Below, piece after piece: positions 1-64,000 of a stretch of 64,000 nucleotides of DNA. Source of the DNA: Prorocentrum cordatum (lineage: Eukaryota > Sar > Dinophyceae > Prorocentrales > Prorocentraceae). The stretch lies in the NCBI GenBank assembly GCA_963575745.1, contig CAUYUJ010001326.1, forward strand, positions 22,501 through 86,500. Reading direction: 5' to 3'. Each line of letters starts with the position of its first letter. Position 1 is the stretch's first letter. The notes under the pieces are model-generated. The model had not been told where the DNA came from and did no database searches. It saw only the letters and a list, made by a program, of their open reading frames with translations. Both the position numbers and the translations under genes were made by a program.

Positions 1-1190
1 GGCGAGGCGCAGCGACGTCGCAGGTTTGTTCAAGGGCAAGAGGGGGGAGGACTCAGCCCTCCAACGCCACAACCCTCTGCCCAGCGACCTGCGGCGGCGA
101 GCGCGGCGGCCAGCGGCAGCAGGCCCGATGGCGAGGCGCGGCGGCCGGCGGCCGACTGCCGGCAGGCGGCGACGGGCCAGGCGCCGCGGCGAAGCGCGGC
201 CGCCGGCGGCGGCGCCGCCGCGCGGAGGGCGAAATAAGCAGCGCCGCCAGCGCCGCCCCGAGGCCGCGCGCGAACGCTGCTGAGGGCGGCGGCGGCGACG
301 GGCCCGGCGGCGCGGCGCTGCGAAGAGCGGCCAGCCGGCGACTGGCGGCGACAGGCCGTGCGCCGCGGCGCGAGGCGCAGGCTGGCAGCGGGCCAACGAC
401 ACCTGAGCGGGCTGCCCCGGGCTGTGGGAACGGCCCGCCCGCGGCGGCAAGGCGGCTAGCTGTCGAGAGGTTCGGAATTGCCCCAGCTTCGGCCGAAAAC
501 CACCCGCTCCTTTGGGGCGTGCCCCCGGCCCGCACTCACCGCGAGCGCGCGGGGGGTCCGCACTGGCCGCAAGGGAGCGGGGCAGCCTGGGTGTAAGGAA
601 GGGGCAGGGGGCGGGGGGAGGGGACAAAAAAAAAAAAAAAAAAACTGCGTGGAGCTCCCCATGTGGGCATATACTCGCATGGACCTGTCCGCCGTGAACG
701 TCTAGGCGCAAGAGCTTTCGAATATTAAAGGGCTTCAGTTGTGACGGTTTGGACATCAATCTAACTGCGAATGAATTGGAGTGTGAATGCGCCTCAGTAC
801 TACGAGCGCCTCTCTGTGCATGAGCCTGGGGCCTCCTGGGGCATCCTGAAACCTACTGCGGCTTCCGGGGCTCTCCAGGAGTCTTGGGACCTCCTGGGAC
901 CTCCTAGGAAGGCTTCGTGCACCAGAAAAGACGCAATCTATAGCAACAGACGTACAGAAAACATTGCAGATTAGAGCCACAGGAAAAGTGCAATCTTCAG
1001 GAACACGCGTAAAACACAAAGGATTCGTGCCCCAGGAGACGCCCAATACATAGAAACATGATTGAAACACTTAGGATTGTGTACACAGGCGAAGGACCAT
1101 CTATAGACACACACGGAGAACATCAAAGAATCGTGCTCCAGGTGAAGCCCAATCGATTGGAGGATACGTAAAACACATGGGATTGGAGCT
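1..1190. other. GC-rich non-coding stretch
   Basis: The first 450 bases are dense GGC/GCG-rich sequence in which every frame is open by composition alone, so the short open frames on both strands are not credible genes. A 19-base A run lies at 626-644. I see no domain, splice pattern or RNA gene here. Confidence 0.6.
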
Positions 1191-1455
1191 ACTCCTGTTG
1201 CCTTCTGGGGCCTCCTGCTCCTGGGGCCTCTCGGCGCCTCCTGTTGCCTTCCGAGGCCTCCTGGCGCTTCCTGTTGCCTCCTGGGGCCTCCTGTGGTTTC
1301 CTGAGGCCTTCTGGAGCTGCCTGGAGCCTCCTGGAGCCTCTTGAGACATCCTGTGGCCTCTTGAGTCTTTCTGTGGCCTCCTGGTGCCTCCTGGGACCTG
1401 CTGTGGTCTCCTGGGGCCTCCTGAGCCTGCTGGAGCCTCCTGTGGCATCCTGAGA
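1191..1455. repeat. CCTCCTGGGG-type minisatellite
   Basis: Short degenerate units built on GGCCTCCTG recur through the interval, with variants such as GTTGCCT and GAGCCT between them. The translations are simple periodic peptides on both strands, so I treat this as a minisatellite and not as coding sequence. Confidence 0.75.
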
Positions 1456-1463
1456 AGAATCTC

Positions 1464-2100
1464 AGCCCACGAGCCTGGCCACCAAAACAAGCAAACCAAT
1501 CGAGACATCCTCAAAATCTGGCCCACCTAGGGGGTGAAAATGAGCGCCTCGCTCGAGACATCCTCCAAATCTGCCCCGAAAGCGAAGGATGTTGAGCCCA
1601 GAAACAAGCAAACCGCCTGAGACATCCCCACAAAATCGCCGCGAACGAGCTCGTGTGACCACCCCTGGCGGTTCCCCTTAGAGGTGCTGCGCCCACGAGC
1701 CTGGCCACCAAAACAAGCAAACCGATCGAGACATCCTCAAAATCTGGCCCACCTAGGGAGTGAAAATGAGCGCCTCGCTCGAGACATCCTCCAAATCTGC
1801 CCCGAAAGCGGAGGATGTTGAGCCCAGAAACAGGCAAACCGCCTGAGACATCCCCACAAAATAGCCGCGAACGAACCCGTGCAATCACCCCTGGCGGCCC
1901 CCCTTAGGGGTGCTGAAACGAGCGCCCCACCTGAGACATCCTCACAATCTGCTCTCCAAGCGAAGGACGTTGAGCCTGGAAACAGACAAACCGCCTGAGA
2001 CATCCCCACAAAATGACCGCGAACGAACCCGTTCAGTCACCCCTGGCGGCTCGCCTTCGGGGTGCTGAAACGAGCGCCCCACCTGAGACATCCTCCAAAT
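1464..2100. repeat. About 227-bp tandem repeat, two full copies and one diverged partial copy
   Basis: The block starting CCCACGAGCCTGGCCACC at about 1464 restarts at about 1690, followed in both by the same GAGACATCCTCAAAATCTGG segment. A more diverged third copy runs from about 1917 to 2100. Each copy contains internal GAGACATCC sub-repeats, so it is a repeat of repeats. Confidence 0.85.
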
Positions 2101-2102
2101 CT

Positions 2103-2312
2103 GATGTGTGTTGAGTCAGTCTGCGTATGAGTAGGTCTGAGTATAAGTGTGCCTGAATAGGAAGAAGTCTGTGTATGAGTAAGTCTGTGTATGAGTAAGT
2201 CTGGGTATGAGTAGGTCTGTGTATGAGAAAGTCTGTGTATGTGTACGTCTGGGTATGAGTAAGTCTGAGTAGGACTACTACTGTGTATGAGTAAGTCTGA
2301 GGAGGGGGGGGG
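2103..2312. repeat. GTGTATGAGTAAGTCT minisatellite
   Basis: A unit of about 16-18 bp (GTCTGTGTATGAGTAA and variants) is repeated about a dozen times and ends in a G-rich run at about 2300. Confidence 0.8.
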
Positions 2313-2449
2313 GGGAGGGAGAGGAGGAGGAAGAGTGAGTAGGAGGCGTCCAAGTAATAACAAGAACCCCATCTTAGGATATCGGGGAAAACTGAGAGAG
2401 GCGCCGCCTCCTGAGCCGCCCACGCGCCGCCGAAAGCCTGGCCGGCCTA

Positions 2450-4278
2450 GCAGCGGACCGCTTCCTCACGAACGCGCGCAAGAGTTGACACAGCACTGCG
2501 CCAGGCCCGGCGGGGAGGACGGGAAAGCACTTGCAGACGCTGCTGGGCGACAAACACTGCTGCGACCTCCTGCACAAAGCCGCCACGCTTTCCTCGCGAG
2601 GGTGGACGCTCCCGGCCCTCCAGCCAGGCAAGCTCACAGCGCTGCGCACGAGCAGCAGGAGGGTCTGGGGCATCGTGACAAGCGACGCGTTAAGGAAGCT
2701 GGTGGCCTGCACGCTTGCGCAGCCGCTCGGCGAACAGGTGGCGCAGGGGATGGCCCCATTTTTAAGTTCGCCTTGTCGACCCGGGCAGGCACAAGAAAGC
2801 GCGGTGCACCTAAGGCACTGCCTCACCCAGGACGCCCCTGCAGCAGAGTGCTGTCCACAGGTAGAATTGGCACGCTCGACCCCACGTCTCCAAACGCAAC
2901 GCTTGAAGGCCTGGCAAACCCGGACAGGGGCAGCGCGCTGCTCCCCTGTTTGCTGCCTCCTCAAACACGACGGGTCGCAGTACTGGGGGCGCGACAAAAA
3001 AAAAGAGCAAGGGCACGCGGTCGAGACCCGCTCCTGCCAGCGGCGTCCGCCTTGGGATAACACCCAGCCCTGCAGCAGGCCCCCGCACTGCCCAAGCACA
3101 GGGACGGCCTCTTCGTCTTTGTCTCTCTCGACGACGTGTACATGGTCACCACCCCTGACAGGGCGAGGTCCCTCTTCAACGCCACGTGGGCGGCCCTCCA
3201 GACGCACTGCCACATCAGCGCGGACATGGAGAACGCGAGTCTGGAACAAGGGAGGGCAGGAACCGCCGGGTGTGGAAGAGCTGGGCACGGCAGAGGGCGG
3301 GGCGGGGGTCGGAGGAAAAGACAGCCCGCCAAAGCCCAGGGCCTGGTCACACTGAGCGCTCCCGTCGGCCACAGCGCGTTCATCGCGCAGCACCTTGAGG
3401 GCATCGTGCTAAAGAGAAACCACCCCTCGGGGATGTCTTTGTGGCTCCGGCAGAGCCTGCGCGCCAACACCCGAGCTAACTTCTTCCTGGAGCGCGGGCT
3501 CTCGAGGACATGACCGCTTTCGCTGCGGCCCGCGACGACATCCGAGCCACCGCGCTCGCCGACCTGCTCGACCTCCCACGGGGGACCGAAGCAGAAGGCA
3601 CGTCACCCAGCCAGCGCTGCCAACTACTGCTATGCATGCGAGGGCGCGGCTTGAGGTACGCAGCCAGGACGGTGCTGGCGTCCTGGCAGGCGGTCTGCTC
3701 CACGAACGCTGCCTCCAGCGGACGGACCAGATCTGCAGGGCGCTGAGCGAAATGCACCAAGTCCCGCGGCCGGCCGCCCCCAGGTGCCTCCAGCAAGCCA
3801 GCGGGCCGAGGCAGCACGTCGCAGCGCACGGCTTTGCCACGCCGGACTGGCATGATCTCGCGCACGGCGCCTGGCCGCCGCCGACGCACGAGCAGGAGCA
3901 CGGCGAAGGGGCGCACGGCTGGCTGCTCTGGTCTGCCACAGCCCTCGAAAACGCAACCCGAGCGTAGCTTCTTGACACTCTCGCTCGAGCAGCCCGCGCC
4001 CTCCTCATCTCCCAAGGAGTGGACCGGGCAAAGGACGGCCCGTCACAGCGTTGCCCACGATTGGGGGTTTCGAGATGCCGCCAACAGGATTCAGGCTCCT
4101 GCTTCTCTGGCGCGTGCGACTTGCTCTACCCTTCGCAGCGAACGCGCGCAGACGCAGAGGCAGACTGGACGCAAGAGGCGACGACAGAGCAGCATGCCCT
4201 AAGGCCGGGCTTCTCAAGACGAGACCCACCGCTCTAAACAAGGCAGCCACCCGCATCTGCCAGGTAGCCTGGGGCTGA
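2450..4278 (+). pseudogene. Decayed LINE-type reverse transcriptase, dinoflagellate family
   Basis: Pieces of one RT-like protein are spread over all three plus-strand frames in collinear order: a WGIVTSDALRKLVACTLAQ segment near 2.66 kb; FALSTRAGT near 2.77 kb; LEGLANPDRGSALLP near 2.91 kb; the palm segment ending DDVYMVTTPDRARSLFN (YxDD-like, near 3.13 kb); TRVWNKGGQEPPGVE near 3.24 kb; APVGHSAFIAQHLEG near 3.36 kb; and a cysteine/histidine tail DARGDDRAACPKAGLL near 4.18 kb. I recognise these as typical of an abundant dinoflagellate retroelement protein (family knowledge, not a search). At least five frame changes are needed to join them, so it is dead. The homology stops about 55 bp before the CTG tract. 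Family confidence is good; exact ends are approximate. Confidence 0.7.
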
Positions 4279-4332
4279 GTCGCAAAGAACCAGCTCTTGC
4301 GAGATCGGAAGGTGGACGGCATCGACCCCGCG

Positions 4333-4854
<522 letters not shown>

Positions 4855-4882
4855 GCAACGCGACAGCGAAACAACGACGGCC

Positions 4883-4946
4883 GAGGGCTCGAGGGCTCGA
4901 GGGCTCGAGGGCTCGAGGGCTCGAGGGCTCGAGGGCTCGAGGGCTC
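4883..4946. repeat. 8-bp tandem repeat GAGGGCTC
   Basis: Eight near-perfect head-to-tail copies of GAGGGCTC run directly into a GCGCGC-rich segment. Confidence 0.9.
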
Positions 4947-4949
4947 GCG

Positions 4950-5760
4950 CGCGCCCAGGGGCCCGCGAGCGCGCGCGTCGGGGGCTCGCGCGCGATGGGG
5001 CCCTCGCCCGGGCACGCTGGCCGGCACTTGCAAGCCGACTTGCTGCACGGCCGCGCTGGGGAAACGGCGGCAGACGGCAGGCGCCGAGGACGAGGAAGAG
5101 GAGAACGAGGAAGCGGCGCAGCAGGAGCCCGGCGCCTCAGGCAGACGAGCAACACGCACACGGGAAGGCGGCGAAGGAGGAGACGGAGGGCACCTGAGGA
5201 CGGAGAGGGAGGGCGAAGGAGGCGAGCGAGAGCGCCCCCCAAGGAGGCAGAGGAACCTGGGCGCCAAGAAGAGGAGGCAGAAGAGGGCGGAGAAAAGAGA
5301 ACTGATGAGGCTGAGGAGGCTGAGGAGGCTGAGGAGGAAGGACGGGGGAGGCGCGCCGGAACGCCTGAGGAGGCAGAGGAGGGTGGGCGCGAGGACAGGG
5401 ACGAGGAGGCCGAGGAAGGCGACGAGACGGCGCAGACGCGGCCGAGGGGCAGCAAAGGCGGCAGAGGCAGAAAGGCCTTGGCGAGCTGCAGGCGCCAGCT
5501 CCCCGGAGACCCAGGGCCGCCCCCAGGCCTCTGGACGCGCGTGCAGCGCAGGACCAGGAGAAGGGCTCGAAGGGGCCAGGAGGAGCGACGCTGGCAGCAG
5601 CTCCAACCAAGGCTCGGGCGGCAGGCAGCACAGAGACCGCCGACGGCGAGAAGACAGAGGAGCACCAGGGAAGCAGAGGACGAGTAAGAGAGGCAGGAGG
5701 ACGAGGAGAAGAATGCGGCAGCAGCGCCGCCACGCCAAGAGGAGACGCAGCAGGGCACTG
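4950..5760. other. Purine-rich low-complexity DNA
   Basis: Strong A/G strand asymmetry with imperfect GAGGAGGCT and GAGGAGGAC units (clearest at 5305-5345 and 5400-5420). Open frames run through it because stop codons are rare in such sequence. No recognisable domain. Confidence 0.6.
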
Positions 5761-5764
5761 GGCG

Positions 5765-6490
5765 CGGTGCCGCCTTGCGAATGCAGCGCATTCGGTGGAT
5801 CTCCCTATGGGGCCACGGTCCTCGTGAGGGATGTGCCGGAATGGGCGCGGTGCGGGCATGCGAACGCAGCGACTGAGGCCTTCGGTGGAGCTCCGTATGG
5901 GGCCACGATCATGGTGAGGGGTGTGCCGATGAGTGTGGTGCCGCCATGCGAACACAGCCACCTGGGCCTTCAGTGGAGACCCCTATGGGGCCACCACGAC
6001 CATGGGAAGGGGTGTGCCGAAATGGGCGCGGTGCCGCCATTCGAACATAGCTACTGGGACCTTCGGTGGAGATCTCCATGGGTCCACGATCATGGTGAGA
6101 AATATGCCGATGAATGTGGTGCCGCCATGCGAAGCTGCCACCCGGGCCTTCGGTGGAGATCCCTATGCGGCCAACACGACCATGGTAAGGAGTGTGCCGA
6201 AATGGGCGCATTGCCGCCATTTGAACGTAGCCACTGGGACCTTCGGTCGAGATCTCCATGGGGCCACGGTCCTCGTGAGGGGTGTGCCGAAACGAATGTG
6301 CCGCCATGCGAGTGCAGCCACTGAGGCCTTCGATGGAGCTCTGGGGTCACGATCCTCGTGAGGGGGTGTGCCGACATGGGCGCCATGCCGCCTTGCGAGT
6401 GCAACTTCTCGGGCACTCGGTGGAGCTCCCTATGGGGCCACGATCCTGGTGAGGGGTGTGTCAACATGGATGCGGTGCCGGCATGCGAAC
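5765..6490. repeat. About 90-bp tandem repeat, eight units
   Basis: A core GGGGCCACGATCCTCGTGAG followed by GTGTGCCG and a GCCGCCATGCGAA box recurs at about 5809, 5900, 5988, 6080, 6168, 6260, 6343 and 6434, a spacing of 83-92 bp. Reverse-complement relatives of the core occur at 16.75-17.1 kb and at 26.11 kb. Confidence 0.9.
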
Positions 6491-6499
6491 GTTGGCACC

Positions 6500-7530
6500 G
6501 TGGCCTCCCATATCATCTTGATTCATCCCCCTTTCCTCGTCCTCCTCCTCCTCCTCCTACTCCTCTGCTTCCTCTGCCTCCGTCTTTTCCAATTCGTCCT
6601 TCTCCTGCTCATCCTCGTGCCTGTCCTCCACTTCGTTCGCTGCCTACATAAGTTCTGAGTCCTCCCTCCCCCCCTGCCCCCCAGGGCCCACTTGAGACTG
6701 ACCTCACGACGAGCTCAGACTGGCACCATCTTTCGGAGGACCCATACTTCGACATTGCCGTTTCGATCGCAGTGGCAGGATGGCCCACTGCATGAGACAG
6801 CTCCTTTATACTGAATGATATGTGCGCGATGTGTTTTGCGCGGTGAGACGAGGATTCCTGAAGCGCACCTCGAAAGAGATGGTTCGGTGGCAACTCATGG
6901 GGCCTCCAATACTATATTGTAGGCTCTTGCGAACCGACGCTCAACAAAACCCATCGACGTTCATCGACGCCACATCGACGCCTCGCCGATTCTGAACTGG
7001 CGCTATCTCATCAAGTACCGGACGCTAGTCGACGCCAACGCAATTCGAAGGCGGAATTACGAAGGTGTACAAGGCTCCCATGGCTTGCTGCCGAAAACAA
7101 GGGGAGGCGTGGGAGAAGGAGCCTGCGGCGAGCCCTGGCGCACGCCGCAGGTGGGCAAGCGCCTGCGCAGCAGGCGCTGCGAAGGCCGCGGGCAGCTCTG
7201 CGCTGCCGCGCCTCGCTGCCCCAGAAGGAGACGAGGAGCGAGAGCCGCGCCTCCCAGGGCCACGCTGGAGCAGTGGCCGATGCTGTGAGCGCACGACGAC
7301 ATGCAACCCCAACGGGCAGATCGGCTCCACGCTGGGTCAAAATCCACCAGCCCCCTGGTGGGGCCATCGGGCTGCGAGGCTGCTCCCTGTGCCAATTCCA
7401 ATCTTCAGTTTCCAATGTTCTCATCCTGCTCCCTGTCTTCTACTGTAAGCTGTTACTGTCCGCGCGAGAGGCGGGGAAAGCGAACACCAGCCTGGCCACC
7501 GTCTCCTTTCCTCGGGTTCTCAGGACTCCT
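6500..7530. other. No gene seen
   Basis: Holds a CCTCCTCCTCCT pyrimidine stretch (6535-6600) and a short CATCGACG repeat (6950-6985). The rest is unique-looking sequence with small overlapping frames and no recognisable domain. Confidence 0.5.
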
Positions 7531-7544
7531 TGAACTCGCGCCCC

Positions 7545-7815
7545 CGAGGCTATGATCCTTCCAAAATTGCACCCGATTCGCGCCCCCGAGGCCAGAATCC
7601 CCGTGTACAGTACACGCGACTCGCACTGACAATTGCACCAGGCTGCTTTTTGAAATGCACAAAATTCTTGATCCCGAGGCCAGAATCCCTTGCAAATACG
7701 GCAGGTACGCGCTCCCGAGGCCAGAAGCCTTTATCAATTACACCATATTCGCGCTCTCGAGGCCAGAATCCTTTTGCACATTACGCGTGATTCGCGCTCC
7801 CGATGCCAGGACCCC
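7545..7815. repeat. CGCGCTCCCGAGGCCAGAAT repeat
   Basis: A box of about 22 bp (CGCGCYCCCGAGGCCAGAAT) recurs about six times at intervals of about 45-65 bp, separated by AT-richer spacers. Confidence 0.75.
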
Positions 7816-7859
7816 TTGCCAATGTCACTAGAGTCGCGCTGAGAACGTTCCAACAATGC

Positions 7860-9350
7860 AGCAACATGATAATTAGGAAGCCCAAACATAAAAAGATGGT
7901 TTGCTGATTCCTATCCGTCCCCGCATGATATTCCCAGATGACTTCAAGATGGCGCCCAGGCACCCCGACACGACCCTGATATCCTCAATTCTGATAGAGA
8001 GGGGGCCGTCGGCAGAGGGCGAAACCCTTACGGATGCTGCCCGACAGCTTGGCTGGCCAAGAGCCGTGTCACTCTGGCCATGCCGCCTGCCGTCTCGCAA
8101 ACGAGGGCAAAATCACTGCTGGCAAATGCGACACAAGGGGCGGACGAAAAGGGTGAGTAGCAAATATAAAAAGGGTGCCAAAGAGAGGAGTCAATCCTCG
8201 CATATCCTGTGGATGCGGCACCGATCCGATCGTGAGATTAAGGGCCCTCCCCGCACCGCTCCCTCCCCAGATCCTCCTCGTCCTCCCTGTTCCGCTCGCT
8301 CACGGTATAGGGTCGCCCGTACGGCGGAGGACTGCAGGGCAGACTCTGTCTCCTTACAAACTGTGTCCCAACCGTTGCTCTGGGCCGAGGCTGCGCTTGA
8401 ACCCTGGGCCAGCGCAGCCCTCGGCAACTCCGATGATCTGCAAACGCCCTCGGCTCCTCCTCGCTCCGCCCGAGGGGCAGGAGTACGGAGATGGAGGAAG
8501 TAGCGGCGAGGACAGCAACTAAACAAAAATCGTGTGGTCTCCCGGCGTGAGTCTCAGAGACCGCTTCGGACCCACAGTGTTGGCCAGCCACCAACTGTAA
8601 CTTCGAGGATGGAGAGGAGGAGCAGCGGCAGCCGAGGGAGCAGCAAGAGGGGAGGGAGCTGGGGGCGAGGGGGACGACGAAGGGCGCGCTCAGAGCGGCG
8701 GCGCGCTGGCGCCCGCCCAGGCTTCACCGCGCCTCCTCTGGGGGGGGGGGGCATGCTGCGGAAACATGTCCACAGGAATGCGGGAGAGCACAGGTCCACT
8801 CGCCAGAGTTTGAGGGCCCCGCGAGGGTAGTGGAGGTGGAGGCGACGAGCACTCCCAGGCTGAGAGCCGAATCACGAAGAACGCAATGGCAGCCTTCCAA
8901 GGCCACGGTCGAACTTACGACAGGTTCGTGTCCTGACGACTTCGGCGCTGGCTTCTGAAAGCCTGGGTTGCTCGACATTGAGCCATCGCAGCTTCCCGAT
9001 AGCGTGGGTCCATCGATGTCGGCCGACTCATGACACCAACGGCGTTCAACCTTGAACGCCCGCGCCAGCACCGCCGCCCGTCGATACGCTGGACAATTAA
9101 AACCATCCCCACCCCCACCAGAGAAAACCTTGGCCTCGCCCGCCGAGATCCCTCCTGGGCGGGAAGGGCACCGTCTCTTCTCGGTTTCGCGGCACCCTGG
9201 TGGGGTATGCTGGGAGAGCCCTCCGAGCTCGGTCCCAGGAACGGTTGGGATGGCCCCGGCGATGCTGATACCACACGATTCTGCCGTGCCTCCACGGGCT
9301 CACCGGGGGCCTAGAAATAACAAGACCAACACATAACATAAACAATAATT
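7860..9350. other. No supported gene; one unconvincing 200-codon frame
   Basis: A plus-strand frame at 7901-8503 is open for 200 codons. Its product is low-complexity (Arg/Ser/Pro) with no recognisable domain and competing minus-strand frames overlap it, so I do not call it. G-rich tracts lie at 8620-8680 and 8740-8752. Confidence 0.45.
8930..9075. repeat. Dispersed repeat copy 1
   Basis: Contains GGCGCTGGCTTCTGA and, about 90 bp later, a TCAACCTTGAACGCCCGCG box. The same two boxes in the same order recur at 9955-10115. Confidence 0.6.
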
Positions 9351-9353
9351 GTC

Positions 9354-9441
9354 GGAGGTCCGCGCGGATTTCTCGGCTCGGCGCTTGACCGCCTCCATGG
9401 TGCGCGGAGCGCCAGGGGGCTCCAGCGCCGCGCGGACCTCC
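9354..9441. mobile_element. Small foldback element F1
   Basis: Terminal arms GGAGGTCCGCGCGG and CCGCGCGGACCTCC are exact reverse complements with a spacer of about 60 bp. A relative lies at 11587-11712. Both are preceded by an A-rich stretch containing ACATAAA and followed by AAAA. It looks like a non-autonomous foldback; no coding capacity. Confidence 0.6.
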
Positions 9442-9490
9442 AAAACGTTCACGTTTGCGTCACTGCTTGGTCCCTGAAGAACGAGCCCGT

Positions 9491-9537
9491 TTTGGGGTGA
9501 CCCAAAAGGGGGTCCACAGCCGAAAGGGGGTGGTGCA

Positions 9538-9568
<31 letters not shown>

Positions 9569-9822
9569 CATACACTCACGTATATATATATATATATATA
9601 TATACGTATATATATATACTTGGGGCAATCGTATTCCAAATGCATTGCGCCGGAGAAACATAGTGCAGTGTATTGCAAGTCATGCACTGCACGCGACAGT
9701 GCAGAATCTGCGCCCCGAAATGTATGAAACGCCCCAAACGCATTGCAACCCCACAAATCAATCGCACCAAACCTACTGCACCACCCCCCTTGTCGCTGGA
9801 CCCCCCTTTGGGCCACCCCGAA
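9491..9822. mobile_element. Foldback element enclosing a TA microsatellite
   Basis: The left arm (9491-9540, with GACCCAAAAGGGGGTCCACA and GGGGGTGGTGCA) is matched by the reverse complement of 9774-9822, roughly 80 percent over 50 bp. The interior holds the TA tract and an AT-rich segment. This fits an old inverted-repeat (MITE-like) element; no transposase. Confidence 0.55.
9538..9620. repeat. (TA)n microsatellite
   Basis: Alternating TATA with a TACATACATACACTCACG interruption, then TATA again with a CG interruption. Confidence 0.95.
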
Positions 9823-9954
9823 CCTTGGCGCGCCTCGGCCCCTGGCATGGCCCGGAGCCGGCGCGCGCCAAGAGCGGGACCCAGAGCGGGGCCCGCGGAG
9901 GCCCGGGGGTGGCGCATGCCTCGGGGACCCGCTGTGCAGCCATCGCACTACACT

Positions 9955-10115
9955 GTGCGGCAGTTTCGCGTCCGGGCGAACCTGGCGCTGGCTTCTGACA
10001 CCACGTGGATCGCTTGACCTTGGACGATGGTCGGCTTTTTACGGTCGCCCCATCGTTCCGTCGGAGTTGAATCTGGGCCACCGGCGGCGATCAACCCTGA
10101 ACGCCCGCGGCGGGG
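9955..10115. repeat. Dispersed repeat copy 2
   Basis: Partner of 8930-9075: GGCGCTGGCTTCTGA and TCAACCCTGAACGCCCGCG in the same order, with a longer spacer here. Confidence 0.6.
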
Positions 10116-10850
10116 TCGTCGCAGAGTCGACACGACACGAACCAGCCGTAATGAACATGGAATGAGGAACGAATGACCACGAAAAAACACATCCCCAATT
10201 CCAAAATCGCAGATTCGCCGAGGATTCGAAGATCGGCCAAAGATTTCGGGGTATGTTTTGCGTTCGTCGTCGTCACCCTGGTAAAACCCTACCCCAAAAC
10301 CTCCCCCCCCGAAGTCTCGAGGTGTCTGCGTTTTGTTTTGGCCCCCGCGTTTTTGGGAGTGGGCGACTGTTTTGAGCTAGTGAACGAAGGGGCTTTCTGG
10401 CCACAGCTAACCTCGGCCACGAGCAAGCCCTCCGACCTAGGTCTGAGAGACGCCCCGGACACCAGGGCACCTCCCGAAGCCCGAGGCTGCCTTGTTGCCT
10501 GGAGAGTTCTGCCTGGAAAGGGCTCGCGCGAGGAGGCATCCTTCCTTGAGGGGGCTGTGCACTCGGGTGGTCGCGGGGCTCGGCTCGCCTAGCTCGCTCG
10601 CTCCTCGTGCGTTCTGCTGGATTCGGCTCGCGCGCAGGCGCCCTGTTCCAAGGGTCGGGGTCTAGCGCTCCCACCCCCCTCACCCTTCAATGTTCGCGCC
10701 TGCTGCAATCCGCTTCCCTTCGGGGCGGTGCGCCTGGCCAGTGCTCCTGGCGACCGTTCCTGGGTCCCCGCGGACCTGGCCAGGCTGGCCTGCAGCTCCA
10801 TGAGGCACCCCACAAGAGACATAATGTTGCCAGACATTGGAGACACCACC
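10116..10850. other. No gene seen
   Basis: Unique-looking sequence with a short C run at 10305-10312. Open frames overlap on both strands without recognisable domains. Confidence 0.45.
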
Positions 10851-10851
10851 T

Positions 10852-11066
10852 TTTTGGACGCCCGAAATGGGTACGGAAAGAATGGATACAATGCCCAACA
10901 GCAGTTTCTGCTCACTCTGAACAGGACTCGCTGTCGGTGACGCCGCGGCCTGTGTCCATTTGAGACAGAAGGCCGCCTGCCCAACAGCGGCCGCTGTTGG
11001 TTTGGGACAACATTTGATGTTGGGCATTGTACCCATTCTTTCCGTACCCATTTCGGGCGTCCAAAA
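10852..11066. mobile_element. MITE-like element with 49-bp inverted arms and an internal palindrome
   Basis: Left arm 10852-10900 and right arm 11018-11066 are reverse complements at 48 of 49 positions (both contain GGACGCCCGAAATGGGTACG). Inside lies a perfect 20-bp palindrome, CCAACAGCGGCCGCTGTTGG (10981-11000). There is no coding capacity. High arm identity suggests recent activity or structural constraint. Confidence 0.75.
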
Positions 11067-11329
11067 CCTTTGACTGTAAGGTAAAACAGATCCTTCCCGA
11101 CTCCGTCCCGTGGTCACGGCGCAGCGAGGAGGCAGAGCGCCGGACTCTTCCGAGGGCAACGCGGCTCCACAGTGTTGATGCCACCCCTGCGGCAGCAGTG
11201 CAGAGGAAATGCGACGCGACGCACAGGACACAGTAGTACCCTGGGTAGGCTGCCGCGGCTGGTTCGTGCCGGGGGAGGCCGAGACGCCTCCAGTTGGGTT
11301 CTCCAACACACTGGGGGTGTGGGGCTTTC

Positions 11330-11551
11330 TCTCTCCCGGGTCCTCTTCTTCCCCGCAATCCTCTGCTGCCTCCTGCGCTGCGACTTGGAGCGCTGCGCTT
11401 CCTGCTGGGCAGGCGCCTCCTGCTGGGCAGGCTCTGGGCGGTCGGCATACAGGGCGGCCGGAGCCGACCTGGAGCGCGGCTTCCTCTCCCGCTGCCAGCG
11501 CGCCTCGACCTCGTCCACTATGTTGAGGAATGTATGCTTACGCTCGACGGT
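11330..11551 (-). CDS. Candidate exon: charged protein with TFL...RSRSAP motif
   Basis: Reading leftward from 11551, the frame gives TVERKHTFLNIVDEVEARWQ, then RERKPRSRSAPAAL, then an acidic/glutamine stretch and a basic RSKSQRRRQQR segment. The TFL..VDE...R.RSAP pattern is a short linear motif I know from many dinoflagellate proteins, often beside RNA-binding domains; this is family memory, not a search. No complete gene can be built: no start codon or partner exon is evident, and dinoflagellate splice sites are too weak to call by eye. The right limit is set by the motif and the left one by loss of composition bias. It could be a relic or chance. Confidence 0.3.
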
Positions 11552-11586
11552 TCGTGGAACGAAAAGGGAACAAACATAAAAAAATT

Positions 11587-11712
11587 AGGTCCACGCGGAC
11601 TTCTGGTATCGGCGCTGGAGCTCCCTGGCGGCGCCTCCAGCGCCACCCCTGGCGCGCTCCGCGCGCCAGGGAGTGGGGTCCAGCGCCGATCCAAGAAATC
11701 CGCGCGGACCTC
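11587..11712. mobile_element. Small foldback element F2
   Basis: Arms AGGTCCACGCGGA and TCCGCGCGGACCT with a GC-rich palindromic interior (GGCGCTGGA ... TCCAGCGCC). Relative of the element at 9354-9441, sharing the interior GCGCCAGGG and the flanking AAAA. Confidence 0.6.
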
Positions 11713-11744
11713 CAAAAGATTATGCTGATACACAAGGGCTCCCA

Positions 11745-11885
11745 ACTTCGCGCTTCGCGCTGCGCGAAGCGCGAAGTGCAATTAACTTCGCGCTCTCGCG
11801 CCGCCTTCCAGGGGAGAATGAGAGGATGAGGAGGAATCGGAGCCGAACCGCGAAGCGCGAAGCGCGAAGCGCGAAGCGCGAATCA
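11745..11885. repeat. GCGCGAA/TTCGCGC repeat and foldback
   Basis: ACTTCGCGCTTCGCGC is followed by its reverse complement GCGCGAAGCGCGAAGT, and from 11850 CGAAGCG units run in tandem. The region can fold on itself at many registers. Confidence 0.8.
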
Positions 11886-11889
11886 CATC

Positions 11890-12137
11890 GCGCCCTCGAG
11901 GGCGCCCTTGATACACCTCTTCCTTCCTCGAATGGTGCACCCCTGCCACTGCTCCCACACATCTGCAGCGGCCGCGGCGGCGGAGCAGCCACGGGAGCCG
12001 CTCGGCATCGGGGAGGCCATGGCGGCCTGCGCCGGCCCCTCTGCTGGCAGGTGCTGGGTCGAGCACTTCCCCAGGGGCAGCCCGCTCGAGGGCAGCCTGC
12101 AACAAGGGTGGGCGCGGATACTGATGATGCTGACGTT
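11890..12137. other. No gene seen
   Basis: GC-rich interval with a GCGGCGGCG-type patch near 11970-11990; no recognisable domain in any frame. Confidence 0.4.
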
Positions 12138-12313
12138 GGTACACTTAGGTCGGGCCTGCCCCACTACAGGGAGATGTTGGACGAAAAATAAAAAATACTC
12201 AAAGATATCCAACAGATGCCCAAAAGTACTCAAAAAAAAAGCCCCAAGACTATTTTTTAACTAGTTTTGAATACTCCCCCTGTAGAGGGACAGGCCCGAC
12301 TTAATGGTACACC
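12138..12313. mobile_element. MITE-like inverted-repeat element
   Basis: Terminal arms of about 37 bp: 12138-12173 (GGTACACTTAGGTCGGGCCT then CCACTACAGGGAG) and the reverse complement of 12274-12313. The AT-rich interior contains AAAAAAAAGCCCC. No coding capacity; no clear TSD. Confidence 0.65.
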
Positions 12314-13635
12314 TGTTTGCATGGTAGGGGGCAGGGGGCCGATGGGGTCATGCACGGTCCCTGGGTGCGTGGCCGAAGTGCGGTTCCGCGGTGCGAACTA
12401 TCGCTCCTGTGGTCAAACTCTCACTCACAAAACTACGTCTTGCTGATCCCGCCCCACCAGTGCCATTGCGTCTTTCAACTGAACTGGTCCCCTTGGCTAT
12501 CGCACACTGTTCGCTATCAGGGAACATCCTGATGCTCGTACTGAGTCCCTGGACCCCCGGCCACAACAAGAATGGCTCCCACCGTATTACCCCTCGCAAT
12601 TAATTGAAGAATCTCTCGCTCGAAACTTCCGAGCAACTTACTAAAGAATTGCGCATTCGCATGGGAATTTCTCAATGCGTTTTTCATGTATCGCGCTGTC
12701 GCCTTTCAAGAATCGAGCTCTCGCTTGGCACTTCCTCACAATATAGTCGCCCTCTCGCCTGAGACTTCCTGACAATGCGCACAAGAACAGCGATTTCACA
12801 TCCCGCCCCAGTCAACCCGCCCAATAGGGTCCGGTCGGACGACACGCTCGTCAGTGCTCACCCGCTGGGCCGATTGCTTGGAAACCCGCCCGCCCGACCA
12901 CATCGTTCGGGTCCGCCCGCCCGAACCATCCATTCGTTAGAGGCCGACCGCCAGACCTGCTGGACCCACCCATTAGAGTCCGCCGCTCGACCCGCCCGTC
13001 AGCCGTCAGGGTCCACAAAGTTCACTGTGGAGGCAGAAGCTCCCCGCCTTCTGTCCCGCCCGCCCGACGAGCCCAACAGGGTCCGCCCGCCCGACCTGGT
13101 CGCATTACCGTCGCGATGTATCCAAGGAATGGCATGCAGCAGAAGCGTGGGGCCACGTTCATAAGAGAAGATGGCGGGAGTCGAGGTCTTGGGATACACA
13201 TGTTGAGCGGCACTCGAACAACAAAGAGCGAGATCAACTGAGCGCTGTTGTTCGTAATCCTCGCCCACGACCCACCCGTTGACCCACTGTCGACCAGTCC
13301 GCAACCCATCCACCTTGTTTTAAAACTAAGTTGGCGCCTGCGGCGGGCTCACTGTCCGCCGCTGCGCTTCGCTAGATGACAAAAGAACTGCAATGAACTA
13401 AAGATATCGGCGCCCGCGGCGGGCCCGTTACATTTGCTTGAGCTGCCGGCACCCCGCCCAAGCACTCTTACCCGAAACTGCGGGGTCTACACACTTTCCA
13501 TCGTCTGCGCGGGCTGCTCGAAGCAACGCTGTACACCCTCTGGCGGCGTCCACGGCAAATTATGTTGTACGACGTGCCCTCCTGTCCCTGCCCTGCGAGG
13601 AGGCCGGGCGTCGCCGCATAGGGGGGGCCAATATC
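12314..13635. other. Unique and degenerate repeat sequence, no gene seen
   Basis: 12600-12780 holds degenerate CTCGCYYGAGACTTCC-type units. 12800-13100 holds loosely repeated CCGCCCGCCCGACC boxes. Between them and the TG tract nothing is recognisable. Confidence 0.45.
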
Positions 13636-13639
13636 CCGC

Positions 13640-15110
13640 GTAAGTGTGTGTGTGTGTGTTGTGTGTGTTGTGTGTTACGTGTTGTGTGTTGTGCGCTGTG
13701 TGCTGTGTGTGTGTTGTGTGTTGTGCGCGTTGTGAGATGTGTGTGTGTGTGTTCTGGGTGATGTGTGTGTTGTGTTGCGTGTGCGTTGTGTGTGTTGTGT
13801 GTTGTGTGTTGTGTGTGAGCGTGTGTCTGTGTGTGTGTCGTGTGCTGTGTGTGTTGTGTATGTTGTGTGCATTGTTTGTGCTGTGTGTGATGTGTGTTGT
13901 GTGCGTTGTGTGATGTGTGTGTGTTCTGGGTGATGTGTGTCATTTGTGTTGCGTGTGCGTTGTGTGTTGTGTGTTGTGTATGTTGTGTGGGTGTTGCGTG
14001 TGAGCGTGTGTCTGTGTGTGTCTGTGTGTGCTGTGTGTTGTGTGTGTTGTGTATGTTGTGTGCATTGTGTGTTGTGTGTGTTGTGTGTTGCGAGTGTTGC
14101 ATGTGTCTTGTGTGTATCGTGTGTTGTGTGTTGTATGTTGTGTGCGCGTGGGTGTGTACGTACTTGCGTGCTTGCGAGCGTGTGTGTGTGAGCGTGTGTG
14201 CGTGCGCGTGTTCATGCGTGCCTGCCTGTGCGGGTGTGTGTGAGTGCGTGCGTGTGCGTGTGTGTGTGTGTGTATGTGAGTGGTGTGTTGGGTGTTTAGT
14301 GTGTTGTGTGCTGTGTGTTGCGTGTGTTGTGTGTTGTATGTGAGCGTGTGTGCTGTGTGTTGAGTGTTGTGTGCGTTATGTGTCTATGGTGTGTGGTGTG
14401 TGTGTGTTGTGTGCTGCGTGTGTTGCGTGTGTGTTGTGTGTGGGTCGTTTGTTGTATCTTGTGTGTGATGTGTGTGCGTGGGTGTGTGCGTGCGTGCGTG
14501 CGTGCGAGCGTGCGTGCGTGCGTGCGTGCGCGTGTGTGTGTGGTGTGTGTGTGTGCGTGCGTGCGCGCGTGCGAATGTGGGAGAGTGCGTTGTGTGTGTG
14601 CGTGCGTGCGTGTGCGTGTGTGTGCTGTATGTGTTGTGTGTGTTGTGTCTTTAGTGTGTTTAGTGTGTTGTGTCTTGTGTGTTGTGTGGTGTGTGTTGTG
14701 TGTTGTGTGTTGTGTGTTGTGGTGTAGGCTGTGTGCTGTGTGCTGTGTGTTGTGTGTGATGTGTACTGTGAGGTGTGTGTTGTGTGTTGTGTGTAGCGTG
14801 TGTGTGTGTGCTGTGTGCTGTGTGTTGTGCGTTGTGTGTGTTGTGAATGTTGTATGGTGTGGGTGTTGTGTGTTGTGTGTTGTGTGTTGTGTGCTGTGTT
14901 ATGTGCTGTGTGTTGTGTGTTGTGTGTTGTGTGTTGTGTGTTGTGTTGTATGTGTTGTGTTGTGTGCGTATGCGTGTGCGTGTGCGTGTGCGTGCGCGTG
15001 CGCGTGAGCGTGTGCGTGTACGTGCGTGTGTGCGTGTGGTATGTGTATGGGTACGGGTATGGGTATGGGCATGTGTATGGGTGTGGGTGCGGGTGTGGGC
15101 GCGGGTCAAG
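13640..15110. repeat. TG-rich tract of about 1.47 kb
   Basis: Mixed TGTGTGT, TGTGTTG and GTGCGTGC units. Translations are poly Cys-Val on one strand and Thr-His on the other, so the long open frames are artefacts of composition. Confidence 0.95.
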
Positions 15111-15149
15111 CTAGCCAGCTCGAACGAGTCAAGCATGGCATGCCCATTC

Positions 15150-15395
15150 TCACCCGCCCTCCCACAACATAAGAAACAGTGATGGCACAACTGGGGGTTG
15201 CGCGGGCATTTCAGTGCGAGTGGAGGATACCCCAGGACACCGCATTGACGTCCGCGCGGGATGCGCGCCGCGTCCCATTCCCGCCACGAATTTCGCAACG
15301 TCGACGACAAGACTGGCCATGTTGAAAGGAACAACGGACACGTTCCGCCCTCCCACAACATAAGAAACAATGCTGGCGCAACTGGGTGCTGGCGC
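15150..15395. repeat. 197-bp spaced direct repeat beside the TAG tract
   Basis: CGCCCTCCCACAACATAAGA is found at 15151 and again at 15348, each followed by a similar CAACTGGG box. The interval between holds one copy of the CGCGTCCCATTCC...GTCG/CGACAAG repeat that is tandem at 18.93-19.40 kb. Confidence 0.75.
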
Positions 15396-15800
<405 letters not shown>

Positions 15801-15924
15801 AGTTGTAGCCGCAGTGGTCGTGCACGTGGTAATTCCACTGGAATGTCCGCAGCAGGAGTAGTAGTGTGGTCCTCGTCGTAGTAGTGTGACAATTTGGAAT
15901 AGTAGTTGTAGTATCATTTTTGTC

Positions 15925-16017
15925 GTAGTAGAAGCCGTAGTACTAGTAGTAGTAGTAGTAGTCGTAGGTAGATGGGTAGTAGTAGCAGTAGTCGTAGTTG
16001 CGGTAGTAGTCGTAGTC

Positions 16018-16082
<65 letters not shown>

Positions 16083-16180
16083 CGTAGTAGTCGTAGTATC
16101 CGTAGTAGTACTAGTAGAAGTGCTAAAAGTAGTAGAAGAGTCGTGATCGTAGTTATCGTGGTGGTAGTCGTAGAGTAGTC

Positions 16181-16227
<47 letters not shown>

Positions 16228-16371
16228 CGCAGTAGAAGATGGTAGTAGTAGAAGTAGCAGTAGTAGTAGTAGTAGTAGTAGTAGTAGCAGCGATAGTTGT
16301 CGTAGTATGAGTAGTGGCAGTAGTAGTGTAACAGTGGCAGCAGTGGTGATGGTAGCCGGGGTAGTAGTAGC

Positions 16372-16405
<34 letters not shown>

Positions 16406-16433
16406 TTCGTAGTAGCAGTAGTAGTCGTAGTAT

Positions 16434-16466
<33 letters not shown>

Positions 16467-16470
16467 GGTT
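15925..16470. repeat. Interrupted (TAG)n tract
   Basis: TAG units interspersed with TCG, CAG and AAG variants; less homogeneous than the neighbour at 15.4-15.8 kb. Confidence 0.9.
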
Positions 16471-16474
16471 GCAC

Positions 16475-17130
16475 CTGGTCTTCGTGCCGCTACAAACCTC
16501 ACCTTCGTGTACGCTTCTTTTGTATCAGGCCTAATAGAACTCCTACCAGGGGAATTACGAAAACCGTAGTTTCAAACCTGGCCTTCGTGTCTTTCGCGCC
16601 AATGCCTACCTTCGTGCATTATTCGCTGTAGAGGCTGTAGATTGGATTTGTATTAGAAAGTGAACAAAAACGGCAGTTTTACACCTGTCCTTCGTGTCGA
16701 CGTCGGATTTGGAGCAACCGCCACTGCCAGCCGCTTCATTTCGGCACAACCCTCTCGAAGATCGTGGGCCTGGCCCTCCGACGCGCGATTCCGGCGCGCA
16801 CTTCACTAGGATCGTGGCCCTGGTCCAAGTGGGAGCGCTGCCGAAGGCCCACCGACGTCCAATTCCGGCACGCCGCTCACGAGGATCGTGTCCTGGCCCA
16901 CCTGGGAGCGCTGCCGACGGCCCACCGATGAGCAATATCGGCGCACCCCTCACACGGATCGTAGACCTCGCCACATTTGGATCGCCGCCCGACGCTGAAG
17001 TTCGGCACACCTCTCACATGGATCGTGGCCCTGACCCAATGTGGAGCGCTGCCGACGGCCCACCGACGCCCAATGCCGGAACACCCCTCACGAGGATCGT
17101 GGCCCTCTGGTCCACTTGAGAGTGGGTTTC
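16475..17130. repeat. CCTTCGTGT boxes and about 85-bp CACGAGGATCGTGGCC repeat
   Basis: 16475-16700 has four CACCTGGTCTTCGTGT-like boxes related to 17.95-18.2 kb. 16745-17115 has about five units with the core CACCCCTCACGAGGATCGTG, the reverse complement of the 5.8-6.5 kb repeat core, at a spacing of about 75-90 bp. Confidence 0.75.
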
Positions 17131-17194
17131 ATAAGGACGTCGTTCTGGTTTTATTCGGGAAGGCATTATGGTTTTATTCGTTTCTGGTTCGTGA

Positions 17195-17920
17195 TGGTTA
17201 GGAGGAGGAGGAGGAGGAGGAGGAGGAGGGGAGGAGGAGGAGGAGGAGGCGGAGGAGGAGGAGGAGGAGAAGGGGGGGGGCGGGGGCGGGGAGGAGGAGG
17301 AGGAGAGAGAGGAGGAGGAGGAGGAGGAGGAGGAGGAGGAGGAGGAGGAGGAGGAGGAGGAGGAGGAGGAGGAGGAGGAGGAGGGAGGAGGGGGAGGACG
17401 AGGAGAGGAGAGGAGGAGGAGGAGGAGGAGGAGGAGGAGGAGGAGGAGGAGGAGGAGGAGGAGGAGGAGGAGGAGGAGGAGGAGGAGGAAGAAGAGAAGA
17501 AGAGGAGGAGGAGGAGGAGGAGGAGGAGGAGGAGGAGGAGGAGGAGGGGGGAGGGGAGGAGGAGGAGGAGGAGGAGAGGAGGAGGAGGTAGGAGGAGGAG
17601 GAGGAGGAGGAGGCGGAGGCGGAGGGGGGGGGGGAGGAGAGGAGGAGGAGGAGGAGCGAGGGCGAGGAGGGAGGAGGGGGGAGAGATGGAGGATGGAGGA
17701 GGGGGAGGAGGGAGGAGGAGGAGGAGGAGGAGGAAGAGGAATGAGTGGAGGAGGAGGAGGAGGAGGGAGGGGGAGGAAGGAGGAGGAAGAGGAAGATGAG
17801 GAGGAGGAGGAGGAGGAGGTGGGGGACGGGCAGGGGGAGGAGGAGGAGGAGGAGGCGGAAGAGGAGGGGAGGAGGAGGAGGAGGGGGAGGAGGAGGATGA
17901 GGAAGAGGAAAGCGAACAGG
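17195..17920. repeat. (GGA)n tract of about 720 bp
   Basis: Polypurine GGA with GGGG, GAA and GGC variants throughout, giving an uninterrupted purine strand capable of triplex formation. Open frames are compositional. Confidence 0.95.
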
Positions 17921-17944
17921 AAAAGAGGAACGCTGTTTTCTCGT

Positions 17945-18195
17945 TTTCCACAATGGGTTTGCGAACCTCACCTTCGTGTACTATTGGCTCTATAGCCCCT
18001 GTATTGTTTTCTTACGAGCGAACGGCGAAATTGTGGGTTTCCGAACCCCTTCTTCGTGTACTATTAGAATCAGTGGGCTTCCGAACCTCATTTTCGTGTA
18101 CTATTAGCTCTATAGCCCCCTGTATTGTTTTCCTATCAGCGAATGGCGAAATTGTGGGTTTCCGAACTCCTGCTTCGTGTACGATTGAACTCCGA
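17945..18195. repeat. About 130-bp repeat with CTTCGTGTACTATTAG box
   Basis: CCGAACCTCACCTTCGTGTA, CTCTATAGCCCC, TGTATTGTTTTC and GCGAAATTGTGGG occur in the same order in two adjacent units, with a shorter partial copy between them. Confidence 0.8.
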
Positions 18196-18235
18196 CTATT
18201 CTATGTTATTCTATTTGGTTTCAACTGATTGTGTG

Positions 18236-18301
18236 GAACCGAACCCGAACCCGAACCCGAACCCGAACCCGAACCCGAACCCTTACCCTTACCCTTACCC
18301 A
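18236..18301. repeat. Telomere-like hexamer block
   Basis: Seven tandem CCCGAA units are followed by three CCCTTA units (reverse: GGGTAA then GGGTTC). The hexamer is telomere-like but is not the TTTAGGG heptamer expected for dinoflagellate telomeres. Confidence 0.8.
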
Positions 18302-18336
18302 TTCATTATCAGTAGACACGAAGGTGTGGTTTGACC

Positions 18337-18697
<361 letters not shown>

Positions 18698-18929
18698 TGA
18701 GTCGCCAAAAGGTCTCTCCAAGACGCCCAAGATGGCCTCCAGACGGCCGTAGCGCCAAGAAACCGCGGGGAGACTCAGGAGGCCCTCCAAGAGCCTGGAC
18801 AAGCAAAAACCTCCCAGGCATTCGTCACCCCAGGGCCTCCTGGAACGAACGGGCGCCCAATGAATTGGCGAACTAAAAACGTGCGCCGAGCCAGAGCGGG
18901 AGCGCAACTTCGAAAAAATGTCGCTCGGC

Positions 18930-19400
18930 ATGGGAGGGCCCGCAGCCCGCATGGACGTCCGCGCGCGATGCGCGCCGCGTCCCATTCCTGCCACATATGT
19001 CGCACCGTCGGCGACAAGGCAGGCCATGCTGAGAGGAAAAAACGGAGACTTCGTATTGATTTTTTACAGTCAGGATGGGCGGGCCCGGATTGACGGCCGC
19101 GCGCGATGCGCGCCGCGTCCCATATGTGCGCCGCGACCCACTGCTGCCACATATTTCGCACCGTCGGCGACAAGGCAGGCCATGCTGAGATGAAAAAGCG
19201 AAGGCTTTGTATTGATTTTTTACAGTCAGGATGGGCGGGTCCAAATTGACTGCCGCGCGCGATGTGCGCCGCGTCCCATTCCTGCCACGCTTTTCGCATC
19301 GTCGACGACAAAAAAGACAATGTTGAGAAAAAAAACTGCCACTTTGCATTGATTTTTTACAGTTCGGATGGGAGGTCCCGGATTGGGTCGCTATCGGCCG
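18930..19400. repeat. About 160-bp tandem repeat, three units
   Basis: The ordered boxes CGCGCGATGCGCGCCGCGTC, CTGCCACATA, GCACCGTCGGCGACAAG, CATGCTGAGA and TTGATTTTTTACAGTCAGGA recur three times. A further copy lies at 15.24-15.33 kb next to another TAG tract. Confidence 0.85.
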
Positions 19401-19439
19401 GAATACGACGTAGGTGGGGGTATATTCTAATAAAGAACA

Positions 19440-19565
19440 AGGATGTGGGCGTGCGTGCGTGCGTGCGTAAGCACATGCGCGCGTGCGCGCGCGCGCGGGC
19501 GTGCGTGCGTGCGTGCGCGCGTGCGCGCGTGCGTGCGTGCGTGCGCGCGTGTGTGCGCGTGTGTG
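19440..19565. repeat. GTGC/GCGT tract
   Basis: Alternating purine-pyrimidine GTGCGTGC and GCGCGC, a potential Z-DNA former. Confidence 0.9.
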
Positions 19566-19569
19566 CAGG

Positions 19570-20555
19570 AGATGGTGCTGTCCCCTCGCAAGTGTTGCTG
19601 TCGATCCCCCATGGGCCACGCTGCGTGAGCTGGCCTGGTCCGCGCGCTTCCTGCTTGACTTTCCCTACGCTGCCGCGCGCGAGGGCACGACGGCAAAAAG
19701 TGTGCACAATAAGGAGCACCTGTCGTGCACCTTCGCACCCCCTTGGGTCCCCGTTCGTGGAACCCTCAATCACCGCCCATTTTTCCTCACCAGTGCAGCA
19801 CGACACGATGCACACAAGCTTCCCAACTGATGGAAGGGGGTCCCACGGTGCAACAGCTGACGTGCGAGGAGGGGGAGGCACAAGATCAAAGAGGCGCAGC
19901 AATGCCGATGATAGAAGAACGAATAATACATAAACACAAACGGTCGGAACTCTGCGCGTAGAGCGCGCCAGGGGCGGCGCCAGAGGCGCCGCCAGGGGGG
20001 CGCAAACCGCCGACACTTCATGTTAAAGTTTACACAGCATGTTCCTGCTTCGAATCGAAAGTGCGAGATTCGACTCCCCCACGATCGTTCGCCCCAATAG
20101 TAGGCGCTCTCTATTTCGGAGGTTCGCAATTTGTCCGGCGGGTGGGGGAGGGGGGATCTCGGCCTGGGCTGGTACTCAGTGGATCGGCTTTTGAACAAGA
20201 AGGAGAAGAGAAGGAGGAGGAGGAGGAAGAGGAGGAGGAGGAGGAGGAAGGACCGGAAGGAGAAGCAAGGGAGGAGAACGGCCAAAACCAGAGGCGCCGC
20301 CCACCAGGACGCCGAGCTGGTGAGCGGGGCCCGCGGGGAAGGGATCGGATCAAGCCTCAAGCCCTTCCAGGGTCGACACGCGCTTCGAACACACACGTGA
20401 AAGCACGGCGGGACCTGGAAAACCGAGCACGAAAAAAAAAACTCGTCATCTCTTGGGGGACCGATCGGTACTTCCACCCGACGTTCGCCGAGCAAGAGCC
20501 GGGCGACCCCCTCCGTCCTCGAAGGCGAGGCGCTTCCTGGAGCCCGCCATCCTTG
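19570..20555. other. No gene seen
   Basis: Includes a GC palindromic patch GGCGGCGCCAGAGGCGCCGC (19973-19992), a GGAGGAGGA patch (20205-20260) and otherwise unique sequence. Overlapping frames on both strands have no recognisable domain. Confidence 0.4.
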
Positions 20556-20559
20556 CTTG

Positions 20560-20776
20560 CATATTATACATAATACGACTATGAATCGGCGGTGGACAAA
20601 CCTCCCTTTAGTAAACCTCCCCTTAGTCAAAACGGCCTGGGACCGAATCCGCCAGACCTGGACCCGCAAAAATGACGTCCGCGACGCCCTCTCGCGAACC
20701 GAAAACGGCCCATTCCTTATTTGACGTGTCAGGGTAGGAGGTCTGTCCACCCCCGATTTACATATTATACATGATA
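20560..20776. mobile_element. Possible insertion with a 16-bp direct flank repeat
   Basis: CATATTATACATAATA at 20560-20575 and CATATTATACATGATA at 20761-20776 (15 of 16 identical) bracket about 185 bp. Its ends are roughly inverted: AATCGGCGGTGGACAAACCT on the left pairs with AGGTCTGTCCACCCCCGATT on the right. It fits a small foldback insertion with TSDs, but the flanking repeat is AT-rich and could be coincidental. Confidence 0.45.
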
Positions 20777-21169
20777 TGAATGTGAATATGCATGTGAACA
20801 TGAACATGTTTCCAGATTTCGCAATAAAAGGGAGGGGGTCTCATTTCCGTAGGGGGGCCTCTTCCAGGCGGCCTTGGAGGGCCCGGGGGGGGCCTGGGGA
20901 CGATGTCCTGGAGGGTTCCCCCACGAGGGGGGGGGTCTGAAATGGCTCGTCTTGGAGGGTCCAGACCCCCTCCCTTCCATTACGACATCTGGAGTACGTG
21001 TTCCGAGACTCCACGAGCGGGCCTCCTCTGAGCTTCGCTCGACGCCCCTGCCCACGGGGAGGCCGAGCGACGGCCGCAGGGGTCGCGCCCGAGGTCGCCC
21101 GCTCGCGGGAAGGCAAGGGCGGCAGGCGACAGGGCCCCCCGCGGGCCCGGGCAGGGGGAGTCCGGGCAC

Positions 21170-21500
21170 GAGGAGGAGGAGGGAGGAGGAGGAGGAGGAG
21201 GAGGAGGAGGAGGAGGAGGAGGAGGAGGAAGATCGGGGGCGCCCACGAGGAGGGCGCCCAAGAGGGGGGCATCCAAGAGGGGGGCGCCCGAGAAGGGGGG
21301 GGGAGCCACGAGGGGGCGGCGCCCAAGAAAGAGAGGGGGGGTCCAGGAGCGGGGCGCCCAGGCGGGGGGCGTCGAAGACGGCATCTGAGAGGGGGCGTCC
21401 AAGAGGCGGGGCGTCCACGAGGGGGGCGCGCCCAAGAGGGAGGGCGTCCAAGAGGAGGGCGCCCCAGAGGGAGGGGCGCCCAAAAGGGATGGGCGTCCAA
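21170..21500. repeat. GGAGGA tract and CCAAGAGGGGGGCGTC minisatellite
   Basis: 21175-21230 is GGA repeat. 21235-21490 holds about fifteen units of about 16-18 bp built on GGGGCGTCCAAGAGG. Confidence 0.85.
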
Positions 21501-21935
21501 GTGTAGAAATCAAGCCCCAAGACTACCCGAGATTGCCCAAGACAGCTCCAGCGGCCCCAAAAGGCCCCAAGATGCCCCCAAAATCGGCCACGATGGTCCA
21601 ACAGTGCCCCAACATGGACCCAAATAGTCCCTCAAGAAGGGCCACAGAGGCCTCAACATAGGCCCAATATTGCCCAAGATTGCCCCACAGGCCCGCAGAT
21701 ACTCCCGAGATGCCCCAAGACAAAAGGGCCTGACACTGTTCATAGCCGTCACAATCAACGTAATCACCAGGAGCGCCGTCGCGAAGACCATCACCAAGGA
21801 TCATCACCGTCACCATATCCAGCATCACCATCATCGCCAGCATCAACATTGTCGTCGTCACCATCACCAGTACCGTCACCATCACTACAATTTTCCCCAT
21901 CATCGACGTCGTCATCACCATCGTTGCTGCCGTGG
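21500..21935. repeat. GCCCCAAGAT and CATCACCATCAC low-complexity repeats
   Basis: 21500-21720 is composed of GCCCCAAGATTG-like units. 21785-21935 is composed of CACCATCACCAGCATC-like units. Confidence 0.75.
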
Positions 21936-21939
21936 ATGT

Positions 21940-23285
21940 CACGACCACCAACAGGCTGGGCCCCAGTCAAAAAATTGTGTGGAATATGGGCAGCAGAAGG
22001 GTGACAAAAGGAGCTGGTTTGATGAGGGATCGACTGCGCGGCTGGAATCGACAGGCAGCTGCAATCTGAAAGGCAGCGCGGGTGAAAGAGAAAAGGCAAA
22101 GGGCAAGAGAAGATTTTCTGGGGCCTTTGCTCGGGGGCGTCCAGAGGGGGAAGGGGGGGCGTCCACGAGGAGCAGTCGCAAAGCATGGCCGGGAGCATGC
22201 GCACCGACGAAAATGGGGAAGGGACGCATTGAAATCAGAAAAAACGCCATGATAATCGGGAACATGTCATGGCCCTGGCCATGATATCCTCCCCCACTCC
22301 CGGCCGCACCCGATTTTCCGAGCCGGAGCGACGCGTGAGTCCCAGGCCACGGAATGAGGCCCAAACGCCAAGTGCGCTAAAACCGCGACGCCAGGATCTC
22401 GGGATCGTCGGCGCTGTTGGCGCCGTCGGCGTCGTCGTTGTCATCGGTCGTCACTCGTCGTCGTCGCCTTTCATCCTGAGTCGCTCCGGAGTTACCAGTT
22501 TTCCATCCTGGGCCTTTGTTTGACGCCACCGAAGCCCAGCGAGGGACCCCGGATGTCGTAATTTGTTCATGACATGGACCTGGTGGCGACGCCGTCAAGG
22601 CGCCCTCGCCGACGCCCGGCATGCAAAAAACTGCGACGCCGGGCTCTGAAGGTCGCGTCGGGGCCGTCGGGTTGCTTGAAAACGTTACGGTCGGGGCCCC
22701 AAGACCGTGCGGTGGCGGACCGCGTGGTGACCTTGGAATCCCAAACGACCTCTCCGCTCGGACCGTCGCCGCACGGCCCTGGGACCCCAGACGTGACACC
22801 TACCAGGCCACCCCAACCCAACCCAAAGACCCGAATTTGACCCGAATGTCGGGTTGGGGGGGGGCACGGGTTCCATGTGTTTTAAACATGCTCCCCGAAC
22901 CCCACCCCCACTGCGAATGGAGGGCAAATTGAAGCCTTCGGGTTGGGTTGGGGTGGTTCGGTGGGTGGTGAAGACGTCCTCGGAGAACGGCCCGAGTCCC
23001 AAAACCGCGCGGTGCCCCCGAATCCCAACGGACTCACCACGCGGCGCGGTCACCGCACCGCGTGGGGGCCCCGAGGACGGCGACGCGGCCCCACACATCC
23101 GACTGCTCCAATTGTTCCGATGCATGGGCCCAAAAGGTCTGGACCACTTCCCGCGGGCCAACTTTCCGTCCCGAGTCGTTGTCCGACGTTCCCGCGAGGC
23201 CTGGCGAGGGCTGAACACGGCCCAACAAACACCCGCCGCTCCCATTTTTGGCCGGAGCGTCGGGCCGCGGGCGCCCCGAGCCGGC
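21940..23285. other. GC-rich sequence, no gene seen
   Basis: Contains two loosely related segments (22640-22800 and 22980-23080) with CGGTGGCGGACCGCG and GAATCCCAA boxes, and a GGGTTGGGG-rich patch near 22850-22860. No recognisable domain. Confidence 0.45.
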
Positions 23286-23289
23286 CGGG

Positions 23290-23385
23290 AGGGCGCGCAG
23301 GAGGAGGATGAGGAGGAGGAGGAGGACGAGGAGGAGGACGAGGAGGACGAGGAGGACGAGGAGGAGGAGGAGGAGGAATGGGGGA
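23290..23385. repeat. GAGGAGGAC/GAGGAGGAG repeat
   Basis: Polypurine GAG/GAC trinucleotide tract of about 95 bp. Confidence 0.9.
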
Positions 23386-23445
23386 CTGAGGGCACTGACA
23401 ATACGGGCACTCCATGGCGCCCCTCGCCGCACGGCGCCACAGAGC

Positions 23446-26014
23446 TTAATCGCTATCGATAAGCTCGGGCGCCTCCGTCTGAGACCTCGGCCAGGACCTC
23501 TCCCACTGCAACTTGGCTACTGAGACGGTCTGTATGCCCCGAAAGCGAAGGAGGCGAGAACTCCCCCCCGCACCAGACTCTCTGGAATCAGGGCCCACGC
23601 GACTGCCAGCCAAAACCTGTCTCTCCACAGACTCGCCGCCAGGGCCCCCCGCAGCAACAGCAGCAGCAGCGCCCCCCACAACGCCCAGCTGAGGACCCAA
23701 AACAGCGTTCATCGCGAGGGTCGGACCAAAGGCAGGGCCCATTCTGGCTTTGCCATGAGCGCGCCCCAGGCACAACGCCCTCTTCAACTGAGACCGCTGG
23801 GTCTTGAGGCCAGGACGCTTGGAACCCTTGCGCGCCTCGCTGAGACCTCGCGCCCAGGCGCGCGCCGAGGCCCCACAAACACTGCATAACAAAAGGTCCG
23901 TTAGGTCCTGGCCTTGGTCGACGACAGAGGCCCGCACCAGCGAGTGGCCCCTGACAACCCAGGGGGCACCAGAGGCAGAGATACAGGTATCATCTACATC
24001 CCCTGGTTCGGCAGACCCATTCACAGCGGGCGGAGGAGGGGGGCTCGGAGCGGGGCGAGAAGCTCAACCCTCAGAGCCAAGGACCAATCTCCGAAAGGCG
24101 GCACACCTACCTTCATCCAACCAGGCCTGAATCAAACCCAGGGGCAAATTCGCATCCAAAACTATGTCCGCAATACCTACGAGATCCTGTGAGTCTGGCT
24201 GTTGCAGCTCTCCAAAAACTTCTTGGCATCTACTCTGCCACTTGACAAGGTCCGAAGCTATCCTTTCACACCCAGAGACAAAGTCTAGGTGATCCTGAGG
24301 AACGTTCCAGAGGCGCGCTCCATTCTTGGCCGACTTATCCGCGAGAGCGTTGCCTTTAATCAGCCATTCCTCATGATCCGAGGCGGCGGCTCCTAGGCCC
24401 CTGCGAGCCTCAACTTCACAAACCGAGGCCAGTCTGCCGATGCCGCTCCACCGATCAACCCACGTGCGACGGTTAGGGTTGGAGGCCGAGAGGGCAAGAC
24501 TAGAATCCGTAGCACAACCCAGCCTGCCTGAACAGTCTGCGTGGACTTCAGCGGGTGGTCTGATGGCCATTCGCTGAACTTAGAGAGCACTCGGGAACCC
24601 CAGTCCCCCCCGTCCCGAGCCGCCTGCCCCGGAGCCGCGTGGAGCGGCACGGCGCCGTGCATGGCGCCGATCAGGCTACCAGCTGGGTCTATCTGAACTA
24701 CCGACCATCCTGCGAGACTGAAACCCTGAAGGCGGGAGTGGAAGGCCGAGCCGTCCACGAAGACCACGAATGCAAATTCCCACCCAGGGAAGACACCAGC
24801 AAGCCGGCGCTGATCCTTCTGAGGCACCTCCTTGCAGGGGAAGCAGAGAAGGGGGGGAAGAGGCATCTGGCCATGATCTCACCAGCTTCCTCTCGCATCT
24901 CCTTTACATACTGAGCGGCCTGTATGACATGCCGCGGGCACTCTGCGCGCCTGACATGAAGACACCTGGGGCAGCCATGATAGCGGTAACACAAGGTACC
25001 TGTCGTGCCACAGTGGGCGCAGGCATCAGACTGAGCCTTACCCTTGGAGTGCAAACGAGCTTGAGGCCAATGGGGTCCACCGACACGGCTCCGAATGGCA
25101 TCAGCACGGTGCTGCGACCAGCTGTCATCAAGGTCCTGATTGACGAGACGAGCGATGGGGGGGCCAACTGAGAGGGAAGACCCAGAGCGCTTGGAGTCTC
25201 TCCATCGCCGCGATGTCCGCAGCCTGTAGCGCCAGAGGCCTGACAAGATCAACAAAGAATGCAAGGGAGAAGTCAGCAAGCTTGAACCCCCGAAGTCCAG
25301 GATGCCAGAGCACATCGGCAGCGGGCAAGGCGCAACCAATCTTGGCGAGAGAGAGCACAGCGGCCTGAGACGGGTCGACCACTCGAGACCAAGGCCTCTC
25401 CTTTTCCAGTAGACAGCGCGCTTCCTGCAAGCAAGCCTGCAGCGGGCCAAATCCTAGCAAGACAGACTGCCCACTCAATGCCCAATGCTTGAGCACGCCA
25501 CAACCCAGGGATCTGCGGTGGCCCCTCTGGGGACGACGCGCAACCTGAGAAAAACCGAAGTGCCTGGTGGAACACGGCCCTCCCCTTCTGAGGGTGGCGA
25601 GCCCGAGAGCGGCAAGCTTCGCGTCAGCTATGCCCGCGACAGCCGCCCCACACACCGCCGTCGCCGTAGGCGAGCCCCCCCGGATCGCGCCGACGCTTGC
25701 CCCCGCTGTCCCCAAGGCAAAAACTCGCGAAGATACAGAGGCAGCTTTGGCCAATCGTTAGTTTTGCTCCGTGACGCTGCGGGCAGCACCACCGTTGGCA
25801 TCCGTGCCAAGAACCCTGCCACTGCTGAGCCTTTGCTCAGAGCTGAGGCCCCACCTCTTGTTGGGGTCATCATCTAAGTCCGCCGAGCTAGTCATGTAAC
25901 CAATTTGTTTTTGTCCCAGTTGACTACCAGCTGTCGGCACTGCAACGCGGCCACTAGATCAGACATGGCTTGTGGGAACTGCTCATGCACGTGTTGACGG
26001 CCTCATATGGCTTG
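23446..26014 (-). pseudogene. LINE pseudogene, segment A: post-RT region, canonical-order RNase H, C-terminal finger
   Basis: Reading from 26014 leftward: a post-palm region (25754-25128, LFVDLVRPLALQAADIAAME style); a Cys/His finger CAHCGTTGTLCYRYHGCPRC (about 24960-25020); an RNase H domain of canonical order with VFVDGSAF (first Asp, about 24765), AVPLHAAPGQAARDGG, VHADCSG (about 24530) and KGNALADKSAKNGA (about 24310); then a distal finger region LLCSVCGASARAWARGLSEA (about 23880). Several frameshifts separate these, so no full protein is possible. Bases 23981-26014 are duplicated at 26545-28532. This is a different LINE family from those at 31-64 kb. Confidence 0.8.
23981..26014. repeat. 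2.0-kb direct duplication, copy A
   Basis: Begins ATACAGGTATCATCTAC and ends CCTCATATGGCTTG; nearly identical to 26545-28532 with point changes and one indel of about 46 bp (present here, absent in copy B). Confidence 0.9.
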
Positions 26015-26544
26015 CCTCAGCCTCTGGGGGGGGTGCCGGGGTGGCTCTGCCGGGGAAGGGGGGGTGGGGGGCGGGGGGGGGGGTGCGAGTTTCCGGCGGA
26101 TGCGATTTTTTTGACACCCCTCACAAGGATCGTGGCCTCCGAAGGGGGTCCGAACTCGAGCACCACCCCTCCCGCACCAAGAGGCTCCGAGGAGGCCTCC
26201 AATAGGCCCCAAGGGGCGCAGAAGAGGCCCCCAAGAAGCCCCAAGAGGCTCCCAAGAGACCCCCAAGAGGCCCTCTAGTGGCCCCAAGAGGCCCAAGAGG
26301 CCCCCAAGAAGCCCCAAGAGGCGCCCAAGAGGCCCCCAGAAGTCCCAGCCAACCACGAGATCCCAACCAGCATCCATGAGGCCTCCGACCCACCACCCAC
26401 GCACTGTGGCGGGATAGGCCGACGGCCACTGGATAAATGCTGAGTGAGAGGAGGGGAAGGAAAAAGAGAGGAGGGACGAGGGCGAAGGAGGATCACATCA
26501 GTCGGAGCGCCCCGGATCGGCGGCACTGGCCGAAGGCCGCTACA
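26015..26544. other. 530-bp unrelated segment between the duplicate copies
   Basis: Contains long G runs (26030-26090), one CACCCCTCACAAGGATCGTG box (26115-26134) like those at 5.8-6.5 and 16.8-17.1 kb, and then AAGAGGCCCCCAAGAAGCCC-type minisatellite units (26170-26340). It has no relation to LINE protein sequence. Confidence 0.75.
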
Positions 26545-28532
26545 ATACAGGTATCATCTACCTCCCCTGGTTCGGCAGACCCATTCACAGCGGGCGGAGG
26601 AGGGGGGCTCGGAGCGGGGCGAGCAGCTCAACCCTCACAGCCAAGGACCAATCTCCGAAAGGCGGCACACCTTCATCCAACCAGGCCTGAATCAAACCCA
26701 AGGCAAATCCGCATCCAAAACTATGTCCGCAATACCTACGAGATCCTGTGAGTCTGGCTGTAGCAGCTCTCCAGAAACTTCTTGGCATCTACTCTGCCAC
26801 TTGACAAGGTCCGAAGCTATCCTTTCACACCCAGAGACAAAGTCTAGGTGATCCTGAGGAACGTTCCAGAGGCGCGCTCCATTCTTGGCCCACTTATCCG
26901 CGAGAGCGTTGCCTTTAATCAGCCATTCCTCATGATCCGAGGCGGCGGCTCCTAGGCCCCTGCGAGCCTCAACTTTACAAACCGAGGCCAGTCTGCCGAC
27001 GCCGCTCCACCGATCAACCCACGTGCGACGGCGAGGGCTGGAGGCCGAGAGGGCAAGACTAGAATCCGTAGCACAACCTAGCCTGCCTGAACAATCTGCG
27101 TGGACTTCCAGCAGGTGGTCTGATGGCCATTCGCTGAACTTAGAGAGCACTCGGGAACCCCAGTCCTCCCCGTCCCGAGCCGCCTGCCCCGGAGCCGCGT
27201 GGAGCGGCACGGCGCCGTGCATGGCGCCGATCAGGTTACCAGCTGGGTCGATCTGAACTACAAACCATCCTGCGCGACTGAAACCCTGCAGGCGGGAGTT
27301 GAAGGCCGAGCCGCCCACGAAGACCACGCCTGCAAATTCCCACACAGGGAAGACACCAGCAAGCCGGAGCTGATCCTCCTGAGGCACCTCCTTGCAGGGG
27401 AAGCAGAGAGAAGGGGGGGAAGAGGCATCTGGCCATGAGCTCACCAGCTTCCTCTCGCATCTCCTTTACATACTGAGCGGCCTGCATGACATGCCGCGGG
27501 CACTCTGCGCGCCGGACATGAAGACACCTGGGGCAATCATGATAGCGGTGACACAAGGTACCTTGGAGTGCAAACGAGCATGAGGCCAATGGGGTCCACC
27601 GACAAGGCTCCGAATGGCAGCAGCACGGTGCTGCGACCAGCTGTCATCAAGGTCCTTATTGACGAGACGAGTGTTGGGGAGGCCAACTGAGAGAAAGACC
27701 CAGAGCGCTTGGAGTCTCTCCATCGCCGCGATGCCCGCAGCCTGCAGCGCCAGAGGCCTGACAAGATCAACAAAGAATGCAAGGGAGAAGTCAGCAGTTT
27801 TGAACTCCCGAAGTCCAGGATGCCAGAGCACATCGGCAGCGGGCAAGGCGCAACCAATCCTGGCGAGAGAGAGCACAGCGGCCTGAGACGGGTCGACCAC
27901 TTGAGACCAAGGCCTCTCCTTTTCCAGTAGACAGCGCGCTTCCTGCAAGCAAGCCTGCAGCGGGCCAAATCCTGGCAAGACAGACTGCCCACTCAGTGCC
28001 CGATGCTTGAACACGCCACAACCCAGGGATCTGCGGTGGCCCCTCTGGGGGCGACGCGCAACCTGAGAAAAACCGAAGTGCCTGGTGGAGCACGGCCCTC
28101 TCTTTCTCAGGGTGGCGAGCCCGAGAGCGGCAAGCTTCGCGTCAGCTATGCCCGCGACAGCCGCCCCACACACCGCCGTCGCCGTAGGAGAGCCCCCCCT
28201 GATCGTGCCGACGCTTGCCCCCGCTGTCCCCATGGCAAAAACTCGCGAAGATACAGAGGCAGCTTTGGCCAATCGTTAGTTTTGCTCCGTGGCGCTGCGG
28301 GCAGCACCACCGTTGGCATCCGTGCCAAGAACCCTGCCACTGCTGAGCCTGTGCTCAGAGCTGAGGCCCCACCTCTGGTTGAGGTCATCATCTAAGTCCG
28401 CCGAGCTAGTCATGTAACCAATTTGTGTTTGTCCCAGTTGACTACCAGCTGTCGGCACTGCAACGCGGCCACTAGATCAGACATGGCTTATTGGAACTGC
28501 TCAAGCACGTGTTGACGGCCTCATATGGCTTG
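26545..28532. repeat. 2.0-kb direct duplication, copy B
   Basis: Same end points as copy A. The segment equivalent to about 25003-25048 of copy A is missing at about 27560, which removes the first Cys pair of the finger and shifts the frame. Confidence 0.9.
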
Positions 28533-29505
28533 TAAAAGGGGATCATCAACTAAATTATGAAACCTGACCGCTGGACATTTACGCTGGAGAGAGACAATCA
28601 CAGCGTGAACTAAAAATCTGGCCAGAGCTAGCGCGCAGCTGCACCCGGCCGCGACAGCGCCATTAGCTCTGAAGGCGTCTGATATGGCAGTCTTCCAGCG
28701 TGCGCGCTTGGGCAGACGATAACCTGCGCAGACACATTGGAGAAGCTGCATCGAGAACCGCGTGGCCAGGCCATCCCGCAGCAAGTCCTCATAAGAAATG
28801 TGCTCGTAATATTGACTTAAATCAAGCAGCCCACTGATGGCGGCAAAGCCTGTGAGCGTCGCAAATCTCTGCATTACGTCATGGACATGGCCTGCCCGAT
28901 CCGAGGTTAAGCCAGCAAGCTCCCAGTTTCTGGCAACCAGTTACCGAAGACGGGACCATATTCTTCCCAAGACCGAGGCCAGGACAATCGGCCGCGCTCA
29001 CAAGGCAGGGACAGAGCTCCAAATCTGCTGGATCCTGCCCCCAACTCAACAAAACATCCAGGAACGCCAGCTTGAAACCATCAGGAAGCCACAGCACCTG
29101 ACGCGGATGCAAGCGACCCCATCCTAGCGCTCACGAGCCAGAGTAGAACGACCAGACTTCATTGAGCTGCGTGATGGTGACCCTCGGAAGAGGCGCCCAG
29201 GGATCCAGCCCACCAGGAACCAGAAGGCCCCGTGGCGGAACCGAGGCCTCAGAAGGCCTGAAGGGGACCACCTCAAGACCCCAGTCCCTAGGAAGAACTT
29301 CACCATTACGCTTGCGAGCGTTCCACAACGGCCCCCACTGTTCGAGCAGCCTGTTGACTGCTTGCTGACCCTCAACAAGAGGCGACGGCAAGACGTCCGC
29401 CTGCAGCTTTAGCCCGAAGCGCCGGCAGCCCCCCCCCTTGACTCTGCAGGCGAGGGAGGCAACCCCATCAAACCAAGAGGAACCCCGAAACCCGCCCCCA
29501 CCATC
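26545..29505 (-). pseudogene. LINE pseudogene, segment B: RT palm through RNase H
   Basis: From 29505 leftward: a fragment LHPRQVLWLPDGFKLAFLD (about 29110-29050) matching the start of the RT fingers; a palm segment LLDLSQYYEHISYEDLL (about 28830-28780, motif A Asp) and VAAGCSCALAL with FHNLVDDPLLQ (motif C read as LVDD, about 28555); an open 268-codon post-RT stretch (28272-27466); then a 250-codon RNase H frame (27444-26692). The first catalytic motif here reads VFVGGSAF, so the Asp seen in segment A is Gly. The other acidic motifs VHADCSG and KGNALADKWAKNGA remain. The distal finger seen at 23.9 kb is absent. In-frame stops and the 46-bp deletion make it non-functional. The right boundary abuts a foldback module. 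Confidence 0.8.
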
Positions 29506-29507
29506 AA

Positions 29508-29571
29508 CTGGGAGCCCGCGGTAAACCGTCAACCTTTCTTACCGCCGGGGGACTCGTAGAGCTTCCTGACA
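29508..29571 (+). repeat. Foldback module, copy 1
   Basis: GCGGTAA...TTACCGC stem with 14-base loop ACCGTCAACCTTTC, then GACTCGTAGAGCTTCC. The first bases are degenerate (GGGAGCCC instead of GGGCGCCG). It marks the junction between the LINE pseudogene and the satellite array. Confidence 0.85.
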
Positions 29572-31318
29572 ATATGTAATGTCGGAAAAAATGCAGAACG
29601 AATAGTTTTTCAGCCCAAGCGATTTCAGACCTCTCGATGCAACAGCCGAACGCCCCCGATGCTTCTCAATTGTCTTCTGTACGAGCTCTGTAGCTCTCCT
29701 ACAGCCCGAGTTACGCGCGTAAATCGACAGCACCTCTCAAGATGACTCGAACAATACGAATAGTTGGCAAACCTAGCTCGAGTATCAGACCGAGTTCAGA
29801 CCTCTGAATGCGACAGGCGGACGCGCCTCTCCGAATCGATTCCTGTGATTACCAGCCCTGCAGCCCCCCTGCAGCCCGAGTTAAGTGCAGAAAACCGACA
29901 GCACCACTCAGGATGACTCGAACAATACGAACAGTTTCGCGGACCTAGTTCGGGCAGCAGACCGAGTTCCGAGCTCTGAATTCGACAGGCGGACGCGCCT
30001 GATGTCTCAGAATCGATGCCTGTGACTACCAGCACTATAGCCACCCTACAGCCCGAGTTAAGTGCAGAAAACCGACGGCACCTCTCAAGATGACTCGAAC
30101 AATACGAATAGTTTCGCGATTCTAGATCGGGCAGCAGACCGAGTTGGGAGCTCTGGATTCAACACACGAACGCAACTGATGATTCAGAATCGGTTTCTCT
30201 AAGTATCAGCTCTGTAGCTGTCCTACAGCTCGAGTTAGGTACAGAAACCGAGAGCGTCTGTCAAGATGACTCGAATAATACGAACAGGTTTACGGACCTA
30301 GCTCAGCTAGCAGACCGAGTTCAGACCTCTGGATGCAACAGACGAACGCGCCTGATCATTCTGACTCGAGAAGGTTGCTTACCAGCTCTGTAGCTGTCCT
30401 CTATCTCGAGTTAAGTACAAAATACCAACAACGCGTATCAAGATGACACGAAACGGCCGATCCCGCCAGTGTGCTTTTTGGCAGTAGAAGCTACCCGATC
30501 AAGCTGAGATTAAGATGGCGAGCGGGAATAAGATCGAATATCACGGGAAAAAATACTAGAGCCCAAACGAATTGAGGAATTTCGAGAACCAAACTGGGCG
30601 CCGGCGGTAAACCGTCAACCTTTCTTACCGCCGGGGGACTCGTAGAGCTTCCTGACAATATATAATGTGGAAAAATGCAGAGAACGAATGGTTTTCCAGC
30701 CCAAGCGATTTCAGATCTCTCGATGCAACAGCCGAACGCCCCCGATGCTTCTGGATTGTCTTCTTTACGAGCTCTGTAGCTCTGCTACAGCCGAGTTACG
30801 CGCGTAAATCGACAGCATCTCTCAAGATGACTCTAACCAAACGAATAGTTTGGCAACCCAGCTCGAGTATCAAACCGAGTTCAGACCTCTGAATGCGACA
30901 GGCGGACGCGTCTGATCTCTGCGAATCCACTCCTGTGATTACCAGCCCTGCAGCCCCCCTACAGCCCGAGTTAAGTGCAGAAAAGAGACAGCGCCTCTCA
31001 GGATGACTCGAACAATACAATAGCTTCGCGGACCTAGTTCGGGCAGCAGACCGAGTTCCGAGCTCTCGATTCGACAGGCGGACGCGCCTGATCTCTTCAA
31101 ATCGATTCCTGTGACCACCAGTACTGTAGCCCCCCCCCCCCCCAGCCCAAGTCACGTGCAGAAAACCGAGAGCACTTCTCAAGATGATTCGAACTATACG
31201 AATAGTTTCGCGATTCTAGATCGGGCAGCAGACCGAGTTCAGAGCTCTCGATTCAACAGACAAATGCGAATGATGATTCTGAATCGGTTTCTGTAAGCAT
31301 CAGCTCTGTAGCTGTCCT
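29572..31318. repeat. 177-bp satellite, block 1
   Basis: The box CGAGTTA(A/C/G)GT(G/A)CAG recurs at 29877, 30054, 30231 and 30407, spacings of 177, 177 and 176 bp. Each monomer holds AAGATGACTCGAA, CAGACCGAGTTCAGA, GGCGGACGCGCCTGAT and the mini-hairpin CTGTAGCTGTCCTACAG. The last monomer is interrupted at 31330 by the LINE. Confidence 0.9.
30594..30656 (+). repeat. Foldback module, copy 2
   Basis: Full consensus: ACTGGGCG, perfect 10-bp stem CCGGCGGTAA/TTACCGCCGG, loop ACCGTCAACCTTTC, then ACTCGTAGAGCTTCC. Confidence 0.9.
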
Positions 31319-31388
31319 ATACTTCGAGTTTTGGTGTTTGGTCAGGCTACACAGGGCGCGTGCGCCCAAGCCTAAGGGCTAGAGCCAG

Positions 31389-34300
31389 TTAAATCCGCCT
31401 CCTCCGCTTTGCAGAGGAAATTTCTTTAACAATGTGCTCCACACCTGTGCACAGGCGCTCGGCAGCAGATAATTCTGCCTCCGTCACGGTGGCACCTACA
31501 TCAAACATGTAGGCTTCTGAGCTCACGAGTGTCCACGGGCCATTCTCTGGAGCAACTTCGATCCAGTGACCTCCTGCAGCACCCTCACTGCTCACTCCAC
31601 CATCCCAGCATCCTCTGATGTATTTGATGTTTGTCCTGTTCTGTTTGATATAGTCGTGCTTGTAAATTCTGTAACAGTTTCCTTCTCTCGCATGGTGTGT
31701 CAGCTCATCAGCATAGGCATTGGCTTCCCTATAGATATGTTTCCAGAAATCCCTACCGTACGTCGGGCATCGTATGTTGTGTTGTTCACTCACGTCATAC
31801 ATGATATTTTGTATCCTGGCGATCCGTTTGGCATACCCACTGTTGTCACAGGCCCAGACTCCCCTCAACCATTGTACGACCGTTTTACTGTCTCCGCACA
31901 TTTCAACAGCGATACCTTCCATCCCAGGGTCCCATATCGTAGTCTGTTCATTAATAACTGCAAGACGTCGGGCCAACTCGTCATCTGTCGGTGTCTTCGC
32001 AAACCCTCCCATCCTCCTCTCCTTACTCCTCCTCACAAACATATCCTCCACTTTGGGTATCTGTGATATGTGTTCCACAAACTCCTCCCAATCCGTCGGT
32101 ACAACGCACGTGTCGTGCCACAGAAGCGACCTCCATTTTTCAAAGGGTGCATGCCAGCTGCTCGCCACGATTCGTGGTCTGCCTCTGAGCCGTCTCGTTC
32201 CCTCTCTCGACATCGTCCGACTTACTGCCGCCAGCATTTCATCCCTCTGCACCGTCCACTCCCCCGATACGTGCAACATGGAGCGCAGCGTCTGCTGCCA
32301 CGATTTGCTATACACAGTGGACGGCATGTGGCACTTATATTGGGATACCTCCACGGCGAATTCAAAGTTGTACCTCACAACTTTCTCCACCAACGTTTTG
32401 AACCCCCCCTCCTTGAACATCTCCCTGGATCTGTTGGTACTGCGATCCCTGAACTCCTCCCACGTTTCCGTCTCTTTTCTATGTAATCCCCGCATTGTGT
32501 TCAAACATCTTCCTGCAAAGCTCCTCAATATGTTCAGCACATGTTCATTACAGCTCCACCCCACACATCCATGGCATATGATCTGTTGAACTCTGCTCTG
32601 ATACCGTCTGAATTTTTCCCTCATGCTCACCGCGCGTGATCGATAGAATTTAATATCAGCATAGAAACACCGCCTGCCTGCATCAATACGGTGCCGCACT
32701 GCATGGAAATCCCTCGGGTTCGTCACAAATTTAACTCCCAGTATGTCGCACTCGCTTTTCCTCGGCAAAACCACCGCCTCCCGTAATTGATCGGGTAGGC
32801 TGGGGTCTCCAGCCCGTGCACAAATATCATCTCCCAGTTCGCAAACTAATGATTGTGGTCCCTACCAGCCCGTCTGAGGGCCATACCAGCCGGTCTGAGG
32901 GCCACGGTCAACATACTCACCATATTCCTCAGCTGATCCGCCGAAGATGCCAGCAGCACCACATTGTCAGCCCATATGTAATGATTGACCAGCGCCTGTT
33001 GTGTCCCCTCGCCTTCCAAACGTACTCCATAATGACATGCTTCCCATGATTCAGCAATAGAGGCCCAAATTGCCTCCAACACAATATTGAAGAGTACTGG
33101 GCCTTCTTTCCCTCCAGTTCGCACCGACTTGTTATACAGGATCTCTTCGCTGCACACATCCTGGAAATCAAAAACTGCTGTGTTTCCAATCATAGGCTCC
33201 ACAATTGCAATAATCAGATCTGTTGGGTATCTCAGATGTTCCATCGCGCGGATCACCATCGAGACAGTGACATGATCAAACGCTTTCTTTATATCCATTA
33301 TTCCCATATGTACCGACTCGCCTTTTCCCCAGAGAGTGGCATGACGTGTCATGTGCAGCAAAGGGGCCGTCATGTGATGAACTTTGTGACTCTTCTAGAA
33401 TCCATATGTCGCCAATTTTTTGATATGTCCATGTTCCTCCACAAGAATAAGAAGGCACGCCATGTACCACTTGCTCATAACACTCAACAGCGATATTGCA
33501 CGAGTCTCCCCAAATGTTTGGATCATGCTCATTTTTGGAATCAACTGCACGCACAACTTTCTCCACGAATCAGGTGACGACTTTTTCTGATCATGTATTT
33601 CTTGAAATGAGTGTCGTATCAATCTCAATGCATTCCAAGGTATTGCTTTGAGAATCTCCGCCACCAGGCCATCAGAGCCCGCTGCGGTGCCGCCCTTCAA
33701 TCGGGCTCGAGCCCCCAGCAACACACCCATAGATATGACCCTGTTCGTAGTTCTGCCCTCTGCCTCCCACTGTGTCCGTAGTCGATGCAACTCTCTCTTT
33801 GCAGCTCCTCCCTCCCCATCACATGTATATGACCGTTGTACGTGTTTGTTGAGCTCCTCCACCCATCTTTGTTTATTTTCTGTCAGTATCCCGTCACACA
33901 GCATTTCCTTGATACACCTACGGGGTCCATGTTTGAGGCCAGTGGAGTCCTTGAGGAGCTGTTCCCGCCTGAACTTTCTTCGGAGTGTTTTTTGACGTCT
34001 CAGTAATTGTTTCCTACGCTCACCGAAGACACCCCTCCTTAACTCCGCTTCAACGTCCACGAGTTGGTCAGGTTTTTTGATTGGTTTAGTATCCGCCCTG
34101 CCCTTTGTATGCCTACACATCGTCGCAGCACTCACAAGCATCTGTCCAACTGTTTGTATATTTATGTCACCCTGTTGGTTCATATGTTGTTGTACCTGCA
34201 CATCGGCCAGTGTACTGAACACATTCGCTGACTCATAATCCTCCGGGGCCCAATTGATGAGGCTCGGGGGCCTGGGTCGCACGAAAGGCTTGCGCACCGA

Positions 34301-35062
34301 CACATGTTTTATCCTCACCCCTACCTTCGCATGGCCACTGTAGCGTGACGCTCGATCCTGTGTAGGATCCACAAATTCCACCGTGCATTCAAATGAGCAG
34401 TTGGTCCGAGCCACCTCGGTACCTGCAAATTGTGTCGGCACAAATACATAGTCCAACACCCTGGAGTAGCTGCTGGTACTCCACGGCCTGTGCGTCACTT
34501 GTCGCACGCCGTAGGTGTTGGCTGCACAAAGACCCCAGTGATTCAGAAAGCGCACGAGCATGTCCCTCCTCTCCTCATGATGTTTCGCCTCCGACCTCAT
34601 CCACACCTCCTCCAATCCTTCTCCCGTGAACCCCAAGAGATTTGGTTCCAGCTCCGTCTGCGCATCTGTCCCCACAAACTGCAATACTTTGGACCCCTGG
34701 TATTGCTCGCTACATAGTTGCATGCATGCACACAGCTTAGCTAGAACGTCACAATATTCATCGAGCCTATCATCTCCCCGCTGCACTGTGGGTAGGTACA
34801 CTGAGGACACAACCACAGATGCAAATTGTACAACAGCAAACCTCTCACCGCACTTACTGTCCGAAATAGTCGCCGCCCATGGGCCCCTGAAGGCCACAGC
34901 AGCTCGTCGGCACACACTAAAACGCACCTGCCACCCACATGCTTCAAATGCTGCCGATGACATGTACTGACACTCCTGCAAGCATAGCACATCATAATGA
35001 CAAAACTCCAGCATTGCTGGCAAAAGCTCGCTATTCCTCATGTTGACATTCCAAGTTGCCAC
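31389..35062 (-). pseudogene. LINE ORF2: AP-type endonuclease, reverse transcriptase, permuted RNase H
   Basis: The endonuclease (exonuclease-endonuclease-phosphatase fold) starts at ATWNVNMRNSELL. It shows the LQECQ glutamate, VGTDAQTEL (GDxN-type), LDYVF and SGHAKVGV, where Gly replaces the catalytic Asp of SDH. RT motifs: GGTAAGSDG, motif A MDIKKAFDHV, motif B RTGGKEGPVLFN, motif C YIWADNVVLL. The C-terminal domain (31892 down to about 31470) has GDSKTVVQW, YREANAYADELTHHARE, CWDGGVSSEG, TVTEAELSAAE: RNase H motifs in permuted order. Three defects: in-frame TAG at 33395-33397 (GF-stop-KSH, where RT families have an Arg or similar residue), a frameshift near 32860 beside a 21-bp tandem duplication, and the SGH change. 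Otherwise collinear over about 1,220 codons, so decay is recent. Confidence 0.85.
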
Positions 35063-35089
35063 CGCGAGCTGAGTGGCAGACTGGCACCG

Positions 35090-36586
35090 TCAATTGTTCG
35101 TCTGTCTGAGCTTCGTGAGTAACCCCTCTTGATCCACCTCAGGCTCCACCCTCCTCAGATTATTAGTGTGTAGCGCCCACCCGCTGTGCACACCCCACTC
35201 AGCAATCAGTACTCTTGTGTCTGGATCTGCCTGTGGGTTTTGTGTAAACCATATGTATGATTTTGGCGGCCCTGGCTCCCCCTTGCACATTGTCCCCGTC
35301 GTTTTCTTCACTTCCGCAAAGCAACTCTGGAACTTACCAACCTGTTGGACATGGGGTGTTCTCCATGGCGCGCATTCTACATGAAACTTTACATTCGGTG
35401 GGAGGTCAGTGTTTCCCCTCTTGTATTCGCTGTCGAAACAATTCCGAACCTGCCATATGATATCCACTGCCGTCCCCTTTTTGAAATAGATCCGCCCTCG
35501 TGTGTATGGCCAGTACCTGCCAGTATTCTCCCCCGCAGTTCTCGCATGATCAAAAGCAGCATTATGTGTTGCGTCCAGCGATGCCAATCCCAATAATTTC
35601 GTTATGTTGTCGGTCAGCACCTGTTGTTTCATGGCCTCCCTTTGTTTTATCTCTCTATTCTTCCAACCCTCACGTGATATCCATCCTTTGAACTCAATAT
35701 ATGATGGTACCCAGTTCGAATTATGCCCTGCACCACTGCCCGCGTCACCTGATCCGTATCTAGTCGAACCGCTTGCGCAAGATTGAGCGTCTCCATTTTT
35801 CAGATTCTGAATGTCAGCTTGGGCCTGTTTCATTTGCTCCGATAACGTTTTGACATCTGACGTTGTTCTATCAATCTTCTCCTCCATGACATGTAAATCA
35901 GCTGCAACCGATGTTTTGAACTCACTAACCGTCGCAGTTACTTCACTCTGGCCTTTCAAAATCTGTCTGAACATTTCCTCGGGCGTCATTGTAGCTGGTT
36001 GAGGTGCCTGGACAGCAGCACTTTGGGCCACGGCCAGACCACCCGTAGCATTGGGGACTCGGGCTGTAGCTAAATGAGGCGCCTGGACAGCAGCACTGGA
36101 AGCCGCGGCCAGACCACTCGAAGCACTGGAACCGTTGCCCTCCCCTTTCGCCCTCACCTCTCTCAACCATTCACTACTCGCATTCCCTCCCATTTTGCTA
36201 TCTTCTGCTTTGTCATCCGCCATGATTGCTGGCGAACGTCGTTTATTCCTCTCTTTGACTGTACGCAATGTGTGAAGTGCAGCCTGATATCTATCTGATT
36301 GCCCAATCTTCTTGAAATCGTACGCCTCCTGCTGAACAAATGCCTCTGGTGGAGAAATTTCCAACTCAAGTGCTATCTGATCTTCCCTCTTCTCCTGCGT
36401 CGTTAATCGCGGCACAGTAGCTGATGTGTCTTTCAACCAGTCACACGGATGTGGGTCACTATCCACACCAAAGTCAGCTGACGTGAAATATTCACTCTGA
36501 TCGTCTTCTGACGGTATAATATATGCTCCCTGCGAGTCCGTTTTCAATCCAACCGCCCACAGTGGTCTTTTGTAAAATCCAGACAA
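35090..36586 (-). CDS. LINE ORF1-like protein, 498 aa
   Basis: Open for 498 codons. The N-terminal third is acidic and polar. An Ala/Ser-rich linker (about residues 150-200, AVQAP repeats) precedes a probable coiled coil (about 200-265, with heptad-like EEMFRQILKGQSEV...VKTLSEQMKQAQADIQNLKN). The C-terminal part (about 300-480, WVPSYIEFKGWISREGWKNR onward) may bind nucleic acid, by analogy with coiled-coil plus RNA-binding ORF1 proteins of other LINEs; I cannot identify an RRM with certainty. It ends in TGA and the ORF2 reading begins 25 bases on in the same frame, so the two may once have been one polyprotein or be joined by readthrough. Likely role: RNA packaging of the LINE transcript (inference). 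Confidence 0.65.
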   Translation of the reverse strand: MSGFYKRPLWAVGLKTDSQGAYIIPSEDDQSEYFTSADFGVDSDPHPCDWLKDTSATVPRLTTQEKREDQIALELEISPPEAFVQQEAYDFKKIGQSDRYQAALHTLRTVKERNKRRSPAIMADDKAEDSKMGGNASSEWLREVRAKGEGNGSSASSGLAAASSAAVQAPHLATARVPNATGGLAVAQSAAVQAPQPATMTPEEMFRQILKGQSEVTATVSEFKTSVAADLHVMEEKIDRTTSDVKTLSEQMKQAQADIQNLKNGDAQSCASGSTRYGSGDAGSGAGHNSNWVPSYIEFKGWISREGWKNREIKQREAMKQQVLTDNITKLLGLASLDATHNAAFDHARTAGENTGRYWPYTRGRIYFKKGTAVDIIWQVRNCFDSEYKRGNTDLPPNVKFHVECAPWRTPHVQQVGKFQSCFAEVKKTTGTMCKGEPGPPKSYIWFTQNPQADPDTRVLIAEWGVHSGWALHTNNLRRVEPEVDQEGLLTKLRQTNN

Positions 36587-36806
36587 ATCCTGATCTTCCT
36601 GCGATCCCCACGATATCTTGATATCAAGGACGAGAGCGAGGATTCAATGTGAACACAGCCCCCGCGATACGTCAAACACGCACCGCACGAGAGGGGGGGC
36701 TTGAGGCAAGCCTGTGTGTGCGCCCTGACGTGGGCCCTGTTCGACGTCGAACCCTGACGTCTCGAACCCTGACGTCTCGAACCCTGACCCTCGAATACTT
36801 CGAGTT

Positions 36807-37240
36807 AAGTACAGAAAACCGAGAGCGTCTGTGAGGATGACTCCAATAATACGAATAGGTTTGCGGACCTAGCTCAGCTAGCAATCCGAGTTCAGACCTC
36901 TGGATGCAACAGGCGAACGCGCCTGATCATTCTGAATCGATTAGCTGTGCACACCAGCTCTGCAGCTGTCCTAAAGCTCGAGTTATGTTCAGATGACCGT
37001 CATCGCGTGTCAAGATGACTCGAAATGGCCGATCCCGCCCGTGTGCTTTTTGGCAGTAAAAGGTACCCGATCGAGCTGAGATCAAGATGGCGAGCGGGAA
37101 TAAGATCTAATATCATGGGAAAAAATACTAGAGCTCACACGAATTGAGGAATTTCGAGAACAAAATTTTCAACCGACCAAAAGTCAGCAAAAGGTCCGTC
37201 GAGATTTTTCTGGCCAACTAGCTCTCCAGCGCCCCGGAAT
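36807..37240. repeat. Satellite monomers and higher-order-repeat end block
   Basis: Resumes the monomer interrupted by the LINE (AAGTACAGAAAACCGAGAGC). From about 37027 it continues in the end block with CCGATCCCGCC, GGTACCCGATCGAGCTGAGA, AAGATGGCGAGCGGGAATAA and AAGGTCCGTCGAGATTTTTC that precedes most foldback modules. Confidence 0.85.
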
Positions 37241-37243
37241 TAC

Positions 37244-37273
37244 TGGCGCCGGCGGTGAACCGTCAACCTAGTT
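37244..37273 (+). repeat. Left half of foldback module split by retroposed insertion (copy 3)
   Basis: GGCGCCGGCGGTGAACCGTC then the TSD CAACCTAGTT. The right half resumes at 39687 (ACCGCCGG...CCTCGTAAAGCTCC). Confidence 0.88.
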
Positions 37274-37429
37274 TTTGCGGTCTTTTGCGGACGGTCGATT
37301 CGAGCCTCCACGGAGGCAGACCGAAACACAAAGCAACTCAGAACAGAGCCTGAGAGCAAAACGCTGAGCGTACTAACAGCGAAGCTGTACAGCAATGCCC
37401 AAAAGCGTATATTACACTAAGAATCAACT

Positions 37430-37575
37430 CAAATAAAATAAATAATAAAAGCAATGCGAGACCATACAGTAACCGCATATAGCGATTACCGTCTCAGCAC
37501 CACTAAAATAGAAGCAGGGAGAGACCATACAGTAACCACTGGTTTATACAGCGATTACCGTCTCAACACCACTGA
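37430..37575. repeat. Two direct repeats able to form hairpins
   Basis: GAGACCATACAGTAACC ... GCGATTACCGTCTCA occurs twice (about 37459-37497 and 37520-37564). In each, GAGAC pairs with GTCTC and GTAAC(C) with (G)ATTAC. They lie in the 3' untranslated part of the retroposed insertion. Confidence 0.65.
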
Positions 37576-37894
37576 GAAAGAACACGAAACTAAGAGAACT
37601 GAGATAGCGAGTGTGCTTTGACACCATGCCTAAGTGAAACCTGGACGTGTGAAACCATGTCTAAGTGAAACCTGGTGTCGACCATACCAAAGGCCTACTT
37701 TGAGGCACCACGTGACAAATCACGGAAAGTCACGTTCAAAGGTCAATGAGCACTCATATGGAAGCAACGAATGACCTAAGGGATCAGGCGAAGCTCTTAT
37801 TCAACCTACGCGCATGCACGACAACACACACAGGCATGAAGAAAGGCAACGCAATGTAGAAAAAAACATACGTGCAGGATCAATCACATGTGCA

Positions 37895-39425
37895 TCATCT
37901 GTGCCGTTTCCGATGCTTCTTGCCGCTCCGCGTCAATGCACTCCTGGAAGTAGAACTCTGAGGACCCCCTTGTTGCGAATCATCCTCCTCGGAACTTTCA
38001 ATTTCCAAGTGCAGCCTGTATGCATTAAGAGCCTCAGTCCTACGCTGAAGCTCCTGTGTCGGGAGTCGGTGTAGCTCAAGCCAAAGAGCCCTCATATCGA
38101 CACCGGCAAGGGCCCAGTCCCTGGCAGCTTGGCACTCAGAGCGTGTCTCACTCGGTCGATCTGCAGAACTCCCATTCATGGAACTCCCTACTGCATCAGC
38201 TGAACTCCCAACTGCAGAACTCCCAGCTGTTGGACTCCCAACTGCATCCTCAACTGCATCAGCGGAACTCCGAACTGTGGAGCTTCCCTCTGCTCTCCCA
38301 AGTGTTTTAACTCCCGACTGCACTGGAACTCCCGACTGCATCAACTGTACTCAAAACTGCGGTACTCTCCACCGCACTCCGGTTGGTCGCATGCAATTCT
38401 GAAGTGTGCAACTTTGCACTCTCGATAGTCTCCGTTCGTTTGAAACAATATCTCTTCATTCTGAGAGAAGCATCACCCCGATCAACGTGCACTCGATGAC
38501 ACTCCTCCTTCTCCCCCTCACCAACATGAACAAAATCCTCCTCTGCCACCTCCTCCTGCTCCATCTTAGCACCTGCTTCACTATGAACATTCTCCTCCTC
38601 CTCGTCCTTGCAGCCAGGGTTCGATGCCACAGCATCAGCTGAAATCCAAACCGCGGTACTCCCAACTGCAGAACTCCCAGCTGTTGAACTCCCAACTGCA
38701 TCCACAACTGCATCAGCGGAACTCCGAACTGTGGAACTTCCTACTGCACTCCGAGCAGTGGAACTCCCGACTGCACAGGAACTCCCAACTGCAGAAGCAT
38801 CACCCTGATCAGCGCGCACTCGATGACACACCTCCTTCTCCTCCTCACCAACAAAGAGAACACAAAGATCAGTCTGAGTCCCACACTCAATGTGAACACA
38901 GGGATCTGTCTGAGTCCCACAATCGGAACACTGCGAACGCAAAGAGTTGCCAGCCAATTCAACAGCATCCATATCAGTCTGTGTTCCACAAGTGTCCTCA
39001 ACCCACTCCTCTTCCTCAGAATCGCCCGAGCAGATATTCCGATAATATCTGGGCGCGAAAATGCCCGCGCGAACAAGGCACGACGGATCTGGCCCCCGAG
39101 CCGTGGACCACAAACGATACCTGACACGTTTCGCCCGCAGGCGGCGCAACTTCGATTGAGAAACTTTGACGCCATGCCCATACAGCTGGTCTCGCTCACG
39201 CATGCGAGACTCACCTCCGTACGAAGGGCGAACACGGCAATATAGATCACTAACACACACTTCGACCGTAGACAGACGAGCAGACAAACAAGCGAGAGAC
39301 TCGGAAGTAAACAACGCCGTATCTGTCCAATCTGAAGCAAGAAAATCCGCGCCTGACAATTCAGATGAAACAAACTCCATATATAAAAACGTGGATCGCT
39401 CTACAAGAAGGCAAATCACAAGCAA
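37895..39425 (-). pseudogene. Unrecognised Ser/Ala-repeat protein with CGTQTD motifs, frame-broken
   Basis: A 372-codon frame (39425-38307) is followed in another frame by a 149-codon one (38344-37895). Both contain the same AVGSS/TAGSSAVGSS repeat, so they were probably one protein of about 520 aa split by a frameshift inside the repeat. Order: hydrophobic and neutral N-terminus; a basic patch KLRRLRAKRVRYRLW; acidic SGDSEEEEWVED; three CGTQTD motifs (residues about 143-185); the AVGSS repeat array interrupted by a Glu-rich segment; and a C-terminus with WLELHRLPTQELQRR, acidic ESSEEDD and a basic tail GKKHRKRHR. TQT resembles dynein-light-chain binding sites, but that is weak inference. I do not recognise the family; an ORF1-like carrier protein is one possibility. 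Confidence 0.5.
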
Positions 39426-39686
39426 TGACTAGATGGACAGTTGAGATAACCAAGGAAAATGCTGTTCCAACGATACTGCGACAATCTCAACAATTATATG
39501 CACTCCGACGACAATCAATAAGAGGCCTTCGACTAAGAGTGTACGGTACTCAGGCAAAACAGACACTGAAGCACCGTGCACGGTAAAGAGAACCAAACGC
39601 CAGGCACGGCACGATGCCGCTCGAGGAGGCCTCCGACGGGCCAGGTCGCCGCTGAGATCCCGAGGAGGGACAGCAGCAACCTAGTT

Positions 39687-39925
39687 ACCGCCGGAAACCT
39701 CGTAAAGCTCCTTGCACGCTGTGGAAGCATTTCTGGAAAAAGAGAAAACATGATTTTTTTCATGTCGATACGAAGTTAGTTCCCCCAAGTGTTTTGATAG
39801 TAAAAGTGCGCCGACAGAGCTCATGTTAAGACGGAGAGGCCCTCAGAGTCGTCTACAGGTGCGAAAAATCTGCTTTCTGAAAACGAATTGTCAAAGATCT
39901 TTCGAATCTTCGCAAAACCACCCAA
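39687..39925. repeat. Right half of split module plus dispersed AT-rich block
   Basis: ACCGCCGGAAACCTCGTAAA completes the split module. The following block contains AAGTGTTTTGATAGTAA, GAGGCCCTCAGAGTCGTCTA and CAGGTGCGAAAAATCTGCTT. Variants recur at 48.96-49.25 kb, 61.46-61.67 kb and, inverted, at 51.8-51.96 kb. Confidence 0.8.
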
Positions 39926-39990
39926 ACTAGGCGCCGGCGGTAAGCCGTCAATCTTGGTTACCGCCGGGAGACTCGTAGAGCTTCCTTGCG
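39926..39990 (+). repeat. Foldback module, copy 4
   Basis: ACTAGGCGCCGGCGGTAAGC, loop ending CTTGG, right arm TTACCGCCGGGAGACTCGTA. Stem intact; one loop change (AAG for AAA). Confidence 0.9.
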
Positions 39991-40484
39991 ATTCTCGAAT
40001 TCTAGCTCACTTCGAGAGCTCTGGCGCAATGAGCAGACGCGCATGATGATTCTGAGTCGTCTGCTGTGCCTAAGAGCTCTGTAGCTGCCCTACAGCTCGA
40101 GTTTAGGTGAGAAAACCAAATCACACAATCAAGTGTAGTACTCATGCAAAGAGGTTTTTCGATCATAACTTCTTACATATCCAGCGCTGAACATTCTCCC
40201 GCCACATGTAGACGCGCATCATCATTCTGAATCCGAAAGCTGTGCTTGCCATCTCTGTAGCTTGCCTATAGCTCGAGTTAAGTTGAGAAAACCGACAGCA
40301 CCTACCAACATAGCACTCGCCAACCGATCCCGCCACAGTGCTTTTCGATAGTAATAGTCACCCGATCGAGCTGACATCAAGATGGCGAGTGACACTAAGA
40401 TCATAGATCACGGGAAAAATACTAAGGCTCTAACGAATGTTCAAATTTTGAAAACATAATTTTCAACTGAGCAAAAGTCACCAA

Positions 40485-40552
40485 ACTAGGCGCCGGCGGT
40501 AAACCGTCAACCTTGGTTACCGCCGGGAGACTCGTAGAGCTTCCTTGCCATA
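40485..40552 (+). repeat. Foldback module, copy 5
   Basis: ACTAGGCGCC left edge, intact 10-bp stem, right edge GAGACTCGTAGAGCTTCC, followed by a short TATATATATATATGG. Confidence 0.9.
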
Positions 40553-42138
40553 TATATATATATGGATAGCATGAGCAGACGCGCATGATCATTCTGAGCC
40601 GCCTGATGTGCCTAAGAGCTCTGTGGTTGTCTTACACCTCGAAGCAAGTTGATAAAACCGACAGCACCTTACCAACATTCCGACTCATAGTGGATAGTTT
40701 TTCAATCGGTTCTCGGATTCTAGCTCACGTCACGCGATATCGCGCAATGAGCAGACGCGCATGATCATTCTGAGTCGCTTGCTGTGCCTAAGAGCTCTGT
40801 AGCTGCCCTACAGCTCGAGTTAAGTTGAGAAAACCAACAGCACCTACCAACATTTCGACTCATGGTGAATATTTTGTCAATGGTTTCTCGAATTCTAGCT
40901 CATGTTAGAAGCTCGCGCGCAATGAGCCCACGCGCATGATCATTCTGAGTCGCCTGCTGTGCCTAGGAGCTCTGTAGCTTGCCTACAGCTCGAGTTAAGT
41001 TGAGAAAACCGACAACACGTTCCAACATTCCGACTCATAGTAAATAATTTCTCCATCGGTTCTCGGATTGTAGCTCACTTCGAGGGTTCTGGCGCAATGA
41101 GCAGACGCGCATGATCATTCTGAGCCGCCTGCTGTGTCTAAGAGCTCTGTAGCTGCCCTACAGCTCGAGTTAAGTTGAGAAAACCGACAGCAGCTAGCAA
41201 CATACCGACTCGTAGTGGATAGTTTGTTTTTCAATCGTCTCTCGAATTCTAGCTCATGGCGGGAGCTCGCGCGCAATGAGCAGACGCGCATGATCATTCT
41301 GAGTCGCCTGCTGTGCCTGAGAGCTCTTTAGCTGCCCTACAGCTCGAGTTAAGTTGAGAAAACCGACAGCACCTACCAACATTCCGACTCATAGTGAATA
41401 TGTTTTGAATGGTTTCTCGAATTCTAGCTCATATTGGAAGCTCGCGCGCAATGAGCAGACGCGCATGATCATTCTGAGCCGCCTGCTGTGCCTGAGAGCT
41501 CTGCAGCTTGCCTACAGCTCGAGTTAAGTTGAAAAAAACCGAAAGCACCTACCAACATTCCGACTCATAGTGAATAAGTTTTTCAATCGATTCTCGAATT
41601 CTAGCTCCCTTCGAGAGCTCTGGCGCAATGAGCAAAAGCGCATGATGATTCTGAGTCGTCTGCTGTGCCTAAGAGCTCTGTAGCTGCCCTACAGCTCGAG
41701 TTAAGTTGAGAAAACCAAATCACACAATCAAGTGTAGTACTCATGCAATGAGGTTTTTCGATCATAACTTCTTACATATCCAGCGCTGAACATTATCCCG
41801 CCACATGTAGACGCGCATCATCATTCTGAATCCGAAAGCTGTGCTTGCCATCTCTGTAGCTTGCCTATAGCTCGAGTTAAGTTGAGAAAACCAACAGCAC
41901 CTACCAACATAGCACTCGCCACCCGATCCCGCCACAGTGCTTCTCGATAGTAATATTCACCCGATCGAGCTGACATCATGATGGCGAGTCGCACTAAGAT
42001 CATAGATCACGGGAACAAATACTAGAGCTCTAACGAATGTTCAAATTTTGAAAACATAATTTTCAACTGAGCAAAAGTCACCAAAAGTTCCGTCGAGATT
42101 TTTGGAGCCAACTAGCCCGCCAGTGCGTCCGAATTACT

Positions 42139-42179
42139 CTTAAGCTTCCAGCTGCTAGCTTAGGGAAGCTCTACGAGTC
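42139..42179. mobile_element. Small foldback (44-bp family), variant, with 56-bp flanking duplication
   Basis: CTTAAGCTTCCAGCTGCTAG CTTAGGGAAGCTCTACGAGT: arms AAGCTTCC/GGGAAGCT. The about 56 bp to its left (AAGTTCCGTCGAGATT ... GAATTACT) are repeated directly to its right, up to the foldback module at 42231. Confidence 0.8.
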
Positions 42180-42230
42180 AAGTTCCGTCGAGATTGTTCG
42201 AGCCAACTAGCCCGCCAGTGCGTCCGAATT

Positions 42231-42296
42231 ACTGGGCGCCGGCGGTAAACCGTCAACCTTTCTTACCGCCGGGGGACTCGTAGAGCTTCCTGACAA
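42231..42296 (+). repeat. Foldback module, copy 6
   Basis: GAATTACT|GGGCGCCGG left junction, consensus stem and loop, right edge GGGGGACTCGTAGAGCTTCC. Confidence 0.9.
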
Positions 42297-43340
42297 TATA
42301 GAATGTAAAAAATGCAGAGAACGAATAGTTTTTCAGCCCAAGCGATTTGAGATCTCTCGATGCAACAGCCGAACGCCCCCGATGCTTCTGGATTGTCTTC
42401 TTTACGAGCTCTGTAGCTCTGCTACAGCCCGAGTTACGTGCGTAAATCGACAGCACCTCTCAAGATGACTCTAACAAAACGAATAGTTTGGCAACCCAGC
42501 TCGAGTATCAAACCGATCTCAGACTCTGAATGCGACAGGCAGACGCGTCTGATGTCTGTGAATCGACTCCTGTATTACCAGCCCTCCAGCCCCCCTACAG
42601 CCCGAGTTAAGTGCAGAAAACCGACAGCAGCTCTCAGGATGACTCGAACAATACAATAGTTTTGCGGGCGAGTTCCGAGCTCTCGATTCGACAGGCGGAC
42701 GCGCCTGATCTCTTCGAATCGATTCCTATGACCACCAGCACTGTAGCCCCCCCCCCAGCCCGAGTTACGTGCAGAGAACCGAGAGCACTTCTCAAGATAA
42801 CTCGAAGAATACGAATAGTTTCGCGATTCTAGATCAGGTAGCAGACGGAGTTCAGAGCTCGGAATTCAACAGACAAATGCGACTGATGATTCTGAATCGG
42901 TTTCTGTGAGTATCAGCTCTGTACCGGTCCTATAGCTCGAGTTAAGTACAGAAAACTAAGAGCGTCTGTCAAGATCACTCGAATAATACGAATAGGTTTG
43001 CGGACCTAGCTCAGCTAGCAGACCGAGTTCAGACCTCTAGATTCAACAGGCGAACGCGCATGATCATTCTGAATCGATTAGCTGTGCTTACCAGCTCTGT
43101 AGCTGCCCTAAAGCTCGAGTTATCTTGAGAAAACCGTCGCCGCGTGTCAAGATGACCCGAAACGGCCGACCCCGCCGCAGTGCTTTTTGACAGTTAAAGG
43201 TACCCGGTCGAGCTAAGATCAAGACGGCGAGCGGGGAAAAGATCGAAAATCACGAGAAAAAATACTAGAGCTCTAACGAATCGTTGAATTTCGAGAACAA
43301 AATTTTCAACCGACCAAAAGTCACCAAAAGGTCCGTCGAG
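42297..43340. repeat. Higher-order satellite unit
   Basis: Begins TGACAATATAGAATGTAAAA, then the first-monomer variant with GCAACAGCCGAACGCCCCCG, followed by monomers ending in the CCGACCCCGCC...GTCCGTCGAGAC end block. A run of C at about 42748-42755 replaces CCCCCTACAGCCC. Confidence 0.85.
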
Positions 43341-43405
43341 ACTGGGCGCCGGCGGTAAACCGTCAACCTTTGTTACCGCCGGGGGACTCGTAGAGCTTCC
43401 TGACA
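43341..43405 (+). repeat. Foldback module, copy 7
   Basis: GAGACTGGGCG left edge; stem and loop as consensus with CTTTG. Confidence 0.9.
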
Positions 43406-44571
43406 ATATAGAATGTAAGAAAAAAAAAAAGCAGAGAACGAATAGTTTTTCAGCCCGAGCGATTTCAAACCTCTCGATGCAACAGCCGAACGCCCCCGAC
43501 GCTTCTGGACTGTCTTCTTTACGAGCTCTGTAGCCCTCCTACAGCCCGAGTTACGTGCGTGAATCGACAGCACCTCTCAAGATGACTCTAACAAAACGAA
43601 TAGTTTGGCAATCCAGCTCGAGTAACAAACCGAGTTCAGACCTCTGAATGCGACAGGCGGACGCGTCTGATGTCTGCGAATCGACTCCTGTGATTACCAG
43701 CCCTGCAGCCCCCCTACAGCCCGAGTTAGGTGCAGAAAACCGGCATCTTTCAGGATGGCTCGAACAATACGAACAGTTTCGCGAACCTAGTTCGGGCAGC
43801 AGACCGAGTTCCGAGCTCTGGATTCGACAGGCAGGCGCGCCTGATGTCTCCAAATCGATCCCTGTGATCACCAGCACTGTAGCCCCCCTCAGCCCGAGTT
43901 GAGTGAAGAAAACCGAGAGCACTTCTCAAGATCATTCGAACGATACGAATAGGTTGGCGATGCTAGATCGGGCAGCAGACCGAGTTCAGAGCTCTGGATT
44001 CGACAGACAAACGCAACTGATGATTCTGAATTGGTTTCTGTAAGTATCAGCTCTGTAGCTGTCCTACAGCTCGAGTAAAGTACAGAAAACCGAGAGCGCC
44101 TGTCAAGATGACTCGAATAATATGAATAGGTCTGCGGACCTCGCTCGGCTAAGAGACCGAGTTCAGACCTCTGCATTCAACAGGCGAACGCGCCTGATCA
44201 TTCTACATCGATTAGCTGTGCTTACCAGCTCTGTAGCTGTCCTAAAGCTCGAGTTATGTTCAGAAAACCATCATCACGTGTCAAGATGACTCGAAACGGC
44301 CGATCCCGCCGCAGTGCTTTTCGATAGTAATATTCACCCGATCGAGCTGACATCAAGATGGCGAGCGGGAATAAGACCGAATATCACCAGAAAAATACTA
44401 AAGCTCTAACGAATGTTCAAATTTTGAGAACATAATCTTCAACCGAGCAAAAGTCATCAAAAGTTCCGTCGAGATTTTTCTTGCCAACTAGCTCTCCAGC
44501 GCGCCGGAATTACTCTTAAGCTTCCAGCAATAACTTGCTAAGGGAAGCTCTACGAGTCATTTTTCTTGCCA
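43406..44571. repeat. Higher-order satellite unit
   Basis: Same monomer succession as 42297-43340, with an A11 run near 43420. The end block includes TTCGATAGTAATATTCACCC, the variant shared with the 40 kb subtype, indicating exchange between blocks. Confidence 0.85.
44515..44558. mobile_element. Small foldback, 44 bp, followed by a re-duplicated flank
   Basis: CTTAAGCTTCCAGCAATAAC TTGCTAAGGGAAGCTCTACGAGTC. The bases to its right, ATTTTTCTTGCCAACT, repeat a segment lying about 30 bp to its left, so target duplication is partial here. Confidence 0.8.
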
Positions 44572-44636
44572 ACTGGGCGCCGGCGGAAAACCGTCCACCT
44601 TCCTTACCGCCGGGGGACTCGTAGAACTTCCTGACA
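44572..44636 (+). repeat. Foldback module, copy 8
   Basis: Left arm CCGGCGGAAA is mismatched to TTACCGCCGG at the loop-proximal pairs; loop ACCGTCCACCTTCC. Confidence 0.88.
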
Positions 44637-45725
44637 ATATATAATGTGGAAAAATTGAGAACGAATAGTTTTTCAGCCCAAGCGATTTCAGACCTCTCGA
44701 TGCAACAGCCGAACGCCCCCCGATGCTTCTGGATTGTCTTCTGTACGAGCTCTGTAGCCCTCCTACAGCCCGAGTTACGTGCGTGAATCGACAGCACCTC
44801 TCAAGATGACTCTAACAAAACGAATAGTTTGACAATCCAGCTCGAGTATCAAACCGAGTTCAGACCTCTGAATGCGACAGACAGACGCGTCTGATGTCTC
44901 CGAATCGATTCCTGTGATTACCAGCCCTGCAGCCCCCCTACAGCCCGAGTTAAGTGCAGAAAGCCAAGAGCATCTTTCAGGATGACTCAAACAATACGAA
45001 CAGTTTCGCGGACCGAGTTCGGGCAGCAGACCGAGTTCCCAGCTCTGGATTCCACAGGCGGACGCGCCTGATGTCTCCGAATCGATTGCTGTCACCACCA
45101 GCACTGTAGCCCACCTACAGCCCGAGTTAAGTGCAGAAACCCGACAGCACCTTCAAGATGACTCGAACAATACGAACAGTTTTGCGATTCTGGATCGGGC
45201 AGCAGACCGAGTTCAGAGCTCTAGATTCAACAGACAAATGCGACTCATAATTCTTAATCGATTTCTGTAAGTATGAGCTCTGTAGCTGTCCTATAGCTCG
45301 AGTTAAGTACAGAAAACCGAGAGCGCCTGTCAAGATGACTCGAATAATACGAATAGGTTTGCGGACCTAGCTCGGATATCAGACCGAGTTCAGACCTCTG
45401 GATGCAACAGACGAACGCGGCTGATCATTCTGAATCGACAAGGTGTGCTTACCAGCTCTGTAGCTGTCCTATATCTCGAGTTAAGTTCAATATACCGACA
45501 GCGCGTATCAAGATCCCGCCGCAGTGCTTTTTGGCAGTAAAAGGTACCCGATCGAGCTGAGATCAAGATGGCGAGCGGGAATAAGATCCAATATCACGGG
45601 AAAAAATACTAGAGCTCTAACGAATGGTTGAATTTCGAGAACAAAATTTTCAACCGACCAAAAATCACCAAAAGGTCCGTCGAGATTTTTCTTGCCAACT
45701 AGCTCTCCAGCGCCCCGGAAGTACC
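44637..45725. repeat. Higher-order satellite unit
   Basis: Same order of monomers. The last monomer is joined to the end block by a deletion: CGCGTATCAAGATCCCGCC lacks GACTCGAAACGGCCG. Confidence 0.85.
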
Positions 45726-45769
45726 CTTAAGCTTCCAGCAATAACTTGCTAAGGGAAGCTCTACGAGTT
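45726..45769. mobile_element. Small foldback, 44 bp
   Basis: Consensus copy placed between GAAGTACC and ACTGGGCG. Its right end GGAAGCTCTACGAGT is the exact reverse complement of ACTCGTAGAGCTTCC beyond the next module, so the pair makes a nested 15-bp outer stem. Confidence 0.85.
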
Positions 45770-45835
45770 ACTGGGCGCCGGCGGTAAACCGTCAACCTTT
45801 CTTACCGCTGGGGGACTCGTAGAGCTTCCTGACCA
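45770..45835 (+). repeat. Foldback module, copy 9
   Basis: Right arm TTACCGCTGG carries one mismatch. The outer stem with the preceding small foldback is perfect over 15 bp. Confidence 0.9.
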
Positions 45836-46778
45836 TATATAATGTCAAAAAAATGAAGAGAACAAATAGTTTTCCAGCCCGAGCGATTCACATCAGCCGA
45901 GTTCAGACCTCTGAATGCGACAGGCGGACGCGCCTGATGTCTACGAATCGATTCCTGTGATTACCAGCCCTGTAGCCTCTCTACAGCCCGAGTTGAGTGC
46001 AGAAAACCGACAACATCTCTCAAGATGACTCGATCAATGCGAATAGTTTCGCAGATCTAGCTCAGAAGGCCGAGTTCCGAGCTCTGGATTCGACAGGCGA
46101 ACGCGTCTGATGCCTCAAAATCGATTCCTGTGATTACCAGCCCTGTAGCCCCCCCTGCAGCCCGAGTTGAGTGCAGAAAACCGACAGCATCTCTCAAGCT
46201 GACTCGAACAATACGGATAGTTTCGCGGACCTAGCTCAGGCAGGAGACCGAGTACCGAGCTCTGGATTCGACAGGCGGACGCGCCTGGTGTCTCCAAATC
46301 GATTCCTGTGATTACCAGCTCTATAGCACACCTACAGCCCGAGTTAAGTACATAAAACCGACAGCACCTCTGAAGATGACTCGAACAATACGAATAGTTT
46401 CGCGAACCTAGCTCGGGCAGCAGACCGAGTTCAGAGCTCTGGATTCAACAGACAAACGCGCCTGATGTTTGCGAATCGATTTCTGTAAGTATCAGCTCTG
46501 TAGCTGTCCTATAGCTCGAGTTATGTTCAGAAAACCGTCACCACGTGTCAAGATGACCCGAAACGGCCGATCCCGCCGCAGTGCTTTTTGGCAGTAAAAG
46601 GTACCCGATCGAGCTAAGATCAAGACGGCGAGCGGGAATAAGATCGAATATCACAGGAAAAAAAAAAAAAGAGCTCTAACGAATGGTTGAATTTCGAAAA
46701 CAAAATTTTCAACCGACCAAAAGTCACCAAAAGGTCCGTCGAGATTTTTCTTGCCAACTAGCTCTCCAGCGCCCCGGT
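45836..46778. repeat. Higher-order satellite unit, shortened
   Basis: Begins with a fused first monomer (GCGATTCACATCAGCCGAGT) and has one monomer fewer than its neighbours (about 1.0 kb instead of 1.15-1.2 kb). Confidence 0.8.
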
Positions 46779-46845
46779 ACTGGGCGCCGGCGGTAAACCG
46801 TCAACCTTCCTTACCGCCGGGGGACTCGTAGAGCTTCCTGACAAT
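46779..46845 (+). repeat. Foldback module, copy 10
   Basis: Left junction CCCCGGTACT|GGGCG (the AATT of the usual GGAATTACT is missing); stem intact. Confidence 0.9.
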
Positions 46846-47891
46846 ATATAATGTGGAAAGAAAAGCAGAGAACGAATAGTTTTTCAGCCGAAGCGATTTC
46901 AGACCTCTCGATGCAACAGCCGAACGCCCCCGAGTTACGTGCATGAATCGACAGCACCTCTCAAGATGACTCTAACAAAACGAATAGTTTGGCAACCCAG
47001 CTCGAGTATTAAACCGAGTTCAGTCCTCTGAATGCGACAGGCGGACGCGTCTGATCTCTGCGAATCGACTCCTGTGATTAGCAGCCCTGCAGCAACCCTA
47101 CAGCCCGAGTTAAGTGCATAAAACCAACAGCACCTCTCAGGATGACTCGAACAATACAATAGTTTCGCGGACCTAGTTCGGGCTGCAGACCGAGTTCCGA
47201 GCTCTGGATTCGACAGGCGGACGCGCGTGATGTCTGTAAATCGATTCCCGTGACGACCAGCAGTGTAGCCCCCCCAGGCCGAGTTGAGTGCAGAAAACCG
47301 AGAGCACTTCTCAAGATGACTCGAACAATACGAATAGTTTCGCGATTCCAGCGGGCAGCTGACGAGTTCAGAGCTCTAGATTCAACAGAGAGATGCGACT
47401 GAAGATTCTAAATTCGTTTCTGTAAGTATCAGCTCTGTAGCTGTCATATAGCTCGAGTTAAGTACAGAAAACCGAGAGCGTCTGTCAAGATCACTCGAAT
47501 AATGCGAATAGGTTTGCGATCCTAGCTCGGCTAGCAGACCGAGTCCAGACCTCTAGATTCAAAAGGCGAACACGCCTGATCATTCTGAATCGATTAGCTG
47601 TGCTTACCAGCTCTGTAGCTGTCCTAAATCTCGAGTTATGTTGAGAAAACCGTCATCGCGTGTCAAGATAACTCGAAACGGCCGATCCCGCCTGCCTGCT
47701 TTTTGGCAGTAAAAGATACCCGATCGAGCTGAGATCAAGATGGCGAGCGGGAATAAGATCAAATATCATGGGAAAAAATACTAGAGCTCTAACGAATGGC
47801 TGAATTCCGAGAACAAAATTTTCAACCGACCAAAAATCACCACAAGTTCCGTCGAGATTTTTCTTGCCAACTAGCTCTCCAGCGCCCTGGA
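46846..47891. repeat. Higher-order satellite unit
   Basis: First monomer truncated (GAACGCCCCCGAGTTACGTG joins across a deletion of about 70 bp); remaining monomers and end block as in neighbours. Confidence 0.85.
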
Positions 47892-47897
47892 ATTACT

Positions 47898-47941
47898 CTT
47901 AAGCTTCCAGCAATAACTTGCTAAGGGAAGCTCTACGAGTT
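47898..47941. mobile_element. Small foldback, 44 bp, with ATTACT target-site duplication
   Basis: CTTAAGCTTCCAGCAATAAC ... GGAAGCTCTACGAGTT lies between ATTACT (47892-47897) and ATTACT (47942-47947). The empty site GAATTACTGGGCGCC exists at 42232-42240 and its variant at 37240, so the inserted segment is defined exactly. Confidence 0.88.
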
Positions 47942-47944
47942 ATT

Positions 47945-48010
47945 ACTGGGCGCCGGCGGTAGACCGTCAACCTTTGTTACCGCCGGGGGACTCTTAGAGC
48001 TTCCTGACAA
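47945..48010 (+). repeat. Foldback module, copy 11
   Basis: Loop-proximal change GGTAG for GGTAA; right edge reads ACTCTTAGAGCTTCC (one change from consensus). Confidence 0.88.
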
Positions 48011-48874
48011 CATAATGTCAAAAAAAAAATACACCGAAAAAATAACTTTTCAGACCAAGCAATTTCAGACCTCTCGGATGCAACAGCCGAACGCCCTGAT
48101 GCTTCTGGATTGTCTTCTCTACGAGCTCTGTAGCTCTCCCACAGCCTGAGTTACGTGCGTAAATCGAGAGCACCTTTCAAGATGACTCGAACAACACGAA
48201 TAGTTTGGCAAACCTAGCTCGAGTATCAGACCGAGTTCAGACCTCTGCATGCGACAGGCGGACGCGTCTGATGTCTCTGAAACAATTTCTGTGCTTACAA
48301 GCCCTGCAGCCCCCCGCTACAGCCCGAGCTAAGTGCAACCGACAGCACCTCTCAGGATGACTCGAACAATACGAATAGTTTCGCGAACCTACTTCGGACA
48401 GCAGACAGAGTTCTGGATTCGACGGACGCACCTGATCTCTCCGAATTCCAGTGATTACCAGCCATGCAGCCCCCCGAGTTAAGTGCAGAGAACCGACAGC
48501 ATCTCTCGAGATCACTCGAACAATACGAATAGTTTCGCGATTCTAGATCGGACAGAAGACCGAGTTCAGAGCTCTGGGTTCAACAAACAACGGCCACTGA
48601 TGATTCTGAATCAGATTCTGTACGTATCAGCTCTGTAGCTGTCCTCTAGCTCGAGTTGAGTACAGAAAACCGAGAGCGTCTGTAAAGATCACTCGAATCA
48701 TGCCAATAGGTTTGCGATCCTAGCTTGGCTAGCAGACCGAGTCCAAACCTCTAGATTCAAAAGGCGAACGCGCCTGATCATTCTAAATCGATTAGCTGCG
48801 CTTACCAGCTCTGAAGCTGTCCTAAATCTCGAGTTATGTTGAGAAAACCGTCATCGCGCGTCAGGATAACTCGA
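48011..48874. repeat. Higher-order satellite unit, degenerate
   Basis: Several monomers are shortened (about 48400-48490) and it ends without the end block, running directly into a variant module. Confidence 0.8.
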
Positions 48875-49260
48875 ACTGGGAACCGGCGGTAAACCGTCAT
48901 TCAGGTTTCCGCGGGGGTCCTCGTAGAGCTGTTTTCTTACACGACGCTCCTCCGTAAGCATGAAGAAACCGTTTAGAGCAAGACGTGAGAAACTCGAATA
49001 AACACGTTCTTCTGTTTTTATGCAACGATGGTTCTCCCAAGTGTATTGATAGTAATAAAGCAGCTACAGACCTGGGAATTTTACTCGCAGCCTTAACCCA
49101 CTACAGGTGCGAGAAATCTGCTGTCTCAAATAAATGGTCAAATATCTTTCAAATATTCACAAAATCATCCAAAAGTTGTCACATTGTCCTTTCTGGTCGG
49201 GTCGACCAGCTAACTCCACCCGGCGCCCAATTCCTCTAGCTCATCGACCACGAAGAGCTT
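48875..49260. repeat. Variant foldback module (copy 12) and dispersed AT-rich block
   Basis: Module arms are GGGAACCGGCGGTAAACC and TTTCCGCGGGGGTCCTCGTA, so the stem is weakened. The block that follows shares GTATTGATAGTAAT, CCACTACAGGTGCGAGAAAT and CACATTGTCC with 61.46-61.67 kb. Confidence 0.8.
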
Positions 49261-49264
49261 TACG

Positions 49265-49661
49265 AGGTATAATACGAATAGGTTTGCGGACCTAGCTCGG
49301 CTAGCAGACCGAGTTCAGACCTCTGGATATGAGAGACGAACGCGCCTGATCATTCTCAATCGATTAGCTGTGCTTACCAGCTCTGTAGCTCTTCTATAGC
49401 TCGAGTTATGTTCAGAAAACCGCGAATGCCTGTAACCCGAAACGGCCGATTTCGCCTCTATGTCTTTTGACAGTAAAAGATACCCGATCGAGCTGAGATC
49501 AAGACAGCGAGCGGGAATGAGATCGAATATCATGGGAACAAATACTAGAGCTCTAACGAAAGGTTGAATTCCGAAAACAAAATTTTGAACCGACCAAAAA
49601 TCACCACAAGGTCCGTCGAGATTGTTCTTGCCAACTAGCTCTCCAGCGCCCTGGAATTACT
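49265..49661. repeat. Partial satellite monomer and end block
   Basis: Starts inside a monomer (TAATACGAATAGGTTTGCGG), followed by a degenerate end block (GCCGATTTCGCCTCTATG). Confidence 0.8.
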
Positions 49662-49705
49662 CTTAAGCTTCCAGCAATAACTTGCTGAGGGAAGCTCTAC
49701 GAGTT
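49662..49705. mobile_element. Small foldback, 44 bp
   Basis: Consensus with one change (TTGCTGAGGG). Here the right flank is not a hairpin module but the start of a palindrome-centred element (TCTGGGTAGCGTCGGG). Confidence 0.85.
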
Positions 49706-49787
49706 TCTGGGTAGCGTCGGGAACCCGGAGAGCAAGGAGGGCACACACCGAAAAAAACCTTCCTGGCAAGCCCACTTGGTAGCGTCC

Positions 49788-50075
49788 AAAACCCGTAGAG
49801 CGAAGAAACCCTTTGGGGACGGGAAATCTGTCCTGGAGGGCGCTGGGAAGCTCCCCTGCAGCGCTGCCGAAACGCTGGCAAAAACGCATCCATGCGTGCC
49901 TGCACGCGCGCAGGCACGCGTGGACGCTTGCCGGAAGCTCTCCCGGACCAGCTGCCGGGTCAGGCGCGTCGCTGCGAGGATCGTGGAGCGACGGAAAGGA
50001 GCCCCTGGCGGGCATCACCACCGTCTGGCTTTTAATTTTAAACCCTTTAGCCCTCAGCGAGCTCTCCGGGAACAG
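49788..50075 (+). mobile_element. Palindrome-centred element E1
   Basis: Runs from TAGCGTCCAAAACCCGTAGA to CAGCGAGCTCTCCGGGAA with a central near-perfect palindrome at 49889-49924 (GCGTGCCTGCACGC then GCGCAGGCACGCGT). Five copies of the element lie within 2 kb. No coding capacity evident despite open frames, since both orientations are open by composition. A partial copy sits just upstream (49711-49787). Confidence 0.75.
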
Positions 50076-50340
50076 AAGCTCTCGGGAAGCTCTTCTGGGG
50101 CTTTGGGGGCTCCTCTGCAGCCCTTCTGAAGAGCTGCCAGGAACGCTTCCACGCGTGCCTGCACGCTGCACGCGTGCAGGCACGCGCAGACGCTTGCCGG
50201 AAGCTCGCCCGGACCCGCTGCCGGGACGAACGAACTGCTGCGAGGATCGTGGACCGGCGAAGATGGGCTGCTGGCGGGCACCACCACCGTCGGGCTTCTA
50301 ATCTCTAGCCCTCAGAGAGCTCTCCGGGAATTGGGAGATT
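50076..50340 (+). mobile_element. Palindrome-centred element E2
   Basis: 5'-truncated copy with palindrome at 50149-50188. It ends AGAGCTCTCCGGGAATTGGG and faces E3 tail to tail. Confidence 0.7.
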
Positions 50341-50364
50341 CACTCACCCCTTCCTGGAATAGCT

Positions 50365-50668
50365 GCTCAATTCCCGGAGAGCTCTCTGAGCGCTAGAGGG
50401 TTTTAGATTAGAAGCCGGACGGTGGTGGTGCCCGCCAGCAGCCCATCTCCGCCGCTCCAGAATCCTCGCAGCAGTTCGTTTAGGGTCGCAGCGGGTCCGG
50501 GAGCGCTTCCGGCACGCGTCCACGCGTGCCTGCACTCGTGCAGGCACGCGTGGAAGCGTTCCTAGCAGCGCTTCCGAAGCGCTTCTGGGGGGCCCCCAGC
50601 TCTCTCTAGAGAAGATTTCTCGTTCCCAGGGGTCTCTTCGCTCTCCGGTTTTGGACGCTACCAATTGC
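50365..50668 (-). mobile_element. Palindrome-centred element E3
   Basis: Inverted relative to E2. Central arms CCACGCGTGCCTGCA and TGCAGGCACGCGTGG (50520-50534 and 50539-50553) are perfect over 15 bp with a 4-base loop. Confidence 0.75.
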
Positions 50669-50878
50669 CTTAGGTTGGAGCCCTGAGGCTAAGCTGGCAA
50701 CGCAACGCGCAACGCTGCGAGGGCCTGCCCACACTGGGCAGCCAGAGCCTCGAAACCTTTCGCTCCGAGCTGATCAGAGCTGATGGCCTGCAAGCGCACG
50801 CAGGCCGAGTAGAAGAAAGCCCACCTTCCGACCGAAGAGACGAATCCAGGAGGTACTCCTCGACGGCGATACCAGAGT
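50669..50878. other. Spacer, nothing recognised
   Basis: About 210 bp of unique-looking sequence between E3 and small foldbacks. Confidence 0.5.
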
Positions 50879-50976
50879 AACTCGTAGAGCTTCCCTTAGG
50901 AAGTTATTGCTGGAAGCTTACAAAAGTAATACCTCGTAGAGCTTCCCTTAGCAAGATGTTGCTGGAAGCTTACGAG
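50879..50976. mobile_element. Two small foldbacks in reverse orientation
   Basis: AACTCGTAGAGCTTCCCTTA ... TGGAAGCTTAC at 50879-50920 and CTCGTAGAGCTTCCCTTAGC ... GGAAGCTTACGAG at 50932-50976; reverse complements of the 44-bp family. Confidence 0.8.
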
Positions 50977-50983
50977 AATTCCT

Positions 50984-51275
50984 GGAGAGCTCGCTGAGAG
51001 CTAAAGGGTTTAAAATTAAAAGCCAGACGGTGGTGGTGCCTGCCAGGAGCTCCTCCACGGCGGTCCACAGGCCTCGCAGCGATCCCGGCGGCCCGGCCAC
51101 GTGTCCGGGAGAGATTCCGGCAAGCTTCCACGCGTGCCTGCATGCGTGCAGGCACGCATGGAATCGTTTCTGGCAGCGCTTCCGCAGCGCCCCAGGGATC
51201 CCCCCAAGGCTCTCCAGCAAAGATTTCCCATCCCCGAGATTATCTTTGCTTTCCGGGTTCTGGACGCTGCAAGTA
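50984..51275 (-). mobile_element. Palindrome-centred element E4
   Basis: Full-length inverted copy: GGAGAGCTCGCTGAGAGCTA at the left edge, GGGTTCTGGACGCTGCAA at the right, central palindrome at 51128-51161 with 14 of 15 arm pairs. Confidence 0.75.
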
Positions 51276-51485
51276 ACTCGTAGAGCTTCCGTGGCAAGTT
51301 GTTGCTGGAAGCTTCAGAGCAATACCCCGTAGAGCTCTTCAGCAGCGATCAGCTAGAGGAATTCCGGCGCAGGGTGGAGCTAGTGACTCGAAGAGCTTCC
51401 CTAAGCTAGCAGCTGGAAGCTTCAGAGTAATACCTTGTAGAGCTCTTCGAAATCGATGAGCTAGAGGAATTCCGGCGCGGGGTTG
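51276..51485. mobile_element. Small foldbacks and partial copies
   Basis: Reverse-orientation members at about 51276-51316 and 51384-51424 (GACTCGAAGAGCTTCCCTAA, arms diverged as in the 42.14 kb variant), each followed by a TAATACCNNGTAGAGCTCTT segment. Confidence 0.7.
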
Positions 51486-51489
51486 AGCT

Positions 51490-51782
51490 AGCTTCCCGGA
51501 GAGCTCGCTGAGAGCTAAAGGGTCTAAGATTAGAAGCCGGACGGTGGTGGTGCCCGCCAGGAGCTCCTTTCCGTCGCTCCACGTTCCCCGCAGCGGGTCC
51601 GACGAGCCGGCAGCTGGTTCCGGGGCGCTGTCCACGTGTGTCTGCACGCGTGCAGGCACGCTTGGAAAGCGTTCCTGGCAGCGCTTCGGAAGCGCTGCAG
51701 GGGAGCTCCCGAGCGCTCGCGAGGAAAGATTTCTCCTTCCCAGAGGTCTCTTCGCTCTTCGGGTTTTCGACGCTGCCAAGTG
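51490..51782 (-). mobile_element. Palindrome-centred element E5
   Basis: Inverted copy; palindrome at 51631-51665 is decayed on its left arm (CACGTGTGTCTGCACG against CGTGCAGGCACGCTTGG). Confidence 0.72.
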
Positions 51783-52873
51783 GCCGACCCGGCCCCGTGA
51801 CCACTTTTGGGTGGTTTTGCGAATATTTGAAAGATATTTGACCATGACCATTTATTTTAAGAAAGCAGATTTTTCGCACATGTAGACCACTACGAGGGCC
51901 TCTCCGTCTTAATATGAGCTCTCTACGTGCAATACTACTATCAAAACATTTCGCGAAACCAACTTTATGTCGACATGAAAGAAATAATGTTTTCCTTTTT
52001 CGAATGCTTCCAGACGCTCTTTCTTTTGTTGCTGAGCACTCTTACGCGTGCTACGAGCTCTACGAGGCTTCCGGCGCGGACGCACTGGCGGATTGGCTCG
52101 AAAAAACTCGACGAACTTTTGATGACGTTTGCCCAGTTGAAAATTATTTTCTCAGAACTTGAACATTGCTTGGAGCTCTAGTTCTTTTTTTTACCGTGAT
52201 CTATGATTTTAGTGCAACTCGCCATCTTGATGTCAGCTCGATCGGATGAATATTACTATCGAGAAGCACTGTGGCGGGATCGGGTGTGCTATGTTGGTAG
52301 GTGCTGTCGGTCTTCTGAACTTAACTCGAGCTATGGGCAAGCTACAGAGATGGCAAGCACAGCTTTGAGATTTAGAGTGATGATGCTCGTCTACATGTGG
52401 CGGGAGTTCAGCGCTGGATATGTAAGAGGTTATGATCGAAAAATCTCTTTGCATGAGTACTACACTTGATTTGGTTTTCTCAACTTAACTCGAGCTGTAG
52501 GGCAGCTACATAGCTCTTAGGCACAGTAGACGACTCAGAATCATCATACGCGTCTGCTCATCGCGCCAAAACTCTCGAAGTAAGCTAGAATTCGAGAATC
52601 GATTGACAAAAATATTGACTATAAGTCGGAATGTTGGTAGGTGCTCTCGGTTTTTCAGCTTAACTCGAGCTGAAGGCAAGCTACAGAACTCTCAGGCAGA
52701 GCAGGCGGCGCAGAATGATTATGCGCGTCTGCTCATTGCGCGCGGGCTTCCAATATAAGCTAGAATTCGAGAAACCATTCAAAAAATATTCACCAGGAGT
52801 GGGAATATTGGTGGGAAGCTTTACGAGTCTCCCGGCGGTTTCCAAGGTTGACAGTTCACCGCCGGCGCCCAGT
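51783..52873 (-). repeat. Inverted block of satellite and dispersed sequence
   Basis: Reads as the reverse complement of the 39.7-42.1 kb subtype: GACTATAAGTCGGAATGTTGGTAGGTGC, AACTTAACTCGAGCTGTAGG and GGTGAATATTACTATCGAGA (short parts shown) occur in reverse order, and the block ends in an inverted foldback module. It is the only large satellite stretch in this orientation. Confidence 0.85.
52815..52873 (-). repeat. Foldback module in reverse orientation, copy 13
   Basis: GGAAGCTTTACGAGTCTCCC at the left, GGTTGACAGTTCACCGCCGG at the right. The loop-proximal bases differ, leaving an 8-bp stem. Confidence 0.85.
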
Positions 52874-52924
52874 TGTTGGCCCATCCGGTTGGGGCGAACA
52901 AATTTATGACTTCTGGTCGCTTTG

Positions 52925-52960
52925 TTCCCGGAGAGCTCTCTGCGAGCTGTAGGGTTTTAG
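52925..52960 (-). repeat. Truncated edge of a palindrome-centred element
   Basis: TTCCCGGAGAGCTCTCTGCG and TAGGGTTTTAG match the left edge of E3/E4 and stop exactly at ACT|GGCGCC of the next module. Confidence 0.65.
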
Positions 52961-53020
52961 ACTGGCGCCGGCGGTGAACCGTCAACCTGGTCACCGCCGG
53001 GAACCTCGTAGAGCTCCCCT
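52961..53020 (+). repeat. Foldback module, copy 14, with compensatory stem change
   Basis: Left arm CCGGCGGTGA and right arm TCACCGCCGG: the A-T pair of the consensus (GGTAA/TTACC) is a G-C pair here, so both arms changed together. Confidence 0.88.
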
Positions 53021-53241
53021 CACTGGTAAGGAGTGCAGAGAATCGACACAGAGTGAAAAAATAAAGATTCTTCGAAAATCTTTAAATTCGATTTTGTCGA
53101 TGTGCATATACGCTCAGTTCCTGGAAGTGAACTCATGCAAAATGCATCGAGAGAGCTGAGCTGCTGTCAGAGAGGAGTTTATATTCCAATGCGACGCGCA
53201 AAAATCTGCTTTCTCAAAATAAATTGTCAAATATCTTTCAA
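53021..53241. other. Dispersed AT-rich block, no gene
   Basis: Related at its right end to the other AT-rich blocks (AAAAATCTGCTTTCTCAAAA, AATATCTTTCAAA); the left two-thirds are not matched elsewhere in the window. Confidence 0.6.
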
Positions 53242-53306
53242 ACTGGGCGCCGGCGGTAAACCGTCAACCTTTGTTACCGCCGGGGACTCGTAGAGCTTCC
53301 TGACAA
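53242..53306 (+). repeat. Foldback module, copy 15
   Basis: Intact stem; right edge CCGGGGACTCGTAGAGCTTCC, one G shorter than usual. Confidence 0.9.
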
Positions 53307-54388
53307 CATAAAATGTAGAAAAAAATACACCGAAAAAATCGTTTTCCAGCCTAAGCAATTTCAAACCTCTCGGATGCAACAGCCGAACGCCCCCGATGCT
53401 TCTGGGTTCTCTTCTGTACGAGCTCTGTAGCTCTCCTACAGCCCGAGTTACGTGCGAATATCGACAGCACCTCTCAAGATGACTCGAATAATACGAATAG
53501 TTTGGCAAACCTAGCTCGAGTGTCAGACCGAGTTCAGACCTCTGCATGCGACAGGTGGACGCGTGATGTCTGCGAATCGACTTCTGTGATTACCAGCCCA
53601 ACAGCCCCCCCTACAGCCCGAGTTAAGTGCAGGAAACCGACAGCACCTGTCAGGATGACTCGAACAATGTGAATATTTTCGCAGACCTAGTTCGGGCAGC
53701 AGACAGAGTTCGAAGCTCTGGATTCGAAAAGCGGACGCGCCTGATGTCTCCGAATCGATTCTAGTGATTACCAGCCATGCAGCTGCCCTACAGCCCGAGT
53801 TAAGTGCAGAGAACCAACAGCATCTCTCAAGATAACTCGAACAATACAAATAGTTTTTACGATTCTAGATCGGGCAGCAGACCGAGTTCAGAGCTCTGGA
53901 GTCAACAGACAAGGGCCACTGATGATTCTGAATCAGATTCAGTACGTATCAGCTCTGTACTGTCCTTTAGCTCGACTTAAGTACAGAAAACCCAGAGCGT
54001 CTCTCAAGATAACTCGAATAATACGAATAGGTTTGCGAACCTAGCTCGGCTAGCAGACCGAGTTCAGACCTCTGGGTTCAACAGGCGAACGCGCCTGATT
54101 ATTCTGAATCGATTAGCTGTGCTTACCAGCTCTGTACCTGTCCTGAAGCTCGAGTTATCTTGAGAAAACCGTCACCGCGTGACAAGCTGACCCGAAACGG
54201 GCGATCCCGCCGCAGTGCTTTTTGGCAGTAAAAAGTACCCGATCGAGCTGAGATCAAGATGGCGAGCGGGAATAAGATCGAATATCACAGGAAAAAATAT
54301 TAGAGCTCAAACGAATGGTTGAATTTCGGGATTCGAATTTTCAACCGACCAAAAGTCATCAAAATGTCCGTCGAGATTTTTCTTGCCA
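53307..54388. repeat. Higher-order satellite unit
   Basis: Standard monomer order from ACAACATAAAATGTAG to the end block CGATCCCGCCGCAGTG...TTTCTTGCC. Confidence 0.85.
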
Positions 54389-54422
54389 ACTGGGCGCCGG
54401 CGGTAAACCGTCAACCTTTGTT
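54389..54422 (+). repeat. Left half of foldback module (copy 16) at a LINE junction
   Basis: ACTGGGCGCCGGCGGTAAAC then CGTCAACCTTTGTT. The right half is missing: host sequence resumes at TAGACAATATTTAATGTGG near 54894. Confidence 0.85.
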
Positions 54423-54894
54423 TTTGCTTTGCTCGGAGCCCACAGGGACAAAGGAGCCCCCGCTCAGGATTCAGGTCCGCAGCAGAGGAGCAGCAGGTGC
54501 TCGACACCTTCAGCGAGGCGCTTGCTGGCCAAGAGCTCAGCTTGACTAACCGTGCAGGTCGGCGGGATGGCGGCAGCCTCAGAAGCTAAGTCGAATAGCC
54601 AAGAGCCTTGAGAGTGTTGAAGAGCAGGGAGGGGGAGCACGAATAGGTCAATAACCCAACCAATGCCAACACCGTGGGAGGAACGACCACCATCGAAGTA
54701 GCCGCGAATCCCTTTTATTTGTTCCCTTCTGAGAGTATGATTGCGCGGGTCGAAAGTACGGTGGCTCTGGCCGGTGCGGGCCTTCCAAGTTTCAGCATCA
54801 GCACGCTCGTTTCCCTCACGATAAAACCACTTCCATGGATCTAATCCCCAAGACGGCGGCCTCAGGTTCACGTGATAGTTAAGATGTAATCTAG
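54423..54894 (-). mobile_element. 5'-truncated LINE fragment
   Basis: The 3' end (minus strand) reads GAGCAAAGCAAA and joins the module immediately after GTT. Only the last part of the RNase H region remains. No TSD is recoverable, because about 27 bp of the target (TACCGCCGG...GCTTCC) is deleted on the far side. Confidence 0.75.
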
Positions 54895-54896
54895 AC
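54464..54896 (-). pseudogene. LINE ORF2 C-terminus, permuted RNase H half
   Basis: About 140 codons: YREGNERADAETWKAR (last-Asp motif, residue about 34), IRGYFDGGRSSHGVGIGW (first-strand Asp, about 69), TCTVSQAELLASKRLAEGVE (Glu motif, about 121), stop. This order matches the three other copies. The GDS strand would lie upstream and is lost by 5' truncation. Similar to but clearly diverged from the elements at 56 and 61 kb. Confidence 0.8.
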
Positions 54897-54961
54897 AATA
54901 TTTAATGTGGAAAAAAATCCAGAGAATTTCAGCCCAAGCCAGACCTCTCAAGATGACTCTG

Positions 54962-55014
<53 letters not shown>

Positions 55015-55933
55015 GAACAGTTTGGAACCCAGCTCGAGTGTCAAACCGAGTTCAGACCTCTGAATGCGACAGGCGGACGCGTCTGATGTCTGTGAATCGA
55101 CTCCTGTGATTACCAGCCCTGCAGCCCCCCTACAGCCCGAGTTAAGTGCAGAAACCGACAGCAGCTCTCAGGATGACTTGAATAATACAATAGTTTCGCG
55201 GAGCTAGTTCGAGCAGCAGACCGAGTTCCGAGCTCTCGGTTCGACAGACGGACGCGCCTGATGTCTCCAAATCGATTTCTGTGACCAGCAGCACTGTAGC
55301 CCTCCCCCAGCACGAGTTAAGTGCAGAAAACCGAGAGCACTTCTCAAGATGACTCGAACAATACGAATAGTTTCGCGGACCTAGCTCGGGCAGCAGGCCG
55401 AGTTCAGAGCTCTCGATTGAACAGACGAACGCGCCTGATGATTCCCAATCGATTTCTGTGACTATGAGCTCTGTAACTGCCCTACAGCTCGAGTTAAGTA
55501 CAGAAAACCGAGAGCGTCTGCTACGATGACTCGAATAATACGAATAGGTTTGCGGACCTAGCTCGGCTAGCAGACCGAGTTCAGACCTCTGGATTCAACA
55601 GGCGAACGCGCCTAATCATTCTGAATCGATTAGCTGTGCTTACCAGCTCTGTAGCTGTCCTGAAGCTCGAGTTATCTTAAGAAAACCGACAGCGCGTATC
55701 AAGATGACTCGAAACGGCCGATCCCGCCGGAGTGCTTTTTGGCAGTAAAAGGTACCCGATCGAGCTGAGATCAAGATGGCGAGCGGGAATAAGATCTAAT
55801 ATCACGGGAAAAAATATTAGAGCTCAAACGAATTGTTGAATTCCGAGAACAAAATTTTGAACCGACCAAAAGTCGCCAAAAGGTCCGTCGAGATTTTTCT
55901 TGCCAACTAGCTCTCCAGCGCCCCGGAATTACT
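54895..55933. repeat. Higher-order satellite unit, near-identical to 58497-59416
   Basis: Shares rare variants with the later unit (CAGCACTGTAGCCCTCCCCC, TGCTACGATGACTCGAATAA, GCCGGAGTGCTTTTTGGCAG), showing a recent duplication. Contains an A50 run. Confidence 0.9.
54964..55013. repeat. A50 homopolymer
   Basis: At the matching place in the sister unit (about 58569) only seven A residues are present. Confidence 0.95.
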
Positions 55934-55977
55934 CTTAAGCTTCCAGCAATAACTTGCTAAGGGAAGCTCTACGAGTT
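55934..55977. mobile_element. Small foldback, 44 bp, with 27-bp flanking duplication
   Basis: Consensus copy. The bases CTAGCTCTCCAGCGCCCCGG AATTACT occur both left (ending 55933) and right (ending 56005) of it. Confidence 0.85.
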
Positions 55978-56002
55978 CCTAGCTCTCCAGCGCCCCGGAA
56001 TT

Positions 56003-56036
56003 ACTGGGCGCCGGCGGTAAACCGTCAGGCTTTGTT
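56003..56036 (+). repeat. Left half of foldback module (copy 17), split by LINE
   Basis: ACTGGGCGCCGGCGGTAAAC C then the TSD GTCAGGCTTTGTT (56024-56036). The right half resumes at 58472 with ACCGCCGGGGGACTCG. Confidence 0.9.
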
Positions 56037-56095
56037 TTTTTTTTTTGGGGAGGCTGACCAGGCACCGAGCGCCCCAGCGCCCGTTAAGTGCCTAC

Positions 56096-58458
56096 CTAGT
56101 CTCTCTGCAGCTGGAGGTCTTGGGCCACCTGGACTGCGGCCCGCAAGAGGCCCTCGAGACCCGAAAGCTCAGCGTCAGTGATACTGCTATGGGAGGGGAG
56201 TGCCTGTGCACAACGCCCTACTATTTCCCATATGATTGGACAAGGAGAGGAGGCTTGGGGGAAGAGGGAGACTACACGAGCTCTCTTATCTCTATGCTCA
56301 GGGTCAGGGTAAGGGTCATGGAATCGAGGAATATATCCAATCTGCAGAAACCAGCCAACGCCCACACCTTGGGCACACACTCCGCCGTCGAAGGATCCGC
56401 GGAGGCCAATAACTCGAAAGTTGTCTCGGACATCAGAACGAAAGATATGGTGGTGGAACAGCTCTCTGAATATCTGGCCTTCCCGTGCTAAGTGGGTAAG
56501 TTCATCAGCTACTGTGTTACTCTCTCGATATATGTGTCGAATGAAGTCGTTGCCCCATGAGGGGGGTCGTATTCCTTCCTCCTCCAACTCTTCCAAAAGA
56601 GAAATAATATTTGCCACCCGCCTACGATAAGAAGCCCCATCTCCTCCTTCTCCTCCCTCAACCTTCCAGAGACCATTGATCCAGTTACAGATAAGAAGCG
56701 AATCGCCCGTCAGCTCGAGACCGATCCCATCATCACTCAGATCCCAAGTCGGCTCCTGTTCATTGTTCGAGGCCAATCTCTGGGCCAGCTTCTCGGACTC
56801 CTTCGCCGACAACGGACGAGCCAACATCTCCTCCCCCCTCTCCTTTATGTAGTCTCCTCTCCCTCCAGTTCCTCCACGGACAACAAACAAGTCAAACAGA
56901 GACCCCAAAGTACAAGCTTCCAGGAACTGCCTGCAATACTGAACGAAGTCAGAGTAAGAGAAAGAGCACGCCCTCCACCACCGATCCTCCAGATTCACAA
57001 ACGAGGGAAATATCGTCTGGAACATGAAACACCAAGGATGTTCACCCGTCGCCTGCCCCTTAGTACTGCCTAATCGTGTCAGTTTCGAGGCCTCCTTCCA
57101 CTTCCACTGTGAACGCCAATATTTTGACTCAGTGTCCTTTTCTCCTCCCACCTCGGGGTACAGCACATCAGAAGCCGGCGTGCGTCACGATGCGCACGAG
57201 GATACACCGTCTGTTGTCCAGGTCCAGGAACAGCCACCCTCCGACGTTTCGGGGGGGGCCTGGGGGAATCCCTAGGCCCCCCCCGCTCACAGGGAACTTC
57301 AACATCTCGAGAAGAAGAGGCCCTATCAGAGGGCATAGCAGAAGAGACCATCCCATGCATATCTGAAGAGACAGCGCCCATCCCATTCGTATCTGAGGAG
57401 ACTGCGCCCATCCCATTAGTAACTGCAGAGACAGCACCCATCCCACTGGTAACTGAAGAGACTCCCACCATCCCATTAGTAACTGAAGAGACCACACCCA
57501 TCCCACTGGTAACTGGAGAGACCATCCCATGCATATCAGAGACAGCACCCATCCCACTGGTAACTGAAGAGACTCCCACCATCCCACCAGTAACTGAAGA
57601 GACCACATCCATCCCACTGGTAACTGGAGAGACCATCCCATGCATATCAGAAGAGACCACACCCATCCCATTCATATCTGAAGAGACTGCACCCATCCCA
57701 CTAGTAACTGAAGAGACAGCCCCCATCCCATTGGTAACTGAAGAGACCTCCCCCATCCCATTGGTAACTAGAGAGCCCGCGACCATTCCTGGGCTCAGCT
57801 CCGACTCAGGAATCTGATATCCGCTGTCGACATTAGCTCCAAAATATGATGCTATGTCAGCTCCAAGCTGCCACAAGGAATAAAGAACTCTCTGCACTGC
57901 ACTCTGGCACTTTGCTTCAAAGAACATCCGTCTAGCAATTCTGAGTCGAGCTGGCTTCCAAACAACCCAACTTTCGGAGGCTGGCTTTTGGGGTGACGTC
58001 ATCTGGTAAAGACAATTTCCCTCAAAGACATTCAGGCTCTGCAAGGAGTCCCTGTCCCAACTAATACCTTGACTTCCATAAATGAGAATGCTCTGAACCC
58101 GAGTGATATAACTCCTACACTTGGCCGAAAACGGGACTGCCTTTGATCTAAAATAAGCTGCATGCGCATGGAAGGCTCGTCGCGCGGCCCCGATCCGCCG
58201 CCGAAGGTCCTGGTGTGCCTCCCTATAGCTACAGTATATGCTGTTCCCCAAGACATTCATCTCATCAACTACTTTGAACGGCACCATCTGATCCTGAACC
58301 CGAACCAGGATAGGATGTTTTGGCTTCTCCGAGAAACCGATAAACGCGACCTCGAGCGACTCGATCTTCCATTCGAATCCCCATCCCCGCAGAGTCTCTG
58401 TCATGTCTCCTACCTGTCGCCTAAACTCCTCCTCCGAAGATCCCAAGATAAAGATGTT
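56096..58458 (-). pseudogene. LINE ORF2 fragment: RT thumb/connector and complete permuted RNase H
   Basis: Starts at NIFILGSSEEEF, the residue after (WA)D of RT motif C. A conserved connector follows (NVLGNSIYCSYREAH, RRAFHAHAAYFRSKAVPF, SLNVFEGNCLYQM, with counterparts in the elements at 32.7 and 63.3 kb), then a 10-residue repeat region (57775-57345), a frameshift near 57170 and a second open stretch of 356 codons (57166-56096). The latter ends in the RNase H motifs TGDSLLICNW (Asp codon 56704), YRESNTVADELTHLARE (56506), SFDGGVCAQGVGVGW (56389) and ITDAELSGLEGLL (Glu codon 56170). All four acidic residues are present in permuted order. Confidence 0.85.
57345..57775. repeat. In-frame 24-30-bp minisatellite inside LINE ORF2
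   Basis: About 16 units of the type ACTGAAGAGACAGCACCCAT CCCACTGGTA, a few shortened to 24 or 27 bp. Minus-strand translation is a run of SSVTSGMGAV-like decapeptides. All unit lengths are multiples of three, so the frame is kept. Confidence 0.9.
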
Positions 58459-58471
58459 GTCAGGCTTTGTT

Positions 58472-59416
58472 ACCGCCGGGGGACTCGTAGAGCTTTCTGA
58501 CAGTATATAACGTGGAAAAAAATTCCAGAGAATTTCAGCCCAAGCCAGACCTCTCAAGATGACTCTGGCAAAAAAACGAACAGTTTGGAACCCAGCTCGA
58601 GTGTCAAACCGAGTTCAGACCTCTGAATGCGACAGGCGGACGCGTCTGATGTCTGTGAATCGAATCCTGTGATTACCAGCCCTGCAGCCCCCCTACAGCC
58701 CGAGTTAAGTGCAGAAACCGACAGCAGCTCTCAGGATGACTTGAATAATACAATAGTTTCGCAGAGCTAGTACGAGCAGCAGACGGAGTTCCGAGCTCTC
58801 AGTTCGACAGACGGACGCGCCTGATGTCTCCAAATCGATGTCTGTGACCAGCAGCACTCTAGCCCTCCCCCAACACGGGTTAAGTGCAGAAAAACCGAGA
58901 GCACTTCTCGAGATGACTCGAACAACACAAATAGTTTTGCGGACCTAGCTCGGGCAGCAGGCCGAGTTCAGAGCTCTCGATTGAACAGACAAACGCGCCT
59001 GATGATTCCCAATCGATTTCTGTGACTATGAGCTGTAACTGCCCTACAGCTCGAGTTAAGTACAGAAAACCGAGAGTGTCTGCTACGATGACTCGAATAA
59101 TACGAATAGGTTTGCGGACCTAGCTCGGCTAGCAGACCGAGTTCAGACCTCTGGATTCAACAGGCGAACGCGCCTAATCATTCTAAATCGATTAGCTGTG
59201 CTCACCAGCTCTGTAGCTGTCCTGAAGCTCGAGTTATCTTAAGAAAACCGACAGCGCGTATCAAGATTACTCGAAACGGCCGATCCCGCCGGAGTGCTTT
59301 TTGGCAGTAAAAAGTACCCGATCGAGCTGAGATCAAGATGGCGAGCGGGAATAAGATCGAATATCACAGGAAAAAATATTAGAGCTCAAACGAATTGTTG
59401 AATTTCGAGAACAAAA
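58472..59416. repeat. Right half of split module and higher-order satellite unit (sister of 54.9-55.9 kb)
   Basis: Begins ACCGCCGGGGGACTCGTAGA, then CAGTATATAACGTGGAAAAA. Differs from the sister unit by scattered substitutions, the A-run length and loss of the last part of the end block. Confidence 0.9.
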
Positions 59417-59458
59417 ACGGCAGCGTCCAAAATCCGAAGAGCGAAGAGACCCTCGGGG
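59417..59458 (+). repeat. Truncated edge of a palindrome-centred element
   Basis: GGCAGCGTCCAAAATCCGAA GAGCGAAGAGACCC matches the start of E1 and stops at the ACT|GGGCG junction. Confidence 0.65.
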
Positions 59459-59520
59459 ACTGGGCGCCGGCGGTAAACCGTCAACCTTGGTTACCGCCGG
59501 GAGACTCGTAGAGCTTCCTA
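59459..59520 (+). repeat. Foldback module, copy 18
   Basis: Intact stem, loop with CTTGG, right edge GAGACTCGTAGAGCTTCC. Confidence 0.9.
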
Positions 59521-60288
59521 GCTCGACCTAAGTTCAGAAAACCGACAGCACCTACCAACATTCCGACTCATAATGAATATTTTTTACCTCTGAATGCGAC
59601 AGGCGGACACGTCTGATGTCTGCGAATCGACTCCTGTCATTACCAGCCCTGCAGCCCCCCCCTCAGCGCGAGTTGAGTGAAGAAGACCGAGAGCACTTCT
59701 CAAGATAACTCGATTCTAGATCGGGCAGCAGACCGAGTTCAGAGCGCTGGATTCGACAGACAAACGCAACTGATGATTCTCAATCGGTTTCTGTAAATAT
59801 CAGCTCTGTAGCTGTCCTACAGCTCGAGTTAAGTGCAGAAAACCGAGAGCTCCTGTCAAGATGACTCGAAAAATACGAATAGGTTTGCGGGCCTAGCTCG
59901 GCTAACAGACCGAGTTCAGACCTCTAGATTCAACAGGCGAACGCGCCTAATCATTCTACATCGATTAGCTGTGCTTACCAGCTCTGTAGCTGTCCTATCC
60001 TAAAGCTCGAGTTATGTTCAGAAAACCGTCAGCGCGTATCAAGATGACCCGAAACGGCCGATCCCGCCACAGTGCTTTTCGATAGTAATATTATCCCGAT
60101 CGAGCTGAGATCAAGATGACGAGCGGAAATAAGATCGAATATGACGGGAAAAAATACTAGAGCTCTAACGAATGTTCAAATTTCGAGAACAAAATTTTCA
60201 AACGACCGAATGTCACCAAAAGTTCCGTCGAGATTTGTCGAGCCAACTAGCTCTCCAGCGCGCCGGAATTACTCTGAAGCTTCCAGCA
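59521..60288. repeat. Hybrid higher-order satellite unit
   Basis: Begins with the 40-kb monomer subtype (CCTACCAACATTCCGACTCA) and switches within one monomer at about 59585 to the other subtype (ACCTCTGAATGCGACAGGCG), a recombinant junction. A second junction of the same kind lies at about 60668. Confidence 0.85.
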
Positions 60289-60350
60289 ACGGGAACCGGC
60301 GGTAAAATGTCAACCAAGTTACCGCCGGGGCCCTCGTAGAGCTCTTTTCT
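60289..60350 (+). repeat. Variant foldback module, copy 19
   Basis: ACGGGAACCGGCGGTAAAAT left, GTTACCGCCGGGGCCCTCGT right; stem CCGGCGGTAA/TTACCGCCGG intact although the flanks differ. A small foldback to its left is truncated after GCTTCCAGCAAC. Confidence 0.85.
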
Positions 60351-60441
60351 CGCACGGCGCTCGCGAGTGCATGTTCAGGAAGAGTCTGGAGCAAGACTGA
60401 AAAATTCGAAGAAGAAAAGAAAAAGAAAAAAAAAAGAAAAA

Positions 60442-60442
<1 letters not shown>

Positions 60443-60533
<91 letters not shown>
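60443..60533. repeat. A91 homopolymer
   Basis: Uninterrupted A run preceded by an AAAAAGAAAA-rich stretch (60405-60442); assembly length may be unreliable. Confidence 0.9.
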
Positions 60534-60534
<1 letters not shown>

Positions 60535-60542
60535 GTTTTCAT

Positions 60543-60603
60543 ACTGGGCGCCGGCGGTAAACCGTCAACCTTGGTTACCGCCGGGAGACTCGTAGAGCTT
60601 CCT
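60543..60603 (+). repeat. Foldback module, copy 20
   Basis: Consensus stem and loop with CTTGG, left context ATACT|GGGCG. Confidence 0.9.
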
Positions 60604-61413
60604 AGCTCGACTTAAGTTGAGAAAACCGACAGCACCTACCAACATTCCGATTCATAGTGACTATTTTTTGACCTCTGAATGCAACAGGCGGACGCGTCTG
60701 ATGTCTGCGAATCGACTCCTGTCATTAACAGCTCTGCAGCCCCCTACAGCCCCGAGTTAGTAACCGACAGCACCTCTCAGGATGACTTGAACAATACAGT
60801 AGTTTCACAGTCCTAATTTGGGCAAGAGACCGAGTTCCGAGCTCTGGATTCGACAGGCGGACGCGCCTGATGTCTTCAAATCGATTCCTGTGATCACCAG
60901 CACTGTAGCCTCCCTCAGCGCGAGTTGAGTGAAGCAAACCGAGGGCACTTCTCAAGATGACTCGACCAATACGAATAGTTTCGCGACCAATACGAATAGT
61001 TTCGCGATCTGGATCGGTAAGCAGACCGAGTTCAGAGCTCTGGATTCGACGGACAAACGCAACTGATGATTCTGTCGGTTCCTGTAAATATCAGCTCTGT
61101 AGCTGTCCTACAGCTCGAGTTAAGTACAGAAAACCGAGAATTCCTGTCAAGATGACTCGAATAATACGAATAGGTTTGCAGACCTAGCTCGGCTCACAGA
61201 CCGAGTTCAGACCTCTGGATTCAACGGACGAACGCGTCTCATCATTCTACATCGATCAGCTGTGCTTACCAGCTCTGTAGCTGTCCTAAAGCTCGAGTTA
61301 TGTTCAGAAGACCGTCAGCGCGTATCAAGATGACTCAAAACGGCCGCAAAAGTCACCAAAAGTTCCGTCGAGATTTTTCTTGCCAACTAGCTCTCCAGTG
61401 CGCCGGAATTACT
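60604..61413. repeat. Hybrid higher-order satellite unit
   Basis: Same recombinant start as 59521. It contains a local 20-bp duplication ACCAATACGAATAGTTTCGC at about 60965 and 60987, and joins the end block with an internal deletion (AACGGCCGCAAAAGTCACC). Confidence 0.8.
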
Positions 61414-61674
61414 CTTAAGCTTCCAGCAACTAGCTAAGGGAAGCTCTACGAGTTATTTTTCTCCAAAGATGGTTCCGCCAAGTGTTTCGATAGTAATTCT
61501 GCGTCTATGGACCTCATAATTCACAGGCGAACGTGAAAAAACCCACTACAGGTGCGAAAAAAACCGTTTCTCAAAATGAATTTTCAAATCTCTGACAAAG
61601 TTTGTCCAACCGACCCAAAGTTCGCACATTGTCCGTCGGGGCCGGTTCGTCAACTAGCTCCACCCCGCGCCCAA
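61414..61674. repeat. Small foldback variant and dispersed AT-rich block
   Basis: CTTAAGCTTCCAGCAACTAG CTAAGGGAAGCTCTACGAGTT (41 bp), then the AT-rich block with AAGTGTTTCGATAGTAATTC, CCACTACAGGTGCG and CACATTGTCCGTCGGG. Confidence 0.8.
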
Positions 61675-61708
61675 ACTGGGCGCCGGCGGTAAACCGTCTA
61701 CCTTGGTT
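61675..61708 (+). repeat. Left half of foldback module (copy 21) at a LINE junction
   Basis: ACTGGGCGCCGGCGGTAAAC then CGTCTACCTTGGTT; the LINE begins at the next base. The other half would lie outside the window. Confidence 0.88.
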
Positions 61709-64000
61709 TTTTGCGGACTTTGCGGTCGACTGTGCAGGCTTTCCAGCCTAGTCGGAAGCAAGGAGCGGGCGCATCGGGAGTGGGCGGAAGCCTCACCGAT
61801 CCAAACGATCAGAGGCGAAAGCCAACTCTTATTAGGAGGATGAGAGGTCAAGCACACACACGACAAACGAGGGCATGGCGTGAGTGAGCACAATCAAAAT
61901 CACATCATATCCTGTCCGAAATACGCTTGTACAACCCGCGGCAAGATCATAATCGTATGCTCAACGGCCGAGACCTCGGCATCAGTCACTGTTGAAGTTG
62001 GATCAATCGAGAACGCCGCACTATACACCTCCGTCCAAATGATCTCATGGCTGAGTGGCTGCCTTGAGAGTCTCGATACCCTTCCAACATCTATCCAGCA
62101 CCCGACTCCCACGCCGTCGCAAGAGACACCACCATCGAATCCAGCTCTGATGGCACAAACGCGAAACACCTGTTGTAACTGAGGGGCGTGAAGCCCTATC
62201 CTATCTCGAATCACTGGTGGCCCGACGCGGGCCGTATGAGTGAGTACATCTGCACGTGTGTCCCATTCCCTATACGTGTGGTCAATAATTTCCCTCCCGT
62301 GACAGGCGGGCCTAATTCCATATCTTTGACTCATGTTGTCGAGTTGGTTAATCATTCTGTTGATCCTATCTTGATACGTACGATTAAGTACCCTCCAGAC
62401 ACCCTGCAGCCAAGACACCACCAGAAGACTGTCCCCAAAAATATACACAGGGATCCCAAATGAGTCGAGGTCGTACTCAACCTCCTTCATATTTTGTAAC
62501 GCAATACGTTTGGCCAGTTTGTCGTTGAACGCCGCAGTGCCCTCTTGGGCCCCATAGGTGTGTAGGTCGCTTTGTGTGATAGTAAGTACCTCCTGCGGGG
62601 CCCCACCTGTTGCACCGTACCCTTTTCTTTTCTGAAAGTAACTCAGCATCGTCCGTGTACACATGTGCTCGCAGAACTGAACATACGCAGCATCTGTCGG
62701 CACAAAGGACTCCCACCATTTGAGTCCGTAGAATTCGCAGAAAGAAAATAACCAGCATCTCTGGCCGACAGCTCGACCTGAACTAACATGTCTCCTTTTT
62801 AGCTGCGAGGCCTCTTGGAAGTGAAACATACCCCGCAAGCACTCAGACGCATCCGTCCTGAGTCTGTCCCACAATGGGCCATACGCAACCGTAGTCATGT
62901 GATGATCTCTCCACGTACGTTGCGTCGAGGATATATCCTCATGAGAAGCAGTACACATCATAGAAATGAAATCTGCAGCATCCTTCGCGGAGTTCCACAC
63001 CATACGAAGAAATCTCTGCACCAAACTCGCAAATCCATAAGATCGGAATTGCTCTCTGGCCTCGTGGTACCGTCGTCGGTTCCAGTCCGCCATAGTCTCC
63101 TCCTCTCTCCTCGGCCGTCGAAACATACGGCGCAAACACCATCCCTCGAAGGCATTGAGCATGTGTAGCGAGGAAGCGTCCGCAGTACATGTCTCTAGAC
63201 AATACAACGCCATACTCTGCACCTTATCTTGATAACGGCAAAACTTATCACGAACAGCAACCGCTCTGTTACGAAAGAAATTCGATTGTCCAATGAAACA
63301 AGCTCGAGCCTCCTTGATGCGATATTCAACATCAGGATGAGCAGGCACTAGGTATGTGGAGAAAATCTCATGACCCAATACTTTCAAACTGCCAACACGT
63401 CGAAGTCTAAAGCCCTGATATCTCGAGCACGCAGGTATACACAAATCCTCGCTGGTAAGTATGTGTCCGTCACCGTCCACTTTAGCATTCTCCCCACATG
63501 TCATGTACAACAGGCTGCTGTCCTTCCATCTCATCCCCCAGTCATGTAGTGGTAGTGTTAGATCGTGCATCATCTGAGCCAACATAGTTGAGGAGGCAGA
63601 GACGAGGTAGCAGTTGTCCGCCCACACAAAGTGGTTCACAGTTGTCCGTCGCTCATACTCACCACAGACGCCCTCCAGCACATACCCCACACCTCTACTG
63701 TCCCAATCCCGAAATATAGGTCCCCACATGGCACATATGATAAGATTAAATAGAAGAGGCCCCTCAGGGCCGCCCGTCCGTATGCAGACGTCCCAGTTGA
63801 TGTCGTGAATGGCCATACCCTCGACAACTAACGACCCCGTAGTGCAAACCAGCGGTGATAGCAAAGCATACTGGAGATAGGCAGGAATGCTTGCATGGCA
63901 CATAGCACGTTTGGCGTTTAGAAGGCTGCAGTGGTCGAACGCTTGTTTGATATCGGCGTTAGCGATATGGACCGTCTGATCTTTTCCCCAGACGTCCCCA
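61709..64000 (-). mobile_element. LINE, 3' part, running off the right edge
   Basis: 3' end on minus reads GTCGACCGCAAAGTCCGCAA AA. A 3' UTR of about 190 bases separates it from the ORF. The 5' part and second TSD copy are not in the window. Confidence 0.85.
61900..64000 (-). CDS. LINE ORF2 (partial): intact RT palm and permuted RNase H
   Basis: An uninterrupted reading of 699 codons continues to the window edge; the true start lies outside. RT: WGKDQTVHIANADIKQAFDH (motif A Asp), IRTGGPEGPLLFNLI (motif B), HFVWADNCYLVSAS (motif C with WADN). The connector includes KVLGHEIFSTYLVP, ACFIGQSNFFRNRAVAVRDK and HMLNAFEGWCLRRMF. The C-terminal domain has VYIFGDSLLVVSWLQG (Asp codon 62433), TYREWDTRADVLTHTAR (62250), IRAGFDGGVSCDGVGVGCWI (62136) and STVTDAEVSAVEHT (Glu codon 61977), then a tail of about 20 residues. 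All catalytic-type acids are present, so it may be functional if its 5' part is intact. It would copy LINE RNA at the target by target-primed reverse transcription (family knowledge). Confidence 0.85.
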   Translation of the reverse strand, partial: GDVWGKDQTVHIANADIKQAFDHCSLLNAKRAMCHASIPAYLQYALLSPLVCTTGSLVVEGMAIHDINWDVCIRTGGPEGPLLFNLIICAMWGPIFRDWDSRGVGYVLEGVCGEYERRTTVNHFVWADNCYLVSASSTMLAQMMHDLTLPLHDWGMRWKDSSLLYMTCGENAKVDGDGHILTSEDLCIPACSRYQGFRLRRVGSLKVLGHEIFSTYLVPAHPDVEYRIKEARACFIGQSNFFRNRAVAVRDKFCRYQDKVQSMALYCLETCTADASSLHMLNAFEGWCLRRMFRRPRREEETMADWNRRRYHEAREQFRSYGFASLVQRFLRMVWNSAKDAADFISMMCTASHEDISSTQRTWRDHHMTTVAYGPLWDRLRTDASECLRGMFHFQEASQLKRRHVSSGRAVGQRCWLFSFCEFYGLKWWESFVPTDAAYVQFCEHMCTRTMLSYFQKRKGYGATGGAPQEVLTITQSDLHTYGAQEGTAAFNDKLAKRIALQNMKEVEYDLDSFGIPVYIFGDSLLVVSWLQGVWRVLNRTYQDRINRMINQLDNMSQRYGIRPACHGREIIDHTYREWDTRADVLTHTARVGPPVIRDRIGLHAPQLQQVFRVCAIRAGFDGGVSCDGVGVGCWIDVGRVSRLSRQPLSHEIIWTEVYSAAFSIDPTSTVTDAEVSAVEHTIMILPRVVQAYFGQDMM

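Follow-up and report, generated by a model that had tools for sequence, protein, structure and literature searches.

A probable circular permutant of RNase HI at the C-terminus of LINE ORF2 in Prorocentrum cordatum

The C-terminal domain of ORF2 in a LINE family of Prorocentrum cordatum is most probably a natural circular permutant of archaeal-like RNase HI (RVT_3 type), represented by four diverged copies in the window, i.e. the whole stretch of 64,000 nucleotides analysed here (contig CAUYUJ010001326.1, positions 22,501 to 86,500). The permuted chain would begin at strand b4, with the Asp of GDS, and continue through aB, aD, b5 and aE, with the Arg and the Asp of YRE...AD in the last of these elements; some 20 residues of new linker would then lead to b1 (Asp of DGG), b2, b3 and aA (Glu of AEL or AEV), where the protein ends. 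In the folded domain, the four acids are predicted to form the usual two-metal site.

In RNase H-bearing LINEs, ORF2 nicks the target and primes first-strand DNA on its own RNA, and the RNase H clears the template. By analogy, the permuted domain is probably active in template RNA removal during target-primed reverse transcription: once the first strand has been made at the nicked target, it would clear the RNA/DNA hybrid of its template RNA, and this removal would let second-strand synthesis start. A closed active site, catalysis and a role in transposition are what we infer for the domain.

Order of the RNase H motifs in four diverged copies

The C-terminal motifs follow the order GDS, YRE..AD, (F/W)DGG..G.G, T..AE(L/V) in three LINE ORF2 copies on the minus strand, and the last three motifs of this order are kept in a 5'-truncated copy at 54 kb, which begins past the GDS strand. 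The sequence-only reading had described such a permuted series at the C-terminus of the 61.9-kb ORF2, giving no strand; all its motifs were recovered in that series on the minus strand, which is the coding strand. The 61.9-kb domain extends from strand b4 to the C-terminus (61903..62460, minus strand) and is closed by a stop codon at 61900-61902. Its first part, the equivalent of the second half of RNase H, occupies 62164..62460 (-), with GDS at 62428-62436, YRE at 62266-62274 and ADVLTH at 62236-62253, and its second part, the equivalent of the first half, occupies 61903..62163 (-), with FDGG at 62128-62139 and AEV, within TDAEV, at 61972-61980. The same order was found where it had been placed by the earlier reading, at 31.4, 56.1 and, truncated, 54.5 kb. 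The 31-kb domain, chosen as AlphaFold target, spans 31392..31919 (-) (GDS 31887-31895, ADELTH 31695-31712, WDGG 31596-31607, AEL 31470-31478), the 56-kb domain 56099..56731 (-) (GDS 56699-56707, ADELTH 56492-56509, FDGG 56381-56392, AEL 56165-56173), and the 54-kb domain, in which b4 and GDS are missing, 54467..54901 (-) (YRE 54815-54823, ADAETW 54785-54802, FDGG 54686-54697, AEL 54533-54541).

A tblastn search of the window with the 61.9-kb protein (P0001) revealed three further domain-bearing places (E up to 0.01), with identities of 29.6% at 31.4 kb (E 4e-46), 31.0% at 56.1 kb (1e-31) and 30.4% at 54.5 kb (1.6e-7). The highest tblastn identity between copies was 40.5%, for the 31-kb and 54-kb pair, and identities to the first row of the alignment ranged from 30 to 37%. 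Because the copies are only 29-40% identical, a single rearranged copy is ruled out, and the view that the shared order is no artefact of one copy is thereby borne out for all four.

Among the 131 gap-free columns of the four-copy alignment, 21 are invariant. Asp or Glu occurs in at least one copy in 32 columns, and is invariant in four: E127 (of YRE), D133, D168 and E211, in the numbering of the 31-kb domain model, which is also used for D72. By alignment, by the canonical catalytic positions and by the model, D133, D168 and E211 are the predicted catalytic residues, and the fourth predicted catalytic acid, the Asp of GDS (D72), is kept in all three copies that reach GDS. The expectation that the acidic residues are conserved thus holds for D133, D168 and E211 in 4/4 copies and for D72 in 3/3, and the invariant acids are almost only predicted catalytic ones. 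The Asp-Glu-Asp-Asp set of catalytic acids of archaeal-like (RVT_3) RNase HI is therefore present in the LINE domain, and its alignment indicates that the permutation leaves the metal-binding set complete; from these conserved residues, it is plausible that the permuted RNase H works as an enzyme. The Arg of YRE is likewise invariant (4/4) and in the alignment stands against the Arg of canonical (I)PRE; this semiconserved R/H place is described as holding Arg in archaeal-like RNases H and His in others (PMC5348765). The canonical order b1-b2-b3-aA-b4-aB..aE is not that of the LINE domain, which runs b4..aE and then b1-b2-b3-aA; the domain is therefore a permuted relative rather than a canonical member of RNase HI.

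Correspondence of the two parts to the halves of RNase H

Profile comparisons make a strong case that the first part corresponds to the second half of RNase H. Pfam RVT_3 matched the 31-kb protein above the cut-off on the second-half equivalent (E 1.8e-6, 28.3 bits), and the piece from b4 onward scored 27.7 bits; the 56-kb copy stayed below the cut-off (12.4 bits whole, 14.8 in a second run), and no RNase H match was returned by Pfam for the 61.9-kb copy. When searched against the PDB, a four-copy profile retrieved RNase H 3u3g (E 8.4e-4, profile 73-148 to chain 69-134 of 140) and 4h8k (E 6.3e-3, second half), and the single-sequence PDB search with the 61.9-kb copy retrieved no RNase H. HHalign placed the first part on columns 60-122 of 124 of a canonical template, composed of 73 bacterial RNase H domains and the typed query, with P 2.5e-7. 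The scores of the three long copies against an HMMER second-half profile were reached by 0 (61.9 kb), 2 and 1 of 1000 shuffles, and that of the truncated 54-kb copy by 86/1000. In a gapped profile comparison of the four-copy first part with the canonical second half, shuffles matched the score in 0/2000 cases with lenient gaps (z 9.7) and in 1/2000 with stiff ones (z 5.3), while comparison with the canonical first half was matched by 1881 or 1829 of 2000 shuffles, according to gap cost.

The sequence case for the last part, as the moved first half, is weaker. It was not recognised by Pfam in native or un-permuted order, and un-permuting the domain was abandoned as it brought no real gain in score, so Pfam lends no support to a moved half. 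An HMMER first-half profile was not significant in any copy (107, 54, 178 and 24 of 1000 shuffles at 61.9, 31, 56 and 54 kb, respectively), nor was HHalign of the last part with the canonical first half (probability 0.2%). The gapped profile comparison with the first half was matched by 121/2000 shuffles with stiff and 16/2000 with lenient gap costs, and that with the wrong (second) half by 988 and 1119 of 2000. A three-anchor test, requiring ungapped b1, b2 and aA segments from canonical proteins in order, gave 7.4 for the four-copy columns versus -15.9 +/- 3.8 (0/1000 column shuffles), a figure to be read in the light of segment limits and allowed spacing picked once the motifs were already known. 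Taken singly, the copies were matched by 3 (31 kb), 4 (61.9 kb), 0 (56 kb) and 0 (54 kb) of 500 shuffles, and the same test on the first part by 24/300. Among single segments in the last part, aA was matched by 0/2000 shuffles and b1 by 61/2000; the best place of the aA profile in the whole region was the C-terminal TxxAE site in all four single copies, and the DGG site was the best place of the b1 profile in one copy and the second best in the other three.

An AlphaFold model of the 31-kb domain, computed from four sequences, reached a pLDDT of 76.7 and a pTM of 0.73, with the predicted order b4-aB-aD-b5-aE-b1-b2-b3-aA. The second-half equivalent comprises b4 (65-71), aB (74-81), aD (89-109), b5 (121-123) and aE (126-140), and the first-half equivalent b1 (160-172), b2 (175-186), b3 (192-200) and aA (207-235). 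The predicted catalytic D72, D133, D168 and E211 fall in the expected elements of this model, judged against what we take to be the canonical catalytic positions of RNase H. The sequence-only reading had asked whether the two halves might belong to separate domains: the 31-kb model speaks for one permuted RNase H series, and the 61.9-kb model was of low confidence (pLDDT 44.2). Taken with the profile and anchor matches of the halves, the predicted series of secondary-structure elements supports the circular permutation that had been proposed.

By VIA-align, RNase H1 structures 3aly (model 62-143 to chain 65-135) and 4e19 (model 55-143 to chain 91-199) fit the second half, and 3u3g and 4h8k were aligned from model 53/54-145 to chain 24-140. 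With the foamy-virus RT-RNase H 7o24_C, 72 residues were aligned, pairing model 55-231 with chain 585-661 (range ends only), a chain range that presumably holds b1 to aA. RNase H was not among the higher-ranked VIA-align matches, an absence by which nothing is excluded. By Foldseek against the PDB, it was not among the 50 matches listed; Foldseek against BFVD gave at least three ribonuclease H entries among the 50 matches listed, over 64, 71 and 93 columns (E 0.04 to 0.18).

Alternative readings and known systems

A normal RNase H first half upstream of GDS was not found in the three copies that reach this stretch within the window, and the check was confined to these copies because no full-length relatives were found outside the window. 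Such an xDGS/AEL half had been named beforehand as the observation that would speak against permutation; its absence from the three copies is reflected in the three-anchor test, which gave 190/300 shuffles and no b1-b2-aA series upstream, versus 0/1000 for the C-terminal stretch. We therefore give very little weight, and the least among the alternatives, to an ordinary RNase H whose upstream first half has diverged past recognition and behind which a second RNase H begins and is cut off. In its favour is a conserved upstream helix (LA.RLA..NE), which is drawn into the 31-kb RVT_3 alignment (profile from position 20) and ranks second among aA places in two of the three single copies reaching it; yet the helix adds only 0.6 bits to the RVT_3 score (28.3 vs 27.7), the best upstream aA place in the column test lies elsewhere and is matched by 1702/2000 shuffles, and residues 1-40 of the 31-kb model form no strand (mean pLDDT 34-44). 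In the gapped profile comparison, the upstream stretch was matched by 280 and 316 of 2000 shuffles against the canonical first half and by 47 and 62 of 2000 against the second, the latter a weak resemblance. Improbable, if a little less so, is a first part left over from an RNase H second half and joined to an unrelated or newly evolved C-terminal extension with chance motifs. Pfam, HMMER and HHalign do see the first part alone, but chance motifs are hard to reconcile with the three-anchor results (0/1000; 3, 4, 0 and 0 of 500 per copy, with limits set post hoc), with an invariant Asp and Glu, and with the b-b-b-a series predicted by the model.

Two further alternatives were weighed. The two parts might complement each other between two ORF2 molecules, as a domain-swapped dimer, instead of within one chain; cis and trans are indistinguishable from sequence, but the single-chain model, with a pTM of 0.73 and both parts confident, inclines us to consider a dimer unlikely. 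Only slightly less unlikely is a permuted but non-catalytic domain, retained as a structural connection like the degenerated first RNase H of some dual-RNase H elements. In several LTR elements, the original RNase H is reported to have lost its catalytic residues (PMC5348765); in the LINE domain, by contrast, every copy that reaches the positions concerned keeps the R/H-place Arg and the acids predicted to be catalytic, and the only other invariant acid is E127.

Of the circular permutant itself, we narrowly favour a fuller account, in which an active natural permutant of RNase HI arose once, before the present diversity of this LINE family, and defines a whole LINE clade. It would be the first topological permutant of the RNase H fold from nature, fixed because its new termini let ORF2 end in the helix that carries the catalytic Glu and connect the RT part straight to b4. 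Permutation usually proceeds by tandem duplication of a domain and subsequent loss of the outer halves, and we would guess at this route here. No clear vestige of a tandem duplication was found; the upstream helix was considered as a vestige of the ancestral aA in a duplication intermediate and dropped, since its column-test signal is not above shuffles.

The closest known systems are the archaeal-like RNase H (aRNH) domains of plant Ta11 L1 and oomycete L1 elements (PMC5348765), which likewise lie at the extreme C-terminus of ORF2 and have Arg for His in D-E-D-R-D, as does the LINE domain here, which matches RVT_3. These aRNH domains are preceded by a CCHC motif, of which none was seen here by eye, and a word search of the available text found no mention of permutation, whereas the order here is permuted. 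The second half of LC11-RNase H1 (3u3g, 4h8k) aligns with the first part of the LINE domain and the catalytic acids are common to both, but the order of strands and helices differs, the first half coming after the second in the LINE domain. Fold elements and metal-binding acids are also those of the RNase H-like superfamily as classified in PMC3985635, a paper that describes extra strands, a C-terminal helix in a new orientation and a relocated catalytic acid in RuvX and Tex, and whose main text holds no word starting with 'permut' or 'circular'. For SymbioLINE-Dnmt and other Symbiodinium LINEs, compared here by description only, a legend lists endonuclease, RT and RNase_H jointly across two kinds of retrotransposon; in the text available, RNase_H is tied to DIRS-like Pol and the LINE passages are without RNase H or permutation (PMC5890265). 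Word searches also took in the accessible text of PMC5408684, PMC3710099 and PMC4640811. The sequence-only reading knew of no earlier account of a permuted RNase H in a LINE, and none was found in the openly available literature searched; many subscription papers and preprints lie outside it, so that this absence is no proof.

Few folds are as widespread and as well studied as that of RNase H, and its superfamily classification, in the text available, makes no mention of a permuted one (PMC3985635). A natural permutant kept through deep divergence, if true, would indicate that new termini can be accommodated by the fold in the course of evolution. It would also account for the failure of profile-based annotation to pick up RNase H in such LINEs, Pfam having placed half of the domain above the cut-off in one copy here and nothing in the 61.9-kb copy, and would provide both a marker of a LINE clade and a ready means of testing why LINEs repeatedly gain and reshape RNase H.

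The LINE element and its insertion sites

One LINE of 5464 bp is present end to end at 31331..36794 (-), flanked by 12-bp target-site duplications, AACTCGAAGTAT, at 31319-31330 and 36795-36806; elsewhere on this strand of the window, AACTCGAAGTAT does not occur. It comprises an ORF1-like frame of 517 aa (35090..36643, minus strand; all Pfam matches below the cut-off), an AP-endonuclease-like part of ORF2 (33395..35089, minus strand) and a reverse transcriptase part (32846..33394, minus strand), which is of the LINE type (RVT_1, E 4.9e-14). The endonuclease precedes the RT as a borderline match, Exo_endo_phos scoring 24.5 bits at a cut-off of 24.5 (E 2.6e-5, profile 1-53 of 225). A two-copy RT profile searched against the PDB (E up to 1) matched R2-type, LINE-1 or unnamed RTs in 9/9 cases, including 8gh6, which we take to be R2. 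From the ORF1-like, endonuclease and RT parts of the 31-kb element and these RT matches, it follows that the domain belongs to an APE-type LINE. Variable target-site duplication and 5' truncation, as in LINEs, are both seen (12 bp at 31 kb; 11 bp in the 5'-truncated 56-kb copy).

The stop codon of the 31-kb domain (31389-31391) lies 58 bp from the end of the element, whose ORF2 is broken by one in-frame TAG and one frame change. The 61.9-kb ORF2 fragment of 699 aa (61903..63999, minus strand) runs stop-free from RT to permuted RNase H, being open throughout its 2.1 kb in the window, and leaves the window. No relatives were found in viral contigs (four protein queries and one DNA pattern), genome contigs (domain alignment search) or phage records (query P0002), and a Sulfolobus RNase HI query found no canonical relatives in viral contigs. 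Rfam gave no match at the gathering threshold in the window.

The RT active-site motif is WADN in both copies that cover it whole (63613-63624, and within 32846-33394), with Asn where the usual xxDD has its second Asp. In the 31-kb element, a single TGA (35090-35092, minus strand) parts the ORF1-like frame from the endonuclease part, which continues it in frame; readthrough or reinitiation at this codon could be asked about. The 56-kb ORF2 carries a tandem repeat at 57347-57769, with units of about 30, 60 and 111 bp, between its RT and RNase H parts.

Occupied target sites were located at 37242-37264, 54390-54412, 56004-56026 and 61676-61698, in a palindromic host repeat resembling GGCGGTAAC CAAGGTTGAC GGTTTACCGCC. 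One and the same point of this repeat marks the end of three RNase H-bearing LINE copies (54.4, 56.0 and 61.7 kb) and of a fourth insert (37.3 kb). The right arm of the repeat has 20 matches in the window (up to 4 mismatches), 4 of them occupied and 16 others between 29.5 and 60.6 kb; this suggests target-site-specific insertion for the repeat-borne copies. The 31-kb element lies outside the palindromic repeat, amid 177-bp satellite repeats. The 56-kb copy is bounded by an 11-bp duplication, CAAAGCCTGAC, at 58459-58469 and 56024-56034, inside the palindromic repeat.

The fourth insert, of 2.4 kb (37274-39676, minus strand), has a 10-bp duplication, AACTAGGTTG, at the same palindromic target. 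Its frames P0009 and P0010 contain VGSS-like repeats, P0009 being without a Pfam match, and the LINE proteins gave no tblastn match to it. By eye, its 3' end resembles that of the 61.9-kb LINE, of which it is perhaps a non-autonomous partner. At the 5' junction of the 54-kb copy (54870-54990), the left arm of the target repeat is absent by eye, as if a short target deletion had accompanied the insertion.
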